Assembly: GCF_002874775.1 (NCBI RefSeq)
Contig: NZ_CP020991.1
Location: forward strand, 1,803,225-1,867,224
DNA: 64,000 nucleotides
Origin: Monoglobus pectinilyticus
GTDB lineage: Bacteria > Bacillota > Clostridia > Monoglobales > Monoglobaceae
Direction: 5' to 3'
Part shown: positions 1-64,000 of the stretch, one piece after another
Layout of the letters: each line of letters opens with the position of its first letter
Numbering within the stretch: position 1 is the first letter of the stretch
Notes under the pieces: generated by a model
The model's database searches: none
What the model was told of the DNA's origin: nothing
The model's input: only the letters and a program-made list of their open reading frames with translations
Translations under genes and position numbers: made by a program

Positions 1-240
1 CAACACCTCATCAGCAGGTCTGACTTCATTCCGATAATAGTAATGCACAATATCGGGAAATACAACAGCGGCCTGTCCGGATTTGATTTCATATTCTATA
101 CCGTCAATATCTATATGTTGACCTTCTTTAAAAACGTATGCAATTTCAATGTACTCATGCAGATGAGCATGAAAACGGATTTCACGGTAATTGTGAATTA
201 CTGTTAAGTCAGAAGGCTGTATTTCATAAAACGGTACCAT
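1..240 (-). CDS. AraC-type transcriptional regulator, N-terminal cupin part (partial)
   Basis: The reverse strand reads 80 codons from an ATG at 240 to the window edge. A GGAGGA ribosome binding site lies just upstream (about 246-252). The peptide has the HxHxHxxxE-type pattern of a cupin sensor domain (FHAHLHEYIEI) followed by a beta-rich stretch ending in FPDIVHYYYRNE. This is typical of the sugar-sensing N-terminal domain of AraC/XylS regulators. The HTH domain lies outside the window, so a plain cupin protein remains possible. The gene is divergent from the GH3 glycosidase, which fits a carbohydrate-responsive regulator of that gene (inference). Confidence 0.7.
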   Translation of the reverse strand, partial: MVPFYEIQPSDLTVIHNYREIRFHAHLHEYIEIAYVFKEGQHIDIDGIEYEIKSGQAAVVFPDIVHYYYRNEVRPADEVL

Positions 241-787
241 ATCAGTTCCTCCATATCCAAATAGTAAGCAGCATTTTTTGACTACTTTTTTATCTTTACT
301 GGCTTTTATTATATCTTATATTATGTTAGAATACAAGTAAAATACAGAATTTGTTTATAGAAAATCTTTCATGTCCTTTAGCAGGATAAAAAAGTAAAAT
401 AGAATCAATCCAAATATTTATCTATATTTAACGGAGAGTTTTAAATGATTTTTACAGTTAAAATCTTGGTCGATAAATTGTCTCATGCAAAAAGATATAT
501 TAATAAATTTGAGTTGATAAAAATTTAAACAAGCTTATCAAATAACTAATAATTTAAGCAGCTGAAGTTTCATGAAATTTACATTAAATATTGAGTGATA
601 CAGTAGTTTAATATTTGTAGAGTTTAATTAATAATTTTAACAGAATGTATTATTGTTAAATTATTCTTGACAAAAGTTATAAATAGGTTATAGTTTTGTT
701 ATGTGACATTTTATGGTTACTTTTACGGAATTGCGGTTACTATTGGCTGATAAAGATATATTTGAGTAAAATCGGAGGAAGAGATAT
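241..787. other. AT-rich divergent intergenic region
   Basis: This 547-base gap separates the AraC-type gene from the GH3 gene. It is very AT-rich and contains no convincing ORF. The only clear signal is the promoter at 667-694. The long leader after that promoter (about 90 nt) shows no riboswitch I recognise. Confidence 0.6.
667..694 (+). promoter_or_regulatory. Promoter of the GH3 glycosidase gene
   Basis: A TTGACA box (667-672) and a TATAGT box (689-694) are separated by 16 bases, a near-consensus sigma-A promoter. It lies about 95 bases before the start codon at 788. Confidence 0.65.
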
Positions 788-3700
788 ATGTTAAGAATGG
801 AAAAAAAGTTAAATGACAGTGCAGAAACTAATTCTAGTTTGACTGAAAATGAAATTGATATTTCAGGGAGTAAAAATATACTTCCGTATCAGGATTCACG
901 TCTGTCTTTTGAGGAGCGTGCGGCGGATTTAGTAGCTAGGATGACTCTGGAAGAAAAAGCTGCGCAAGTATCAAATATGTCAGAGCCTATACCGCGTCTT
1001 GGAGTCAGCGAATATAACTATTGGCGCGAGGGGCTGCACGGAGTTGCGAGACAGGGAAAGGCCACTAGTTTTCCAACAAGTTTGGCGATGTCTAATACTT
1101 GGAACCGCAAGTTAATTTATAAAGCTGCAGATATAACGGCAACGGAGGCAAGAGGCAAAAATCCAAAGACAAATTTGTCTTATTGGAGCCCAACCATTAA
1201 TATGGCAAGAGACCCGCGTTGGGGAAGAAATGAAGAGACGTATGGCGAAGACCCATATTTGACGGCGCAGTATGGTATAGAATTTGTTAATGGAATGCAG
1301 GGAGACGATACAAGATATCTTAAAACGATAGCCACTATAAAACATTTTATTGCAAATAACTGTGAAAAGGAGCGCCGAATGGGCTCGTCGGTTATGGATG
1401 AAAAAACACTTAGGGAATATTACGGCAGAGCCTTTCAGGATATTGTTGAAAAAGCCGCTCCGGCTTCAGTCATGAGTTCATATAATGCAACTACAGTATA
1501 CAGGAACGGAGAAAAGATTTTTGATTATATTCCGTCTACTGCAAATCCGTACATATTACTTGATTTATTAAGGAAAAATTGGGGGTTTAACGGTTATGTC
1601 ACAGGGGACTGCGGAGCCTTTGGAGACTTGAACAATACGGCGGCGTATAAAAAAGCCCTGTTTACTGATGAAGATATAAATAACGTTCCTCAGTATGCAA
1701 CAATAACTAAGGGATTTTTGAACGGCGCGGATACGGACTGCGGCAATGCCGGCGTTCAAAAAAATGTTTTGGACGCTGTAAAAAATGGATATATTACTGA
1801 GGACGATTTGGATATAAATATTTACAGATTGTTCCTTCAGAGAATGCGGACAGGGGAGTTTGATTCCGGAGTAAAATATTTCGAAATCAAACCGGACGTT
1901 TTAGAAACTTCTGAACATGTGGCTGCTGCGGAAGAAGCGGCGGAGCAGTCCTGGGTGCTTTTGAAGAATGATAATAATATTTTGCCTTTGAGTAATGGAA
2001 TTAAAAATGCGGCGCTGGTGGGGAATTTGGCTGACGAAGTTGTTTTAGGTGATTATTCAGGGTCGCCGGAACAAACAGTCACTCCTTATAATGGTATTGT
2101 AACAGAATTAAGGAGAGTAATGCCTGATGTTAATGTAGATTATCTTGGCGGAGCTACAGACGAAACCAAATTAATGAATATAAGAGGGTTGTCGTTTATA
2201 CTTAAAGGCGGCGAAGAACGAAAGATAGATTTATCTGCTGCCCTGGTTTCAGGCGGTATTACGCTTAATGGAAGTTTGATTGAAGATATTACTAGAAAGG
2301 GTACCGCCGTATTTAAAAATATAGATTTCAGTGATGTTTTAAAAGTTAGGGCGGAGGTATCAACCGGGGACTTAGCGGGAGGAAAGGTAAAATTATGTTA
2401 TGGCGATGGAGGACCGCAGGTGGCCGAAGTTGTCAGCGTTAAAACTAACAGCTTAAATTCGTTTAAAGACTGTATAGGCGAATATACCGGAACGTCCGGA
2501 GGGTATTGCGGAACGGAAGATTTATATTTATCTTTTGAGGCAAACCAGGAGGAATTCTCGGTAACCAAATATAAGGAGAAGCTGGACTCGGCGGATGTTA
2601 TAATCGCTTATGCAGGGACTAATCTTTCAGATTCGGCAGAATCGTATGACCGAAAAAGCATAGACTTGCCTTTGAGCCAGTCGCATGTTCAGGCTTTAAC
2701 ATCAGCGTATCCGGAAAAAACTATAGTCGCAATGCAAACAGTCGGGCAAGTAAATGTTGAACCGTTTGAAAAGGACGCCCGTGCAATAATCTGGACTTCA
2801 TACAACGGTCAAACTCAGGGAACCGCTCTAGGAAAAATATTATCAGGGCAGGTTAATCCGTCAGGTAAGCTTACTGCCACTTGGTATAAATCTGAAGATT
2901 TGGAACTTATGCCGATTGAAACAGAAGGGGTAAAGGGAGAAGACGGTATAACAAGATATTTTAATGATTATAACATACAAAGCCGTTCGGGATTTCCGGG
3001 GCGTACATATCAATATTATAGCGGTACGCCGGTTTATCCGTTTGGGTTCGGTTTGAGTTACACGGATTTTAGATATTCAAACATAAAATTATCTGAAAGA
3101 TATATAAGTGCTAATGAAAAAATAAAAATTTCGGCCGATATAGAGAATGTTGGTACAGTATACGGGGCTGAAATAGTTCAGCTTTACGTTTCTGTTCCGG
3201 GGGCTGACGGAGAGAATAAGCCTAAAAAACAATTAAAGGGATTTGAAAGAATAGAACTGCTGCCCGGAGAGATTAAGAGTGTTTCGTTTGAGCTTGATAT
3301 TTCTGAAATGTCGTTTTTCAGTGAGAAGGAACAAAAAGCCTATGTCTTAGAGGGAAAATATAAGGTGTATATTGGCAGAAATTCTGCTGATGAATCTTTA
3401 GCAGACGAGTTCAGTGTTTCCGGAGAGCTTGAAAGCAAGTTGAAAACCGTATCTGTTCTGCCCAGCGGTATAGCGATACGCGGATTAATAAACGGGCAAG
3501 GCGGAGAACTTGAGCAAATAAGCTCTGTAACAGCTAATCTGTCTGTTGTTATGACAGACGAGAAAATTTTGGATATATCAAAGGCGAAAGTTTCTTATAA
3601 AAGTGGTAATGAGACGGTCGCTGCAGTGGATGATAGAGGCGTTGTTAAATCCGGTCCGGTTTCAGGAGTCACAATGATAACGGCCGAAGTTACTGTGAAT

Positions 3701-6130
3701 AATGAGACCAAATCGGTTGAGTTCCCAATAGTAAATATACTTGAATATAAGGCCGGAACTAGTGATAAAAATAAAGCGGTACAAGAATTGACATACGAAA
3801 AGAATTTTTATCCTAAAGGAGCGTTTTCAGATAATAATTGGAATAAGTTAGAAGCAATATATGATTCCGCTGTCAAAGAGATAGAATCAGCGGTCAAGTA
3901 TACAGATATGACCAAGATATTGGCTGAATCAATTAAGAAACTGCGTTCGGTGGAAATGGATAATATTGAAAATCGGTATACGATAGCTTCTAAAAATCCC
4001 AATTATTTGGTTGATGGAATAATAGATTACCGCATGGGCGGAATACCCCCATATATAACAAGCAAAGACGGAGTTTCAGGTACAGTAAATACTGAAAATC
4101 CTTATCATGGTATTGAACTTGAGGCTTATGACGGCAATAATAAGATTGACAGTAAAAATTTAATTTGGCAGATAGAAAAATTGGACAGTTCAAAGCGTGA
4201 TTCTGCAGAAATCAACAGAAATACAGGAGAACTCACGGTAATGACCGGAGGTCTTGTGAGAGTGCGGGTTATAGATATATCAAGTTTAGTTGGCGGAGAA
4301 ACGCTTATATATATTAATACTCAGATTGAGGCTGAGGACAGTGACAGTGTAGAAAATAATTTCGGCGACAACAGAAGCGGAGCCAGCGGCTCAGCTCAAA
4401 GGGCCAACAGTACCGGCAATACAAGCGTGAACTGGCTGGAGTATAAGGGAATAAGGCTTCAAAATCTAAGGAAAATTACTGTGAGGTATGCGCTTAAATC
4501 CGGAAGCGTCAACATAAAATTCAGCGTGAATAGAAGTGCGGCTCCCAATTGTATTTTAGCAGAGAATATTTTAAAAGAAACAGGCGGAAGTGAGATTTGG
4601 AAGGAAGCTGTATTTAAAGTTAACAGTTCAGTGTTGTATAATGCTTCTGTAGACGGGAACGGACTTTCATCGATATTTCTCCAAGCTAATTCTGCAAATA
4701 TAGACTTTTTTAAGCTGGATTATGAGGAATATGACGGAGGTCTTCCATATAGTATTGCTGAGGTTCATGACCGGGAAAAAGGTTTGATGTCGGTTGATAT
4801 AAAGTGTTTGGGCAGCGGTTTCCCTTCGGGCGTTTTAAAAGTGTATGCCAGTGAGGAAGTCTCAAAGGAAATTAAATCTATTGAGGTGACAGGAGGGGGC
4901 AGGTATGATATCTCCACAAATTGTAAATACGGGGATTCTGTGAGTTTTTGCGTATATAATATGAATACAGAAGCGTCTGATATATTTAACCATACTTACA
5001 GAAAACCGGCAGAAAGGAAAGTAAAGGTATACAGCGGTGATAACAGGGCGTATACGGTATTGTTCTGCAACAATCGAATGGATAAACTTCCTGAGATTGA
5101 TTGCATTACAGGATATGGCACAGTTTTAAGAAGAGAAAAAAAGAAGTTTAAATATGTATATGGCGACAGAGAATACGTCTTTTCAACTGCCTGGCAGATA
5201 GGTGACGGAAGCGAAACCGAAAGCTGCTTGTTATACAGACCAAAATCTGAATGTTATATTACGGTTCTGTTTGACGGCAATGGGGGAAGAGACAGGGAAC
5301 TTTATATTGTTCAAGGAGGAACAATATTGGCTGGCGGAAAATCATATCCTGAATGTAAATCTGATGTAACGGCAAAAATATCTGATATAACTCAGCCTGT
5401 ATACGTATATGGCAACGGCGGAAATAAAAATATTTATGCTGTTTTTGTAGAATATATAAACGGAATTGATGAAAGTAAAACTTTTGAGACAATTCAGAGT
5501 GCAAAGTGGGGAAACGGTTTTGCAAAATTGGAAAAAGAAAGCGTCACGGGAAAAACCAAATTGTCTTCAAGCGGCTCAGGTTCCGTATGGTCGGAAGTAA
5601 AGCTGGATTATTTTGCGAAAAGTGATGTTGAAGAAATTCAAAACCCGCTGAAAATAAATAGTATTGATGAGTATAAAGGCCGCTTATATGCCGGCTGCGA
5701 CAATGGAATAATGTTAATATTGCCGTTGTGTCAAAAATGTTATCAGCTGAAAAAAGTTTGCGGTTTTGATATTAAAGATATAAAAATAGACGGCGGAGTA
5801 ATGAATATAACCGGCGATACAGAAAGTAAGACAATAAAAATGGTATCGCTGGGATCTGATAGAGTTGAACCGGAAGAGGCAATGGTGCTGCGGTCAAACG
5901 GAGCAGTTTTGGCGGACGTTCGTGAAGAGTATGAATATAAGGAATCCCATATCCAAGGAGCGGTTAATATTCCATTAGACAGTATAGAGAGTTTGTTGAC
6001 GTATGGAAGAAATACGATAATTATATTTTATTGCCTAAATGGGTTTAAAGCAGAATTGGCTGTAGAAAAGGCAAGAGCTATGGGATTTGAAAATGTGTAT
6101 AATTTAGGCGGCGCAGATAAGCTGATATAA
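788..6130 (+). CDS. Multidomain GH3 glycosidase with CBM6-like modules and C-terminal rhodanese domain
   Basis: A 1780-residue protein. Residues about 35-330 form a GH3 barrel of the beta-xylosidase type: YWREGLHGVAR near the N-terminus and the nucleophile Asp274 in VTGDCGAF. The second GH3 domain carries the likely acid/base Glu618 in DSAESYDRKS and is interrupted by a jelly-roll insert (about 465-600) resembling CBM6. Next come a Fn3-like domain (770-875), a Big_2-like domain (890-986), a FIVAR-like helical segment (996-1056), a second CBM6-like module (1178-1317), an InlB-type LFDGNGG repeat (about 1495), and a rhodanese-like domain (1695-1780) with loop Cys1749 in FYCLNGFKAE. GGAGGA precedes the ATG. 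No signal peptide is visible, although most accessory modules are typical of secreted enzymes. Substrate is probably a xylose- or glucose-type beta-linked oligosaccharide; the family is certain, the exact specificity is not. Confidence 0.9.
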   Translation: MLRMEKKLNDSAETNSSLTENEIDISGSKNILPYQDSRLSFEERAADLVARMTLEEKAAQVSNMSEPIPRLGVSEYNYWREGLHGVARQGKATSFPTSLAMSNTWNRKLIYKAADITATEARGKNPKTNLSYWSPTINMARDPRWGRNEETYGEDPYLTAQYGIEFVNGMQGDDTRYLKTIATIKHFIANNCEKERRMGSSVMDEKTLREYYGRAFQDIVEKAAPASVMSSYNATTVYRNGEKIFDYIPSTANPYILLDLLRKNWGFNGYVTGDCGAFGDLNNTAAYKKALFTDEDINNVPQYATITKGFLNGADTDCGNAGVQKNVLDAVKNGYITEDDLDINIYRLFLQRMRTGEFDSGVKYFEIKPDVLETSEHVAAAEEAAEQSWVLLKNDNNILPLSNGIKNAALVGNLADEVVLGDYSGSPEQTVTPYNGIVTELRRVMPDVNVDYLGGATDETKLMNIRGLSFILKGGEERKIDLSAALVSGGITLNGSLIEDITRKGTAVFKNIDFSDVLKVRAEVSTGDLAGGKVKLCYGDGGPQVAEVVSVKTNSLNSFKDCIGEYTGTSGGYCGTEDLYLSFEANQEEFSVTKYKEKLDSADVIIAYAGTNLSDSAESYDRKSIDLPLSQSHVQALTSAYPEKTIVAMQTVGQVNVEPFEKDARAIIWTSYNGQTQGTALGKILSGQVNPSGKLTATWYKSEDLELMPIETEGVKGEDGITRYFNDYNIQSRSGFPGRTYQYYSGTPVYPFGFGLSYTDFRYSNIKLSERYISANEKIKISADIENVGTVYGAEIVQLYVSVPGADGENKPKKQLKGFERIELLPGEIKSVSFELDISEMSFFSEKEQKAYVLEGKYKVYIGRNSADESLADEFSVSGELESKLKTVSVLPSGIAIRGLINGQGGELEQISSVTANLSVVMTDEKILDISKAKVSYKSGNETVAAVDDRGVVKSGPVSGVTMITAEVTVNNETKSVEFPIVNILEYKAGTSDKNKAVQELTYEKNFYPKGAFSDNNWNKLEAIYDSAVKEIESAVKYTDMTKILAESIKKLRSVEMDNIENRYTIASKNPNYLVDGIIDYRMGGIPPYITSKDGVSGTVNTENPYHGIELEAYDGNNKIDSKNLIWQIEKLDSSKRDSAEINRNTGELTVMTGGLVRVRVIDISSLVGGETLIYINTQIEAEDSDSVENNFGDNRSGASGSAQRANSTGNTSVNWLEYKGIRLQNLRKITVRYALKSGSVNIKFSVNRSAAPNCILAENILKETGGSEIWKEAVFKVNSSVLYNASVDGNGLSSIFLQANSANIDFFKLDYEEYDGGLPYSIAEVHDREKGLMSVDIKCLGSGFPSGVLKVYASEEVSKEIKSIEVTGGGRYDISTNCKYGDSVSFCVYNMNTEASDIFNHTYRKPAERKVKVYSGDNRAYTVLFCNNRMDKLPEIDCITGYGTVLRREKKKFKYVYGDREYVFSTAWQIGDGSETESCLLYRPKSECYITVLFDGNGGRDRELYIVQGGTILAGGKSYPECKSDVTAKISDITQPVYVYGNGGNKNIYAVFVEYINGIDESKTFETIQSAKWGNGFAKLEKESVTGKTKLSSSGSGSVWSEVKLDYFAKSDVEEIQNPLKINSIDEYKGRLYAGCDNGIMLILPLCQKCYQLKKVCGFDIKDIKIDGGVMNITGDTESKTIKMVSLGSDRVEPEEAMVLRSNGAVLADVREEYEYKESHIQGAVNIPLDSIESLLTYGRNTIIIFYCLNGFKAELAVEKARAMGFENVYNLGGADKLI

Positions 6131-6311
6131 ATAAGATATAAAACGCAATTAGTTGGTTTTATGAAATAAAAGTAATTTTATATCATTTAAATAAAAGATC
6201 ATAAAATTTAACTTAGTAAAAGTTGTTATTTATCTTGCGCCCGACTTTTACTTGATATTAGAAAATAATAAATTTTGGCAATATTCAATATGTTTGTAAT
6301 TTTCTGCATAC

Positions 6312-6362
6312 AAAAACCTCCTATGACAGTTTCATTGCATTCTGTTATAGAAGGTTTTTTCC
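6312..6362. terminator. Bidirectional terminator between convergent genes
   Basis: An inverted repeat (AAAAACCT..ATGACAG paired with CTGTTAT..AGGTTTTTT) has an A-run on its left and a T-run on its right. It can stop transcription from both the GH3 gene and the convergent binding-protein gene. Confidence 0.7.
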
Positions 6363-6425
6363 ATCTATTTTTAATTAATTCTGTTTTACCCCTGTCTCTT
6401 TGTTTTATTTTAAATTTTTGGAATT

Positions 6426-7349
6426 TTACTCTGCATAATCAGTTGAAGTTTTGGTATTAGGAACTGTGCTGTTTTGCTGAATATTTATAAGTTCATCGTC
6501 AAATGTTGTTCTAAGTTCTGCGTTTCCGCTAATATAGGCTGATCTCAGGTTGTATAGAGTGCCGTCTTTTTTAAATTCGTTAAGTTTCTCATTTATCAGT
6601 CTCAGCAAATCAGAATTTCCTTTTGAAACCGCTATACAAAATTTACGCTGATTAATATTTGTCTCTTTTATAGTAAACTTTCTATTTTGATTTACAAAAG
6701 TTTCGGCAATTTTGCTGTCAGTAAACAATACATCGGCGCCGCCATTTAAAACCGCCAGTTCTGCCTCGGCCTCGTTCCTATATTCTTTAATATTTGCCAG
6801 ACCAAGATTATTAGTTAAATAATAACCTGAATCGCTGCCGGAAACAACAGCAACGTTTTGTGCATTTTTAAGACTGTTTATGTTGGTCACATCAGTATTG
6901 TCTTTATATGTTATAATTGATGAACTGAGAGTAATATAAGAATCAGAAAAATCGACTTTTTGGTGTCTTTCATCAGTTACTTCAACAGCTGAAATTACCA
7001 TATCAGATATTCCGCAGTTAAGAGAATCAAGCAGAGAATTTGATTTCATATTTTGAAAAACCGGTATTCTGTTCATTGATTCTGAAAGTTTGTATCCTAG
7101 TGCCATATCAAATCCTAAATAATTCCCTGAATCGTCTATATATTCAAATGGCTCATATCCGGCGGTAAAAGCAATCCTTATTATAGAATTATCTTTAACA
7201 GTCAAAGCTTTACTGTCGCTGTTTGAGGAGCGGGCTGGCTGTGTGCACGAAGTAAGAATAAAAGCATACATTATGGAGAGAGCGCATAAGATAATTACTG
7301 CGCTCCTGAAAACTACGCTTAAAATTCTGTTTTTATTCTTTTTCATCAT
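6426..7349 (-). CDS. Amino-acid-type ABC transporter substrate-binding lipoprotein
   Basis: The 307-residue product starts at MMKKNKNR; GAGGTG lies six bases before this ATG, and the longer reading would need a TTG. A basic N-terminus and hydrophobic segment end in lipobox LTSC, so the mature protein is lipid-anchored outside the membrane. The body has the SBP_bac_3 pattern: IRIAFTAGYEPFEYID, GFDMALGYKLSE, a D-M-V-I-S-A strand, VDFSDSYI, and a helix near VSGSDSGYYL. This family binds polar amino acids or small related ligands for import. No permease or ATPase gene lies beside it, so it is an orphan binding protein or serves a transporter elsewhere. The last 40 residues are polar and poorly conserved. 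Ligand unknown. Confidence 0.85.
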   Translation of the reverse strand: MMKKNKNRILSVVFRSAVIILCALSIMYAFILTSCTQPARSSNSDSKALTVKDNSIIRIAFTAGYEPFEYIDDSGNYLGFDMALGYKLSESMNRIPVFQNMKSNSLLDSLNCGISDMVISAVEVTDERHQKVDFSDSYITLSSSIITYKDNTDVTNINSLKNAQNVAVVSGSDSGYYLTNNLGLANIKEYRNEAEAELAVLNGGADVLFTDSKIAETFVNQNRKFTIKETNINQRKFCIAVSKGNSDLLRLINEKLNEFKKDGTLYNLRSAYISGNAELRTTFDDELINIQQNSTVPNTKTSTDYAE

Positions 7350-7388
7350 CCTTAACACCTCACAGAAAGCCAAAGTAAATATATTTTA

Positions 7389-7417
7389 ATTATATATTAT
7401 TTAATATTAATAATCAA
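7389..7417 (-). promoter_or_regulatory. Promoter of the substrate-binding protein gene
   Basis: On the minus strand TTGATT (7412-7417) and TATAAT (7389-7394) are 17 bases apart and about 40 bases upstream of the chosen ATG at 7349. Confidence 0.6.
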
Positions 7418-7633
7418 GATGATTATTTTATTGAGTTTTTAAGACATGGGCGTATTAGCCGTATATCATTAAATGTTTTGTAACAAATGTAATCAAATAA
7501 TAATTAATGGAATAAAATTTGCATAAAAAACCACAAAACGATTGGAACTTTGTGCCAATTTATGAACAGGTGTATTGTGTAAATTTACTAAATCACTAGT
7601 ATTTTTTTTATATATTATTCTAGAGATAGAATA

Positions 7634-7662
7634 TTGACTTTTTCGACGTTTCGTTGTATAAT
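7634..7662 (+). promoter_or_regulatory. Promoter of the riboswitch-controlled SLH stalk gene
   Basis: TTGACT (7634-7639) and a perfect TATAAT (7657-7662) with a 17-base spacer. The transcript would start near 7669, about 50 bases before the c-di-GMP aptamer, giving a leader of about 415 nt to the ATG at 8084. Confidence 0.8.
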
Positions 7663-7714
7663 GTATACACAAATCCAAGAGATACTGTTACTTTGGATAT
7701 TAACAAAAGAATTA

Positions 7715-7825
7715 AATATTGGCAAACTATTTGAAAAAATAGGTCGCAAAGCTTTAGAGACTAAGTTGACCATTATAAGCAATATGCTTTTATGGAAGTT
7801 TCAATATGTCAGTCAGCTGCCTCCT
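7715..7825 (+). ncRNA. c-di-GMP-I (GEMM-I) riboswitch aptamer
   Basis: The sequence matches the GEMM-I consensus in order. GGCAAA (7721-7726) is followed by a perfect six-pair hairpin CTATTT-GAAA-AAATAG (7727-7742) with the GAAA tetraloop that docks in the third stem, then the hallmark GTCGCAAAGC (7743-7752). After a CTAAG junction comes a second arm (CCATTATAAGC paired with GCTTTTATGG) and the closing strand CAGCTGCC ending at 7821, which pairs with the initial GGCA. The aptamer lies directly between a strong promoter and an intrinsic terminator, ahead of a surface-protein gene. This is a common arrangement for c-di-GMP control of adhesion. Confidence 0.9.
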
Positions 7826-7837
7826 ACGCGAGTACCT

Positions 7838-7862
7838 GGGCGGTATTTGGCCGCTTTTTTCT
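7838..7862 (+). terminator. Riboswitch expression-platform terminator
   Basis: GCGG and CCGC form a short stem (with flanking G-T pairs) followed by six T residues, 17 bases after the aptamer. The aptamer closing strand CTGCC is itself complementary, with one G-T pair, to GGCGG in this hairpin. A switch between P1 and an antiterminator is therefore plausible, giving an OFF response to c-di-GMP (inference, not certain). Confidence 0.75.
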
Positions 7863-7994
7863 TACCCTATTATACACGCTTTTTGGTTTAAAAATTCTAA
7901 TGTTTTGAATAATTCGAATTCAGTGTGCAAAATATGGATTAATACACAGTTTTGCGCAGCGCGAACAAGAAAAGCGTTTCGTAAAAAGAAGCGG

Positions 7995-8026
7995 AAACTA
8001 TAGAAATATTTTTATTCTATAGTTTT
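7995..8026 (+). promoter_or_regulatory. Second leader hairpin before the SLH stalk gene
   Basis: AAACTATAGAA and TTCTATAGTTT form an 11-base inverted repeat in the leader, about 60 bases before the start codon. The following tract is AT-rich but lacks a good T-run. It may be an attenuator or mRNA-stability element. Confidence 0.4.
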
Positions 8027-8083
8027 AAATAATAATTGCAAAAAATAAAATAATATAAATTTTTTAGAGGGATGTGTAAATTA

Positions 8084-11000
8084 ATGAAAGTAAAAAAGAG
8101 AGCAGTTCGTTCTACTTTGGCTTGGATTATAACAGTCGCTATGATGGCTTCTATGTTTGTATCTTTGCCTGTTTTTGCAGACGAGGAGAAGTCATATGAT
8201 TATAACAACGTTCAGTCTTCAAATGTTACATCAAATGGATATTGGACTGACGTAGATAATTATGATATAAGCTGGTATACAGGAAACGAAAATAGCGGAT
8301 CATATGATTTAACTGATTCTGCCGATCTTGCAGGTCTTGCTTATTTGATAAATAATCAAAATGTAAGCTTTGGCGGGAAAACTATAAACTTAACAGGCTC
8401 TACATATGATATGTCAGCTCATTATTGGGTTCCCATTTCCGCGTGTTCAGGAGCAGGTCCTCATACCGGCGGCTCAAATTGTACTGCTTGGAGCGGAACT
8501 TTTGTGATAAAGGGTTCAGAATCTTCAACAATAACCGGTCTTAATATTATTGACACAGTTGCCCCGGCATCAAATGCGGCAAATTATAATTATTACACAG
8601 GGTTTATTGGACACATGAATGGTGATGTTGAAATAAGCAATATAGTGTTTGATAATTGTAATGTAGAAGATAAAGGAAATACTGTTGTTCAGGATTACAG
8701 CAGCGGCGCTGCCGTTGTGATCGGCGAAGCCAGAGGAGACAGCAAATTTAATAATGTAATTGTTCAGAACTCTGTTATTTCCGGATGCACAAAGGTCGCA
8801 GCCTTTTTAGGACTAAAAAATGGTTCTAATGGAGGTCTTACATTTACAGACTGTGCGTCAAATAATAATACATTTAAAGCGCTTTATTATTATAACGCTA
8901 TAGTTGGTGTTACTATTTCTTCAACTGCTACAGTTGTTGTTTTTGATAATACTTCTTCGGTTAATGATACTTTTGAAAAGTTTGACCCGAATAATGAAGC
9001 TCAATATTTTGGAGACGGCAATTATATTACTTACAACGGAATTGAGTATCTTCCTTTAGCACAAACTATCGGCGGCGTAAAATATGACGACGCTTTGGTT
9101 GTGGGAACAACAAAGGCTTTGGCAGCAGTTTTAGGAACTGAAGCTAAGGAAATTGTTGTTAACGGAACAACTTATCATGTTGGAGAAACTGCGGTAGACA
9201 ATGTTGCTAAGATAAACAGAAATGGAAAAGATGTATATTACACATCATTAAATGAAGCGCTGCAGAATGCTCAAAATGGTGAAACTATAGTTCCGGCAAG
9301 TGAGAATGTTGTAATAACAACTGCTGTAATAGCAGATTTAAATGCTGATATCACATTGTCAGGATTTAATTTTGGAGACGGCGGTTCTCTTATAGTTAAG
9401 GGAGAACATGCGTTTAACCTTGAAAACTGTAAGTTTGAAGCAACTATACCATATAGCGCAGCATCAGGAGTCAGAACACCTGTAAAGCTGAATAACCATG
9501 GTAAGACAACAGTTAAAAATAATACGTTTGGAACAGCAAACGATGGAGTATATTACAATGCTGTAGAATTTGATGTAGGCAGTGAAACCGCTAAAACCGG
9601 AATTACAGTGGCTGACGGCACTGAAATATCCGGAAACAGTTTTGGTAAAATATCTAATAATTCAATCAGTATTTATAATGTTGATGAGGGAGCTACTATT
9701 ACTATAAAAAATAATGAGTACAAAGTAGCCGCTAACGCATTGAGACTAAGCAATGGATTAGTTGATAAAGTAAACGCTGTATTTAATATTGAGAACGAAT
9801 GGTATAAAGCGACTGGTACCGGAGATTATGCTGGCTACGCATTATTCCAACGCTCATACGGCGGAACAGTTCAGCAGGATATGACAGGTTATGTGATTAA
9901 CTTTACAGACCTAAAATATGGAGCAGATAAAACAATTGTTACTTCAAATGACCCGCAGCAATATTATGTTTGGGACGGAAGCAAAATTGTGAACGATAAT
10001 AATGTTCCTAACGTAACGTTTAATGATTCAACTCCGACACAGTCGCCTGAACCAACGGCAGAACCTGTAGCAAAGATAAACAGAGAGGGAAAAGATGTAT
10101 ATTATCAGTCCCTTAAAGCAGCTATAGAAGATGCAAAGGTAAACGAGACAATAACTCCTGCTTCAGGCTCAGTTGTAATAACAACTGCAGAGAACGCAGT
10201 CCTTGCTAATGATATAACAGTATCAGGGTTTAATTTCGGAGACGGTGGAGCGCTTACAGTGAGCGGAAACGGAGCATTTACAATTACTGATTGTAAATTT
10301 GAAGCAACTGCCGCTGGAGTAAAAACACCATTGAATCTTAAAAATTATGGAAAGACTATAGTAAAGAACAACACATTTGGAACTGAAAATGATGGTGTTT
10401 ACTATAATGCTGTAGAGTTTGATGTAGGCAGTGAAGTAAATAAAAATGGTGTTAAAGTAGCGGATGGAACAGAAATATCCGGGAATCATTTTGGAAAGAT
10501 AACTCATAATGGAATCAGTATATATAATGTTGAAGAGAATGCTACGATTACTATAAAGGATAATATATACGAAATATCAGCTAGCGCTTTAAGGCTTAGC
10601 AACGGTTTGGTTGATAAAGTAAATGCAATTTTTAACATAGAAAATGAGTGGTATAAGACAACTGACCCAACAGAAGGATGGGAAGGATATGCAACTTTAC
10701 AGACCGTGTATAAAAATGGTAATCCTGAACAGGATGTTACAGGATATGTGCTGAACTTTAAAAACTTATATTATGGCGACGAGAGTAATAAAAAGGTGGC
10801 AGAAGACGGAGATGGAGTGCAGCAGATTGTTGTATGGAATGGAACTGATTTCGTAACTGACGCTGAAAAACTACCAACAGTATCAATTACAAATGATGTT
10901 TTGCCGACTCAGTCTCCTGAAGCAACAGCAACAACAGAGCCGTCAGCAACACCCGAAGCAACGGCAACAACAGAGCCATCAGCGACACCTGAGGCAACGG

Positions 11001-13510
11001 CAACAACAGAGCCGTCAGCAACACCTGAGGCAACGGCAACAACAGAGCCTTCAGCAACACCTGAGGCAACAGCAACAACAGAGCCGTCAGCAACACCTGA
11101 AGCAACGGCAACAACAGAGCCGTCAGCAACACCTGAAGCAACGGCAACAACAGAGCCGTCAGCAACACCTGAAGCAACGGCAACAACAGAGCCGTCAGCA
11201 ACACCTGAAGCAACGGCAACAACAGAGCCGTCAGCAACACCTGAAGCAACGGCAACAACAGAGCCGTCAGCAACACCTGAAGCAACGGCAACAACAGAGC
11301 CGTCAGCGACACCTGAAGCAACGGCAACAACAGAGCCGTCAGCGACACCTGAGGCAACGGCAACAACAGAGCCGTCAGCGACACCTGAGGCAACAGCAAC
11401 AACAGAACCGTCAGCAACACCTGAAGTAACGGCAACACCAGAGGTGTCAGCAACACCAGAAGTATCAGCGACACCAGAAGTGTCAGCAACACCGGAAGTA
11501 ACAGCAACACCAGAGGTGTCAGCAACACCAGAAGTATCAGCGACACCGGAAGTGTCAGCAACACCGGAAGTATCAGCAACACCGGAAGTGTCAGCAACAC
11601 CGGAAGTATCAGCAACACCGGAAGTATCAGCAACACCGGAAGTATCAGCGACACCGGAAGTATCAGCGACACCAGAAGTGTCAGCAACACCGGAAGTAAC
11701 AGCAACACCGGAAGTAACGGCAACACCGGAAGTAACGGCAACACCGGAAGTAACGGCAACACCGGAAGTATCAGCAACACCGGAAGTAACGGCAACACCG
11801 GAAGTAACGGCAACACCGGAAGTATCAGCAACACCTGAGGCAACGGCAACAACAGAGCCATCAGCGACACCTGAGGCAACGGCAACGGCAAAACCAACAT
11901 CGGCTCCTGTTGTAGTACCTACCCCGTATCCAACAGCGACAGTAAAACCAAACGCACCAACTGCAACACCTATGCCTGAGTATCAGGTTCAGATAAGTGC
12001 GTCAGAAGAGATTTCTGAAGTTTTATTGGTAAATAAGGCTACCGGTGAAACAATTGCATTGGATATGGAAGTTTCAGAAGCAGGTGAAATTACATTTGTG
12101 GGTTCAGCTCCAAAGGGTAATTATGAAATCGTGGCTAAAGCCGTAAGCGGTAAAGAAGTTGACGTAGCTCAAAGTGATAATTCATTAAAGGTTAATGATG
12201 ATAAAACAGAAGCTGTAGTTGTGGCTACTGAGGAAAGCAGCATTGATTATATTGAAATTAAAAATGCTCCTGATACGGTTTCATATACAGAAGGTTCAAC
12301 ATTTAAACCGGCAGGTTTAGTTATTACGGTTCATTATAAAGACGGAACATCACAAGATGTAGCTTATGATGAATCTACAAAGAGCGGGTTTACATTTAAG
12401 CCAGGATTAGACGTTTCTCTTCCAAGTGCGGACGCTTATGTCGGCGATACCTATGTAAGAGTGATTTATGGCAACAAATATGCTGATCAAAATGTAACAT
12501 TCGTTATGAACAGTGCTGAGATTGAAATTACGGCGCCGAAATCAAATGCTGCGGCAACGTTTGCAGCTGCTGTAGAAGAAGGTTCATACTATTATTCAGG
12601 TATTATTACTTGGAGTCCTAATGTAGAACAAGGCGGAAAGTTTGATTATGGTACAGTATATACAGCAACAGTAACATTGGCGGCAAAAGACGGATATAGT
12701 TTTGCTGACAATGCAAAAGCATTAGTTAACGGTAATGAAGCAGAAGTTAATGAGATTAGTCCGGACGGAAAAACTATGACTGTTTCATATACATTCGATA
12801 AAACCGGTTATAAAAACAGCGGAAATAGTGGAAACAGCGGACACAGTACCGGAGGAACTTCAACACCTAAGCCGGCTGAGACTGCAAATCCTAATGTTTC
12901 AGCTTCACCGGAGCCGACAAAGAACCCGTCTTCATGGACTAACCCATTTAATGATGTTAACACATCTGATTGGTTCTATGACGGAGTTAAGTATGTAAAT
13001 GAAAACGGTTTGATGAATGGTATCGAAACAGATACATTCGGCCCGTATGAAAACATAACCAGAGGAATGTTTGTAACAGTGCTCCACAGAATGGAAAATC
13101 AGCCTAAGACTGATATGACAAACTTTGGATTTACAGATGTTCCGGAAGGATTTTACTATAGAGAAGCTATTGGCTGGGCGTCTGCGAACGGAGTAGTAAA
13201 TGGTTATACAGACACCGAGTTTGCTCCCGACCAAATTATAACTCGTGAACAAATGGCGGCAATGATTTACCGTTATGTTGTTTCAAAGGGTATGGGTCCT
13301 GTAGGATCATGGATGATTAACTTAGATTACAATGATGTAAGCAGTATTTCCGATTACGCATTCGAAGCAGTAACATATAATAAGATAATCGGTATAATGA
13401 GCGGAGACGATAACAATAACTTCAATCCGCAAACGGCAGCTAACAGAGCCGAGGCGTCATTGGTATTCCAAAGATTAGCGAATTTTATAGGTCAGCAAAA
13501 AGCTGAATAA
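8084..13510 (+). CDS. SLH-anchored stalk protein with beta-helix modules and Thr/Pro repeat rod
   Basis: A 1808-residue surface protein. An ATG at 8072 overlaps the AGAGGG Shine-Dalgarno site, so I use the ATG at 8084. A signal peptide ends near PVFADEE. A GLUG/beta-helix-like N-terminal region is followed by two homologous modules of about 280 residues (375-652 and 663-935), each opening with KINR-GKDVYY and containing beta-helix strands (SGFNFGDGG, NTFGT, ISGN-FGKI). A rod (about 940-1300) follows: 14 copies of a 12-residue TTEPSATPEATA-type unit, then about 23 copies of a six-residue TPEVSA/TPEVTA unit. Then come a Big_3-like domain (about 1385-1475), another beta domain, and three C-terminal SLH repeats starting FNDVNTSDW, FTDVPEGFY and YNDVSSISD. 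SLH domains bind pyruvylated wall polymers, so the beta modules should be displayed on a long, possibly O-glycosylated stalk. Expression is under the upstream c-di-GMP riboswitch. Binding target unknown. Confidence 0.92.
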   Translation: MKVKKRAVRSTLAWIITVAMMASMFVSLPVFADEEKSYDYNNVQSSNVTSNGYWTDVDNYDISWYTGNENSGSYDLTDSADLAGLAYLINNQNVSFGGKTINLTGSTYDMSAHYWVPISACSGAGPHTGGSNCTAWSGTFVIKGSESSTITGLNIIDTVAPASNAANYNYYTGFIGHMNGDVEISNIVFDNCNVEDKGNTVVQDYSSGAAVVIGEARGDSKFNNVIVQNSVISGCTKVAAFLGLKNGSNGGLTFTDCASNNNTFKALYYYNAIVGVTISSTATVVVFDNTSSVNDTFEKFDPNNEAQYFGDGNYITYNGIEYLPLAQTIGGVKYDDALVVGTTKALAAVLGTEAKEIVVNGTTYHVGETAVDNVAKINRNGKDVYYTSLNEALQNAQNGETIVPASENVVITTAVIADLNADITLSGFNFGDGGSLIVKGEHAFNLENCKFEATIPYSAASGVRTPVKLNNHGKTTVKNNTFGTANDGVYYNAVEFDVGSETAKTGITVADGTEISGNSFGKISNNSISIYNVDEGATITIKNNEYKVAANALRLSNGLVDKVNAVFNIENEWYKATGTGDYAGYALFQRSYGGTVQQDMTGYVINFTDLKYGADKTIVTSNDPQQYYVWDGSKIVNDNNVPNVTFNDSTPTQSPEPTAEPVAKINREGKDVYYQSLKAAIEDAKVNETITPASGSVVITTAENAVLANDITVSGFNFGDGGALTVSGNGAFTITDCKFEATAAGVKTPLNLKNYGKTIVKNNTFGTENDGVYYNAVEFDVGSEVNKNGVKVADGTEISGNHFGKITHNGISIYNVEENATITIKDNIYEISASALRLSNGLVDKVNAIFNIENEWYKTTDPTEGWEGYATLQTVYKNGNPEQDVTGYVLNFKNLYYGDESNKKVAEDGDGVQQIVVWNGTDFVTDAEKLPTVSITNDVLPTQSPEATATTEPSATPEATATTEPSATPEATATTEPSATPEATATTEPSATPEATATTEPSATPEATATTEPSATPEATATTEPSATPEATATTEPSATPEATATTEPSATPEATATTEPSATPEATATTEPSATPEATATTEPSATPEATATTEPSATPEATATTEPSATPEVTATPEVSATPEVSATPEVSATPEVTATPEVSATPEVSATPEVSATPEVSATPEVSATPEVSATPEVSATPEVSATPEVSATPEVSATPEVTATPEVTATPEVTATPEVTATPEVSATPEVTATPEVTATPEVSATPEATATTEPSATPEATATAKPTSAPVVVPTPYPTATVKPNAPTATPMPEYQVQISASEEISEVLLVNKATGETIALDMEVSEAGEITFVGSAPKGNYEIVAKAVSGKEVDVAQSDNSLKVNDDKTEAVVVATEESSIDYIEIKNAPDTVSYTEGSTFKPAGLVITVHYKDGTSQDVAYDESTKSGFTFKPGLDVSLPSADAYVGDTYVRVIYGNKYADQNVTFVMNSAEIEITAPKSNAAATFAAAVEEGSYYYSGIITWSPNVEQGGKFDYGTVYTATVTLAAKDGYSFADNAKALVNGNEAEVNEISPDGKTMTVSYTFDKTGYKNSGNSGNSGHSTGGTSTPKPAETANPNVSASPEPTKNPSSWTNPFNDVNTSDWFYDGVKYVNENGLMNGIETDTFGPYENITRGMFVTVLHRMENQPKTDMTNFGFTDVPEGFYYREAIGWASANGVVNGYTDTEFAPDQIITREQMAAMIYRYVVSKGMGPVGSWMINLDYNDVSSISDYAFEAVTYNKIIGIMSGDDNNNFNPQTAANRAEASLVFQRLANFIGQQKAE
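10917..11896 (+). repeat. Coding tandem repeats, 36-bp then 18-bp units
   Basis: Fourteen 36-bp units (spacing measured exactly 36 from 10934 to 11402) are followed by roughly twenty-three 18-bp units and then a return to the first type. Units differ mainly at synonymous positions (gaa/gag, cct/ccg). All unit lengths are multiples of three, so gain or loss changes stalk length without frameshift. The repetition also leaves other frames open on both strands; those are artefacts. Confidence 0.95.
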
Positions 13511-13541
13511 AATACTTTAGAAAATAAAGTGCTGATTATTA

Positions 13542-13575
13542 AAGCCGTTCCAAATTATTTGGAACGGCTTTTAGC
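13542..13575. terminator. Terminator after the SLH stalk gene
   Basis: AAGCCGTTCCAAAT pairs with ATTTGGAACGGCTT (13542-13570) with a T-rich tail. The A-rich left side may also serve the convergent amidase gene. Confidence 0.85.
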
Positions 13576-13589
13576 TTTAGATTTTATGT

Positions 13590-14147
13590 CTATCGTTTTA
13601 TATAATTATTTATTCCGTCGGCAATGGCGGAAGCCATTTTATTTTGCCAGAGAGGGCTGTTAAGATTCAGTGCTTCAGTCGGATTTGAAAGGTATCCGAG
13701 TTCTACCAGCACAGCCGGCATTCTTGTGTTTCGCAGAACTGAGAAGTTGGCTTGCCTTACGCCATTATCTTTTACTCCTAACCGCTGAACAACTGAGTCT
13801 TGTATCGATTGCGCAAGCTGGGCGGAACGAGTGCCAAGCCTGTATACATAGGTTTCAAAGCCGTTTACTGCCGGATCCAGCGAGCTATTGGTGTGAATGC
13901 TGATAAAATAATCAGCGCCCCAATCATTAGCTGTTTGTGCACGTTTTCTTAAATCAGCAGCTATGGGTGTTATAACATTTTCATCATTTGTGGTTCTGTA
14001 TTCTCTAACATCATATCCCATGTTTCTAAGATTGTTAGCTAAAGCGGTTGCAACAGCAAGATTGACATTTGCTTCAATCACTCCGTTGCCAACGGCGCCG
14101 GGATTTGTTCCTCCATGTCCGGCGTCTACAAATATTTTTGTTGCCAT
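13590..14147 (-). CDS. N-acetylmuramoyl-L-alanine amidase (Amidase_3)
   Basis: The 185-residue product is a single Amidase_3 catalytic domain that cleaves the bond between N-acetylmuramic acid and L-alanine in peptidoglycan. Zinc ligands are visible as His11 in DAGHGGTNPG, Glu25 in GVIEANVNL and His85 in ISIHTN; catalytic Glu149 lies in LVELGYLSN. AGGAGGA precedes the ATG. There is no signal peptide, wall-binding domain or SLH repeat, so it looks like a stand-alone cytosolic or lysis-released autolysin rather than a CwlD-type exported enzyme. No phage genes are nearby. Confidence 0.92.
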   Translation of the reverse strand: MATKIFVDAGHGGTNPGAVGNGVIEANVNLAVATALANNLRNMGYDVREYRTTNDENVITPIAADLRKRAQTANDWGADYFISIHTNSSLDPAVNGFETYVYRLGTRSAQLAQSIQDSVVQRLGVKDNGVRQANFSVLRNTRMPAVLVELGYLSNPTEALNLNSPLWQNKMASAIADGINNYIKR

Positions 14148-14324
14148 ATGAATTCCTCCTAAATATAAATCAGAAATTGTGCCGGAACAATATCTCTCAC
14201 TTCATTATATTAATATGTATGAATTTGGTGAAACATGAAAAAATATATCAAACCGTGTCATCTGCAAATTTTTAGTGTTTATTTGATTTTTAAAGCAAGC
14301 GTAATCAATACGTAATATTTTTGT

Positions 14325-14490
14325 GTTACAATATATGTGACGATGGTATAGAGCCGGCGTTTTTTGTGCGTCTTGTATCAGTGTCTGTTTACAGATACAA
14401 GATATAGCGCTATCAATGCGATTGAGGGATTTATCTATGCAAAAGATATAAATCTTATAGTGTTTGACAGGGCTTTTTGTCAAATTCTTT
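14325..14490 (+). ncRNA. Candidate structured small RNA upstream of murA
   Basis: A TACAAT box at about 14327 precedes a region with strong secondary structure. TCTTGTATC and GATACAAGA form a nine-pair stem (about 14369-14402) flanked by GCG/CGC. Further on TTTGACA and TGTCAAA form a hairpin (14462-14483) followed by a T-rich tail, resembling a terminator. No ORF fits and I recognise no known RNA family. It could also be part of a long murA leader. Confidence 0.35.
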
Positions 14491-14509
14491 TAAAAACATA
14501 GATATGCTC

Positions 14510-14537
14510 TTGCCAAAAAATTTATTTGTGTTATAAT
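14510..14537 (+). promoter_or_regulatory. Promoter of murA
   Basis: TTGCCA (14510-14515) and TATAAT (14532-14537) with a 16-base spacer, about 95 bases before the start codon. Confidence 0.6.
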
Positions 14538-14631
14538 ATTTGTTGGTTTATAAATTTTTTATAAATAGAAACGTGAATATTTGCAGCTTCGGCTTACATA
14601 ATTAATGCTATTTATTTGGGGGCATTTTATA

Positions 14632-15939
14632 ATGAATAATGAAGAGAAAATGGTAATTTTAGGCGGTGTTAAACTGCATGGCGAAGTTAAGATAAGCGGT
14701 GCTAAAAACTCTGCTGTTGCCATTCTTGTCGCGTCTATATTAGTAAAGGGAAAGTGTGTTATAGAAAACGTTCCCCATGTAAGTGATATTCTTGATTTGA
14801 TTGACATAATAAACGGATTGGGCGGTGTGGCTGAATTTGTCGGAGAGGATACGGTTGAGGTTGACTGTTCTGATTTGACGGATTATGTTGCGTCATATGA
14901 CAGCGTAAGAAAGATACGTGCGTCGTCGTACCTTATGGGTGCTCTGCTGGGCAGGCTTAAAAAGGCTAGCGTAGCTTTGCCAGGAGGCTGTGATTTTGGA
15001 GTTCGCCCGATTGACCAGCATATTAAGGGGTTTGAAGCGCTTGGAGCAAAAGTTGATATAGAGTATGGGATGGTTAATATAACGGCAGACGAGCTTGTTG
15101 GCGATACAGTCTATCTTGACGTCGTATCTGTAGGCGCCACAATCAATATAATGCTGGCAGCCGCACTTGCTGACGGAATTACTGTTATAGACAGTGCCGC
15201 TAAAGAGCCTCATGTGGTTGATGTAGCTAACTTTTTGAACTCTATGGGGGCGAATATTAAAGGCGCAGGAACTGATGTTATTAAAATCAGAGGCGTTAAA
15301 GAACTTCACGGCGGAACATTCAGCGTTATACCTGACCAGATTGAGGCCGGAACTTTTATGATTGCCGCTGCCGCAACCCGCGGGGATGTTATGGTTACCA
15401 ATATTATTCCTAAGCATATGGAATCTCTCAGTGCTAAGCTGGAAGAAATGGGCGTGGGCGTAGAGGAGTATGACGAGGCGATAAGGATTTATGTAGACAA
15501 GCCGGAACTAAAGCGCGCTAATGTAAAAACACAGCCGTATCCAGGTTTCCCAACCGACTTGCAGCCTCAGATGCTTACCTTGCTGACTGTGGCAAAAGGA
15601 ACAAGCATAATGAAAGAAAACGTTTGGGATAATCGCTTTAAATATATTGATGAACTTAATAGAATGGGCGCTAATGTAAATGTTGAAGGCAAGGATGTTG
15701 CCGTTGTTGAGGGCGGAAGCCGTTTGACAGGCGCGCCTGTGTGCGCAACGGACCTGAGAGCCGGCGCAGCTATGGTAATCGCCGCATTGATAGCAGACGG
15801 AGTTACTGAGATTTATAATCTTCAGTATATTGACAGGGGTTATGAAAACCTGGAAGAAAAGCTGAGAGCGCTTGGGGCGCAGATAACACGCCGAAATGTT
15901 AACCCTATGCCCGGAGTTCTGAGTGCTGTAAACGTATAA
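14632..15939 (+). CDS. murA: UDP-N-acetylglucosamine 1-carboxyvinyltransferase
   Basis: The 435-residue enzyme transfers enolpyruvate from PEP to UDP-GlcNAc, the first committed cytosolic step of peptidoglycan synthesis. Family marks include [10 protein letters not shown] near the N-terminus, the fosfomycin-reactive loop [13 protein letters not shown] with Cys120, and the C-terminal [13 protein letters not shown]. Length is normal for MurA. GGGGG precedes the chosen ATG at 14632; a longer reading from 14605 would place this site inside the gene. The Cys at the active loop predicts fosfomycin sensitivity. It is followed by a terminator, so it is probably transcribed alone from its own promoter. 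Confidence 0.96.
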
Positions 15940-15956
15940 ATTGTGATAGATATTGG

Positions 15957-15990
15957 GGATTGATTGCGGTGCGCCGCGCCAATCCTTTTT
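15957..15990 (+). terminator. Terminator after murA
   Basis: GGATTG and CAATCC close a GC-rich inner stem (GCG paired with GCG-rich strand) and are followed by TTTTT. It ends about 28 bases before the next start codon. Confidence 0.8.
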
Positions 15991-16017
15991 ATTTAGAAGA
16001 CTAAATATGGTGATTTT

Positions 16018-16779
16018 ATGAAAATACATTCTTTAAAAAGCGGGAGCAAAGGCAATGCCAGTCTTGTATATACAGACAAAACTAAAATATTAGTTGACTG
16101 CGGTATAAGCGGAAAAGCTGTAAAAACCGCTATGGCTGATATTGGCTTTGAGCCCGGGGATCTTGACGGTATAGTTGTCACACATGAGCATGCTGACCAT
16201 ATTAAGGGAATAGGCGTTATGATGAGACGGTATAACGTCCCGGTATATGCGAACTCAATGACCTGGTCCGCAATCATGACTAATGATTTAGGAAAGCTTA
16301 ATGATGATAAAATAAAGATTTTTGAGGGAGTTGAGCCATTTTCTATTGGAGATATCGGTATAAAGCCGTTTCCGATTCCTCATGACGCAGCATACCCGGT
16401 TGGTTATTGTTTTGATGACGGAAGGTGCCGGGCGGCGGTGGCTACCGATATGGGGTTTCTGACTGAAGAGGTGTTTCGTGAGATTGGCGGCTGTAAAACG
16501 GTTTTGTTAGAATCCAACCATGATATAGGGATGCTTGAGGTGGGACCTTATCCATATCCTCTGAAGCAAAGAATTTTAGGTAAGCTGGGTCATCTATCGA
16601 ATGATGACGCGGCTAAGGCAACTGAGTTTCTTGTAAGAATGGGAGCCGAAAAAATAATTTTGGGCCATTTAAGTGAAGAAAATAATTATCCTAAGCTAGC
16701 GTATGAAACTGTAAAATTTGGAATATCAAAGGCAGATATAGCTGTAGGCCGTGATTTAGAACTTTTGGTTGCTACATAA
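16018..16779 (+). CDS. MBL-fold metallohydrolase, YycJ/WalJ type
   Basis: The 253-residue single-domain protein has the metallo-beta-lactamase motif THEHADH (metal ligands) and further ligands in IPHDAAYPVGY, ATDMG and LGHLSEENN. The N-terminal SLKSGSKGNASLV is characteristic of YycJ (WalJ), a nuclease-like member of the MBL superfamily linked in other Firmicutes to DNA repair and cell-wall homeostasis. GGTGA precedes the ATG. The gene lies directly after murA but beyond a terminator. It is not next to walRK genes here, so a link to WalRK is not supported by context. Confidence 0.88.
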   Translation: MKIHSLKSGSKGNASLVYTDKTKILVDCGISGKAVKTAMADIGFEPGDLDGIVVTHEHADHIKGIGVMMRRYNVPVYANSMTWSAIMTNDLGKLNDDKIKIFEGVEPFSIGDIGIKPFPIPHDAAYPVGYCFDDGRCRAAVATDMGFLTEEVFREIGGCKTVLLESNHDIGMLEVGPYPYPLKQRILGKLGHLSNDDAAKATEFLVRMGAEKIILGHLSEENNYPKLAYETVKFGISKADIAVGRDLELLVAT

Positions 16780-16902
16780 AATAGAATGATACAAAAATTA
16801 GTGCCGAGATAATTGAACCTTAATAAATATGAACTTTATTAATTGTATTATTATTATAAAAATATATACGGCAGTAATTATTACGTTTTAAGCAGACATA
16901 CT

Positions 16903-16936
16903 ACTGATATCGTTTAAAAAACGGTGTCAGTTTTTA
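16903..16936 (+). terminator. Terminator downstream of the YycJ-type gene
   Basis: ACTGATATCGTTT pairs with AACGGTGTCAGT and is followed by TTTTTATTTT. It lies 124 bases after the stop codon. Confidence 0.7.
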
Positions 16937-17400
16937 TTTTGCCGAATTTGTTTGTAAAGTAACCATATGTATTCATTAGACTTCTCAGTTACATAAATTT
17001 ACTCAAATAAACTTATTAATAAAGTTTATTTTGTATTTGTCAGGAAGATTTATTCAATAAAATGTCTTAGAAATTTTACCGATTTATTTTGACTGCGTTT
17101 TATTGAACTGTGAATTAGGTTAAAGAATAATTACGTTAACAACAGAAATACATATTATTATGATGTCTAAACTTGACGATAAAATTCTCTGTATTTTAAG
17201 TTTTTGTGTTTATTATTATGTTTGAAACAAAATAAATGTTTAATTAGTATACAATTATACTGGAACAATATAAGCAGATTTCAGGTTAACCGCTTGTTTT
17301 AGAGATTAAAATAACTGTAATCTTTTTATAAAATGATTTAATTTGATATACACTTAACTTTGGAAAAATTCTTACTATTATATATTTTTTCTCAAAATAA

Positions 17401-17440
17401 AAAACTACTATGGCTTACTTTACCATAATAGTTTTTTTAG
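17401..17440. terminator. Bidirectional terminator-like hairpin
   Basis: AAAACTACTATGG pairs with CCATAATAGTTTT, with an A-run on the left and seven T on the right. It could end transcription of the leftward gene at 17725-18174 or of an unidentified rightward transcript. Confidence 0.5.
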
Positions 17441-17724
17441 ATTATTATTCGTTATTATTGGTTTGATTTAAAAACTCAGTGATTTTCCACTGGAGAAATT
17501 TATAGTTATAAAATTAATATAAAATTTTCAAGTAGTTATATTTTATAAGTTTTTTTACATTTTAAATTATATCACTTTTTAGTAGTTAATTAGAAAGGTA
17601 AAAACGCTGTAAGTTATGAATAGAACTTTATTTAATGACTTATCTTTAGGTTATTATATCCAATTCCCGGAACAGCTTTTTTCAAATATAATTGTTGAAT
17701 ATTATCTGTATAGGTTTAAAGTTA

Positions 17725-18174
17725 TTATAACTTATCAGTTAAATTATCATTATTATGTATGTATTTACCTACATTATATTTACTTCTTATGGTATAAGAC
17801 CTTCCTGTGGAATCATGAATCACAAACATTATTTTACTATTAGGGTCAATAGTTTTGTTATTGATGTTATCTTTTAATAACCGTATAAATAATTTTTTAT
17901 CATAGAAAAATACTACGTTTTCTTCCGGCTCCAAGACATAAGGTGTTTTTACAGAAACTAATTTGTCAAACAGTTCTTTTCCAAATCCTTCAGTCAATAT
18001 TAATATAAAACTATCCTTTAGTTTTATCCCCCAATTATTTATGACAATTTTTTTGTTTCCAATATTAGAAATACTCGTTGCAACGTGTAATTTTATATAT
18101 GCTTTGTAAGCATGTATTGAATAGTGGAACCTTCCGGTTGTATTACTGAAACTGCATTTCATAGTAGTGAGCAT
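17725..18174 (-). CDS. Hypothetical protein overlapping the ABC exporter, possibly an N-terminally truncated remnant
   Basis: A 149-codon frame whose first codons overlap the last 32 bases of the ABC exporter gene. The C-terminal two thirds look like a real protein: SNIGNKKIVINNWGIKLKD, YVLEPEENVVFFYDKK, DPNSKIMFVIHDSTGRSY. This resembles small beta-sandwich proteins that usually carry an N-terminal membrane helix. Here that helix is missing, the N-terminal 30 codons come from overlapping sequence, and no ribosome binding site precedes any candidate start. It is either translationally coupled to the exporter or a decayed fragment fused by deletion. Function unknown. Confidence 0.45.
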   Translation of the reverse strand: MLTTMKCSFSNTTGRFHYSIHAYKAYIKLHVATSISNIGNKKIVINNWGIKLKDSFILILTEGFGKELFDKLVSVKTPYVLEPEENVVFFYDKKLFIRLLKDNINNKTIDPNSKIMFVIHDSTGRSYTIRSKYNVGKYIHNNDNLTDKL

Positions 18175-19873
18175 AAATTCCGTTTTGATCCATTAATTCC
18201 TTAAATGTGCCTCGTTCTGCAATCCGGTTTTCAGCAATAACATATATTTCATCAGCGTTCCGTATTGTAGACAGCCTGTGGGCAATTGTGATAGTTGTGC
18301 GGTCTTTGGCAAGTTCTTCGAGACTTTCTTGGATATATCGTTCGCTTTCATTGTCAAGGGCGCTGGTGGCTTCATCTAATATCAGAATGGGAGGATTTTT
18401 CAAAAATACTCTCGCTATTGATATACGCTGTTTCTGACCACCGGAAAGTCTGGTTCCGCGTTCACCGATAAATGTGTCATAGCCGTCCGGAAGTTCTTCT
18501 ATAAAATCATGTATATTAGCTTTTTTCGCAGCTTCTATTATTTCGTCTGCAGTTGCGTCAGGTTTTCCGTAGGAGATGTTTTCCCGGATGGTTCCGCAAA
18601 ACAGATAAACATCCTGCTGCACAATGCCTATTTGGCTTCTGAGACTTTTTAGAGTTAGACCGCGTACGTCGTGACCGTCAATAGTAATACGTCCGTCCGT
18701 TACGTCATAGAATCTCGGAAGCAGAGAGCAGATAGTGGTCTTTCCGCTGCCTGACGGCCCGACAAGAGCAATAGAACGTCCGGCAGGAATTTTGAATGAA
18801 AGATTGGACAATACAAGCGCGTCATCATCGCTGTAATGGAACGATACATTTTCAAAGGAAACATCACCATTCACATTTTCCAGGACTTTCGCGCCGGGGC
18901 TGTCCTTTATGTCAGGTTCGGTTTCAACAACAGACAAAAAGCGGCGGAATCCCGACAGACCTTTTTGTATCATCTCGGTGAGTTCAACCAATATCTGTAT
19001 AGGGCTGATAAATATTCCGATATATAACGCATACATTGCAAGGTCTCCTGCCTGCATTTGTCCGTGAGCAATTAGATAGCCGCCGAATACAAGTGTGACA
19101 AGATACATCATGCCCTGAAAAAATAGGTTCCAGCCCATAAAGTTTCCCATACAGCTATAGTTATTCCTTTTGGAAATCAAGAAAGCGTGATTGCTCTTTT
19201 GAAATTTATTGCGTTCAACTTCCTCGTTGGCAAAAGCCTGAACAACCCGGATTCCGGACAAGGTATCCTGGAGGCTGGCGTTGACGTCGCCTATTTTACG
19301 GCGGTTCTCCATAAATGTTGCCTGCATTCGCTTATTTTGGCTCATAGAGAAAAGAAACATCAGAAAAACCAACACAACCATAGGAATGGCAAGTTTCCAG
19401 TTTATAATAAACAAAAAGGTAAAAGAACCTACTATTTTTATTAATGATATAAACAGGTTTTCCGGGCCGTGGTGTGCAAACTCGGCAATATCAAAAAGGT
19501 CAGAGACGAGTTTGCTCATCATTTGACCGGAGTTGTTTTGATCATAATATGAAAATGAAAGTTTTTCATAATGGTCAAAAAGCTGTTGACGCATATCACG
19601 CTCCATATTTGCGCCCATCATATGGCCTTGGTAGCTGACATAGTATTTGCAAAGGCTTTGAATTATGTACATTGTGAGCAGAGCCAGCGCTATAGGAATT
19701 AGGGCGTTAACAATAGTGGCGGTGTCACGTGTGAACAATGTTCTAGTCAATGTGCGCAGGATTTGCGGAAAGGCCAGGTCAACGGCGCTGATAACAGTTG
19801 CGCAGATGAGGTCTAAGAAAAACACGGTTTTATATGGACCATAGTATTTTATAAATTTTTTAAGAGTGTGCAT
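18143..19873 (-). CDS. ABC exporter, fused membrane and ATPase domains (MsbA/MDR type)
   Basis: The 576-residue half-transporter works as a dimer in the cytoplasmic membrane. Residues 1-315 form the six-helix exporter domain (coupling segment FSYYDQNNSGQMMSKLVSD). Residues about 335-576 form the ATPase with Walker A GPSGSGKTT, Q-loop IVQQDVYLF, signature LSGGQKQR, Walker B ILILDEATS and H-loop IAHRLS. All catalytic residues are present. AGGAGAT precedes the ATG. It is a single gene rather than the usual heterodimer pair, so it is likely homodimeric. Substrate (lipid, peptide or drug) cannot be told from sequence. Confidence 0.93.
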   Translation of the reverse strand: MHTLKKFIKYYGPYKTVFFLDLICATVISAVDLAFPQILRTLTRTLFTRDTATIVNALIPIALALLTMYIIQSLCKYYVSYQGHMMGANMERDMRQQLFDHYEKLSFSYYDQNNSGQMMSKLVSDLFDIAEFAHHGPENLFISLIKIVGSFTFLFIINWKLAIPMVVLVFLMFLFSMSQNKRMQATFMENRRKIGDVNASLQDTLSGIRVVQAFANEEVERNKFQKSNHAFLISKRNNYSCMGNFMGWNLFFQGMMYLVTLVFGGYLIAHGQMQAGDLAMYALYIGIFISPIQILVELTEMIQKGLSGFRRFLSVVETEPDIKDSPGAKVLENVNGDVSFENVSFHYSDDDALVLSNLSFKIPAGRSIALVGPSGSGKTTICSLLPRFYDVTDGRITIDGHDVRGLTLKSLRSQIGIVQQDVYLFCGTIRENISYGKPDATADEIIEAAKKANIHDFIEELPDGYDTFIGERGTRLSGGQKQRISIARVFLKNPPILILDEATSALDNESERYIQESLEELAKDRTTITIAHRLSTIRNADEIYVIAENRIAERGTFKELMDQNGIYAHYYEMQFQ

Positions 19874-20839
19874 GGTGGGTATCTCCTTTCTGTTTTTGTT
19901 TTTATTGATTCAGTCTTGATTATACCGAGTGTTAATCGGTTTAATCCTGGATAGATAGTTAACTGAGAGTTACTCAACATTATATACGGATTGGCAGATA
20001 AAGTCAAATTATAAAATAGAATAATTAAAGTAAAAATTTTATTTTGTTTCTATGATGTAGAAAAGATACATATTCTCTAGATTAAAAGATAGTTATATAA
20101 AGAGTCGTTATAGGGGTTAATAGTTTTAATCTATTTAATTACTACTTATATATTAAATAAATAGCAATAAAAATAAACGAGACAATAATGTTTTTAATAA
20201 GATATAAAAATCATAAAAAAAGTTATACCCAAATTTAGTGTTCAAAATTAATTCTTCTTATATTATGGGCATTATTTTATTAGCCTAATCTCTTAGAAAC
20301 TTTAATAATTTGTTGATAATGACCCATATATCCTGTACATATATTTTATAAGCAAATAATACATAAGCAGACAAAGTTAAAGGATGTAAGATAAAAGGCA
20401 GGATTATATACGGTCGTGCAAAAGTATTAGATAAAAAGTTAACTCAAGCTATTTTAGATTTTTATTTATATAATTAACAAGAGAAATACTATTAAATAAA
20501 TTATGTCATTCTAAACTATAAGGTATCATCTCATTTTATTGCGGAGGTATGGCATAATCACCTGGATTCTATATTGCTTTCTATTCAGCCTTAGCGATAT
20601 TATATAAGAAATAACAAGAAGCGGTGATATTTACGGCGAATTTAAAGAGTAAATTGTGGTATAAGATTATAACTAAATAGCTTATATGTTCTTATATAAA
20701 CGCATATATAAAAGAAATTACCATAAAAATAAATTTATGCTGTTTTTTATTATTCCTTAGATATATGTAGTTATTATATAATAATCACTTTCTAAACAGC
20801 GTATTGATTAGATTTACAATTAATCTTTCTGCATTAAAA
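19874..20839. other. AT-rich gap without recognised genes
   Basis: Nearly 1 kb of very AT-rich DNA between the exporter start and the terminator of the next leftward gene. I find no ORF with coding character, no tRNA and no known RNA motif. Short GC-richer patches near 20400-20640 (for example GCGGAGGTATGG) are crossed by stops in all frames and may be decayed coding sequence. Confidence 0.5.
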
Positions 20840-20870
20840 TAAAAAATAGCCGGAGAATTTCTCCGGCTAT
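20840..20870 (-). terminator. Terminator of the phosphodiester glycosidase gene
   Basis: ATAGCCGGAGAA pairs with TTCTCCGGCTAT. On the minus strand it is followed by TTTTTTATTTT, starting about 8 bases after the stop codon. Confidence 0.9.
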
Positions 20871-20877
20871 ATAATAT

Positions 20878-22065
20878 TTATTCCCAATATAAAACAGCAT
20901 ACTGCTTTCTTCCGTCCGAACTGAACTTAGTTCCATTGCTTAGCCCAAGCGCCGCGCTTCCGCCGCCGTCCAGTGCCAAACCTCCCACACATCCTAAATC
21001 AGATAATACCTGACCGGCACGAGCCAGCGTGGTAGATGAGCTTACGCACAGCACTATCTTGCCCATTTCCGGGTTGTAGCCAATATAAGTTCTATTGGTG
21101 TATCTGTCAATATCAAATGCTCCGACAAAACCCTCTTCTGAGGACATGACTTTCGGCAGAACGCCGCATCCGCTGACCGCAAACATAACATTGTTCTCAG
21201 TCGTTATGTCATAGACCTGCTTTACTTCAACAGAACCGTCATAGTGTACAATAAGCGTGGTTACCGGATAGCCGTGCGTCGCATAATTAGAGATAATCTG
21301 TCCGTCGCTTACAATAATGCCAACCGAATATGTGTTTCCTGTTGCTTCCCAGCCGAAGAATGAAGAATTGCTGTAGTTAGCTTTCCCTGAGCTTTCGGCG
21401 GATTTGTTAACAATAGCCTCAGCTTTGATATTCAGCGGGTCAATGTACACAACATGAACTCCGCCGACATAACTGTATTGATAGTTTTCGGGAGCATGAC
21501 TGATTATATTCACGCTTCCGTTATATGACATATCAGTTGTATACCACAGTGAATCCATTAAGGATTTGAGGGGAACATACAGCGTGCCGTCATAGTTTAT
21601 CAGCGGCGCGTCCCAGTACTCTGTGTATGCATTGTTAATTATAGCCAAATTGCTTCCAAGCGCTATTCTGATAGAATACTCGCCTTTAATAATATAGGCG
21701 GTGTATAACGCCGGGTCATAATAGACTTTACACTCCATAAAATTCTGCATTGATGTCAAGGCCAGCATCAGCGTGTCGTTGGCATAAAGCATCGGCGAGT
21801 CTAAATATTTCTCATGGCCGTTTATATAAAGCTGGTTGCCGTTTAAAGTAATATCAGCTGTCGTTCCGCTCGGAGTGTCAGAGGATATGGTTCCGAGCTC
21901 TGCGTTTGAAAATGCGGAAACGTCAATCTGAAAATCATAATCATATTCCGACTCTATCGCAAAAGCCGGAACACACCCCATAATCATAACGCCGGCTGTT
22001 AGAACCGCCGCCAGTTTGGGCTTGAATATATCTTTTGCCATTTCTCTTATTCTGTCAAAAATCAT
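20878..22065 (-). CDS. Secreted phosphodiester glycosidase (NAGPA family) with copper-amine-oxidase-like N-domain
   Basis: The 395-residue product starts at ATG 22065 behind a GGAAGGA site; the longer reading would begin with TTG inside that site. An internal hydrophobic segment (LAAVLTAGVMIMGCVPAFA) is a signal peptide after a basic N-terminus. Residues about 75-190 resemble the copper amine oxidase N-terminal-like wall domain (LNGNQLYINGHEKYLDSPML, DGTLYVPLKSLMDSL). Residues about 200-395 form the NAGPA/DUF2233 phosphodiester glycosidase domain, with the hallmark GGLALDGGGSAAL near the end. Members remove sugars linked through phosphodiesters, plausibly from wall polymers. The gene is monocistronic with its own terminator. 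Substrate not determined. Confidence 0.85.
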   Translation of the reverse strand: MIFDRIREMAKDIFKPKLAAVLTAGVMIMGCVPAFAIESEYDYDFQIDVSAFSNAELGTISSDTPSGTTADITLNGNQLYINGHEKYLDSPMLYANDTLMLALTSMQNFMECKVYYDPALYTAYIIKGEYSIRIALGSNLAIINNAYTEYWDAPLINYDGTLYVPLKSLMDSLWYTTDMSYNGSVNIISHAPENYQYSYVGGVHVVYIDPLNIKAEAIVNKSAESSGKANYSNSSFFGWEATGNTYSVGIIVSDGQIISNYATHGYPVTTLIVHYDGSVEVKQVYDITTENNVMFAVSGCGVLPKVMSSEEGFVGAFDIDRYTNRTYIGYNPEMGKIVLCVSSSTTLARAGQVLSDLGCVGGLALDGGGSAALGLSNGTKFSSDGRKQYAVLYWE

Positions 22066-22187
22066 TATAATTCCTTCCAAAGTTAGTTTTGATTGTTACA
22101 GAAATGTTACATATCTGTTACAAAAAGGAATTATAGCATGGATTAGGATAAAAATCAAGCAAAAATATTATTTTTGTAGAATTTGTA

Positions 22188-22766
22188 TTAATGAATATGG
22201 GATAAAGATAAAAGTGTGTTTAAGTTACCGATAAGTTCGTCCGCAGTGAGGGGCATACCGCCCTGGAGCCACTTGGTAACAACGTTTAGACAGGCGCCGG
22301 AATAAAAGCTTGCCAAAAATTCCGGTTTAACAGGAATCTCTTCGCCGTTTTCAACGGCTCTATTCACAATTTTTAATATTTTTTCTTCAAACAAATCCTG
22401 AATCCTGTCGGGAATAGAATAGTCGTTGTTCTTTTTTAGTATGGAAGCATATATATCCTTATTGCTTGCAACGTAATTTATAATATCACCCACAACTTTT
22501 TCGGGATTTACTGCTCCGTCGGTTCCGTGAGCAGAAAATTCCAGTTTGTCAAGCGGGATATGTTCGTCTATGCTGTAGGTCAAAAGTTCGTATTTGTCGC
22601 TGAAATGTGAATAAAAGGTTGCGCGGTGAACCATTGCCGCGTCACAAATATCACAGACCGACACTTTGTCAAATGGTTTTTTCTTAATCAATTCAAAAAG
22701 TGCGTTAGACAGCAGCTTTTTGGTCCTCCTAATTCTGAGGTCCTCCTTTTTTTGATTCTCCTGCAT
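22188..22766 (-). CDS. TetR/AcrR-family transcriptional regulator
   Basis: The 192-residue regulator has an N-terminal HTH (RRTKKLLSNALFELIKKKPFDKVSVCDICDAAMVHRATFYSHF, shown here only as its span, residues about 13-56) typical of TetR proteins. A helical ligand-binding domain with a C-terminal TetR_C-like segment (ASFYSGACLNVVTKWLQGGM) follows. GAGGTG lies six bases before the ATG at 22766; the upstream GTG lies inside that site. It is divergent from the MMPL exporter operon, 285 bases away, so it most likely represses that operon and itself until an exporter substrate binds (inference from arrangement). Confidence 0.9.
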   Translation of the reverse strand: MQENQKKEDLRIRRTKKLLSNALFELIKKKPFDKVSVCDICDAAMVHRATFYSHFSDKYELLTYSIDEHIPLDKLEFSAHGTDGAVNPEKVVGDIINYVASNKDIYASILKKNNDYSIPDRIQDLFEEKILKIVNRAVENGEEIPVKPEFLASFYSGACLNVVTKWLQGGMPLTADELIGNLNTLLSLSHIH

Positions 22767-22929
22767 TATTCTCACCTCAACAAAATATATTCATAAATGT
22801 ACTATTAAAGCATACATTATAGAATAAAAACAGACACATGTCAAGTAAATAAATAACATATAATTATAGACACGATTGTATATTTTATACAAAAATTAAG
22901 TTATACAACAAAAATGGAATGTTTGTCTA

Positions 22930-22958
22930 TTGAATAAAGTCCAAAATGGTATTATACT
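22930..22958 (+). promoter_or_regulatory. Promoter of the MMPL-GLUG operon
   Basis: TTGAAT (22930-22935) and TATACT (22953-22958) with a 17-base spacer. The TTATTCAATAGAC-like sequence around the -35 box is a candidate TetR operator, but no clear perfect palindrome stands out. Confidence 0.6.
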
Positions 22959-23051
22959 TACTCTGTGAAATAGACGAAGAAGCGCCGGTATAGCAGTATG
23001 CAGGCGGCAGAATATAATATTGTTAAGAGTAGATTTGAATGGAGTGATACC

Positions 23052-25469
23052 GTGAAAAATTCAGATGAGAATATAATGGAAAAAGTAGCGCTGTTTATAG
23101 TAGACAAAAGAAAAGCATTTTATCTGTTGTTTGCTATTGCTTTTGTGTTCTGCGCAATTTGTATTCCTAAAGTTCAGGTTGAAAATGATATTTCAGCGTA
23201 TTTGCCTGAGTCGACTGAAACAAAGCAGGGGCTTGATTTGATGGACAGGGAATTTGTTACTCACGACACTTTTTCACTGATGATTTCAAATATTCCATAT
23301 AACCAGGCAGAAAAAATGACAGACAAGATTGAAGAGGTGGGCGGCGTAAAGGAAGTTGAGTTCGACGACAGCGAGGACCATTATAAAAACTCTTCAGCTA
23401 TATATACGGTAACTCTGGACAGCGGTCTTGACAATGAGCGTGAGATAGAAATAGAGAATGAGGTAAAAAATAAGTTTGCTGAGTATGACTGTTATACATA
23501 TTCTGCGTCGATTGACAACTCGTCTGACAGTTTGGCGGCGGACATGAGACAAATAATAATGTATGTGGCTATTATTATAGTCTTGATGCTGCTGTTTACT
23601 TCTAAATCGTTTATGGACGTTGCAGTATTTTTGATAGTGTTTATAGTTGCTGCTGTTTTAAATATGGGAACAAACTATCTGCTCGGTACCATATCATTTA
23701 TATCTAACTCGGTGGCAATCGTTCTTCAGCTTGCCCTGGCAATAGATTACGCTATTATTTTGTCACACAGGTTTGCGGAAGAAAAGCAGACTAAAAATTC
23801 ACATGACGCCATAGTGGCGGCGCTGTCTAAAGCGATTATAGAAATCAGTTCCAGCAGTCTTACTACTGTGGCAGGACTGGCGGCGCTTATGACTATGCAG
23901 CTTGGTATAGGCAAAGATTTGGGTCTTGTGCTCTGTAAGGGAATTATATGTTCTCTTATAACCGTGTTCCTGCTTATGCCCGGACTTTTGTATATGTTTT
24001 CAAACGCTATAGACAAAACCGTTCATAAAAATTATGTGCCTGATATATCTTTTTGGGGAAAGATTGTTATGAAAACAAGGTCTTTCGTTCCAATAATTTT
24101 TGCGTTGGTAATAGTGTCTTCAATATTTCTGTCGTCTATGTGTCAATACGCTTTCGATCAGGATTCTGTGTCCAGTCCGAGGCTGAGCGACAGCAAAAAG
24201 GCAGAGAATAAAATAAAAGAAAATTTTGACGTCGGCGGACAGCTTGCAGTGATAGTGCCGAAAGGGAGCTATGATAAGGAAAAGAAAATACTTCAGGATG
24301 TTGAAGAATACGACGGCATTTCTACTGCACTGGGACTGGCAAACGTAGAGGTAGACGATGATTATTGCCTGACAGACAAGGTTACTCCGAGACAGTTTGC
24401 CGACCTGATGAGTTTGGATATTGCAACTTCCAGAGTTCTGTTTCAGGCTTATGGCGCTTCAGTGTCGCAGTATACCCCTATATTCCAGGACGTGGACAGT
24501 TATACCGTGTCTATTATGGATATACTGATGTTTGTTCACGAACAGATGGACTATGGCGTTATAGATTTGGGTGAGGAAAAGAATTCAGACATAAACGAGG
24601 TTTATGACAAGGTGTCAGACGCCAGAGATCAGCTTGAGGGAGAAGAGTATTCAAGGCTTGTGTTTACATATAAGGGAAAGAACGAGAGCGAGGAAGTTAT
24701 AGCTCTGCACGATAAAGTGCGCGAGGAAGCAAAGAGGTATTATGACGATCCTATTCTTGTCAGCAACGCTATTTCAGCTCTTGATTTAAAATCGTCATTC
24801 AGCGGCGATAATCAGAAAATCAACCTTTTTACAATTATTTCAGTGCTGCTGATTCTGCTGGCGACCTTCAAGTCTTCATCAGTTCCAGTTCTGCTGGTGC
24901 TTACAATACAGGGCAGTATATGGATAAACTTCTCTTTCCCATACCTTATGAATGAGAAGCTGTATTTCCTGGGGTACCTGGTGGTAAGCTCAATTCAGAT
25001 GGGAGCGACTATAGATTATGCTATAGTGTTCACCAACAGGTATCTTGAACTAAAGCCGGAGATTGGTAAAAAAGCCGCCGCAATAGAAGCTATAAACGGC
25101 GCGTTCCCAACGATTTTGACATCGGGATTGATAATGATGATTGCCGGCTTCCTGATAGGGTTTATTTCAACCAACCCGGTTATTTCGGCTTTGGGAAAAT
25201 GTTTGGGGCGCGGAACACTTATCTCTATAATCTTGGTAATGACGCTGCTTCCGCAAATCATGGTGCTATTTGATAAGCTGGTCGAAAAGGGCGCGTTTAC
25301 ATTAAAGAAGAAGGAGAAAAAGGAACGCACCGGTATAGTTTATGTTGACGGAAGAGTAAAAGGCTATATAAACGGATACGTAAACGGAACGATTCACGGA
25401 ATGGTAAAGGGCGATGTTAAAGCGATAGTTGAGAATATGAGCGGTCCGGAAGACGAGCAGAAGCAATAA
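23052..25469 (+). CDS. MMPL/RND-superfamily membrane exporter
   Basis: An 805-residue polytopic membrane protein in two homologous halves, each with one helix, a large outer loop and a block of five helices; ALAIDYAIILSHR and MGATIDYAIVFTNR are the matching helix-4 motifs with the paired Asp used for proton coupling. I place the start at GTG 23052, which has GGAG seven bases upstream; the ATG at 22998 has no such site. MMPL proteins export lipids or hydrophobic molecules. The C-terminal tail is odd: after a Lys/Glu-rich cytoplasmic stretch it has a short VDGRVKGYINGYVNGTIHG-type pattern with hydrophobic and Gly residues alternating every four positions. The next gene follows after 25 bases, so the two are cotranscribed. 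Confidence 0.9.
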   Translation: MKNSDENIMEKVALFIVDKRKAFYLLFAIAFVFCAICIPKVQVENDISAYLPESTETKQGLDLMDREFVTHDTFSLMISNIPYNQAEKMTDKIEEVGGVKEVEFDDSEDHYKNSSAIYTVTLDSGLDNEREIEIENEVKNKFAEYDCYTYSASIDNSSDSLAADMRQIIMYVAIIIVLMLLFTSKSFMDVAVFLIVFIVAAVLNMGTNYLLGTISFISNSVAIVLQLALAIDYAIILSHRFAEEKQTKNSHDAIVAALSKAIIEISSSSLTTVAGLAALMTMQLGIGKDLGLVLCKGIICSLITVFLLMPGLLYMFSNAIDKTVHKNYVPDISFWGKIVMKTRSFVPIIFALVIVSSIFLSSMCQYAFDQDSVSSPRLSDSKKAENKIKENFDVGGQLAVIVPKGSYDKEKKILQDVEEYDGISTALGLANVEVDDDYCLTDKVTPRQFADLMSLDIATSRVLFQAYGASVSQYTPIFQDVDSYTVSIMDILMFVHEQMDYGVIDLGEEKNSDINEVYDKVSDARDQLEGEEYSRLVFTYKGKNESEEVIALHDKVREEAKRYYDDPILVSNAISALDLKSSFSGDNQKINLFTIISVLLILLATFKSSSVPVLLVLTIQGSIWINFSFPYLMNEKLYFLGYLVVSSIQMGATIDYAIVFTNRYLELKPEIGKKAAAIEAINGAFPTILTSGLIMMIAGFLIGFISTNPVISALGKCLGRGTLISIILVMTLLPQIMVLFDKLVEKGAFTLKKKEKKERTGIVYVDGRVKGYINGYVNGTIHGMVKGDVKAIVENMSGPEDEQKQ

Positions 25470-25494
25470 AATAGTCAAAAAGAGGTGATTTGTA

Positions 25495-28400
25495 ATGAAT
25501 AGAATATCAGAAAATCTTCGCAGGGGTCTTGCGTTTATGGCGGCGCTAGTCATCCTTGTTTCCTGTCCGGCAGAATATATTTGTTTGGCAGAGGGAGAAG
25601 GAACCGCCCCGGTAATAACCATATCAACGCCGGGAGATTTTGCGGCGCTTGCTAAAAATTGTGTGTATGACAGCTATTCCCGCGGAATGCAGGTTACTTT
25701 GCTGAACGATATAGATATGTCAGGAACCGAGTTTGAGCCTATGAAAATATTCTGCGGCACTTTCGAGGGAGGCGGTCACCGTATAACTAATATTGACTTA
25801 AACTTTGACGGGTCTGCAAAAGGACTGTGTTTCGAACTCGGCGAGGGAGGAGAAATACGCAACCTCAATATTTCGGGTAAGGTAAAAGCGAAAAAGGTTA
25901 CTGACGGAGCCGCGTCTATCAGCGACGTTATAGGAAGCGTGGTAAAGAATGCCGGAATAAGCACAGACATAATAAATGAGAATTCTATCTCAGTTTTGGG
26001 AGGAATAGTCGGCAAAAACCAGGGCAGAGTGATAAATTGTTCCTTTGACGGCGAGATTGAGGGAGACGCTATAGTTGGAGGAATAGTCGGGCAGAATGAG
26101 GAGAACGGATACATTGAAGCGTGTTATAATGTCAGTTCTGTTTTGGGAAACAAAGACACCGGCGGAGTTGTCGGAAAGAATTACGGCTGGGTCAAGTCAT
26201 CCAAGAATTCGGGCAAAGTAAATTCATCTCCGGTGGAGGAGAGCCATAACATTGGCGGAATTTGCGGGATAAACGACGGCGTGCTTGAAAATTGTTTGAA
26301 TGACGCTGAAATCGGCTATAAAAATGTTGGGATAAATATCGGCGGAATTGTTGGAAACCAGTCGGGCTGCGTTATAGAGTGTCAGAATATAGGTGATATA
26401 TTCGGGTCTAAAAGCGTGGGCGGAATTTTCGGCAGATTTGAGCCTTACACTGATATAAGCATAGAAGATTTGGACAGAGTAAAGGACGATGTGAACGAGA
26501 TTCGTGAAAACGTGAAGAGTGATATTGACAACAGCTGGAATAATACCATTAACGATATAGACAGTCTGCGAGACAGGTTAAACAATGATATAAACGGAGT
26601 TTTGGACAGATTCGGATTTTTTGGCGGCGGCGGACTTCTTTCAAATCTTTTGGGGCTGAGCGGAACAAAGTCGTCATTGTCAGGAGCTTTGGACAGTTTG
26701 ACTAGCAGTCAAACCGGGCTTCTGGACGCGATACGTGACAGAATTAGCTCGTCTGACAGCGGAAGCCTGACAGGATTGCTGGACAGTCTCTCGGATTCGG
26801 CAAGAGAGATAAGTGATGACTTGGGAGGGCTTTCTGAGTCGGGAAGTTTACTTTTGGATCAGCTTAACGATGAGACTAAAGGGTCGCTGGGTGAAGCGCT
26901 GGATTCTATTAATAATACCATCGATACCGCCAATCGGGCAGGTGAGAGTTTAAATGATGTTCTGCAGGACGTTGATAATCTAATAACCGACGCAAATGAC
27001 GCTTACAACGACGGAGACTGGCAGACTTTGAGCGACAGGCTTGACTCTTTAGACGGCAGGCTGGATTATATTCAGGATACTATGCTCGACCCTATTTCAA
27101 GCAGTATAACTTCATCGCTGAACGCTGTTACAAGAACCTTAAACTCTATAAGAAATGACTCCAATGATATTGCGGACGCCATAAGCGGACCATTAAAGCA
27201 GGCGGAGACAATATTAAAGAATGCGAAGGCACAGATTGATGCTGCAAATGAGCAGATTACCAAAATCAGAACAGATATTAAACAGGCTATTGAAAAGGTT
27301 AATGATATATTAAGCGGACTTTTTCCGACTGCTAAACCGAAAACGGTAGGAAGCGTTATATCGGATACTATATTCATGACAGCGTATGCGGATGAAAAAC
27401 TGGATTTAAATGAGGATGAAATCAAGGATACATTAAAAAATCTGACGAGCGTAGATATCGACATATCAAGAAATGTGGCAGGAATGAACACCGACGACGC
27501 CCTTGTAATGTACTGCGTCAATAGCGGCGAAGTGACAGGTGAAAAAGACTTGGGCGGAATAGGCGGAACGATTGGTATAGAGTCGGCGGTTAAGTACGGA
27601 AATAATGTAACTCTTCCCAGCGGAAAAATAATTACTCCGACTTCTATAGTTAAAGCAGTGGTTAACGGATGTATAAGCGAGGGAGAAGTTTTTTCGAGAA
27701 ACGGCTACGGAGGCGGAGTGGTTGGCGACGCGTCTTTTGGAATAATAAAAAATTCTGTGACTGAAACCAATATAACTTCTGATGAGGGGGGATATGTTGG
27801 AGGTATTGCGGGATATTCAAAAGGCAAGATATATAATTGTGCAGCCATTTCAGATTTAAAAGGCAGCGACCATGTCGGCGGCATAGCCGGAGAGGGGGAT
27901 ACCATAGCAACCTGTTACGCTCTGCCTAGAATAGACGGTGTTGTTGAAAAGAGCGGCGCAATAACAGGAACTGCAGGCGGCGTGGTACAGAACAACTATT
28001 TTATAAAAGAGGGACTGAGCGGTATTGACGGCACCGATTATGAAGGAAAAGCCGTGGCTCTGGATTATACTGAAATGACCGGAGCGGATAATATCCCTGA
28101 AAAGATGACAGGATTCAGCAACGATACATGGTATATGGGGAGCGGAGATATATTTCTTCCCCAAAATAGGGTGTTAAGTGATAATTCAGCTTCAAATATA
28201 GGCGCTTTGATTAAATCGAAATCAGCTGAATATGCGGCTTTTCATTTTAAAGTGAAATTTGATATTGATGAGGAGACAGTCAAAGAGTTTACGGTAGACT
28301 ACAATACTGTTTTAAACTCTGAAGAAATACCCGATATTGAGCCTCGCGACGGGTATTGCCCGCAGTGGGATAAGGATACCTCAGACCCCATAAGAAGAAA

Positions 28401-29034
28401 CACTATATTTAAAGCTGAGTATTTGGATGCTGTAAAGACTTTGGGGACGGCGGAAGAACCGCCTCTGCTGCTCGTTGAGGGAAATTTTAAAGACGGTTCG
28501 GAGGTTCACGCATGGGAGGCGGATTCGGAAGGGGAGTATTCAGGCGACTATAAGACTGTTGCGGCATACGAATTTGAAATAACCCCGGAATACAGCGGAA
28601 AAATAAAAGTCCATATCCGTGATAAGGATGAGGACGGAAACTGTATAGGAATAGTTATAAACGGCAAGACCAAAATATTAGACGCCGAAAGGGACGGCAG
28701 TTATTTGGTGTTTGAGACTGACAGGGCAGGACAGTTTACCGTGCTTCACAGGCGCAGCAATATTTGGAAGATTTTGGGGATATTATTGCTCGCATTTGGT
28801 CTCTTGATATTAATAGGAGTCACAGCTTATAAAAGAAGCGGCATGGCAAAAACGAAGCCAAAAGATAAATCACCCAATCTAACAGATAATGACGCTGAAA
28901 AAAATAAAATTGTAGCTGACGGGGATGCTGAAAAGCTGGCAAAGGCAAAAGCCGATATTAAAGAACCCAAACAGCGGGAACGTGATGAGATTAGTACGGC
29001 TAAAGAAAAATATAAAAAAACTGTTGACAAATAA
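25495..29034 (+). CDS. Surface membrane protein with GLUG repeats and long coiled coil
   Basis: An 1179-residue protein with AGAGGTGA before the ATG. A signal peptide (residues 1-32) is followed by a beta-helix start (AALAKNCVYDSYSRGM..DIDMSG) and GLUG repeats (about 150-320: VGGIVGQNEENG, TGGVVGKNYGWV, IGGICGINDG). A helical, Asp/Ser/Leu-rich coiled-coil region (about 320-616) comes next, then a second GLUG block (about 670-820). A membrane helix (about 1091-1114, ILGILLLAFGLLILIGVTAY) precedes a charged cytoplasmic tail. The two GLUG blocks could fold as one beta-solenoid split by a helical hairpin. Cotranscription with the MMPL exporter suggests it is that exporter's extracytoplasmic partner, in the way heptad-repeat YhgE-like proteins accompany MMPL genes; that role is inferred. 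Confidence 0.85.
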   Translation: MNRISENLRRGLAFMAALVILVSCPAEYICLAEGEGTAPVITISTPGDFAALAKNCVYDSYSRGMQVTLLNDIDMSGTEFEPMKIFCGTFEGGGHRITNIDLNFDGSAKGLCFELGEGGEIRNLNISGKVKAKKVTDGAASISDVIGSVVKNAGISTDIINENSISVLGGIVGKNQGRVINCSFDGEIEGDAIVGGIVGQNEENGYIEACYNVSSVLGNKDTGGVVGKNYGWVKSSKNSGKVNSSPVEESHNIGGICGINDGVLENCLNDAEIGYKNVGINIGGIVGNQSGCVIECQNIGDIFGSKSVGGIFGRFEPYTDISIEDLDRVKDDVNEIRENVKSDIDNSWNNTINDIDSLRDRLNNDINGVLDRFGFFGGGGLLSNLLGLSGTKSSLSGALDSLTSSQTGLLDAIRDRISSSDSGSLTGLLDSLSDSAREISDDLGGLSESGSLLLDQLNDETKGSLGEALDSINNTIDTANRAGESLNDVLQDVDNLITDANDAYNDGDWQTLSDRLDSLDGRLDYIQDTMLDPISSSITSSLNAVTRTLNSIRNDSNDIADAISGPLKQAETILKNAKAQIDAANEQITKIRTDIKQAIEKVNDILSGLFPTAKPKTVGSVISDTIFMTAYADEKLDLNEDEIKDTLKNLTSVDIDISRNVAGMNTDDALVMYCVNSGEVTGEKDLGGIGGTIGIESAVKYGNNVTLPSGKIITPTSIVKAVVNGCISEGEVFSRNGYGGGVVGDASFGIIKNSVTETNITSDEGGYVGGIAGYSKGKIYNCAAISDLKGSDHVGGIAGEGDTIATCYALPRIDGVVEKSGAITGTAGGVVQNNYFIKEGLSGIDGTDYEGKAVALDYTEMTGADNIPEKMTGFSNDTWYMGSGDIFLPQNRVLSDNSASNIGALIKSKSAEYAAFHFKVKFDIDEETVKEFTVDYNTVLNSEEIPDIEPRDGYCPQWDKDTSDPIRRNTIFKAEYLDAVKTLGTAEEPPLLLVEGNFKDGSEVHAWEADSEGEYSGDYKTVAAYEFEITPEYSGKIKVHIRDKDEDGNCIGIVINGKTKILDAERDGSYLVFETDRAGQFTVLHRRSNIWKILGILLLAFGLLILIGVTAYKRSGMAKTKPKDKSPNLTDNDAEKNKIVADGDAEKLAKAKADIKEPKQRERDEISTAKEKYKKTVDK

Positions 29035-29052
29035 TGTGAAATGGTATATAAT
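29024..29052 (+). promoter_or_regulatory. Promoter of the rubredoxin gene
   Basis: TTGACA (29024-29029) and TATAAT (29047-29052) with a 17-base spacer, an almost ideal sigma-A promoter overlapping the stop codon of the preceding gene. It predicts a leader of about 150 nt. Confidence 0.75.
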
Positions 29053-29206
29053 CTCAAATATAGTAATCATTACTATTTTATATCTATTCTTGTTGATGTA
29101 ATGTATTTTTCAATAAAGATAGCGCAAACTAATAATGTTTGTTGGAAATTTCAGTATGGCAGAGTGAAAAATAATTAATTAATATATAATTTTGGAGGTA
29201 AGAGAA

Positions 29207-29365
29207 ATGAAATACGTATGCGATATATGCGGATATATCTATGATGAAGCTGAAGGTGAGCCGGATAACGGCATAGCTCCGGGAACAAAGTGGGAAGACC
29301 TTCCTGAAGATTACGTATGTCCGCTTTGCGGAGTTGGCAAAGACCAATTCAGCAAAATGGATTAA
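29207..29365 (+). CDS. Rubredoxin
   Basis: A 52-residue protein with both iron-binding pairs: CDICGYIY near the N-terminus and [11 protein letters not shown] near the C-terminus, separated by the conserved [20 protein letters not shown] precedes the ATG by eight bases. Rubredoxins carry one electron on a single Fe(Cys)4 centre in the cytoplasm and in anaerobes feed rubrerythrins, oxygen reductases and similar detoxifying enzymes; none of these partners is next to it. Length is standard. Confidence 0.97.
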
Positions 29366-29372
29366 TAAAAAC

Positions 29373-29407
29373 AACCGCTTCACTAAAATGTGAAGCGGTT
29401 ATTTTTA
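29373..29407 (+). terminator. Rubredoxin terminator
   Basis: AACCGCTTCAC pairs with GTGAAGCGGTT, followed by ATTTTTAT, eight bases after the stop codon. Confidence 0.9.
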
Positions 29408-29545
29408 TATATAAAGTTGAATAAATTTATATTTTATATGTGTGATAATATAAAGTTATAAAGTTATATCAAATAGCTAACGAAATAATTACTGATAAGA
29501 ATAATACATAAAAAATAATAAGTATATATAAGCAAACAGCTTTTA

Positions 29546-29844
29546 GCGAACATCGGCAGGGTGTGCTTACGCACACCTCGTTAGGTGAGCTGCCATCTCA
29601 CGCATAGCGTGAACATACATATGGTGGATTGTCATAATTCTTTTTGATTACAAATTTCTCCGTGACTGCGCGCCTTACGCGGTAAACTACGTTTACCCTG
29701 CCGAAGCTTGCTATACCACAGTTTTATATAATTAGTTATTTTAGAATTATTACCCTGCATCTCACGCTTTTAGTGAACATCGGTAGGGCAAACTACGTCT
29801 GCCTCGTTAGGTGAGCTGCCATCTCACGCGTAGCGTGAACATAT
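29546..29844. repeat. Cluster of three variable-core palindromic elements
   Basis: Three units of the dispersed palindrome family. Unit 1 (29546-29617) and unit 3 (29773-29844) share GYGAACATCGGYAGG, then CTCGTTAGGTGAGCTGCC and TCACGCRTAGCGTGAACATA, but differ in the stem between these: GTGTGC-TTAC-GCACAC versus GCAAAC-TAC-GTCTGC. Unit 2 (29660-29719) is the other type, with CCGTGACTGCGCGCC and GCTTGCTATACCAC around GGTAAAC-TAC-GTTTACC. The cluster fills the gap between rubredoxin and phosphoglucomutase. Confidence 0.85.
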
Positions 29845-29924
29845 TTAAAATAGTTTGTTATACCTCTTCTAATCTTTCAGAAATGTATACAAAAAACCGC
29901 AGTTTTTTTCTACATTAAAAGTGG

Positions 29925-29953
29925 TTGAAATTGCCATGAATTAGTAGTATAAT
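29925..29953 (+). promoter_or_regulatory. Promoter of the phosphoglucomutase gene
   Basis: TTGAAA (29925-29930) and TATAAT (29948-29953) with a 17-base spacer, about 41 bases before the start codon. Confidence 0.7.
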
Positions 29954-29993
29954 GTCTCTATAGTACAAATTAAACAAATCGGAGGCGCAAAAA

Positions 29994-31715
29994 ATGGAAT
30001 ATTTAGATGAATATGCAAGATGGATAAATGAAGCTGACCCTGAAACGGTGGCAGAACTTGAGAGCATTAAAGATGATGACGCGGAAATAAAAGACCGCTT
30101 TTATAAGACGCTGGAGTTTGGAACAGCCGGACTTAGAGGCGTTTTGGGCGCCGGCATAAACAGAATGAACGAATATGTTGTTGGCCAGGCCACCCAGGGA
30201 TTGGCGAATCAGCTAATAAAAACAAATGGAAAGGACGCAGATTTAAGCGTTGTAATCGCTTATGACAGCCGTCATAAGTCAGATGTGTTTGCCAAAGAGG
30301 CGGCGCAGATATTGGCCGCAAATGGGATAAAGGTGTATTTGTTTGAGGAGCTTAAGCCCGTTCCTGAGCTGTCGTTTTCAATAAGATACTTAAAGACCAC
30401 AGCAGGTATAGCTGTAACGGCCAGTCATAATCCGGCGAAATATAACGGATACAAGGCTTATGGCTCAGACGGCGCACAGCTGAATCCGGAGCTTGCAACA
30501 ATCGTGCTTGATGAGATAGGAAAGACGGATATTTTTACCGGCGTTAAAAAGATGGATTTTGAGCAGGCAATAGACCAAGGCATGATTGTTATGATTGGCG
30601 ACGAGGTTGAGGAGGCATATTTGGACGAAGTTCAAAAGCAGTGTGTGAATCCTGAGCTCGCTAAAGAAAAGGGCGACACCCTGAAATTTGTTTATACTCC
30701 TTTCCATGGAGCAGGCAACAAGCCTGTCAGAAAGATATTAAAGCGTATAGGCTTTAACAATGTCGTTGTGGTGAAGGAGCAGGAGCTTCCTGATGGCGAT
30801 TTCCCTACAGTAGAATCCCCGAACCCTGAAAATAAGGAAGGGTTTAAGCTGGCCATCGGATATGCTAAGGAATGCGGAGCGGATTTAATAGTGGGAACTG
30901 ACCCAGACAGCGACAGAGTTGGTATTTTGGTTAAGAATGACAAGGGCGAGTACGTTACCTTTACAGGAAACCAGGTTGGAACCCTGCTTTCGGAATATAT
31001 TCTTTCGGCTCTTGCAGAAAAGGATGCGGTTCCAAAGGACGGATACATAGTAAAAACAATAGTTACCACTAATATAATTCAGGCTATTTGCGACGCTTAC
31101 GGCATTGAAATGAAAGAGGTGCTGACCGGTTTTAAGTTTATCGGCGAGAAGATAAAGGAGTCGGAAGAGACCGGAATAGGAACGTACATTTTTGGATTTG
31201 AGGAGAGCTATGGTTATCTTAAAGGAACCTACGCCCGTGATAAGGACGCGGTTGTTGCGACAATGCTGATTGCTGAAATGGCGCTTTATTACCAGGAGAA
31301 CGGAACTTCTATATTTGAGCAGATGGACAACATCTACAAGAAGTATGGATACTATAAAGAAGAAGTTGTGTCTGTAACGCTTGAGGGAATAGAGGGGCTT
31401 GCAAAGATAAAGTCAACAATGGATAGGCTGAGAGAGAATCCGCCGGAGATGGTTGCAGGCAAAAAGGTTATTGCTGTGAGGGATTATCTTACGAGTGAGA
31501 GGGTTGATAAGCTGACAGGAGAAAATAGCGGGATACTTCTGCCAAAGTCTAATGTTATTTATCTTGAGCTTGAAGACCAGAACAACTTTATAATTCGTCC
31601 GTCGGGAACAGAGCCGAAAATTAAGCTGTACTGTTTGATGAAAGGCGAGACTGAGGAGGAGGCCAATGAGCTTCTTAAATTGGTGAAAGAGGATATAGAC
31701 AGGATAATAGAATAA
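29994..31715 (+). CDS. Phosphoglucomutase / phosphomannomutase
   Basis: The 573-residue alpha-D-phosphohexomutase interconverts hexose 1- and 6-phosphates, feeding nucleotide-sugar and wall-polymer synthesis or glycogen use. The phosphoserine loop TASHNPAKYNGYK, metal loop DPDSDR, sugar-binding FGFEESYGYL and phosphate-binding RPSGTEPKIK are all present in order, and length is usual for the PgcA-type family. GGAGG precedes the ATG and the gene has its own promoter and terminator. Preference for glucose over mannose is likely from the GFEESYG loop but not proven. Confidence 0.94.
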   Translation: MEYLDEYARWINEADPETVAELESIKDDDAEIKDRFYKTLEFGTAGLRGVLGAGINRMNEYVVGQATQGLANQLIKTNGKDADLSVVIAYDSRHKSDVFAKEAAQILAANGIKVYLFEELKPVPELSFSIRYLKTTAGIAVTASHNPAKYNGYKAYGSDGAQLNPELATIVLDEIGKTDIFTGVKKMDFEQAIDQGMIVMIGDEVEEAYLDEVQKQCVNPELAKEKGDTLKFVYTPFHGAGNKPVRKILKRIGFNNVVVVKEQELPDGDFPTVESPNPENKEGFKLAIGYAKECGADLIVGTDPDSDRVGILVKNDKGEYVTFTGNQVGTLLSEYILSALAEKDAVPKDGYIVKTIVTTNIIQAICDAYGIEMKEVLTGFKFIGEKIKESEETGIGTYIFGFEESYGYLKGTYARDKDAVVATMLIAEMALYYQENGTSIFEQMDNIYKKYGYYKEEVVSVTLEGIEGLAKIKSTMDRLRENPPEMVAGKKVIAVRDYLTSERVDKLTGENSGILLPKSNVIYLELEDQNNFIIRPSGTEPKIKLYCLMKGETEEEANELLKLVKEDIDRIIE

Positions 31716-31800
31716 TAAAATTGCGCGGCAATATAAAACAGCAGGTTAATATGGTTGACGGGCGATTAAATTTTAAAGTGTGAAAATTTAAATAAATAAG

Positions 31801-31836
31801 ACAACGGGGCCGATTTTTAATCGTGCCCCGTTGTTA
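31801..31836 (+). terminator. Terminator after phosphoglucomutase
   Basis: ACAACGGGGC pairs with GCCCCGTTGT around an inner GAT/ATC stem. The T-run is weak, but position and stability fit a terminator. Confidence 0.75.
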
Positions 31837-31914
31837 GTTATGGTAATTATTATTTTACTTATTAAAAAAAATGAGTTTTCTTTTTAAATTAATATATAAA
31901 ACAGAGTTTTTTCA

Positions 31915-32410
31915 GTGAACATCGGTAGGTGTGACCACACTTTTTTTAAAAGTGTGTGTGATACATACTAACTTGTTTTGTCATTACCTGTAATGTCATT
32001 AATATGTATACTCAATGCAGATGAAATCTGCCGCGTTAGGTGAGCTATCATCTGAACACACAGTGTTCAATATATAATTGTATTATTCAAATTATAAAGG
32101 TTTCTTACACATGACATCATATTAATTTTTTATTAATTTACTTAACGAAAAAACTGTTTATATACTTTGTATATAACCCCATATAAAAAATTTTATTATT
32201 ACATAATAATGGTGTTTGAACCATTTCTTTTTCTCGTAAGAAAAAGAAACGCTTCACCAAAGAAAAAGTACTGCTCGCTTAGGTCGCCTAACGGCTCCAA
32301 GGGGCGCTCGCACCCCGCTCATTTCACCATGAAGCATGGCTTCATGATGAAAAAAGCCTTGTAACTTACCCGTTGACTTTGTGAACTGCCGTGAATAAAG
32401 ATATTCCGAT
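31915..32410. repeat. Left inverted-repeat arm of the XRE/AbrB cassette
   Basis: Bases 32031-32410 recur in inverted orientation at 33307-33680 with mostly scattered substitutions. Shared blocks include GCGTTAGGTGAGC, GTGTTCAATATATAATTG, a long AT-rich part with CCCCATATAAAAAATTTTA, and a GC-rich part with CGCTTAGGTCGCC and GGCTCCAAGGGGCGCTCGC. The outer end (31915-32030) is a palindromic unit starting GTGAACATCGGTAGG, with an unusually long core containing GTGTGACCACAC and GCAGATGAAATCTGC. Confidence 0.85.
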
Positions 32411-32446
32411 ATATTATTTATTTTCTCTAATAAAACTGTTGTTTTG

Positions 32447-32498
32447 GCAAACATCGGCAGGGCGCATTTATGCGCCTCGTTAGGTGCGCAGTCGCGGA
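32447..32498. repeat. Short palindromic unit beside the XRE gene
   Basis: CAAACATCGGCAGG, a GCGCA-TTTA-TGCGC stem, CTCGTTAGGTGCGCAGTCGCGG. It combines the left half of one family type with the right half of the other, as if recombined. It lies 5 bases downstream of the XRE gene stop codon (32503-32505 on the minus strand). Confidence 0.75.
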
Positions 32499-32502
32499 TT
32501 TG

Positions 32503-32826
32503 TTAATATCTTTTATTATTATCTTTATAACTTTCTAATAAATTAATTATCAGCTCTGTATCTTTTTCATTAAGTTTGTTTATTCCTTTTATTATTTTAT
32601 GTATTTTTTCAGGATACTTCATATTTTCATTAAAAAATTCATATGGCGTTATCCCAAAATATCTGCATATTTCAAAAAATTCACTCATTGACGGCATTGC
32701 TTTTCCTGATGTTATATGATTTATATATCCTTCCGAATGTCCCATATCTAAACTCATACATCTTTCTGATACGTTTTTTCTCATCCGCAATTCTGTTATT
32801 CTTTCTCTTATAAAATCTTCAAACAT
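32503..32826 (-). CDS. XRE/Cro-type helix-turn-helix regulator
   Basis: A 107-residue protein. Residues 1-65 form a five-helix HTH of the XRE family (RERITELRMRKNVSERCMSL, GHSEGYINHITSGKAMPS, FFEICRYFGITPYEFF). The C-terminal 40 residues are charged and helical (KIIKGINKLNEKDTELIINL), probably for dimerisation. AAGGAGAG precedes the ATG. It is divergent from an AbrB-like gene, and both lie inside inverted repeats. It could regulate the pair or a larger host gene set; no toxin partner is visible. Confidence 0.88.
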   Translation of the reverse strand: MFEDFIRERITELRMRKNVSERCMSLDMGHSEGYINHITSGKAMPSMSEFFEICRYFGITPYEFFNENMKYPEKIHKIIKGINKLNEKDTELIINLLESYKDNNKRY

Positions 32827-32940
32827 TTATATCCTCTCCTTTTTCTATTTTTGTTTTATAAAAATTATAATAACATAAATTGATCATAAAGTGCTTTTCT
32901 GAGTATCTATAAGTACTGCAAATAATTTCTAGGAGGAAAT

Positions 32941-33156
32941 ATGAGGGAACTTGATACATTTGGAAGAATTTTAATACCTAAAGAAATAAGAAAGGAATTA
33001 AATATAAATGAAGGAGATAAACTTCATATAAGTTGTATAGATAACACTGTAATATTGAAGAAAGTTGATAAAAATATTTGTGATAAATGCGGAGAGAAAT
33101 CATATACAAAGCAGTTAAATTTGTGTCAGGAATGTATGGAAAAATTATTAATATAA
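32941..33156 (+). CDS. AbrB/SpoVT-type DNA-binding protein with C-terminal zinc ribbon
   Basis: A 71-residue protein with a strong AGGAGG site. Residues 1-45 form the AbrB swapped-hairpin DNA-binding fold (ELDTFGRILIPKEIRKELNI, EGDKLHISCIDNTVILKK). Residues 50-66 contain two CxxC pairs (CDKCGE, CQEC), suggesting a small zinc ribbon added to the usual AbrB domain. Such proteins act as dimers in transition-state or antitoxin control; here no toxin gene follows and the next 700 bases are repeats. Its divergent XRE neighbour shares a 114-base promoter region. Confidence 0.88.
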   Translation: MRELDTFGRILIPKEIRKELNINEGDKLHISCIDNTVILKKVDKNICDKCGEKSYTKQLNLCQECMEKLLI

Positions 33157-33165
33157 GTTTGTTAT

Positions 33166-33240
33166 ATATTGAACACTGCGTGTTCAGATGATAGCTCACC
33201 TAACGCGCTTGCTATCGCAAGCCTACCGAAGTTCACTGAC
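33166..33240. repeat. Palindromic unit after the AbrB gene
   Basis: GAACACTGCGTGTTC hairpin, then TGATAGCTCACCTAACGCG, a CTTGC-TATC-GCAAG stem, and CCTACCGAAGTTCACTGAC. The outer sequence is the inverse of that in the left arm, with a different but self-complementary core. Confidence 0.8.
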
Positions 33241-33306
33241 CCCCAATTTTTTGTGTTAAATTAAATTGAAAAATCAACTTTTTTAGTGAGTTAAATAAAT
33301 AAGAAT

Positions 33307-33713
33307 TCGGAATATCTATTTTCACGGTAGTTCACAAAGTCAACGGGAAAGTAACAGGGCTTTTTCTTTTGTGCGTGGAGCACAAAAGAAATTAGCGGGG
33401 GCGAGCGCCCCTTGGAGCCGTAGGCGACCTAAGCGAGCAAGCACTTTTTCTTTGGTGAAGCGTTTCTTTTTCGTGCCGGAAAAAGAAATGGTTCAAACAC
33501 CATTATTATGTAATAATAAAATTTTTTATATGGGGTCATATATATAGTATATAAACAGTTTTTTAGTTAAGTAAATTAATAAAAATTTATATGGTGTCAT
33601 ATGTAAGGAACCTTTATAATTTGAATAATACAATTATATATTGAACACTATGTGTTCAGATGATAGCTCACCTAACGCGGCGGCCGATGCCGCCCTACCG
33701 ATGTTCGCTGAAC
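33307..33713. repeat. Right inverted-repeat arm of the XRE/AbrB cassette
   Basis: Inverse of 32031-32410 (33307-33680), ending in a palindromic unit with core GGCGGC-CGAT-GCCGCC before CTACCGATGTTCGCTGAAC. Where the arms differ locally (for example GTGCGTGGAGCAC against ATGAAGCATGGCTTCAT) each version keeps its own hairpin, so changes are compensated. Confidence 0.85.
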
Positions 33714-33912
33714 CCCAACTTTTTTGGTGAATTAAATTAATGGGAACTCGGAACAGCTTTCTAGTGAATTAAAATAATCAAATAAAATTTGTATTGTAAT
33801 TTAAAATTTAATTCTCGTATTTTTAAGGTAAGTGTGTTACAATTAACCTATCTACATAAAGTGTGGTGTTAACACCGCGTATAAATAAAATATGAGAACG
33901 GAGAAAAATAAT

Positions 33913-34335
33913 ATGATGCGTGACGCAGAAAAAACTATAGGTAACCTTATTGATAAGCAGGGAGTTTCATATATTGCGTCTATTTCAGAAGACGGTTTTC
34001 CAAATATAAAGGCAATGCTGCCGCCCCGCAAGCGGATAGGTATCAAGGAATTTTATTTTACTACGAATACTTCTTCTATGAGAGCAGCACAATATAGAAA
34101 AAATCCAAACGCCAGCATTTATTTTTGTGATAAGCGCTTTTTCAGAGGGGTTATGCTTGTCGGCAGTATGGAAGTTTTAGAAGATTCTGAGAATAAAGAA
34201 ATGATTTGGAGAGAAGGCGACACTATGTATTATCCTTTGGGAGTAACTGACCCGGATTATTGCGTGCTTAAATTTGTGGCAACCAGCGGACGTTATTATT
34301 CCAACTTTAAATCGGAAACGTTTGAAATTAATTGA
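33913..34335 (+). CDS. Pyridoxamine 5'-phosphate oxidase-like flavin-binding protein
   Basis: A 140-residue split-barrel protein. VSYIASISEDGFPNIKAMLP and YFTTNTSSMRAAQYRKNPNASIYFCD match the FMN-binding PNPOx-like family, which includes general stress protein 26-like flavoproteins. GGAG lies nine bases before ATG 33913, so I prefer this start to the one at 33892. No PLP-synthesis genes are adjacent, and family members often have unknown or stress-related redox roles, so I do not call it PdxH. It begins just outside the repeat island. Confidence 0.85.
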   Translation: MMRDAEKTIGNLIDKQGVSYIASISEDGFPNIKAMLPPRKRIGIKEFYFTTNTSSMRAAQYRKNPNASIYFCDKRFFRGVMLVGSMEVLEDSENKEMIWREGDTMYYPLGVTDPDYCVLKFVATSGRYYSNFKSETFEIN

Positions 34336-34431
34336 TTTGTATATTTAAAATCTAACCGGCGAAAATTATAGCTGAAGGAAGCTTTGTGTTTGTAGGAATA
34401 CTAAGGTTTTAATTATGAACAGAAATAGTGG

Positions 34432-34460
34432 TTGACAAAAAGAGTTTTATATATTAAATT
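34432..34460 (+). promoter_or_regulatory. Promoter of the GNAT gene
   Basis: TTGACA (34432-34437) and TAAATT (34455-34460), 17-base spacer, about 20 bases before the start codon. Confidence 0.6.
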
Positions 34461-34480
34461 CATATTTAAGGAGCAAAATA

Positions 34481-35116
34481 ATGGTTAAGGTTAGAAATGA
34501 AACAGAAAAAGATTATAAAATAGTAGAAGAAATCACCAGAAAGGCTTTTTATAATTTGTATGTTCCGGGCTGTGCTGAACATTACCTGGTTCATATTATG
34601 CGCCCGCACAAAGACTTTCTGCCTGAGCTGGACTTTGTTATTGAACTTGACGGACAGGTTATCGGAAATATTATGTATACAAAAGCTGAATTAGTTGACG
34701 AAAATGGAGAAAAAAAGGAAATTCTGACTTTCGGCCCGGTTAGTATATTGCCTGAATACCAAAGAATGGGATATGGAAAAATACTAATGGAACATTCGTT
34801 TGAAAGAGCGTTTGAGCTTGGATACGATGTTATTGTAATATTCGGAAATCCGGGCAATTATGTATCCCGTGGATTTAAAAGCTGTAAAAAATATAACGTC
34901 TGCCTTGAAGACGGGACATTTCCATCGGCAATGCTGGTGAAAGAATTGAAGCCCGGTGCTTTGGACGGAAGAAAATGGATTTATCATGACAGCGAAGTTA
35001 TGCAGCTTGATGAGAAGGAAGCTCAGCTCTTTGACGACGGACTGGAAAAAATGGAGAAGAAGTATCAGCCAAGCCAGGAAGAATTTTATATTCACAGCCG
35101 TTCTTTTATAAAGTAG
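34481..35116 (+). CDS. GNAT-family N-acetyltransferase
   Basis: A 211-residue protein whose first 150 residues form a GNAT domain: acetyl-CoA-binding motif A VSILPEYQRMGYGKILM, preceded by TFGPV and followed by GYDVIVIFGNPGNYVSRGF. This last pattern is common in YhbS-like GNATs. The C-terminal 60 residues are an extra polar extension with a helical segment (LDEKEAQLFDDGLEKMEKKY). AAGGAG precedes the ATG. Acceptor substrate unknown. Confidence 0.9.
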   Translation: MVKVRNETEKDYKIVEEITRKAFYNLYVPGCAEHYLVHIMRPHKDFLPELDFVIELDGQVIGNIMYTKAELVDENGEKKEILTFGPVSILPEYQRMGYGKILMEHSFERAFELGYDVIVIFGNPGNYVSRGFKSCKKYNVCLEDGTFPSAMLVKELKPGALDGRKWIYHDSEVMQLDEKEAQLFDDGLEKMEKKYQPSQEEFYIHSRSFIK

Positions 35117-35633
35117 CCTTTTTATAGAAGTTAAGAAAAGCAATAATTTAACTGAATTTATTTATATTAAAAAATAGGTCACTTCATATTTTAGAATTAA
35201 ATTAGTAATGCTTTTAATATTTACTTTTTATATAAACCTATGATTATTTATTAAAACTTTACACGTTTTGCTATATAACTGATTTAATAGTAATAAATGT
35301 AGTCAGCAATAATATTTTTACTGTTTAAAATGGTCTGTAACTTATTCAGTTATTATATTATAGGATGTGTTTCATATTTAAAGAATACAATACAAACAAT
35401 TCAGCTCAAAGAGACAGAATATATTGTTCATATAAGCATGAGCAATGACATGAAATATCTGTTTAATATATCTCCATAAAGATATGTAATATGTTGATAG
35501 TGTTGTGCATTTGACATAAAAAGCATGATTAAAATATGATGTCGGTTTTATTATATAGATAATATCAGGTTATAAAAAATAAGGATGTATAGCTGCAAGG
35601 GACATATATTGTACAATTGGGAGAATAAATCAT
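35117..35633. other. AT-rich intergenic region
   Basis: About 515 bases without a convincing ORF or RNA motif. The one clear signal is a TTGACA (35511-35516) with TATGAT (35535-35540) 18 bases downstream, a plausible promoter for the next gene with a leader of about 85 nt. Confidence 0.5.
35511..35540 (+). promoter_or_regulatory. Promoter of the AlkC-like gene
   Basis: TTGACA and TATGAT with an 18-base spacer, about 94 bases before the start codon. Confidence 0.5.
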
Positions 35634-36740
35634 ATGCCGGAATTAATAAAAGATAAGTATTATAATTACAATTCGTTAAGCGAATTAGCTTTTCGTTTAA
35701 AAGACGTATATCCCTCGTTTCAGGCTGATAAATTTGTCAGCGATGTCATGGACGACGATTGGGACGCGTTAGAGCTTAAGGCCCGTGTGCGCCGAATTTC
35801 TATCAATTTGGGGAAATATCTGCCGTCGGAATACGAACAAGCAATCGGCGTTATTGATAATGTTGTTGCAAGTTATCCTGACGGGTATAACGACTATTCT
35901 TTAGTATACTTCCCGGACTTTGTTGAAGTCTATGGGCAGGATGAGCGCCATTGGGATTTGTCAATATCCGCGTTAGAGAGATATACCATATGCTCAACTT
36001 CCGAATTCGCAGTTAGGCCGTTTATTATAAATAACGAAGAACGTATGATGCGGCAAATGGCTCTTTGGGCAAAACATAACAATGAGCACGTACGAAGGCT
36101 TGCCAGCGAAGGGTGCCGGCCTCAGCTTCCATGGGGACAAGCACTGACCAGTTTTAAAAATGACCCGTCTCCGGTTATTGGTATTTTGGAACAGCTGAAA
36201 GCCGACCCGTCGCTGTACGTCCGCAAAAGTGTGGCCAACAACCTGAATGATATATCCAAAACACATCCTGATTTGGTTGTAAAAATCACACGGGATTGGT
36301 ATGGCAAGAATGAATATACTGATTGGATTGTTAAGCATGGTTGCAGAACTCTGCTTAAAAAGGGGAACAAGGATGTGCTGAGCGTTTTCGGGTTTGCGGA
36401 TACCGATTGTATAATTGTCGACGGTTTTGAACTGGGTGCTCAATCTGTTTCGATTGGGGAAAATATGACCTTTTATTTTAGAATCAAAGCGAAAAGCGCG
36501 GTTAGGGTGAGGCTGGAGTATTGTATTCACTATATAAAGGCAAACGGCAGGAGAAACCGCAAGATATTCCAAATATCCGAGACGTCATTAGAGAAGAATC
36601 AAGAAAAGAAATATAAAAAGACCCATTCATTTGCAGATTTAAGCACAAGAAGACATAATCCGGGAATTCATTCAATTACGCTTATTGTTAATGGCGCTGA
36701 AGCCGGAACACTGGATTTTGACCTGTTGCCTGCTAAATAG
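35634..36740 (+). CDS. AlkC-like DNA alkylation repair protein
   Basis: The 368-residue protein has helical HEAT-like repeats through about residue 250, including the AlkC/AlkD-type stretch NEHVRRLASEGCRPQLPWGQ and DPSLYVRKSVANNLNDISK. This superfamily excises N3/N7-alkylated purines as glycosylases that do not flip the base. The C-terminal 110 residues form a beta-rich, Ig-like domain (VSIGENMTFYFRIKAKSAVRV, NPGIHSITLIVNG), as in AlkC proteins. GGGAGA precedes the ATG. Assignment to AlkC over AlkD rests on the EGCRPQLPW segment and the added domain. Confidence 0.85.
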   Translation: MPELIKDKYYNYNSLSELAFRLKDVYPSFQADKFVSDVMDDDWDALELKARVRRISINLGKYLPSEYEQAIGVIDNVVASYPDGYNDYSLVYFPDFVEVYGQDERHWDLSISALERYTICSTSEFAVRPFIINNEERMMRQMALWAKHNNEHVRRLASEGCRPQLPWGQALTSFKNDPSPVIGILEQLKADPSLYVRKSVANNLNDISKTHPDLVVKITRDWYGKNEYTDWIVKHGCRTLLKKGNKDVLSVFGFADTDCIIVDGFELGAQSVSIGENMTFYFRIKAKSAVRVRLEYCIHYIKANGRRNRKIFQISETSLEKNQEKKYKKTHSFADLSTRRHNPGIHSITLIVNGAEAGTLDFDLLPAK

Positions 36741-36813
36741 CTGGCGTCTTTGGAGCTGGTGCGGCGGCTTAAAATTATATTTTAAATGTTTATTTTAGAT
36801 AATTTTATAAACA

Positions 36814-36864
36814 AAAAATAGAAGCGGCATATCACCTTGAATGGTATACCTCTTCTATTTTTTT
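36814..36864. terminator. Bidirectional terminator between AlkC-like gene and mgtE
   Basis: AAAAAATAGAAG pairs with CTTCTATTTTTTT around an imperfect inner stem; A-run on the left and T-run on the right serve both convergent genes. Confidence 0.8.
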
Positions 36865-36872
36865 GTTATTGA

Positions 36873-38246
36873 TTAAATTCCCCAGCTCATAATCCAGAGC
36901 GCTATATTAAAGAAGATAATAACAGAGCATGTGTCTACAATTGTAGTAATAAGAGGCGACGCCATAAGAGCAGGGTCAAGCTTGCACAGCTTGGCGAGTA
37001 TGGGGAGCACTCCTCCAAGCATCTTAGCTATTACTACCGTTGCTATCAGACTTAATCCTGTGACTGCCGAAAGGAACAGCGGGTCCTGACCACTGTACAT
37101 AATATATATTCTAAGAGTGTTGACTGCTGCAAGAATAAGCCCGACAACTACTGCTATTCTTATTTCTTTAAACATTATTTTCATAATATCTTTTGGGGTT
37201 ATTTCGTCAAGCGCCAAACCGCGTATTATCATTGTGGAGCTTTGCGCTCCGCAGTTTCCTCCGGTGTCCATAAGCATTGGTATGAATGCGACAAGTATCG
37301 GAAGCGCTGTAAAAGCCGCCTCATAATTTTCAATTATGCTTCCGGTTATTGTGGCCGAGAGCATTAGGAGAAGCAGCCAAACTATTCTGTTTTTGGCGTG
37401 TCTCCAAACAGGCGTCTTAAGATATGTTTCCTCAATCGGCTGCAAGGCACCCATCTTTTGAATATCCTCAGTGTTCTCTTCCTGGATAACGTCGATAGCG
37501 TCATCGAATGTTACAATACCAACCAGCCGGTTTTCTTTATCAACAACCGGCAGAGACATAAAATCGTACTTGTCGAACATGTTGGCAACTTCTTCTTTAT
37601 CGTCAAGAGTTTCAACACTGATTATATTTTTTTCCATGATAGTGTTGATAACCGTATTATATGGTGACAGCAAAAGCTCTTTAACCGTGACCAAACCAAT
37701 AAGTTTGCGGTCGGTGTCAGTAACGTAGCATGTGTAAATCGTCTCTTTGTCTACTCCTGTGCGGCGTATTCTGTCAAATGCTTCAGAAACGGTCATGTCT
37801 TTTTTCAGGCTGACATATTCTGTGGTCATTATACTGCCGGCGCTGTCTTTTGGATACCGGAGTATCTCATTAATGCTGTTACGCATTTCAGAGTCCGTAT
37901 GTCTGAGTATACGCTTTACCACGTTTGCCGGCATTTCTTCAATGATGTCAACAGCGTCGTCGACAAAAAGTTCTTCAACGACGTCGTGAAGTTCCCGCTC
38001 ACTGAATGCGTTTATCAGAAGCTCCTGCTCGTCGCTGTCCATTTCAACAAAGGTTTCAGCTGCCAGCTCCTTTGGGAGTATTCTAAATAATATAGGGAGG
38101 CGCTGTTCATCAATCTCGCCGAGCAGTTCGGCAATATCGGCAGGCTCCATAGCAGTAAACAAGACTCGTATTCGTCCAAATTCCCTGCTGTCTAAAAGCT
38201 CGTTCACATTGTTTCTCATTTCGTCCAAATTAATCTGTTCTGCCAT
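36873..38246 (-). CDS. mgtE: Magnesium transporter MgtE
   Basis: The 457-residue channel has the full MgtE plan. A helical N-domain (to about 125, with FVEMDSDEQELLINAFS) and two CBS domains (about 130-255, VSLKKDMTVSEAFDRIR and FMSLPVVDKENRLVGIVTFDDAID) sense cytosolic Mg2+. A five-helix pore (about 285-455) has the signature FIPMLMDTGGNCGAQSST. GAGAGGTG lies six bases before ATG 38246; an in-frame GTG upstream sits within that site. It works as a homodimer that closes at high magnesium. It lies 135 bases after ppk1 on the same strand and may be cotranscribed; both products concern Mg2+/polyphosphate balance (inference). Confidence 0.95.
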   Translation of the reverse strand: MAEQINLDEMRNNVNELLDSREFGRIRVLFTAMEPADIAELLGEIDEQRLPILFRILPKELAAETFVEMDSDEQELLINAFSERELHDVVEELFVDDAVDIIEEMPANVVKRILRHTDSEMRNSINEILRYPKDSAGSIMTTEYVSLKKDMTVSEAFDRIRRTGVDKETIYTCYVTDTDRKLIGLVTVKELLLSPYNTVINTIMEKNIISVETLDDKEEVANMFDKYDFMSLPVVDKENRLVGIVTFDDAIDVIQEENTEDIQKMGALQPIEETYLKTPVWRHAKNRIVWLLLLMLSATITGSIIENYEAAFTALPILVAFIPMLMDTGGNCGAQSSTMIIRGLALDEITPKDIMKIMFKEIRIAVVVGLILAAVNTLRIYIMYSGQDPLFLSAVTGLSLIATVVIAKMLGGVLPILAKLCKLDPALMASPLITTIVDTCSVIIFFNIALWIMSWGI

Positions 38247-38381
38247 ATGAAGCACCTCTCTTTCCGGGTCTCAAAATCTATCATTCCTGTCTGTCATTTT
38301 GCAAAAAACAATTATAACATAACTCGCCGGTCAGTTCAAGGTAAAATCAACCAAAGATTTACGCAGAAATATGACTTATTA

Positions 38382-40553
38382 TTAATCTGAGTCTTTTTTT
38401 AAATTATTATACAGTTTTGTGATAACAGAGGCGTATAGCCGTTTAAAAAAGCCATTGTGACTGTCATGCGCTGAGTTATACGGCTGAAGAGATACAATGC
38501 TCTGCCGATTAATTTTTTCAGAGATAGCTTCCCGGAGTAAAACCTCCTGACAGTTAATTTTGCTCTGAACATTAGGTTTCAAATCATAAGTCCCGTCGCT
38601 TTGCAGAACACGGGCTTTGACCGTGTCGCTGAGACATATGCGGATATAGTGGTTTATTGCGTCTTTTATATCTTGTGAATATATGGGGCAGCCAACCTCA
38701 ACTCGGTTATCCATATTTCTTGTCATTATATCCGCTGACGCAATAAACAATTTCTGTTCCTCACCTTTTCCAAAGCTGTATATGCGTGAGTGTTCAAGGA
38801 ATCTCCCGACAATACTATAAACTTTAATGTTTTCGGTAAGCCCCGGAATCCCAGGCAGTATACAGCAGATTCCGCGCACCAGCATAGTGATATCTACCCC
38901 GGCCTTACTCGCCTCCTGAAGTTTGCAGATTATTTCCTTATCTGTCACAGAGTTGACCTTTATAAATATCTGACCGTTTTTTCCCTTTTTCATCTCATTG
39001 TCTATATAGCTAATTATACGGTCTTTCATTGCGTTGGGAGCAACCCACAAATGCTTATATTCGCCGTCAAGATTAGAAATGGATATATTATTAAAAAAGT
39101 TTACAGCGTCTTCGCCAATTTCATGGTTTTCGGTTATAAATGAAAAATCGGTATACAGTTTGGCTGTTTTTTCGTTGTAGTTTCCGGTTCCTATCTGTGT
39201 GATATATTTCATTTCTCCGTTTACATTTTTGGTTATAAGGCAAACTTTTGAATGAATTTTATAGTCGTCTAATCCATAGATGATATTACAACCGGCCTGT
39301 TCCAGCCGTTCTGACCAATCAATATTGTTTTGCTCGTCAAATCTGGCGCGAAGCTCAATAATGACTAAGACTTCTTTGCCGTTTTCCGCGGCGGTACATA
39401 AATGTTCTATAAGTTTGGCGTTTTTAGCCAAACGGTATATGGTTATTTTTATAGACACAACCTGAGGGTCAGCCGCCGACCTTTTAATCAAATCAACAAA
39501 CGGGTCCATGCTCTCGTATGGGTATGACAGAATAATGTCGTCGTTGCGTTTTCCGCTCATAATATTCGTATGGGTTATCTGCGGTTCAAAATCAGGATAG
39601 CATAAGCTGTCGTTCTGATCCTGATTAAACTTGCTCTGAAGCCCAAAAACATAGCCGAGAGACAACGGGGATTTTGTGGCGAATATTTGGTTGTCAGTAA
39701 CGCTGAGTTTTGTACACAGAAGATTTTTTGTGTATTCATCAAACTCATTCAGCGATTCCAGCCGAACTACTGCCAGACGTTTTCTTTTTTTCAGAAGCTT
39801 TTTCATCTTGCTTCTAAAATCCTCATTTATTTCATAAGCCTCATCGTTTGGATTTATATCCGCGTTTCTGGTGGCGCAGAATATATTTTTATCACTCACG
39901 GTATACCGCTCAAAAATATTTTCAAAGTACATAAATATAATGTCTTCTATATGTATGTACCTGATTTTTTTGCCCGGCATATAGAGTATGGGCGGAAGCG
40001 CAGGCGGAATTGTCACAATTCCCAGCGAAACTGATTTTTTTCTCTGAACTTTTCCGACTACGCATATTTGTTTTGAGGCAATAAAAGGAAACGGGTGGTG
40101 TTCATCAACCAACTGGGGGGAAAGTATTGGCTGAACATAATTTGTAAAGTATTCTTTTACAAATTTCAGTTCGTCAGCCGTCAGCGCTTCAGGGGTGAGA
40201 TGAACAATACCATAGTTTTTAAGATTTTGAGAAACAGAGGAATAAATAGCGTCCTTTTCTAAATATAACGGCCGAACGGCGGAGTATATTTTTGTCAGCT
40301 GTTCAGTCGGCGTCATACCGGTTTTGTTGTCGGTTGCCTTTTTGTCGGCAATAGAAAGGTCGAACAGACTTCCCACCCTTACCATAAAAAACTCGTCGAG
40401 ATTACTGACAAAGATAGAAACAAATTTTAACTTCTCATACAGCGGAACCTCAGCGCTGACAGCTTCATGCAGGACTCGCTCATTAAACCTAAGCCAAGAT
40501 ATTTCTCGGTTTTGCATAAATTTATATTCCGGTTTAGAAGAGTTTTGACTCAT
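38382..40553 (-). CDS. ppk1: Polyphosphate kinase 1
   Basis: The 723-residue enzyme reversibly makes long-chain polyphosphate from ATP. The N-terminal NREISWLRFNERVLHEA, the middle-domain HPFPFIASK, the catalytic histidine region DDYKIHSKVCLI, the second conserved histidine in EHSRIYSFG, and the RNMDNRVEVGCPIY box are all present. Length is usual for Ppk1. GGGGTGAT precedes the ATG. A separate Ppx/GppA gene occurs at 55266, so synthesis and degradation genes are unlinked here. Two Cys-rich microprotein genes lie upstream on the same strand. Confidence 0.95.
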   Translation of the reverse strand: MSQNSSKPEYKFMQNREISWLRFNERVLHEAVSAEVPLYEKLKFVSIFVSNLDEFFMVRVGSLFDLSIADKKATDNKTGMTPTEQLTKIYSAVRPLYLEKDAIYSSVSQNLKNYGIVHLTPEALTADELKFVKEYFTNYVQPILSPQLVDEHHPFPFIASKQICVVGKVQRKKSVSLGIVTIPPALPPILYMPGKKIRYIHIEDIIFMYFENIFERYTVSDKNIFCATRNADINPNDEAYEINEDFRSKMKKLLKKRKRLAVVRLESLNEFDEYTKNLLCTKLSVTDNQIFATKSPLSLGYVFGLQSKFNQDQNDSLCYPDFEPQITHTNIMSGKRNDDIILSYPYESMDPFVDLIKRSAADPQVVSIKITIYRLAKNAKLIEHLCTAAENGKEVLVIIELRARFDEQNNIDWSERLEQAGCNIIYGLDDYKIHSKVCLITKNVNGEMKYITQIGTGNYNEKTAKLYTDFSFITENHEIGEDAVNFFNNISISNLDGEYKHLWVAPNAMKDRIISYIDNEMKKGKNGQIFIKVNSVTDKEIICKLQEASKAGVDITMLVRGICCILPGIPGLTENIKVYSIVGRFLEHSRIYSFGKGEEQKLFIASADIMTRNMDNRVEVGCPIYSQDIKDAINHYIRICLSDTVKARVLQSDGTYDLKPNVQSKINCQEVLLREAISEKINRQSIVSLQPYNSAHDSHNGFFKRLYASVITKLYNNLKKDSD

Positions 40554-40682
40554 AAATTATCACCCCAGCCTATTAAAAATAGTTTGTCGTTTAAACGGAT
40601 TATTATGTATATATTATACAGCGAAAAAGGTCAGATTGTAAAGTAAAATGTATGTAAAATATTACTAAAAAAGTACTGATTA

Positions 40683-40719
40683 AAAAATAAAGGCTCCGGC
40701 GAAAAAAACGCCGGAACCG
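40683..40719 (-). terminator. Terminator after the Cys-rich microprotein gene
   Basis: GGTTCCGGCG and CGCCGGAGCC (minus strand) around seven T, followed by TTTATTTTTTAA. It separates the microprotein genes from ppk1. Confidence 0.85.
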
Positions 40720-40739
40720 CAAGGCATGTATTTGCTTAA

Positions 40740-40877
40740 TTAGCAGCCGCATCCACAGCCGTTGTCGCAGCCGCAGCCGCTGTTGTCATTGCCGCAGCAG
40801 CAGCAAATTAAGATAATAAGAATAATTATCCAAAGACATCCGCCGCCTCCGCCAAATCCGTTACCGAAGCATCCCAT
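40740..40877 (-). CDS. Cys-rich single-pass membrane microprotein (paralogue 1)
   Basis: A 45-residue peptide with AAGGAGGTG before its ATG at 40877. It has a short Gly-rich head (MGCFGNGFGGGGGC), one hydrophobic helix LWIIILIILI, then CCCCGNDNSGCGCDNGCGCGC. Sixteen bases-per-turn periodicity is not evident; the tail is mainly Cys/Gly. I recall similar Clostridia peptides annotated as high-cysteine HCB-type proteins of unknown function. The Cys tail after the helix could bind metal or form disulfides. Its paralogue lies 164 bases upstream on the same strand. Confidence 0.8.
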   Translation of the reverse strand: MGCFGNGFGGGGGCLWIIILIILICCCCGNDNSGCGCDNGCGCGC

Positions 40878-40902
40878 CTGTGTGCACCTCCTTCTGTCCT
40901 CG

Positions 40903-40975
40903 CTGTCAGTGGGTGGTGTGCAATATGCTTTCCGCCGTGAAATAAAAGCATACTGCACACCGCCCCACATGACAG
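40903..40975. repeat. Long imperfect inverted repeat between the two microprotein genes
   Basis: Arms of about 30 bases: CTGTCAGTGGGTGGTGTGCA.. on the left pairs with ..TGCACACCGCCCCACATGACAG on the right, including ATGCTTT/AAAGCAT next to the loop. On the transcribed strand it would be a stable stem-loop ending 26 bases before the start codon of the downstream microprotein. Confidence 0.85.
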
Positions 40976-41041
40976 TCAAAATTAAAATCAGTTATATAAG
41001 TACATTAATGTTCTGTGGTAAGAAACAAAGCCGGGAATTTA

Positions 41042-41149
41042 TTAGCAGCATCCGCAGCCATTGTTGTCGTTTCCGCAGCAGCAGCAAATTATGATTATCA
41101 ATATGATAATCCAAAGACATCCGCCGTTTCCTCCAAAGCATCCATTCAT
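41042..41149 (-). CDS. Cys-rich single-pass membrane microprotein (paralogue 2)
   Basis: A 35-residue peptide with AGGAGGTG eleven bases before its ATG. Head MNGCFGGNGGC, helix LWIIILIIII, tail CCCCGNDNNGCGCC. It matches the neighbouring peptide nearly residue for residue through CLWIIIL and CCCCGNDN and only the Cys/Gly tail is shorter. That points to tandem duplication with both copies kept in frame and both with strong ribosome binding sites, good evidence that they are real genes. Function unknown. It is divergent from fhs. Confidence 0.8.
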   Translation of the reverse strand: MNGCFGGNGGCLWIIILIIIICCCCGNDNNGCGCC

Positions 41150-41346
41150 TTAATAAGCACCTCCTAAAGTGTTTTCACTGTATACTATGACAAAATTAAG
41201 AATTGGTGAAAAGTTTTTAAAAAAGATTTACATAATTTCAATATTATGATATTATTTCATGTAGTGAAAAGGATTTTTGCATATATGCTCTTACAGAGCC
41301 GAACATTATGCGATGGCGTAAAATATGAAAGCGGAGGGATCAGTTA

Positions 41347-43020
41347 ATGAAAACCGATATTGAAATCGCTCAGGAGTCCGTTATGCAGCCTATTGCTGAG
41401 ATTGCTGAAAAACTTGGCATGTCTGCAGATGATATTGAGCTTTATGGAAAGTATAAAGCGAAACTCAGCGAGGATTATATTGAAAGTTTAGAGGACAAGC
41501 CTGAAGGAAAACTTGTTTTGGTGACAGCTATAAACCCTACGCCGGCAGGCGAAGGTAAAACGACTGTTACGGTGGGGCTGGGAGAAGCAATGCCCAAGAT
41601 TGGTGAAAACGCTGTCATTGCTCTCCGTGAACCGTCGATGGGTCCGGTTATGGGGATTAAGGGCGGCGCAGCCGGGGGCGGCTATGCCCAGGTTGTTCCT
41701 ATGGAAGATATAAACCTGCATTTTACCGGGGATATGCATGCAATAACAGCCGCAAATAATTTGCTGTCGGCCGCAATAGATAATCATATCCACCAGGGAA
41801 ATAAGCTGATGATAGACCTGAGACAGATAACCTGGAAACGCTGTCTTGATATGAATGACAGGGCTTTGAGGGAAGTTATTATAGGGCTTGGCGGAAAAAT
41901 CAACGGATTTCCGCGTCAGGATGGTTTTAATATTACTGTTGCAAGTGAAATAATGGCGATATTATGCCTTGCTAAAAATATTGATGATTTAAGAGAAAGA
42001 ATTGGAAGAATTGTTATAGGCTATAATTTGTCAGGCGAGCCGGTAACTGCAAAACAATTGGAGGTAGAAGGCGCGATGACTCTTCTGCTCCATGACGCTA
42101 TAAAGCCGAACCTGGTGCAAACCCTTGAAAATACCCCATGTCTAATGCATGGAGGTCCGTTTGCCAATATAGCGCACGGATGCAATTCTATCAGAGCAAC
42201 CAGAGCGGGACTTAAACTGGCGGATTACTGTATAACTGAAGCCGGATTCGGAAGCGATTTGGGCGCTGAGAAGTTTTTTGACATTAAATGTCGTTTTGCC
42301 GGATTGAATCCTGACTGTGTGGTGCTTGTGGCAACTGTTAAGGCACTTAAATACAACAGCGGTCAGATAAAGGGAGAAGCGCTGAAGTATGAGAATTTGG
42401 AAGCCTTGAGCTTAGGTATAAACAACCTTGGCAAGCACATAGAAAATATGCGGAAGTATGGGGTTCCTGTAGTGGTTGCTATTAACAGATTTGATACTGA
42501 TACTGACGCGGAGCTTGATTTTATAGAAAATTACTGCGCTGAGAAAAATGTGAAGTGTTCAATGTGTGAAGTGTTTGCAAAAGGCGGAGACGGAGGAGTG
42601 GATCTCGCAAAGAAAGTCGTTGAGACTATAAAGTCTGAGCCTTCTGAGTTTAAGCCGATTTATAACGTTAATCTGCCGATAAAGGAAAAGATTGAGACAA
42701 TAGCACGGGAGATATACGGAGCGGATGGAGTAACTTATACCGCCACCGCTAACAGGCAGATATTGAATCTGACAAATTTGGGGTTTGATAAAATGCCGGT
42801 GTGTATGGCGAAGACTCAGTATTCGCTGTCTGATGACCCGTCACTTTTGGGGCGTCCTTCCGGGTTTGATATAACAATCAGAGAAGTAAACGTATCGAGC
42901 GGAGCCGGATTTATAGTTGCGCTGACCGGAGCGGTAATGACCATGCCGGGGCTGCCGAAAGTTCCGGCTGCAAATAATATGGATATTGACAGAAACGGAA
43001 CAATTGTAGGATTGTTTTAA
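41347..43020 (+). CDS. fhs: Formate-tetrahydrofolate ligase
   Basis: The 557-residue enzyme makes 10-formyl-THF from formate, THF and ATP in the cytosol, supplying one-carbon units for purines or for acetogenic-type metabolism. Signatures: ATP-binding loop [41 protein letters not shown], and [20 protein letters not shown]. Length is normal. AGCGGAGGG precedes the ATG. No other Wood-Ljungdahl genes adjoin, so a general folate role is as likely as acetogenesis. It is followed after 27 bases by mnmG on the same strand. Confidence 0.97.
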
Positions 43021-43047
43021 GCAATAATATATAGGAGTTGAAATCAG

Positions 43048-44919
43048 TTGTTTACATCAAAGGATATATATGACGTTATCGTTGTGGGCGGAGGCCACGC
43101 TGGGATTGAGGCCGGGTTTGCCTCGGCGCGTCTCGGAATGAAAACATGTATTTTCTCCATAAGTCTAGACGCTGTTGCGAATCTGCCGTGTAACCCAAGT
43201 ATTGGGGGGACGGCAAAGGGGCACCTTGTCAGGGAGATAGACGCCCTGGGCGGTGAGATGGGGAAAGTCGCTGACAAAACCTTTATCCAGTCCAGAATGC
43301 TGAATAAGGGTAAAGGTCCGGCGGTGCATTCTCTGAGGGCTCAGGTGGACAGACGGAATTATCAGATGGAGATGAAGCACCGCATTGAGCTTGAGCCAAA
43401 TCTAGATTTGAGACAAGGTGAAATAGTTGAGGTAAAGACAGACGATAATAATAACGTGAAATCTGTTGTCACAAGAACCGGCGCAGAGTTTTTGTGCAAG
43501 GCCGCGATTGTATCAACCGGAACCTATTTAAAATCAAGAATAGTAATAGGCGAGTTTTCTCAGGAGAGCGGACCGGACGGAGTGTTTCCGGCAACCGAGC
43601 TTTCAAAAAATCTGCAGAATATCGGAGTTGAGCTAAGACGTTTTAAGACCGGTACGCCGCCTAGAATAAATAGGCGGAGCATAGATTTTGATGAGCTTGA
43701 AGAACAGATTGGCGATGATGTGATAATTCCCTTTTCATTTGAGACGAATGGAGAGGGATTGGTCAATAAAGTTTCTTGTTATATTACCTATACCAATAAA
43801 GAGACGCACAGGATAATAAATGATAATCTTCACAGATCACCGTTATACGGTGGCGGTGGAATCGTTGGAATAGGACCGAGGTACTGCCCGTCGATTGAGG
43901 ATAAGGTGGTGAGGTTCAGTGACAAAAACAGACACCAATTATTTGTTGAGCCTATGGGGCTGGATACAGAGGAAATGTATTTGCAGGGATTTTCCAGCAG
44001 TATGCCGGAGGATGTGCAGATAGATATGCTTCATTCCCTGCCGGGCTTTCATAACGCTCAGGTCATGAGAAACGCATATGCTATAGAGTATGATTGTGCC
44101 GACCCGCTTCAGCTTTACCCAACGCTGGAGTTTAAAAAAATAGGCGGGCTTTATGGTGCAGGACAGTTTAACGGCACATCAGGGTATGAGGAAGCTGCTG
44201 CCCAGGGCTTGATTGCAGGAATAAATGCGGCTCTAAAAATTAAGGGAAACGAGCCTTTTGTTCTGGACCGCTCAGAGGCTTATATTGGAACGCTCATTGA
44301 CGATTTGGTTACAAAGGGAACCAACGAGCCGTATAGAATGATGACCTCAAGGAGCGAATACCGTCTGCTTCTAAGACAGGATAATGCTGATTTGCGTTTA
44401 ACTCCTTACGGTTATGAGCTGGGCTTGATTTCATCGGAGAGATACTCAAAGTTTTTGACCAAAAGGCGTATGATAGAAGAGGAGACGGCAAGGCTTCAAA
44501 ATTTGATATTCCCGCCGTCAAAAGAGGTCTTAAATTATTTGGAATCTGTCGGAAGCACTCCGATTTCAACAGGGGCCCGTGCGGCGGAACTGCTTAAACG
44601 TCCTAATATAACGTATGAGGGCATGAAGGAGATAGACAGGGGCAGACCTGATATACCGGACGACGTTGCCGAACAGGTTGAAATAAGTATAAAATATGAG
44701 GGATATATAAACAGGCAGATTAAACAGGCAGAACAGTTTAGAAAACTTGAGTCTAAAAAGCTGCCGGAGGATATTGATTACAGCAAAATAGACGGTCTGA
44801 GAATAGAAGCCAGACAAAAGCTCGAGAAGATAAAACCGTCATCCTTAGGACAGGCTTCCAGAATATCGGGAGTAAATCCGGCAGATATTGCCGTTTTAAT
44901 GGTTTATTTGAAAAAATAG
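43048..44919 (+). CDS. mnmG: tRNA uridine-5-carboxymethylaminomethyl(34) synthesis protein MnmG (GidA)
   Basis: The 623-residue FAD protein, with MnmE, adds the carboxymethylaminomethyl group to U34 of certain tRNAs. FAD loop [37 protein letters not shown], and the C-terminal helical MnmE-binding part with [11 protein letters not shown] are clear. The start is TTG at 43048 behind AGGAG; no better ATG lies near. mnmG is usually near the origin with mnmE and rsmG, but here follows fhs, so the cluster is split. Confidence 0.95.
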
Positions 44920-45048
44920 TAAAATTGAAATAGAAAAATAATATAAAATTTATAAAATGTTTAAAATGCGGACATAGTATAAAAATATTTTTGTTTTATA
45001 ATGTGTAAAGTAATTTGTTTTAAAATATAGAATAAAAGGAGAATTGTT

Positions 45049-45840
45049 ATGAAGAAGATATTATGTGCAGCTGTCGCTGCAGTTTTAGCGGTCGGAGCAT
45101 TAACTGCCTGCGGAAATAAGCCGAGCGAGCCGTCGGGTGCTGACGCCGGTAAAAATTCACAGCAGAATGTGACTACCGCAGAACCGGCTTCGTCACCGTT
45201 TGTGCCGGAGGAGGTTCCAAGCCAGTTTAAGGCGAACGGCAGTAATATTACCGAAAAGGAAGGCGGAGGCGTTTCTGTGTCTGTTGCTCCGAGAGAAGGA
45301 GACGAGAGATATAATTTTGAAAATGATGATTTAGGATTTGTTGACACTGAGAGCGGAGCTTTACTGAAAATCGGCATGTCATCCGAGGATGTGGAAAAAC
45401 TTATAGGCGCTCCAAGAACAGTTGACCGTGACGGTTTTAGAATATACAGCGGAATCGTTATAAAATATGATGATAACGGAAACGCTTCACAAATGATTGT
45501 TGCAGCCGGCAATATGGAAGGCGATGATAATCCAAATAGATTTGTTTCACCAAGAGGGGTTAAGCTTTCAACAACACTTGATGAGTTTAAATCAGTATAT
45601 GGTGATGAGTACAACGAACCAAGCCAAGCAGCGGAAGGCGATGAATCTATAAAATCGTCTGCTATGATGGCTGTTAGATATTATGCAAAGAACGGTGATA
45701 CTTTTAACTATTTGGGCGGAAGCTATACTAAAGAAAATAAGCCTGAAAACGACGCTGACTTGATAATGCAGACTTTCTTATTCTCAACTGAGACAAAAAC
45801 AGTCAGCGTTATGTCGGTAGGAAACGGAACAGCAAACTAA
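45049..45840 (+). CDS. Putative lipoprotein of unknown function
   Basis: A 263-residue protein with AAGGAG before the ATG. A signal peptide ends in lipobox LTAC, lipidation at Cys21. A Ser/Pro/Glu-rich linker (to about residue 90) precedes a compact domain: ALLKIGMSSEDVEKLIGAPR, YSGIVIKYDDNGNASQMIV, GVKLSTTLDEFKSVYGDEY. The pattern of two 'xxxGxSxxxVxxxxGxP' segments is like BamE/SmpA-type or PepSY-like small repeats found in Firmicute lipoproteins; I do not assign a family. It has its own terminator and no operon partner. Confidence 0.85.
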   Translation: MKKILCAAVAAVLAVGALTACGNKPSEPSGADAGKNSQQNVTTAEPASSPFVPEEVPSQFKANGSNITEKEGGGVSVSVAPREGDERYNFENDDLGFVDTESGALLKIGMSSEDVEKLIGAPRTVDRDGFRIYSGIVIKYDDNGNASQMIVAAGNMEGDDNPNRFVSPRGVKLSTTLDEFKSVYGDEYNEPSQAAEGDESIKSSAMMAVRYYAKNGDTFNYLGGSYTKENKPENDADLIMQTFLFSTETKTVSVMSVGNGTAN

Positions 45841-45842
45841 AA

Positions 45843-45884
45843 AACAGCCGGCTTGTTATTTGTTTCAAGCCGGCCTGTTTTTTT
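45843..45884 (+). terminator. Lipoprotein gene terminator
   Basis: AACAGCCGGCTTG pairs with CAAGCCGGCCTGTT, followed by seven T, starting three bases after the stop codon. Confidence 0.9.
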
Positions 45885-45976
45885 GGCCGAATTTTTTGAT
45901 AAGAAGTTTTTTTCGTATAGTGTGCGACGTATTTCGACAAAATAATCGAAATTATTCACAAATAGTTAATTTTTTC

Positions 45977-46110
45977 TTTACAGATTATTCACTTACCAAT
46001 GCAAAAAGGTGGTATAATATGTATTGTAACAAGAAATTGTTACAGAGTTAAAACATAACTCCCTCCCTTTTAATTTGTAAGACCGTTCCCCCAAACGGTC
46101 TTATTTTTTT
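45977..46110 (+). ncRNA. Small RNA gene, copy A, with promoter and terminator
   Basis: A TATAAT (46013-46018) with extended GGTGG context predicts a start near 46025. The transcript of about 86 nt has three hairpins. The first is TGTAACAA-GAAA-TTGTTACA (46025-46044), with a GNRA tetraloop at the 5' end. The second is GAGTT/AACTC (46045-46061). Then comes an unpaired CCTCCCTTTTAATTTG. The last is an intrinsic terminator AAGACCGTT/AACGGTCTT with a CCCCC loop and seven T. No ORF fits. A second copy exists in inverted orientation at 48433-48566. Their only difference inside the RNA is GAAA to GGAA in the tetraloop, which keeps the GNRA form. The C-tract can pair with Shine-Dalgarno sequences, as in RsaE-type sRNAs. 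I recognise no known family. Confidence 0.85.
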
Positions 46111-46794
46111 GTTTATAATTAAAAATATGATGCAAAGTTTAGATATTATTAACGGAAAGAAAGCGATTCACTGCAAGAGAGTGATTCACATTCTTTAAAG
46201 ACGTTATTTTTTTGAGTGCTGCACTCTTGCAAAAACAATGGTTGGCGACATAATACTTTCTGAATTCATAAAAATCACTTCGTATAATTGCAGTGTCATT
46301 TTGCTCTTGAAGAAGAGCTGAATTATTTAGACTTTGCGGATTGGTTTAATTTCCTTTCCGCGATATGGTTTTATTGGATGAGCCTTTTTGCGTTTTTTAT
46401 ACGGGAAACTATAATTTTTAGAAAATAATTTGTTCCGCAAAGAGGGCGGCAAAATTATTGAGAAATATCAGACATTCTTTTTTTGCATAAAAAGTTTAAT
46501 TCTTTAATGTTGATTTTATGATGTTTACCAACCCTTTTATAATAAAATATTTGCTGTAAGTTTCTTTTATTATTGACGTACATATAAAGTATCTTATTTA
46601 AATACACTAATTTAATAATTAATACAAGACTTGAATTATTCATGTTTTTGTGGTAAGGTAATGACATAAAATGATAAAAATTTTTAAATATTTTACATAA
46701 AGCTGTAAAGCAGAAAATATATTTGATTTGAATATACGTATTAATGATGTATTGATTTCTCCATATGGTATAGTTCGGTTAAGATATTTCTTCT
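46111..46794. other. AT-rich region without recognised genes
   Basis: No ORF with coding character and a usable start was found. A leftward 70-codon frame (46455-46667) lacks a ribosome binding site and family features. Short hairpins occur (GAGTGC-T-GCACTC near 46216). The region lies between small RNA copy A and the 222-bp tandem repeats. Confidence 0.5.
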
Positions 46795-47360
46795 GAAGTT
46801 CACTAAAAAAACACTGTATATAGAAAATAACTATAAAAAAATAAATTATAAAAGATGTGGTTTTGCAAGCATCGGAGGGCAGATGAAATCTGCCACGTAA
46901 GGCGCGCAGTCACGGAAAAATTTAATAATTATATTACAATGAACTATTCTAAGTATGTTCACGCTACGCGTGAGATGGCAGCTCACCTAACGAGGTGTGC
47001 ATAAGCACACCCTACCGAAGTTCACTAAAAAACACCGTGTATAGAAAAATAACTATAAGATAATAGATTATAAAAAAGATTGGTTTAGCAAGCATCGGAG
47101 GGCAGATGAAATCTGCCACGTAAGGCGCGCAGCCGCGGGAAAATTTAATAATATTATTACAATCAACTATTCTAAGTATGTTCACGCTACGCGTAAGATG
47201 GCAGCTCACCTAACGAGGTGTGCCTACGCACACCCTTCCGAAGTTCACTAAAAACACTGTGTATAGAAAAATAACTATAAAATAATAAAATATAAAAACG
47301 AGTGGTATAGCAAGCATCGGCAGGTGTGATTGTGACCACACCTGCCGATGTTCACTAACA
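46795..47360. repeat. 222-bp tandem repeat, about 2.5 copies, built from palindromic units
   Basis: Units start at GAAGTTCACTAAAAA (46795, 47017, 47240), with periods of 222 and 223. Each holds an AT-rich block, a B-type palindrome (GCATCGG, GGGCAGATGAAATCTGCC, ACGTAAGGCGCGCAG) and an A-type palindrome (TGTTCACGCTACGCG.., GGCAGCTCACCTAACGAG, a GTGTGC/GCACAC stem, CCCTACC). The third copy is shortened and ends in CAGGTGTGATTGTGACCACACCTG. The same family forms the 29.5-33.7 kb islands. Confidence 0.9.
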
Positions 47361-47396
47361 AACATCCTTAATTTTTCTGTATAGCTTTCTGTAGAC
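47345..47396. repeat. 52-bp repeat, left copy (inverted partner at 48778)
   Basis: CCGATGTTCACTAACAAACA through CTTTCTGTAGAC matches the inverse of 48778-48829 at 49 of 52 positions. The pair brackets the HAD phosphatase gene. Confidence 0.85.
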
Positions 47397-47576
47397 CTTC
47401 CGGTTATACTAAAATAAGTAATTAAATATCACATATTTTACAGGTAGGGTCACAATTTGAGTGTTCAAAAACTGATGCGTATAACTAAATCATATTTTAT
47501 CTGTTTTGAGATATAGTCCGTACCGGTAAAATTTAAGTTTCATATATTATGTTGATTTAAGAAAGGATGAAATAAA

Positions 47577-48245
47577 ATGGCTGATAAAAAGATTAAAGGC
47601 GTGCTTTTTGATATGGACGGCACTATGTTTGACACAGAAACAATGTCAATTTATATTTGGGCGGCAACTGCTAGATATTACAATATAAATATTTCCAGAG
47701 AGTTTATGATGGAATGTATGGGTCTCAGCACGAAGGCTATAGGAGAAAAATTTGATAAGGCGTTCGGAGATGTTCTGAATTATGAGACATTTCGCAGCGC
47801 TAAAAATAAAGTTATGGAAGAGATTGTGGAAGAGGACGGAGTGCCACACAAAAAGGGTCTGACGGAAATCCTTGATTATATTAAGGAAAACGGGATTAAA
47901 GCTGCTATTGCTACTTCTACATCTAACGAGAGAGCCGTGTATAATCTTGAGGAGGGAAAAGTTATACAGTATTTTGACGAAGTCATAAGCGGAGATATGG
48001 TGGACAAGAGCAAACCGGAACCCGATATTTATTTGCTTGCCGCCAAGAAACTCGGTCTAAGACCTGAGGAGTGTATGGTTTTAGAGGATTCAAAAAACGG
48101 CATAATCTCTGCCAGGAGAGCAAATTGTTTGGCGGTGCTTGTTCCGGATATAATACCGGTCGATGATGAAATGATTGAAGCCGCTGATTATGTATGTGAG
48201 GATCTTTTAGAAGTTATTGATTTGATTAAGAGAATAAATAAATAA
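47577..48245 (+). CDS. HAD-superfamily hydrolase, beta-phosphoglucomutase-like
   Basis: The 222-residue protein has the HAD motifs in order: FDMDGTMFDTE (nucleophile and acid/base Asp), ATSTSNE, KPEPDIY with the Lys, and VLEDSKNGI with metal-binding Asp. The alpha-helical cap after motif 1 places it in subfamily I beside beta-phosphoglucomutases and phosphatases. AAAGGATG precedes the ATG. It is the only protein gene in a 3-kb island of repeats and small RNAs, bracketed by inverted copies of both. Substrate is probably a small phosphosugar, but sequence alone cannot decide. Confidence 0.9.
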   Translation: MADKKIKGVLFDMDGTMFDTETMSIYIWAATARYYNINISREFMMECMGLSTKAIGEKFDKAFGDVLNYETFRSAKNKVMEEIVEEDGVPHKKGLTEILDYIKENGIKAAIATSTSNERAVYNLEEGKVIQYFDEVISGDMVDKSKPEPDIYLLAAKKLGLRPEECMVLEDSKNGIISARRANCLAVLVPDIIPVDDEMIEAADYVCEDLLEVIDLIKRINK

Positions 48246-48432
48246 TAAATATCAGGGCTTAAAAAATATAGTTCAATTGTTATGTAGAATGAAAATATTT
48301 AAAAACCATTGTAAAAGGCTTGTTCTGACGTGAACCTAAAAATCGGACTTTTTTGGGTTTGTTCATTATAGTCAAAACACAATGGTTTTTTGCTTATTTT
48401 TAATAATAACTCTTTTATAACACATTTTATCT

Positions 48433-48566
48433 AAAAAAATAAGACCGTTTGGGGGAACGGTCTTACAAATTAAAAGGGAGGGAGTTATGTTTTAACTCTG
48501 TAACAATTCCTTGTTACAATACATATTATACCACCTTTTCTTGTTTATGGGTGAATAATCTGTAAA
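48433..48566 (-). ncRNA. Small RNA gene, copy B, inverted
   Basis: Minus-strand copy of the RNA at 45977-46110. TATAAT lies at 48525-48530, predicted start near 48518, terminator T-run at 48433-48439. Within the transcript only the first tetraloop differs (GGAA). Upstream, ACAGATTATTCAC and AAAAGGTGGTATAAT are conserved while about a dozen bases between them have diverged at equal length. This marks the functional promoter blocks. The two genes transcribe toward each other across the HAD gene. Confidence 0.85.
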
Positions 48567-48777
48567 AATCAAATTAACAGTTTGTTAACATAAAAAAAGG
48601 TGTTATTTAACATATTATAGTAATTTTATATTCATTATTAAACGTTTGAAATGTGACGATAATAATAGTTTAATTTTGATGAAATTTATTAAAAAAATAA
48701 TTGGTTGATTTATGTAATGTATTAAGTCATATAACTTTCTTCCGAAATAATAAGTTGTTATGTAATATAAGTGTAAA

Positions 48778-48829
48778 GTCGACAGAAAACTATACAGAAA
48801 AATTAAGGATGTTTTTTAGTGAACATCGG
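48778..48829. repeat. 52-bp repeat, right copy
   Basis: Inverse of 47345-47396 with three mismatches. It runs directly into the palindromic unit at 48819-48958. Confidence 0.85.
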
Positions 48830-48960
48830 TAGGGTGTGACCCCACCTGTGAAGGTGTGGTCACAGACATTGTAGGTTTTTCAATACAAAGTAATTTGTAT
48901 AACACACACTTTTAAAAAAAGTGTGGTCACAGCCCTGCCGATGCTTGCTAAACAACAGTT
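48815..48960. repeat. Palindromic unit with long nested core
   Basis: GTGAACATCGGTAGGGTGTG at one end and CCCTGCCGATGCTTGC at the other. Between them lie nested stems GTGTGACC..GGTGTGGTCACA and CACACTTTTTTTAAAAGTGTG-like strings shared with 31915-32000. It is the largest core of the family after the left arm at 31915. Confidence 0.75.
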
Positions 48961-49189
48961 TTATATAATTTATTTGTTATAGAATTATTTTTTATATTTG
49001 AACCTTAACATTTGTGGCCGCTTGATTGTAAACTTTTTATATTTTTGAAAAATATATAACAAGTTATCGGAAATATATTTATTCTAAAAAAATTTTGGAA
49101 ATACTTCAGGAATAAAATTTTAAAAACTAGAAATCAGACGGAAATAAAATATCTTTTAAACAAGTCGTACTTAAATGCTCTTGCTGGAA

Positions 49190-49241
49190 AAACAAAAAGT
49201 CCTTAGTTTAAGCGTTAGCTTAATTCTAAGAACTTTTTTTA
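49190..49241. terminator. ilvD terminator
   Basis: AAGTCCTTAG..TAAGC pairs with GCTTA..CTAAGAACTT. On the minus strand it is followed by TTTTTGTTTTT; on the plus strand by seven T, so it acts both ways. Confidence 0.8.
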
Positions 49242-49284
49242 TTTATATTATTTAAAGTTGTTTGCTGTTAAACAATATAGAAAA

Positions 49285-50946
49285 TTATGATAAAACTGCG
49301 CCGGTGCTTCCGGAACTTACAAGTTTTGAATATCTTGCAAGATAACCGGTTTTAATATTCGGTTCTTTTGGTTTCCAGTTTTTGCGTCTTTCCTCGAGTT
49401 CTTCATCAGAAACTTCAAGCTTAATCTTATAGTTCGGAATGTCAATGGTTATAATATCGCCTTCCTCAACCAACGCAATTGTGCCTCCTTCGGCAGCTTC
49501 CGGAGAAACATGCCCAATAGCTGCGCCTCTGGTTGCGCCGGAGAATCTTCCGTCTGTTATAAGAGCCACGCTGTTGCCGAGACCGCTTCCAACAATTGCA
49601 GCGGTGGGGTAGAGCATTTCTCTCATTCCGGGTCCGCCCTTAGGACCTTCGTATCTGATAACGATTACGTCACCGGGATTTATTTTGTTGTCATAAATAG
49701 CGTTTACTGCGTCTTCCTCACAGTCAAAGACTCTTGCTTTTCCTGAATGTTTCATCATCTCATCACATACAGCCGAGCGTTTTACTACGCATCCGTCATC
49801 GGCTATATTGCCTTTGAGAACCGCCAGTCCGCCTGTTTTGCTGTATGGATTATCTTTTGAGCGTATTACTTCGTTGTCTGTGATTTCACATCCGCTTATG
49901 TTTTCACCGACAGTTTTGCCGGTTACCGTAATGGGAGATTTATCAATAAGACCCATTTTGTCAAGTTCATTCATAACCGCATATACGCCGCCGGCCTTGT
50001 TAAGGTCGAGCATAAAATGGTTTCCTGCCGGAGCCAAATGGCAAAGGTTAGGAGTCTTTTCTGAAACAACGTTTATGGTGTCAAACGGCAGGTCTATTCC
50101 GCATTCGTGAGCAATGGCCGGTAGATGCAAGGCGCTGTTGGTGCTGCATCCCAAAGCCATATCGACGGTAAGCGCGTTAATAAACGCTTCATTTGTCATG
50201 ATATCTCTTGGTTTTATATCATCTTTAACGAGTTCCATGATTTGCATACCGACTTTTTTTGCGAGGCGGAGACGCTCAGAAAATACCGCCGGTATAGAAC
50301 CGTTTCCTTTAAGACCCATTCCAAGCACCTCTGTCAGACAGTTCATACTGTTTGCAGTGAACATTCCTGAACATGAACCGCAGGTAGGACAGCAGTTTTC
50401 CTCACAGACTTTAAGTTCGTTTTCATTTATTTCGCCGACTTTAAAACGGCTTATAGCTTCAATCATGGTCGAATAGCTTGCAGACTCGCCGTTCCAGTCT
50501 GAACCTGAAAGCATAGGTCCGCCGCTGACAAAAATTGAAGGAACATTAAGTCTGGCTGCAGCCATCAATAATCCGGGCACGTTCTTGTCACAGTTGGGAA
50601 CCATAACCAGACCGTCAAAAGGATGAGCTGTTGCCATGGCTTCTGTAGAATCGGCAATTAATTCACGTGTTACAAGTGAGTATTTCATTCCCTCATGGCC
50701 CATTGCTATGCCGTCGCATACCGCAATAGCCGGGAATACTATAGGAACTCCGCCTGCTAAAGCAACGCCCTGCTTCACTGCGTCAACAACCTTATCTATA
50801 TTCGTGTGTCCCGGAACTATATCGTTCTTCGAGCTTACTATGCCGATAAGCGGCTTGTTTATCTCTTCCTCGGTCAGTCCCAGTGCATAGAGCAGAGAAC
50901 GCTGAGGCGCTGCGTTAACGCCTTTTTTTATCCTGTCACTTCTCAT
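49285..50946 (-). CDS. ilvD: Dihydroxy-acid dehydratase
   Basis: The 553-residue enzyme forms the 2-keto acids of valine and isoleucine synthesis. Iron-sulfur ligands are visible in [11 protein letters not shown] and [41 protein letters not shown] and [20 protein letters not shown] are family signatures. Length is normal. AGGAGGGTG precedes the ATG. It stands alone rather than in an ilv-leu operon, with its own promoter and terminator. No T-box is visible in its short leader of about 45 nt. Confidence 0.97.
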
Positions 50947-50995
50947 TTTATTTCACCCTCCTGTATGTATTTGTATATTAATCTTCTGACCTTAA

Positions 50996-51024
50996 ATTAT
51001 ATCTTAGATTAAAGTTTATGTCAA
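50996..51024 (-). promoter_or_regulatory. ilvD promoter
   Basis: On the minus strand TTGACA (51019-51024) and TATAAT (50996-51001) are separated by 17 bases, a full-consensus promoter about 50 bases before the start codon. Confidence 0.85.
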
Positions 51025-51103
51025 CCTGAAAATATCACAAACCGACCTTTTTATACATGCTGCAGATTATATTATATTTTTAAAATCAAAGCCTGTATTG
51101 TAC

Positions 51104-51132
51104 TTGCCCAATGAACTTATTTATGCTATAAT
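51104..51132 (+). promoter_or_regulatory. Promoter of the DNRLRE-nucleotidase operon
   Basis: TTGCCC (51104-51109) and TATAAT (51127-51132), 17-base spacer, about 27 bases before the start codon. Confidence 0.75.
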
Positions 51133-51158
51133 TTAGTAAATATCTGTCTGAAAGGACG

Positions 51159-52700
51159 GTGGAACTGTTGCAGGTTGGAATCATCAGAAAGATTATCGGC
51201 TGTGCCCTGGCTATTTTATTGGTTTTGGGTATAGTTCCCGTCGGCCTTCTCTACTTTACAACGCCGGTAGTTGCTGAGGGACGAGTGGTTAAAATTTCGC
51301 CGGGCGCTGAGACCTTTGTATACAGTGACGCCAAAAATAAGAACAAATCCAGACTGGATGAGGATAACCTTCTGGTCGGTAATTACTGGAACACTTATTT
51401 CCGGTTCGACTTGTCGGCAATCGGAAACGCAAAAAAGAGCGATATAAGTCAAGCAAAACTGAGACTTGCGGTAATCTGGGACGGAAGAAATGAACCGGAT
51501 GAAACAGACTGTTCGTTTAACGTCAGCTACCTTGATAATAATAACTGGGGAGATAACATGACCTGGTCAACCAAACCGGGCGGTGAGGAACAATATCTTT
51601 GCACAGCTGCGGGCAATGGTTCGGACAGCATACTTGAAATTGATTTGTCAGAGTTTATAAGAAAGGCTGTTGGCAATGATGAAAAAGTTTTTACGTTAAA
51701 GCTTAGTCCGAGCGTGAGCAATACTGCGCCGGTTCAAATAGCCTCAACAAGATACTCTGACCCGTCATACCGGCCGTATTTAAAAATATTGGTGGGTGAC
51801 GCTGTGGATACTGATACCAAGACGTTAAACAAAAGTTATTTGGATACCAACGGTTATGTATCAAAGGCGGAACCAAATACAAACTCAAACGAGCTGCTTT
51901 ATAAAAATAACGGAAGGCTTGCGGTTGACAATGGCTCGGCCGTATACTTAAAATTTAATATCGAACCTAAAAATATTCTCGGCGCTGTTGAGGACGCGCG
52001 GATTTTTCTCAGGCCTATCGGTAAATCTGTGAATACAAAAATCGATATATATTATTTGGAAAATGACGGCTGGAACAGTGGAGAATTATCTTACAATAAC
52101 CGTCCGGAAGGTGAACTGTCCCTTATTAAGTCCTATAACGGACTTGAGGTTTCAGGAGGTTTCAGCGTGGATGTGACGGATTTAGTCTATAAGCTGGTCA
52201 AATCAGGCAAATATACTGCCAGCTTTTTGATAGACGGAACACAAACCGACCCGGCTTCAACAGACAGTCTGGAACTCTATTCGTCATACTCTCATGAGTT
52301 TGCCCCAAGCCTTTCAGTATCTGTAACAGACGATAAAAATATGACTGCAATTCGTGAGGCCATTATGGAGTTAAAGGGAAACAACAGTTCATTTGATAAT
52401 GTCACGAGCGATTTGCCGAGCAGCTATATAGCTGAAAACGGAGAGAGAGTAACAATAAAGTGGGATTTTAATGATAATTATTCATTGGGAAATATACTGG
52501 GATTCAGAAAGAGTGTAATAACAAATTCCGGTCAAATAAACCCTCCGGCATTCTTTGAGGATGCAAAGACGATTCAGGCGAAGGCGATTTTGTCATCAGG
52601 CTCCAGAACTCTTGAAAGATTTGTAACGATGACTATACAGCCTGAGTTTGGTGTGCCAAACCGTCTGCAGATTCTAAAAGACGCGGTTTTGGGAGATTAA
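51159..52700 (+). CDS. Secreted protein with two DNRLRE-type modules
   Basis: A 513-residue exported protein; start taken as GTG 51159 with AAAGGAC upstream, though TTG 51168 is possible. A signal peptide or anchor (IIGCALAILLVLGIVPVGLLY) is followed by two DNRLRE-like beta-sandwich modules (about 45-215 and 225-400). Marks are FVYSDAKNKNKSRLDEDNLL, YFRFDLSAI and DNNNWGDNMTW, repeated in weaker form as YYLENDGWNSGELSYNNRPEG. A C-terminal Ig-like segment (about 405-505) has ENGERVTIKWDFNDNYS. DNRLRE modules are usually adhesive or carbohydrate-binding. There is no catalytic or wall-anchor domain. The next gene, an SLH nucleotidase, starts 42 bases later, so they are cotranscribed. Confidence 0.85.
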   Translation: MELLQVGIIRKIIGCALAILLVLGIVPVGLLYFTTPVVAEGRVVKISPGAETFVYSDAKNKNKSRLDEDNLLVGNYWNTYFRFDLSAIGNAKKSDISQAKLRLAVIWDGRNEPDETDCSFNVSYLDNNNWGDNMTWSTKPGGEEQYLCTAAGNGSDSILEIDLSEFIRKAVGNDEKVFTLKLSPSVSNTAPVQIASTRYSDPSYRPYLKILVGDAVDTDTKTLNKSYLDTNGYVSKAEPNTNSNELLYKNNGRLAVDNGSAVYLKFNIEPKNILGAVEDARIFLRPIGKSVNTKIDIYYLENDGWNSGELSYNNRPEGELSLIKSYNGLEVSGGFSVDVTDLVYKLVKSGKYTASFLIDGTQTDPASTDSLELYSSYSHEFAPSLSVSVTDDKNMTAIREAIMELKGNNSSFDNVTSDLPSSYIAENGERVTIKWDFNDNYSLGNILGFRKSVITNSGQINPPAFFEDAKTIQAKAILSSGSRTLERFVTMTIQPEFGVPNRLQILKDAVLGD

Positions 52701-52742
52701 ATAAAGAGTTTGATTTTAAATAAATATATTGGAGGAGTTTTC

Positions 52743-55130
52743 ATGAACAATAATCAATTTAGAAGTTTAAAGCGTGTGTTGTGTGCTTTGACAGCCGTTA
52801 TAATGGTATTTGCGGCGGCAGGAGTTTCTGTTTTTGCAGCGGATACACAATTTGAAGATTTGAGCGGGGACAGCTGGGCTTATCCGTACATTGAGTATTG
52901 TATACAAAACGGCTTGATGAATGGTGTGAATGAATCAGAATTCCAGCCGGACGGAATTGTCAGTGATGTTATGGCAAAAACTGTGCTGCAGAGGTTAGTG
53001 CCATCTTGTGACTTTGACAGTTATATATGGTCTGAGCCGGTTGAAAGGGAGGATATGGCGGTTCTTGTGTATACGGCCGGAGGTTCTGCTAATACTGAGG
53101 ATATTGCAGTAGCCTATTCTGACGCGGAGAATATTTCTTCTGAGTGTTATACAGCAGTAGCTTGGTGCTCGGTGAACAATATTATGTCGGGCAAGGAGAA
53201 CCAAACCTTTGACCCGTCGGGATATATGACCCGCTCTGAGCTTGCCGCTGTGGCTATGCGTTTGGCGGAATACCTGAATGCGGATTCTTTGACCATAAAT
53301 ATTATTCATACAAATGATATTCACGGCTATGACGTGGGCGATAAATCTGTGATTGGAATGGATGAAATATCTGCTCTGAAAAAGCAGACGGATAATGCTG
53401 TTTTGGCAGACGCAGGGGACGCTACTCAGGGAATAGCTTTTGTCTCGCTGGATAAGGGGGCGAGCGCCATTGAGGCTATGAATTTAGCCGGTTATGATGT
53501 GATGGCGTGCGGAAACCATGAGTTTGACTACGGACAGGAGACAGCAAAGAAAAATGCGGCAGCCGCTGATTTCCCGATTATATCGGCGAACACCCTAAAA
53601 GACGGTCAGCCGTTTTTTAAAGGCAGTTATGCCGATGGAACAAAAGAGAATAATGGAGAAAATGCAATTATAGAAATAGACGGAGTGAAAGTCGGATTTT
53701 TTGGCATATTGACGTCAGATACAGCGTCTTCAACAAAACCATCGGGCATCTTGGGCATTTCTTTTGAAGATGAGACAGAGACCGCAAAAAGACAGGTTGA
53801 GGAGCTTCAAAACCAGGGAGCAGATGTGGTTATAGGCTTGTTCCATGTCGGTGTTTCTCAAGCGTCATCCGTCACCACTCCGGCTATTGTAGACGGGCTT
53901 TTGGATACGTCAGGTCTTGACGCGGTCATAGACGGTCACAGCCATACTGTGTATAATAATACTGAAAACGGCGTATTAATTGCTCAAACAGGCTCATATT
54001 CAGAGAACATAGGTATTATGTCAGTTTCGGTAAAGGACGGAGAGGTAATCGGAGTTAAAGAAAATATGCTCAGCAGTGCTGAGGTTAAAGCAAAAGTCAC
54101 TCCTGACCCTGAGGTTACTGAATATTTAGAAAAGGTAACGGCTGAGCAGTCGAAACTGCTTGACAATAAAATTGCCGAGACAAAGACAACGCTCTGGGGC
54201 GGTTATGTAAATAATTTTGCTGTGCCGCGTGCGGTTGAGACAAATTTGGGAAATCTTATATGCGACGCAATGATAGACGAGGTTAAAAATAATATAAGCG
54301 CCGAATACAGCGGCCTGCCGATTGTCAGCGTTCAAAATGGCGGAGGGGTTCGCGCTTCTGTTAAGAACGGCGATATAACGGTTGGCAGTATATTTAATGT
54401 TTTGCCTTTCGGAAACACGCTGTTTGTTAAGGAAATAACGCCAAACATTTTATATTCAGTCATGGAGAGAAGCGTTAAAAATGCAATCGCCCAGGACGAG
54501 GAGACGGGACTGCTTGACCTTTATCCAGACGGAGGTTTTTTGCAGATAGGCGGAATGAGCGTAAAGTATGACCCGTCAGGCAAAGAGGGTGAAAAGGTTA
54601 TTTCTGTAACATTAGGCGGTCAAACAGAGCCGCTTGACAGGACTGATTCCGAGACGAAGATTCTGCTTGCAACAAATGATTTTGTGGCAATGGGCGGAAA
54701 CGATTATGATATGGTGCCTGGCCTGCCTGAGATAATGCAGGGAACTGATGTTGAGCAGATAGTCTGCGATTATATATTGAAGCTTACTGATAATGGAGTA
54801 AAACCGCTTGAGGTAGAAAACACAGAAGGGCGTATAGTTGAAATGAGCGGATATACGGCTAAGGATTATACCTCCAGCCTATATCTTAAAGATATAAACG
54901 GAAACCTTTTGACTGATAAGACTGTTACGGTTTATGTAGACGGAGAAGCTTTTGGAGAGTTTACATCCAATAAAGATGGAATAATAAAATTAACTTTAAC
55001 AAGCGGTCCGCATTCTGTTAAAACAGCCGAGAATGCGGAGGAAGCATATGTTAACAATATTTGCGGACAGGGAACTGTTGAATATAGAGGAGAGGAAGAA
55101 GTATTATTCCCTACACTTGTGTTAGAATAA
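52743..55130 (+). CDS. SLH-anchored 5'-nucleotidase / metallophosphatase (UshA family)
   Basis: A 795-residue surface enzyme; GGAGGAG precedes ATG 52743. A signal peptide ends near VFAADTQF, followed by two or three SLH repeats (FEDLSGDSWAYPYIEYCIQN; YSDAENISSECYTAVAWCS). The calcineurin-like phosphatase domain begins at residue 187 with IIHTNDIHG, then ADAGDATQG, CGNHEFDYG, and DGHSHTVY. The C-terminal nucleotidase domain has NLICDAMIDEV, VQNGGGVRAS and ATNDFVAMGGNDYDM. A small beta domain closes the protein. SLH anchoring places nucleotide hydrolysis on the cell surface, probably for phosphate or nucleoside scavenging. All metal ligands are present. Confidence 0.93.
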   Translation: MNNNQFRSLKRVLCALTAVIMVFAAAGVSVFAADTQFEDLSGDSWAYPYIEYCIQNGLMNGVNESEFQPDGIVSDVMAKTVLQRLVPSCDFDSYIWSEPVEREDMAVLVYTAGGSANTEDIAVAYSDAENISSECYTAVAWCSVNNIMSGKENQTFDPSGYMTRSELAAVAMRLAEYLNADSLTINIIHTNDIHGYDVGDKSVIGMDEISALKKQTDNAVLADAGDATQGIAFVSLDKGASAIEAMNLAGYDVMACGNHEFDYGQETAKKNAAAADFPIISANTLKDGQPFFKGSYADGTKENNGENAIIEIDGVKVGFFGILTSDTASSTKPSGILGISFEDETETAKRQVEELQNQGADVVIGLFHVGVSQASSVTTPAIVDGLLDTSGLDAVIDGHSHTVYNNTENGVLIAQTGSYSENIGIMSVSVKDGEVIGVKENMLSSAEVKAKVTPDPEVTEYLEKVTAEQSKLLDNKIAETKTTLWGGYVNNFAVPRAVETNLGNLICDAMIDEVKNNISAEYSGLPIVSVQNGGGVRASVKNGDITVGSIFNVLPFGNTLFVKEITPNILYSVMERSVKNAIAQDEETGLLDLYPDGGFLQIGGMSVKYDPSGKEGEKVISVTLGGQTEPLDRTDSETKILLATNDFVAMGGNDYDMVPGLPEIMQGTDVEQIVCDYILKLTDNGVKPLEVENTEGRIVEMSGYTAKDYTSSLYLKDINGNLLTDKTVTVYVDGEAFGEFTSNKDGIIKLTLTSGPHSVKTAENAEEAYVNNICGQGTVEYRGEEEVLFPTLVLE

Positions 55131-55176
55131 TGATATAATGTCTGCCGGGTGTCTAGCCGGCGGCGAATGTTTAATA

Positions 55177-55212
55177 TTTCAGCTGCGGCATAAGCCGCCG
55201 CTGAAATTTTTG
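55177..55212 (+). terminator. Terminator of the nucleotidase operon
   Basis: TTTCAGC-TGCGGC and GCCGC-CGCTGAAA form a stable stem followed by TTTTTG. Confidence 0.85.
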
Positions 55213-55265
55213 TGATGGACAAGATAGCTATTGAATTTGATATTGGCATAGGAAGGCGGATAAAA

Positions 55266-56180
55266 ATGGTTTTGGCAATAATAGATTTGGGCTCTAATTC
55301 TATAAGAATGGATATAGTTGAAATTGATGAAAAAACCGGATCTCATAGATATATAGAAAGGTGCCGTGATATGGCGCGGCTGAGCGAGGGTATGAACCTG
55401 GACGGGAATCTCCAGCCTGAAGCTATAGACAGGACTATCGCGGCGCTTAGTGAGTTCAAAAAAATTATGAAAGAAAATAATACTGATGACGTTATCACTG
55501 TGGCGACAGCAGCAGTCAGGAAAGCGGGCAACAGCCAGGAGTTCATAAAACAGGTTGAGGATGAGACCGGAATAATCGTGAGAGTGATAAAAGGCGAGCA
55601 GGAGGCCGAATATGATTTTCTTGGCGTGACCAGTTCGCTTGATATAGAGGATTGTGTAATAGTAGACACAGGCGGCGGAAGCACCGAGATAATATTGGTA
55701 AATGACGGAGAGCCGCTGGCAAGAACAAGTATACCTGTCGGGGCCGTAAACATGACTGAACAGTTTTTGTTTAGAGGAGAAACTGAGGAGGCGCTTAGTG
55801 CGCTGACTGATTATATTGACAGCCAGCTTGACAAAATACACTGGCTGGAGGACGCTTATCAGCTTCCGATAGTTGGAATGGGCGGCAGCATATATAATCT
55901 TGCGATAGTTGAAAATAATGTTCCGGGAGCAGACAGAAGCCAGCTTCACGGCTGTGTAATGGCAGGCGACTGCGTCGCTGATGCGTTCGGCAATATCCTT
56001 GAAATGAATGAAACTGAAAGAGGCGACGCAGGGATAGAAGCTTCCAGAACAGACACTATAATTGCCGGAGTGCTGCCGATTGTGGAGCTTATAAACAAAA
56101 TAGGCTCTGAGGAAGTGATAGTATCCTCTGCCGGATTAAAAGAGGGAATTTTGGCTGAGTTTATCGAAAGTATAAAATAA
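55266..56180 (+). CDS. Ppx/GppA-family exopolyphosphatase
   Basis: The 304-residue ASKHA-fold phosphatase starts at ATG 55266 behind GGAAGGCGG; frames reading further upstream begin in the terminator. Phosphate-binding motifs are LAIIDLGSNSIRMDI, TAAVRKAGNSQEF, VIVDTGGGSTEII and PIVGMGGSIYNLA. The short form without C-terminal HD domain is typical of Firmicutes. It degrades polyphosphate or pppGpp; sequence cannot separate these. It overlaps no gene but lies 14 bases before recQ, forming a two-gene operon. Confidence 0.93.
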   Translation: MVLAIIDLGSNSIRMDIVEIDEKTGSHRYIERCRDMARLSEGMNLDGNLQPEAIDRTIAALSEFKKIMKENNTDDVITVATAAVRKAGNSQEFIKQVEDETGIIVRVIKGEQEAEYDFLGVTSSLDIEDCVIVDTGGGSTEIILVNDGEPLARTSIPVGAVNMTEQFLFRGETEEALSALTDYIDSQLDKIHWLEDAYQLPIVGMGGSIYNLAIVENNVPGADRSQLHGCVMAGDCVADAFGNILEMNETERGDAGIEASRTDTIIAGVLPIVELINKIGSEEVIVSSAGLKEGILAEFIESIK

Positions 56181-56194
56181 CGGCGGAGAAAGAT

Positions 56195-58024
56195 ATGACG
56201 AAACTTGAAATTTTAAAACAATATTTTGGACATGAGAAGTTCAGGAGCGGACAGGAAGATATTATTGACAATATACTGTCCGGAAAAGATGTGCTGGGAA
56301 TAATGCCGACAGGAGCGGGAAAATCGGTTTGTTATCAGGTTCCGGCTATGTTGATGGACGGAATAACTATTGTTATTTCTCCGCTTATATCCCTTATGAA
56401 AGACCAGGTAAGGTCTCTTACGGAATCGGGTATACCTTCTGCATATATTAATAGTTCTTTAAGTTACCGCCAGCTGCGTGAGGTGTTTAAGAGAGCGGCG
56501 GAGATGCAGTATAAAATAATTTATGTTGCCCCCGAGCGGCTTGTGACTGATGATTTTTTGGATTTTGCAGAAAACTCAAAAATATCTATGGTAACCGTTG
56601 ACGAGGCTCATTGCGTGTCCCAGTGGGGTCAGGATTTCAGGCCAAGTTATTTAAAAATTTCAGAGTTTATCGATACTTTGTCATATAGGCCTGTGGTTTC
56701 CGCTTTTACGGCGACGGCTACTAAAAGGGTAAGCGTGGATATCTGCAATATTCTTAAACTCGATAACCCGTTTAGGATGGTTACCGGATTTGACAGAAAA
56801 AATTTATATTTTGAGGTTCAGAATCCAAAGTATAAGCTTAATGCTTTGGTGGATATACTCAACCGTCCGCAGAATAAGGAAAAAAGCGGAATAGTTTATT
56901 GCATAAGCAGAAAAGGCGTTGAGGAAGTATGTGACGAACTGATCTCCAGAGGTTTTGCGGCTACCAGGTATCACGCAGGTTTGGATGATGAGGAAAGGCG
57001 CATAAATCAGGACGACTTTATATATGACAGAAAAACAGTTATGGTTGCCACTAATGCGTTCGGTATGGGAATAGACAAGTCCAACGTTTCATATGTTGTT
57101 CACTATAATATGCCGAAGAATATTGAAAGTTATTACCAGGAAGCCGGAAGGGCAGGAAGAGACGGCGAACCGGCTGAGTGCGTATTGCTTTACGCCCCGA
57201 AAGACGTCAGAATCAATAAGTTTCTGATAGAAAACGGAAACGAAAATTTAGAAATGACAGAGGAAATGCGCCGGCAGGTTATAAAAAAGGATTTAGAACT
57301 GCTGAAGCATATGACGTTTTATTGCAATACATATGATTGTCTCAGAGGTTTTATTTTAAAGTATTTCGGTGAGACAGCGCCGATATGCTGTGACAGCTGC
57401 TCAAACTGCAACACTAGGTTTGAAACAGTGGATATAACCGAGGAAGCGCAGAAGATTCTAAGCTGTATATATAGGATAAAACGTCAAGGACGCGCTTTCG
57501 GCAAAAACATGGTGGCTGATGTTTTGTGCGGCTCAAAAAATGATAATGTTATTTCCAGGCATTTAGACGAGTTAACTACGTACGGGATAATGTCCGGTAT
57601 GACCAAGACCAGAGTTATGAATATAATTGAATTTTTGGTTCAGAGCGGTTATATAATAAAAGACGAGGATAATTTTAATATTTTAGTACCGACTGAGAAG
57701 TCAAAAAGCATATTATTTGGCGGGGATCGGCTTTCAATGAAAGCACCGAAGGAGAAAAAGGCTAAGAAGAAGCCGGTGCAGGCTGAAACAGTTAACGAGG
57801 GACTGTTCTCAAAGCTGAGGGATCTCAGAAAAGAGCTGGCTGAGAGAGGCAGTGTTCCGGCTTATGTTATATTTTCAGATGCGTCGCTCCGTGATATGTG
57901 CAGGATACTTCCAAAGACTTTGGATGAGTTCGAGACAGTATCAGGTGTAGGAAGCGCGAAGCTTCAAAGGTATGGGGAACTTTTTGTCAATGAAATAAAC
58001 GACTATTTAAGAATTGATAAATGA
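56195..58024 (+). CDS. recQ: ATP-dependent DNA helicase RecQ
   Basis: The 609-residue 3'-5' helicase acts in recombination and fork repair. SF2 motifs: FRSGQEDII, Walker A IMPTGAGKSVCYQ, DEAHCVSQWG, SAFTATAT, and motif VI QEAGRAGRDG. The RQC zinc-binding Cys cluster is CDSCSNC with an upstream Cys, followed by a winged helix (VISRHLDELTTYGIM). An HRDC domain ends the protein (residues about 530-605, YVIFSDASLRDMCRILP). All modules of a full RecQ are present. GGCGGAG precedes the ATG. Confidence 0.96.
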   Translation: MTKLEILKQYFGHEKFRSGQEDIIDNILSGKDVLGIMPTGAGKSVCYQVPAMLMDGITIVISPLISLMKDQVRSLTESGIPSAYINSSLSYRQLREVFKRAAEMQYKIIYVAPERLVTDDFLDFAENSKISMVTVDEAHCVSQWGQDFRPSYLKISEFIDTLSYRPVVSAFTATATKRVSVDICNILKLDNPFRMVTGFDRKNLYFEVQNPKYKLNALVDILNRPQNKEKSGIVYCISRKGVEEVCDELISRGFAATRYHAGLDDEERRINQDDFIYDRKTVMVATNAFGMGIDKSNVSYVVHYNMPKNIESYYQEAGRAGRDGEPAECVLLYAPKDVRINKFLIENGNENLEMTEEMRRQVIKKDLELLKHMTFYCNTYDCLRGFILKYFGETAPICCDSCSNCNTRFETVDITEEAQKILSCIYRIKRQGRAFGKNMVADVLCGSKNDNVISRHLDELTTYGIMSGMTKTRVMNIIEFLVQSGYIIKDEDNFNILVPTEKSKSILFGGDRLSMKAPKEKKAKKKPVQAETVNEGLFSKLRDLRKELAERGSVPAYVIFSDASLRDMCRILPKTLDEFETVSGVGSAKLQRYGELFVNEINDYLRIDK

Positions 58025-58035
58025 GAAAATTACGC

Positions 58036-58070
58036 TTAAAGGCTGCGAACAATAATGTCCGCAGCTTTAG
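58036..58070 (+). terminator. recQ terminator
   Basis: AAAGGCTGCG pairs with CGCAGCTTT with one bulge, 14 bases after the stop codon; T-run is short (TTTAGATTTTG). Confidence 0.65.
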
Positions 58071-58221
58071 ATTTTGTAATCTTATTTTCTATAAATCAAA
58101 TATCTTACAGAGTATTTAAAATCGTTTAGAGCATAAATAAAAAAATAACACTTAGTTCTAAAAATAAAATATTAAATATAGATAAAAATTTATCATCATA
58201 ATATGTGTTATTATAAACAAA

Positions 58222-58254
58222 ATAAAAAAGCTCCGCAAAAATTATATGCGGAGC
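58222..58254 (-). terminator. Terminator of the ApbE-amidohydrolase operon
   Basis: Minus strand GCTCCGCA pairs with TGCGGAGC and is followed by TTTTTTATTTT. Confidence 0.9.
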
Positions 58255-58287
58255 AAAACCTATATTATTGCGATAAAACGGCATGTT

Positions 58288-59442
58288 TTATATAACTATC
58301 CCATACGGACTGCTCATTATGTCGAGCGGGTCACCGTCCCATATAACAATATCCGAATCCTTTCCGTCATCTATAGAACCAACTCTGTCTCCAATCCCGC
58401 AGGAAACAGCTGGATTTATAGTTATTGCCCTTAATGCTTCATCCCTTCTAAGCCCATGCTTGACAGCCATAGCCGCGCATAGGGTTAAATACTTTTCAGG
58501 CGTTTCAGGGTGATCAGTTATTATTGAGATTTTCAGTCCAGCCTCTGATAGTACGGCAGGAGTTACTTCACTTTGATTTTTCAGTTCCGGCTTACTTCGG
58601 TCAGTGAGTATTGGGCCCAGCAGAACCGGGTAACCATCATCTGCCAGCTGCTCAGCTATTAAATGCCCCTCTGTGCAGTGAACCAATATCAAATTAAGAT
58701 TAAATTCTCTGGCAATGCGAACGGCCGTGAATATATCATCCGCTCTGTGCACATGCGCATGCAGGGGTATATCACCATTTAAAAGCGGTAACAGCGATTC
58801 TGACTTTATGTCATATTCGGGAGGGTCTTCCTCATCAGAGTTATTTTGGTACTGCTCAACCTGCCTTTGGTATTCCTGAGCTTTTTTAAACGTCTCCCTT
58901 ATCAATGCTGCTGTTGCCATTCTGGTACTGGGCGACTGGCTCTTGTCGTTATAGGTAGCCTTTGGGTTTTCACCAAAAGCAATTTTTATCCCAACAGGAG
59001 CTTTTATTACCATATCATCTATACGCTTCCCGTATGTTTTGATTGCCGCCAGCTGTCCGCCGATAGGATTAGCGCTTCCCGGGCCGGTTATAACAGTCGT
59101 TATACCGGAAGCAAAAGCTTCTCTAAAAGACGCCTCCATTGGATTTATAGCGTCTATCGCCCGGAGCTGAGGAGTACAGGGATCGGTATCTTCGTTCCCG
59201 TCATCACCCTCAAAATCCAAACCGTCCTCCCACATTCCCAGGTGTGAGTGTGCGTCAACCAAACCGGGAGTTGTAATTCTCCCCTCGGCTTCAATTATCT
59301 CGGCATCAATATTGCTATCTGAAAAGTCAGACATTTTTCCAACTTCTATAATTTTATGGTCTTGAATTTTAACATATCCGTTTTCTATATTGCCATATTT
59401 TTCACTCATGGTTATTAGGTTGGCATTTTTAATTATTTTCAT
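58288..59442 (-). CDS. Amidohydrolase-superfamily metal-dependent hydrolase
   Basis: The 384-residue cytosolic enzyme starts at ATG 59442 with AAAGGAG upstream, five bases after the end of the ApbE gene. Metal-binding HxH is in GLVDAHSHLGMWEDG; further ligands are in IPLHAHVHRADD, ILVHCTEGH and IITDHPE; the C-terminal LRAITINPAVSCGIGDRVGS with GSIDDGKDSDIVIWDGDPL is typical of imidazolonepropionase-like amidohydrolases. The acidic insert DGLDFEGDDGNEDTDPCTPQ after the HxH is common in this group. Substrate unknown. Confidence 0.9.
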   Translation of the reverse strand: MKIIKNANLITMSEKYGNIENGYVKIQDHKIIEVGKMSDFSDSNIDAEIIEAEGRITTPGLVDAHSHLGMWEDGLDFEGDDGNEDTDPCTPQLRAIDAINPMEASFREAFASGITTVITGPGSANPIGGQLAAIKTYGKRIDDMVIKAPVGIKIAFGENPKATYNDKSQSPSTRMATAALIRETFKKAQEYQRQVEQYQNNSDEEDPPEYDIKSESLLPLLNGDIPLHAHVHRADDIFTAVRIAREFNLNLILVHCTEGHLIAEQLADDGYPVLLGPILTDRSKPELKNQSEVTPAVLSEAGLKISIITDHPETPEKYLTLCAAMAVKHGLRRDEALRAITINPAVSCGIGDRVGSIDDGKDSDIVIWDGDPLDIMSSPYGIVI

Positions 59443-59447
59443 TAATA

Positions 59448-60443
59448 TTAATTGCTCCTTTGTTTTATCCAATACGTTTTTGCGTTAAATTTATTTGCAA
59501 GCTTCGTGCCGTCAGTTTCTCCGAGAACCAGACAGGCGGTAGACAAACAGTCCGCTTCAAGTGATGATGAAGAAATAACACTGACACTGTCAAAACCGCT
59601 GTCAGAAGGCGTTCCGGTCGATGGGTCGAGAATATGATGATAGTTTTTGTTGTTATAATAAAAGTGCCTCTGATATGTGCCGCTTGTAACTATACTCTCC
59701 CCGGAAGTTATATCAACCATTTCAGAATAACTTCCGTTTGCCGCAAAAGGTTCCTGGATTCCGACTGTAAAACTTCCGTTTATTTTTTTGGGATTTTGAC
59801 CGTAAACGTTTACGTTACCGCCAAAATCAAGTATAGCGTATGAATCGGGATAGTTTTCTTCTATATATTCCAAAGCTTTTTGACAAGCGTAACCTTTGCC
59901 GCATCCGCCCAAATCAATTTTTACACCGTCAATGGTTTTAGTAAGAGTTTTGTTTTCAGAATCAAGTATCAAATTGTTATACCCGACATATTTTAAATTT
60001 TCATTTATCAAATTCTGTTCAGGAGGAACCGGACTTTCTGATTTGAAATCCCATAGTTCCTCAACCGGAGCAATTGTTATATCAAAGGCTCCGTTCGAAG
60101 CTTTGGAAACTTCAAGAGCCTTTTCTACAATAGTATATGTGTCCGGATCAAGCGCTGCAGGAACACCAGCAGGCGAACTGTTAAATATGGAGACGGTAGA
60201 GCCGGAATCATAATAGCTTATATTGCTTTGAATTTTATATACGACATCAAAGGCGCCTGAAATCAATTCTTTTGTATTTTTCACACCGCCGGCGGTTATG
60301 GTACATACGGTATCTAATATAAATTGGGTGTCAGATATGGTTTGATACTGGGCCGAGCAGCCTGAAAACATAGTTATTATGATAACTATTAACAATATAT
60401 ATGTCATGTATTTTTTTATTTTATGTTTCTTTGTATTCTTCAT
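59448..60443 (-). CDS. FAD:protein FMN transferase (ApbE family) lipoprotein
   Basis: The 331-residue product begins at ATG 60443. A hydrophobic segment with lipobox MFSGC shows it is a lipoprotein facing outward. The ApbE domain has FILDTVCTITA, SNGAFDITIAPVEELW, IDLGGCGKGYACQKA, YAILDFGGNVNVYG, and the Mg-binding HHILDPSTGTP near the C-terminus. The enzyme attaches FMN to Thr of target flavoproteins such as Rnf/Nqr subunits or surface flavin proteins; none is nearby. No ribosome binding site precedes the ATG, which lies seven bases after a TATAAT, so the mRNA may be leaderless. A longer frame upstream has no ATG with a site and passes through the promoter. Confidence 0.9.
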   Translation of the reverse strand: MKNTKKHKIKKYMTYILLIVIIITMFSGCSAQYQTISDTQFILDTVCTITAGGVKNTKELISGAFDVVYKIQSNISYYDSGSTVSIFNSSPAGVPAALDPDTYTIVEKALEVSKASNGAFDITIAPVEELWDFKSESPVPPEQNLINENLKYVGYNNLILDSENKTLTKTIDGVKIDLGGCGKGYACQKALEYIEENYPDSYAILDFGGNVNVYGQNPKKINGSFTVGIQEPFAANGSYSEMVDITSGESIVTSGTYQRHFYYNNKNYHHILDPSTGTPSDSGFDSVSVISSSSLEADCLSTACLVLGETDGTKLANKFNAKTYWIKQRSN

Positions 60444-60450
60444 AAGCACA

Positions 60451-60478
60451 ATTATATACGATTTACATAAAAAGTCAA
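60451..60478 (-). promoter_or_regulatory. Promoter giving a probable leaderless apbE mRNA
   Basis: Minus strand TTGACT (60473-60478) and TATAAT (60451-60456) with a 16-base spacer. The A of the start codon is seven bases after the -10 box, the usual transcription start distance. Confidence 0.65.
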
Positions 60479-60525
60479 TTACTTTTGTATTTTCAGAAAA
60501 ACTTTTATTATTTTTTAAAAAGGGG

Positions 60526-60554
60526 TTGATTTTTTTGAACATTCGTTGTATAAT
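60526..60554 (+). promoter_or_regulatory. Promoter of the dockerin-cohesin gene pair
   Basis: TTGATT (60526-60531) and TATAAT (60549-60554), 17-base spacer. The transcript has a leader of about 250 nt before the ATG at 60810. Confidence 0.75.
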
Positions 60555-60599
60555 ACTAACGTATCATAATAGTGAAAAATAAATAAAATGCGTTATTTA

Positions 60600-60722
60600 T
60601 CAGTTTGAACCTATTAGCCGGATGCACATTTCCGGTTGTTTTGGGTGTTTGCCTAAGACTTAAAGGTTATGTTCTGTGATCCGCATTTCTTACACATTTT
60701 TGGGGAAAGGAGGATAACCTCG
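60600..60722 (+). promoter_or_regulatory. Structured leader of the dockerin gene
   Basis: AGCCGGA and TCCGGTT pair early in the leader. AGGTTAT (60664-60670) pairs with ATAACCT (60714-60720) across about 43 bases holding CTGTGATCCGC and an internal AAAGGAGG. The AAAGGAGG (60707-60714) is partly buried and not followed by a start codon. I do not match it to a known riboswitch, T-box, or SRP/6S RNA. It may control the surface-complex genes below. Confidence 0.45.
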
Positions 60723-60809
60723 AATTTTGAGATTGTAGTTTAAAATTGCAGATTTAATTGGGAAGAAATCGACGATTTTATAAACAAACAAAATTAGGAG
60801 GAAAATTAA

Positions 60810-61703
60810 ATGAAGAAGAGAATTTTTAAGTTTGGCGCAGCTCTTACAGCTGCATTAATGATGTTTTCAGCAACAGCTAGTTTGGCTTTCGCTGAGGGAG
60901 ATGTTGTTGACAATAATGCAGACGCATCTGTTACAGATACAGTTGAAGCTCCAAAGCCTACAGCTATGCCTGAAGATGTGGAAGCACCTGAAGAAGACGT
61001 TAAGGCTCCTGCTGAGGATACAGATGCTCCTGTTCCTACAGAAGCTCCTGTAGATTCAGAAGAAGTAAACGTACCGCTTGACACAGCGCCGGTTACAGAA
61101 GGCGATGTTAATCTTGAATCTAAGATTGATGACGTTGACACTGGTTCAGTAGTTAAAATAGGCAATATTTCAGCTTCAAAAGACGATGCTAACGGATACT
61201 ATAATGTAAACGTTCCGTTTACAATTGCTTCCGGTACAGAGGTACCAAGTCAGATGACATTCTTTGTATATGATATCACAAGTATCACAGGCGATCAGAA
61301 CAATACAGTTGGTTTTACATCTACAACACCTGTAGGTTATATCAACCAGTATGACGGTCAGGCTTCTGGTACATATTCATTTAAGCTGTCACAGACTGAC
61401 TACAATGATGATTCAATTATTATTGTAAAAATCGGAGGAACCGGTGTTTCAACACCTGACGCTAAGTCATATTCATTAAAAACAGCTCCTGGAGTTGTGT
61501 ATGGTGATGTAAATATGGATACTGATATTAATGCAGGTGACGCAATACTTGTTATGCAGTATGCAGCTGGTAAAACAGAGCTCAGCGATGATCAGAAGAC
61601 TGCTGCTGATGTTAGCGGTACCGATGGTATCAATGCAGGGGATGCAATCCTTATAATGCAATACGCTGCTGGAAAAATCACAAATTTCCCCGTAGAACAA
61701 TAA
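60810..61703 (+). CDS. Secreted dockerin-containing protein
   Basis: A 297-residue protein with AGGAGG before the ATG. A signal peptide ends near LAFAEGD. An acidic Pro/Glu/Val-rich linker (30-100) leads to a beta-rich domain (about 105-225, NVPFTIASGTEVPSQMTFFV) of no recognised family. The C-terminus is a type I-like dockerin with two calcium loops (VNMDTDINAGDAILVMQY and VSGTDGINAGDAILIMQY). It carries no catalytic module. The next gene encodes cohesin-like domains, so this protein probably docks to it, perhaps as an adaptor or structural part (inference). Confidence 0.92.
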   Translation: MKKRIFKFGAALTAALMMFSATASLAFAEGDVVDNNADASVTDTVEAPKPTAMPEDVEAPEEDVKAPAEDTDAPVPTEAPVDSEEVNVPLDTAPVTEGDVNLESKIDDVDTGSVVKIGNISASKDDANGYYNVNVPFTIASGTEVPSQMTFFVYDITSITGDQNNTVGFTSTTPVGYINQYDGQASGTYSFKLSQTDYNDDSIIIVKIGGTGVSTPDAKSYSLKTAPGVVYGDVNMDTDINAGDAILVMQYAAGKTELSDDQKTAADVSGTDGINAGDAILIMQYAAGKITNFPVEQ

Positions 61704-61719
61704 GAGAAATTTATTTAAT

Positions 61720-61754
61720 AACTGACTCCCGGCAATCTGTCGAGAGTCAGTTAT
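61720..61754 (+). promoter_or_regulatory. Intergenic stem-loop between dockerin and cohesin genes
   Basis: TAACTGACTC pairs with GAGTCAGTTA around a 15-base loop. There is no T-run, so it is a weak terminator and more likely an RNA-processing or stabilising stem-loop, as known between genes of clostridial cellulosome operons. No clear promoter lies before the cohesin gene. Confidence 0.6.
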
Positions 61755-61801
61755 ACAATACTACTTGAAATATGTTATTTTCATGGAAGGAGTTTTAATT
61801 A

Positions 61802-64000
61802 ATGAGAAATTTACGAAAGATCACAGCAATTACTGTTGTGGTAGCCATGGTTCTCAGCCTTATGTCATTTGGTTCAGTTTTCGCTGCAGAATATGATAAT
61901 TCAGTAGTTGTAAGCGCAACACCATCTGCAGAGTTTGTAGAACAAGGCGGAACTGTAGATGTCACTGTTGATTTGACAACTGCAAAGGCATTTAAATCAG
62001 GTATAATCGGATTTAATTTGGTATTCGATACAGATGTATTTGAATATCAAAATGTTGAGTTTACATACTATGATGATGATCTTGGTAATAAGGCATCAGA
62101 TTGGGAAGCAAACTCAGGTTTTAATACTTCAACAAACAAATTTGTGTTCGGAACTCTCGGCACAACAGTATACACAGCTGACAATGCAAAACGTCAGTCA
62201 CTGGCTAAAGTTACTTTAAAAGTAAAAGATACTGCTAAAGACGGAGTTCAGAATATATCTATTGAGACTTTTAACGGAGCTGACAGTAACTTGGATTTGG
62301 TTTCAAGCACTTTAAATTCTGCAAAAGTTGAGATAGGTAAAGCACCGGCACAGACTGTTAAGATTGATGTTACACCATCTGCAGAAAATGTTGCACAAGG
62401 TGGAACAGTTGATATGACAGTTGATATGACTTCTGCAAAGGCATTTAAATCAGGTATAATCGGATTTGATTTAGTATTTGATACAAATGTATTTGAATAT
62501 CAAGGTGTTAAATTTGCTTATTATGAAGATGATTTGGGTAACCAAACATCAGATTGGGAAGCAAACTCAGGCTTTAATGCTTCAACAAATCATTTTGTAT
62601 TTGGAACGCTTGGAACAACTGTATATACAGCTGACCATGCAAAACATCAGCCGATAGCTGTTGTTACTTTGAAGGTTAAAGATAATGCACCTGACGGCGC
62701 TCAGGCTATTAATTTGACAACATTCAATGGTGTTGACGCTAACTTGGATAAGGTTGGGGCAACAATGAATTCTACAAGTGTTACTATTGGCGGAGCAGTA
62801 GTTCCAACAGCTACAGCTGTTCCTGTTCCAACAGCTACAGCTGTTCCTGTTCCAACAGCTACAACTGCACCGGTTGAAAACTATATTGCTACTTTGAATG
62901 TAACAAATGGTACAGGTACTCTTACAAATGCAAGCGGAGAGGTTTATCCGACAGTTGCCCCGGCAACAGAAGCTCCTGTTCCAACAGATGCACCTATCGT
63001 TACAGACGCACCGGTTGTTACTGACAAACCAGTAGTTACAGATGCACCTGTTCCGACAGAAAAACCAATTGTTACAGAAGCACCTGTTCCTGGTAAATCA
63101 GTTGAATGGACATTCGCTGACGCACCAGAAGGAACAAAGCTTGTTAACAATACTAATAAAGAAAAAGAGTGGTATGTAGGTAATGTAGATTTAGGTAATG
63201 GTTTAATGTCTTACTCAAATGGTACTGTTAATGCTGAAAAGCAAGAGTATGCAAATGCGTTTGAGGTTGACAGAACAAGTGATACAGAATTTACATTAGA
63301 GAATGGCACAACTGAGACTGTAACTGGCGCTCTTAAGTTTGGCGGTAAGACTACTGCAGATGCTAGATACTTCACTTACACACCAGCAGCAGATGGTACA
63401 ATAACAGTATATGTGAAGCATGGCAGTCCTAACAAAGAGAATACTAATATTCGTAGATTAGTTGTTACTCAGGGAGCTAATGAAACAAAAGTAGATACAA
63501 TTGGAACTGATGCTCCATATGTAGTAAAGACTATTTCTGTAGTTGCAAATCAAGAAGTTAAAATTGGTTGTGATGATAATGTTGCTTTAGCTAAATTAGT
63601 TTACACACCAGCAGCAAAATCTGCAAGTGTTGCTGCTGATACAGCAGGCGCTCAATACATCATTCCTGCCGGTGATACAGTAACAATCAATGCAGTATCT
63701 AATATCGCTGGTGCAACAGCAGTAGTAACTGTTAAAGCTGCAGACGGTACAGATATTCCAGTATCAGACAGTAAGTTTGTAATGCCTGAGCAGAATGCTT
63801 CAGTTGATGTAGTATTCGGAGGTTCAGTGCCGACACCTTCTGCTGATCCGGCTACTATAACAACAATTGCTGGTTCTATAACTGCCCCGGCTTCAAATAG
63901 AGCGGTATCTTATGATATCACTGCACCTGAAGGCGCACGTTATAAACTTAGCGACGTTTCTTGGAATCCGGCTGTAGAGTCAAGATATGCTTATAATACA
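61802..64000 (+). CDS. Scaffold-like protein with two cohesin domains (partial, runs off window)
   Basis: The frame is open from ATG 61802 (GGAAGGAG upstream) to the window end, 733 codons with no stop. A signal peptide ends near VFAAEYD. Two tandem cohesin-like domains follow (about 35-175 and 185-325). Each has VTPSAE-V-QGGTVD-TVD, AFKSGIIGF-LVFDT-VFEYQ and FGTLGTTVYTAD; they are very similar at the DNA level, pointing to recent duplication. Pro/Thr/Val linkers (ATAVPVPTATAVPVPT; TDAPVVTDKPVVTDAP) separate these from a jelly-roll domain (about 435-600, EWTFADAPEGTK to GSPNKENTNIRRLVVTQG), a type of carbohydrate-binding fold. A further beta domain follows. Anchor or enzyme domains may lie beyond the window. 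The cohesins would receive dockerin proteins such as the upstream gene product. Confidence 0.9.
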   Translation, partial: MRNLRKITAITVVVAMVLSLMSFGSVFAAEYDNSVVVSATPSAEFVEQGGTVDVTVDLTTAKAFKSGIIGFNLVFDTDVFEYQNVEFTYYDDDLGNKASDWEANSGFNTSTNKFVFGTLGTTVYTADNAKRQSLAKVTLKVKDTAKDGVQNISIETFNGADSNLDLVSSTLNSAKVEIGKAPAQTVKIDVTPSAENVAQGGTVDMTVDMTSAKAFKSGIIGFDLVFDTNVFEYQGVKFAYYEDDLGNQTSDWEANSGFNASTNHFVFGTLGTTVYTADHAKHQPIAVVTLKVKDNAPDGAQAINLTTFNGVDANLDKVGATMNSTSVTIGGAVVPTATAVPVPTATAVPVPTATTAPVENYIATLNVTNGTGTLTNASGEVYPTVAPATEAPVPTDAPIVTDAPVVTDKPVVTDAPVPTEKPIVTEAPVPGKSVEWTFADAPEGTKLVNNTNKEKEWYVGNVDLGNGLMSYSNGTVNAEKQEYANAFEVDRTSDTEFTLENGTTETVTGALKFGGKTTADARYFTYTPAADGTITVYVKHGSPNKENTNIRRLVVTQGANETKVDTIGTDAPYVVKTISVVANQEVKIGCDDNVALAKLVYTPAAKSASVAADTAGAQYIIPAGDTVTINAVSNIAGATAVVTVKAADGTDIPVSDSKFVMPEQNASVDVVFGGSVPTPSADPATITTIAGSITAPASNRAVSYDITAPEGARYKLSDVSWNPAVESRYAYNT

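Follow-up and report, generated by a model that had tools for sequence, protein, structure and literature searches.

The DNA analysed here, a stretch of 64,000 nucleotides from the genome of Monoglobus pectinilyticus (hereafter, the window), carries two loci for a small RNA of approximately 86 nt which, as judged from sequence comparison, represents a new RNA family of a known kind, the C-rich anti-Shine–Dalgarno small RNAs, and is absent from Rfam 15. Copy A occupies positions 46025–46110 of the forward strand, its start being predicted from the −10 site, and copy B positions 48433–48518 of the reverse strand. The covariance model R1 matches them at 109 and 108.4 bits, respectively, each being itself a training sequence of that model.

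A repeat search of the window returned the two loci as an inverted pair (45955–46119 and 48424–48588; 165 nt, 88% complementary), and BLAST aligned them at 93% identity across 134 nt, so that the initial annotation, which had described two 134-bp loci in opposite orientation, was right on this point. Its positions for the TATAAT sites, the hairpins, the C tract and the CCCCC terminator loop also held, as did its observation that a single base differs between the two 86-nt RNAs, in the loop of the first hairpin (GAAA versus GGAA). Two matches were obtained with the 165-nt query (E 0.001) in the whole one-contig genome of 2,757,678 bases, and likewise with the covariance model. Both 92-nt stretches fold at −26.2 kcal/mol, with z-scores of −6.66 (copy A) and −5.92 (copy B) against dinucleotide shuffles, and the longest closed open reading frame within any of the 38 copies known from this and related genomes has 15 codons. 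Rfam 15, which holds models of both LhrC and RsaE, gave no match at either RNA locus at the gathering threshold; with E values of up to 10, eight matches were returned across 45900–48650, all far under their own gathering scores. As far as Rfam 15 goes, the earlier view that the RNA belongs to no described family thus stands.

A covariance search of relatives, suggested from the outset, located the RNA in 24 of the 38 genomes of the Monoglobus family and gave no credible RNA in the 13 genomes of the order that fall outside it. The model, trained on 30 distinct copies and run with stricter filters on 51 genomes of the order, reached E 0.05 in 26 of them, these E-values being rough and the training copies matching by construction; the matches in genomes G012 and G041 (L109, L110), which are without the core, were judged to be chance. 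By family we mean our group f1, which we infer to be the Monoglobaceae; in the NCBI taxonomy, Monoglobus stands in the Monoglobaceae and Ructibacterium in the Oscillospiraceae. All 12 genomes of Monoglobus (g1) carry the RNA, as do 2/2 in g3, 1/2 in g4, 1/1 in g5, 5/5 in g6, 1/1 in g7 and 2/4 in g8, versus 0/2 in g2 and 0/9 in g9, some of the RNA-negative genomes being incomplete (G027, 74%; G030, 72%). Among the carriers are uncultured Monoglobus, Candidatus Monoglobus merdigallinarum, Ructibacterium gallinarum, Candidatus Roslinia caecavium and rumen assemblies labelled Ruminococcus. An exact-pattern scan of GTDB species genomes yielded 31 stretches, 30 of which lay within genomes already modelled; the remaining one (L141) had no model match and, once read, was judged to be chance, as was the weak homologue L028. 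Loci L019 and L023–L025 gave no model match either.

Two copies are present in each of the 12 Monoglobus genomes. One of these genomes, G006, has a third, weak match (L046, 5272–5342, reverse strand; 34.7 bits) in which the terminator is kept and the core is missing, and which is a third, broken copy. The initial annotation had given weight to the inverted twin layout, for which comparison gives no support. Two of the 12 genomes (G000 and G008) show such a close inverted arrangement, their copies facing opposite ways at a distance of 2–3 kb; the copies lie 10–25 kb apart on one contig in four genomes and on different contigs in six, and direct tandems occur in G017 and G018. When copies were compared across eleven Monoglobus genomes (G008, with its copies not assigned to A or B, being excluded), copies A shared 88.6% with one another between genomes and copies B 88.9%, versus 67–86% for A and B within a genome, except for 98% in the window genome. 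The near-identity of the window twins looks like local gene conversion. Copy A is found approximately 1 kb 3′ of an MnmG-type gene (Pfam GIDA in the window) in 11 of the 12 genomes; copy B has no such constant neighbourhood. Between and beside the RNA genes of the window (46805–47360 and 48763–48840) a unit of approximately 223 bp is repeated in tandem, with 174-nt blocks 94% alike, one partial block and related inverted pieces; similar-looking pieces were seen by eye upstream of the gene at L148, and the whole looks like a dispersed repeat family.

The structure of the RNA is best judged from 38 model-aligned copies, 34 of which are distinct. In the 5′ hairpin (copy A, 46025–46044, forward strand; copy B, 48499–48518, reverse strand), two-sided changes occur at 8 of 8 pairs and 89.7% of the cells are paired across the distinct copies, the outermost pair being unpaired in 17 of the 34. 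This hairpin and the terminator hairpin, with its CCCCCA loop and subsequent T run (copy A, 46078–46103, forward strand; copy B, 48440–48465, reverse strand), together have two-sided changes at 17 of 18 pairs, with 92.3% of cells pairing. Their covariation score is 0.503, versus 0.195 for shuffled alignments (none of 500 shuffles as high) and at most 0.160 for slid controls, in an alignment that was fitted to the tested structure and hence favours it. RNAalifold, given the same alignment, predicted 15 pairs, 14 of them with two-sided changes. By this comparative evidence, the two covarying hairpins mark a real RNA gene. Of the three hairpins described initially, the first and the terminator are thus upheld; the middle one is not, as it has two-sided changes at 0 of 6 pairs and 68.2% of cells paired (about one third broken), Monoglobus and g3 being where the alignment shows it in its most complete form. 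Nor does the GNRA tetraloop, presented as a kept feature, persist across the family: 16 of 38 copies have GNRA in the loop of the first hairpin and 9 have GUCA, larger loops occurring among the rest.

The most conserved part of the RNA lies between the 5′ hairpin and the terminator, whereas stems, linker length and terminator vary. This core, ACAUAACUCCCUCCC, does not vary among 35 of the 38 aligned copies, the exceptions being CCCTCTC in one copy and ACACAA in two; in the window it is found as ACATAACTCCCTCCC, the proposed seed, at 46053–46067 (copy A, forward strand) and, on the same basis, at 48476–48490 (copy B, reverse strand). The CCCTCCC part of the core has a mean unpaired probability of 0.90 over the 38 copies, and the ACATAACT half one of 0.60 on average and of just 0.39 in the window copies. 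A CCCC stretch is present 3′ of the core in 34 of 38 copies. The reverse complement of the core, GGGAGGGAGUUAUGU, has the layout of a Shine–Dalgarno sequence, a spacer and an AUG. These figures bear out the earlier proposal that the C tract lies exposed and would suit ribosome sites as partners. A literature search for CUCCCUCCC gave, among the matches listed, none that was about a bacterial small RNA by its title.

Upstream of both loci lies an array that the initial annotation did not mention, composed of four TTNACA-like boxes with an 11-bp period (copy A, 45955–45993, forward strand; copy B, 48550–48588, reverse strand). Copy A scores 49.5 bits, the best of the window, and copy B 47.4 bits with a zero-mismatch pattern match, on a matrix built from the same promoter rows. 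The spacing of 11 bp is exact, and the fourth box stands at about −35, ahead of the −10 site (TATAAT at 46013–46018 in copy A, forward strand, and at 48525–48530 in copy B, reverse strand). Across 33 distinct promoter rows, TATAMT is present in all, with a G two bases 5′ of the −10 site in 31; every row has TT in columns 21–22, 32–33 and 54–55 and A in columns 24, 35 and 57, and columns 44 and 46 are T and A, respectively, in the 31 of 31 rows having a letter there. N-TATAMT is preceded by TG in 20 of the 33 rows and by GG in 8, so that an extended −10 is common without being universal. The rows of G013 and G021 lack exactly one 11-bp unit. In the window's own genome, the array pattern retrieves the RNA genes at zero and one mismatch and three weaker places, versus two places for the reversed control. 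A third array match, at L148, has its last box 2–3 bases from TATAAT and was taken as chance.

An 11-nt direct repeat is the unit recognized by OmpR/PhoB-type regulators in general, and the four-box layout is typical of response regulators of this type; PHO boxes in particular are described as built from such a unit (PMC4415409). Readings of the boxes as DnaA-boxes or Rex sites were set aside, since single boxes are all that they account for. The array was absent around ten Trans_reg_C matches and pstS, in stretches of approximately 3 kb each, and nine regulators compared with NCBIfam gave none at the curated cut-off among the best 25 matches per protein. The region upstream of pstS in the window's own genome contains TTAACC/TTAACA boxes, yet scores −18 with the array matrix.

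Among characterized systems, the candidate would be closest in mode of action to LhrC of Listeria, by analogy and without being a member of that family. LhrC, an experimentally tested precedent for such an architecture, is reported to exist in near-identical copies whose expression depends on a two-component system, to carry CUCCC(...)UUUU in the terminator loop and, single-stranded, in the stretch joining two stem-loops, and to bind an mRNA over its Shine–Dalgarno (PMC4132741). Both RNAs have several copies per genome (two in each Monoglobus genome) and a C-rich stretch in the linker, here with the CCCC after the core. However, LhrC has 111–114 nt and five copies, versus approximately 86 nt and two copies here, carries its motif also in loop A, where our RNA has none, and binds Hfq, which was not detected in Monoglobus; in addition, Rfam gave no match here and none of the eight sub-threshold matches was named LhrC. 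Membership is rejected because sequence, motif layout and Hfq all fail. RoxS/RsaE of Bacillus and Staphylococcus is described as having C-rich regions able to pair with ribosome sites, control by the response regulator ResD/SrrA and a likely extended −10 promoter (PMC4409812). This likeness, in C-rich regions and promoter type, is less close than that to LhrC: RoxS has four C-rich regions with a repeated CCCCUUUGUU, which occurs in 0 of our 38 copies, and again there is no Rfam match. IsrR of Staphylococcus is likewise a C-rich small RNA of a Firmicute, described as induced by iron starvation, and any sequence relation to it was compared through Rfam alone. The single-stranded UCCC-type motif of the C-rich anti-Shine–Dalgarno small RNAs of Firmicutes is present in the RNA described here. 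For Monoglobus itself, no small RNA work was found in the literature searched, where the sole match, as far as its accessible text goes, concerns fetal growth restriction.

We propose that the two loci encode a trans-acting base-pairing small RNA of approximately 86 nt, whose core, above all its unpaired C tract, would block the translation of several mRNAs by pairing with their G-rich Shine–Dalgarno and start-codon regions. An OmpR/PhoB-type response regulator would probably switch the RNA on through the four 11-bp-spaced boxes, which would take the place of a −35 site. In Monoglobus, the RNA would have to act without Hfq: none was detected in the 12 genomes, and of the 38 family genomes two, both of g3, were found to have it, the same search giving matches in 5 of 14 control genomes. 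On the sequence evidence we regard this mechanism, taken as a whole, as reasonably probable, our confidence having been lowered slightly by the partial pairing of one half of the core in the window copies.

The target search gave a divided result. At the 33 starts of the window, the predicted core duplex is stronger than in coding interiors (mean −10.8 versus −7.8 kcal/mol, p = 1.5 × 10^−4); against shuffled RNAs of equal composition, however, the median z over the same starts is just −0.34. The affinity of the core for ribosome sites is thus mostly due to composition. No conserved target was found across the family genomes. The example originally put forward, a GAGGGA before an SLH stalk gene (probably the start at 8084), is unremarkable, ranking fourth of the 33 starts by duplex energy, and its longest match of 7 is common to 3 of 10 starts checked, itself included. 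The large protein gene at 8084 opens with a signal-peptide-like stretch, and a c-di-GMP-I riboswitch (7711–7824, forward strand, 63.8 bits) lies approximately 260 nt upstream of it. The strongest predicted pairing in the window is with the ribosome site of the formate–tetrahydrofolate ligase gene fhs (Pfam FTHFS; 41333–41349, forward strand), at −20.2 kcal/mol and z = −4.5, but seven relatives are weaker (−11.5 to −16.4 kcal/mol), and fhs was rejected as a conserved target.

The same holds for murA. Most family genomes have three murA-type matches, and in 8 of the 12 Monoglobus genomes, the window's own not among them, the ribosome site of the lowest-scoring one fits the core. Forty upstream regions were compared, 26 of the third paralogue (by score rank) and 14 others; for the third paralogue the site agrees with the core at 9 of 15 positions in the window's own genome and at 7 to 11 of 15 in other genera, and murA was discarded.

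The near-complement GGAGGGAGTTATG, with at most one mismatch, has 36 matches outside the RNA genes in the 12 Monoglobus genomes, versus 11 for the reversed control. Over all 24 RNA-bearing genomes it has 78 such matches in 53.5 Mb (1.46 per Mb), and in the 14 RNA-free genomes 28 in 19.6 Mb (1.43 per Mb), the reversed control giving 31 and 15, respectively. As these rates are much alike with and without the RNA, the surplus over the reversed pattern looks like a property of ribosome sites that does not depend on the RNA. The 13-nt AAGGGAGGGAGTT, the perfect complement of AACUCCCUCCCUU, has 18 matches beyond the RNA genes themselves in the RNA-bearing genomes and 18 in the RNA-free ones (control, 37 and 30); it is rarer per Mb in the RNA-bearing genomes, a drop that the control shares (Fisher p = 0.68). 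When 40 of the 42 near-complements present outside Monoglobus, in the 12 other RNA-bearing genomes, were examined by eye, no gene recurred across genera, repeated genes being confined to one genus, e.g. infA in two rumen genomes. The ribosome site of infA (Pfam IF-1) contains AAGGGAGGGAGTT in both (L287 and L291), and the same 13-mer is present in a third rumen genome (G026:C19). At L058 (1490–1513), a ribosome site reading AAATTAAAAG-A-GGAGGGAGTTAT complements the extended Monoglobus core apart from a single base that bulges out; its gene encodes a 97-aa protein without Pfam match and is preceded by two small repressor-like ORFs.

That a 15-nt core is kept, yet has no conserved mRNA target, could also be explained if the core were held by a protein or soaked up another RNA, and the failure to detect Hfq in Monoglobus accords with such a role. 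We consider this unlikely, while placing it foremost among the alternatives, for the C tract is an anti-Shine–Dalgarno sequence in an unpaired linker, and 34 of the 38 copies have CCCC once more beyond the core. Marginally less credible is a general throttle on translation, in which the RNA would compete with 16S rRNA for very many Shine–Dalgarno sites and have no specific targets. The complement of the core does read as Shine–Dalgarno, spacer and AUG, and the mostly compositional affinity, together with the lack of a specific conserved target, would be expected in that case; conservation nevertheless extends to ACAUAA past the C tract, which pure Shine–Dalgarno blocking would not need. Slightly more doubtful again is its more elaborate form, an Hfq-independent soluble anti-Shine–Dalgarno, in which a response-regulator-induced 15-nt antisense to the generic initiation site would throttle translation broadly rather than act on a few chosen mRNAs.

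Two further readings deny the existence of a separate functional RNA. The recurrent place of copy A past the MnmG-type gene might suggest a cis element, the terminator or 3′ end of the lipoprotein-like gene that precedes it, but the RNA has its own promoter with a box array, copy B and the copies in other genera adjoin other genes, and a hairpin with a T run, noted by eye at 45845–45885, separates the upstream gene from copy A; we hold this reading to be very improbable. Hardly tenable at all is a functionless mobile or repeat element in two copies: the inverted pair 2.3 kb apart and the other repeats beside it would fit, but there are only two copies in the genome, and the compensatory changes and the conservation of core and promoter across genera stand strongly against it. 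A regulator-activated RNA that would block ribosome sites by pairing is the reading that we prefer.

With this finding, the gut lineage gains a well-supported regulatory RNA family that Rfam 15 does not contain. Its freely varying stems, set against an almost frozen core, offer experiments a clearly delimited seed, and, Hfq being apparently absent, the family lends itself to testing how such RNAs may act without that helper.
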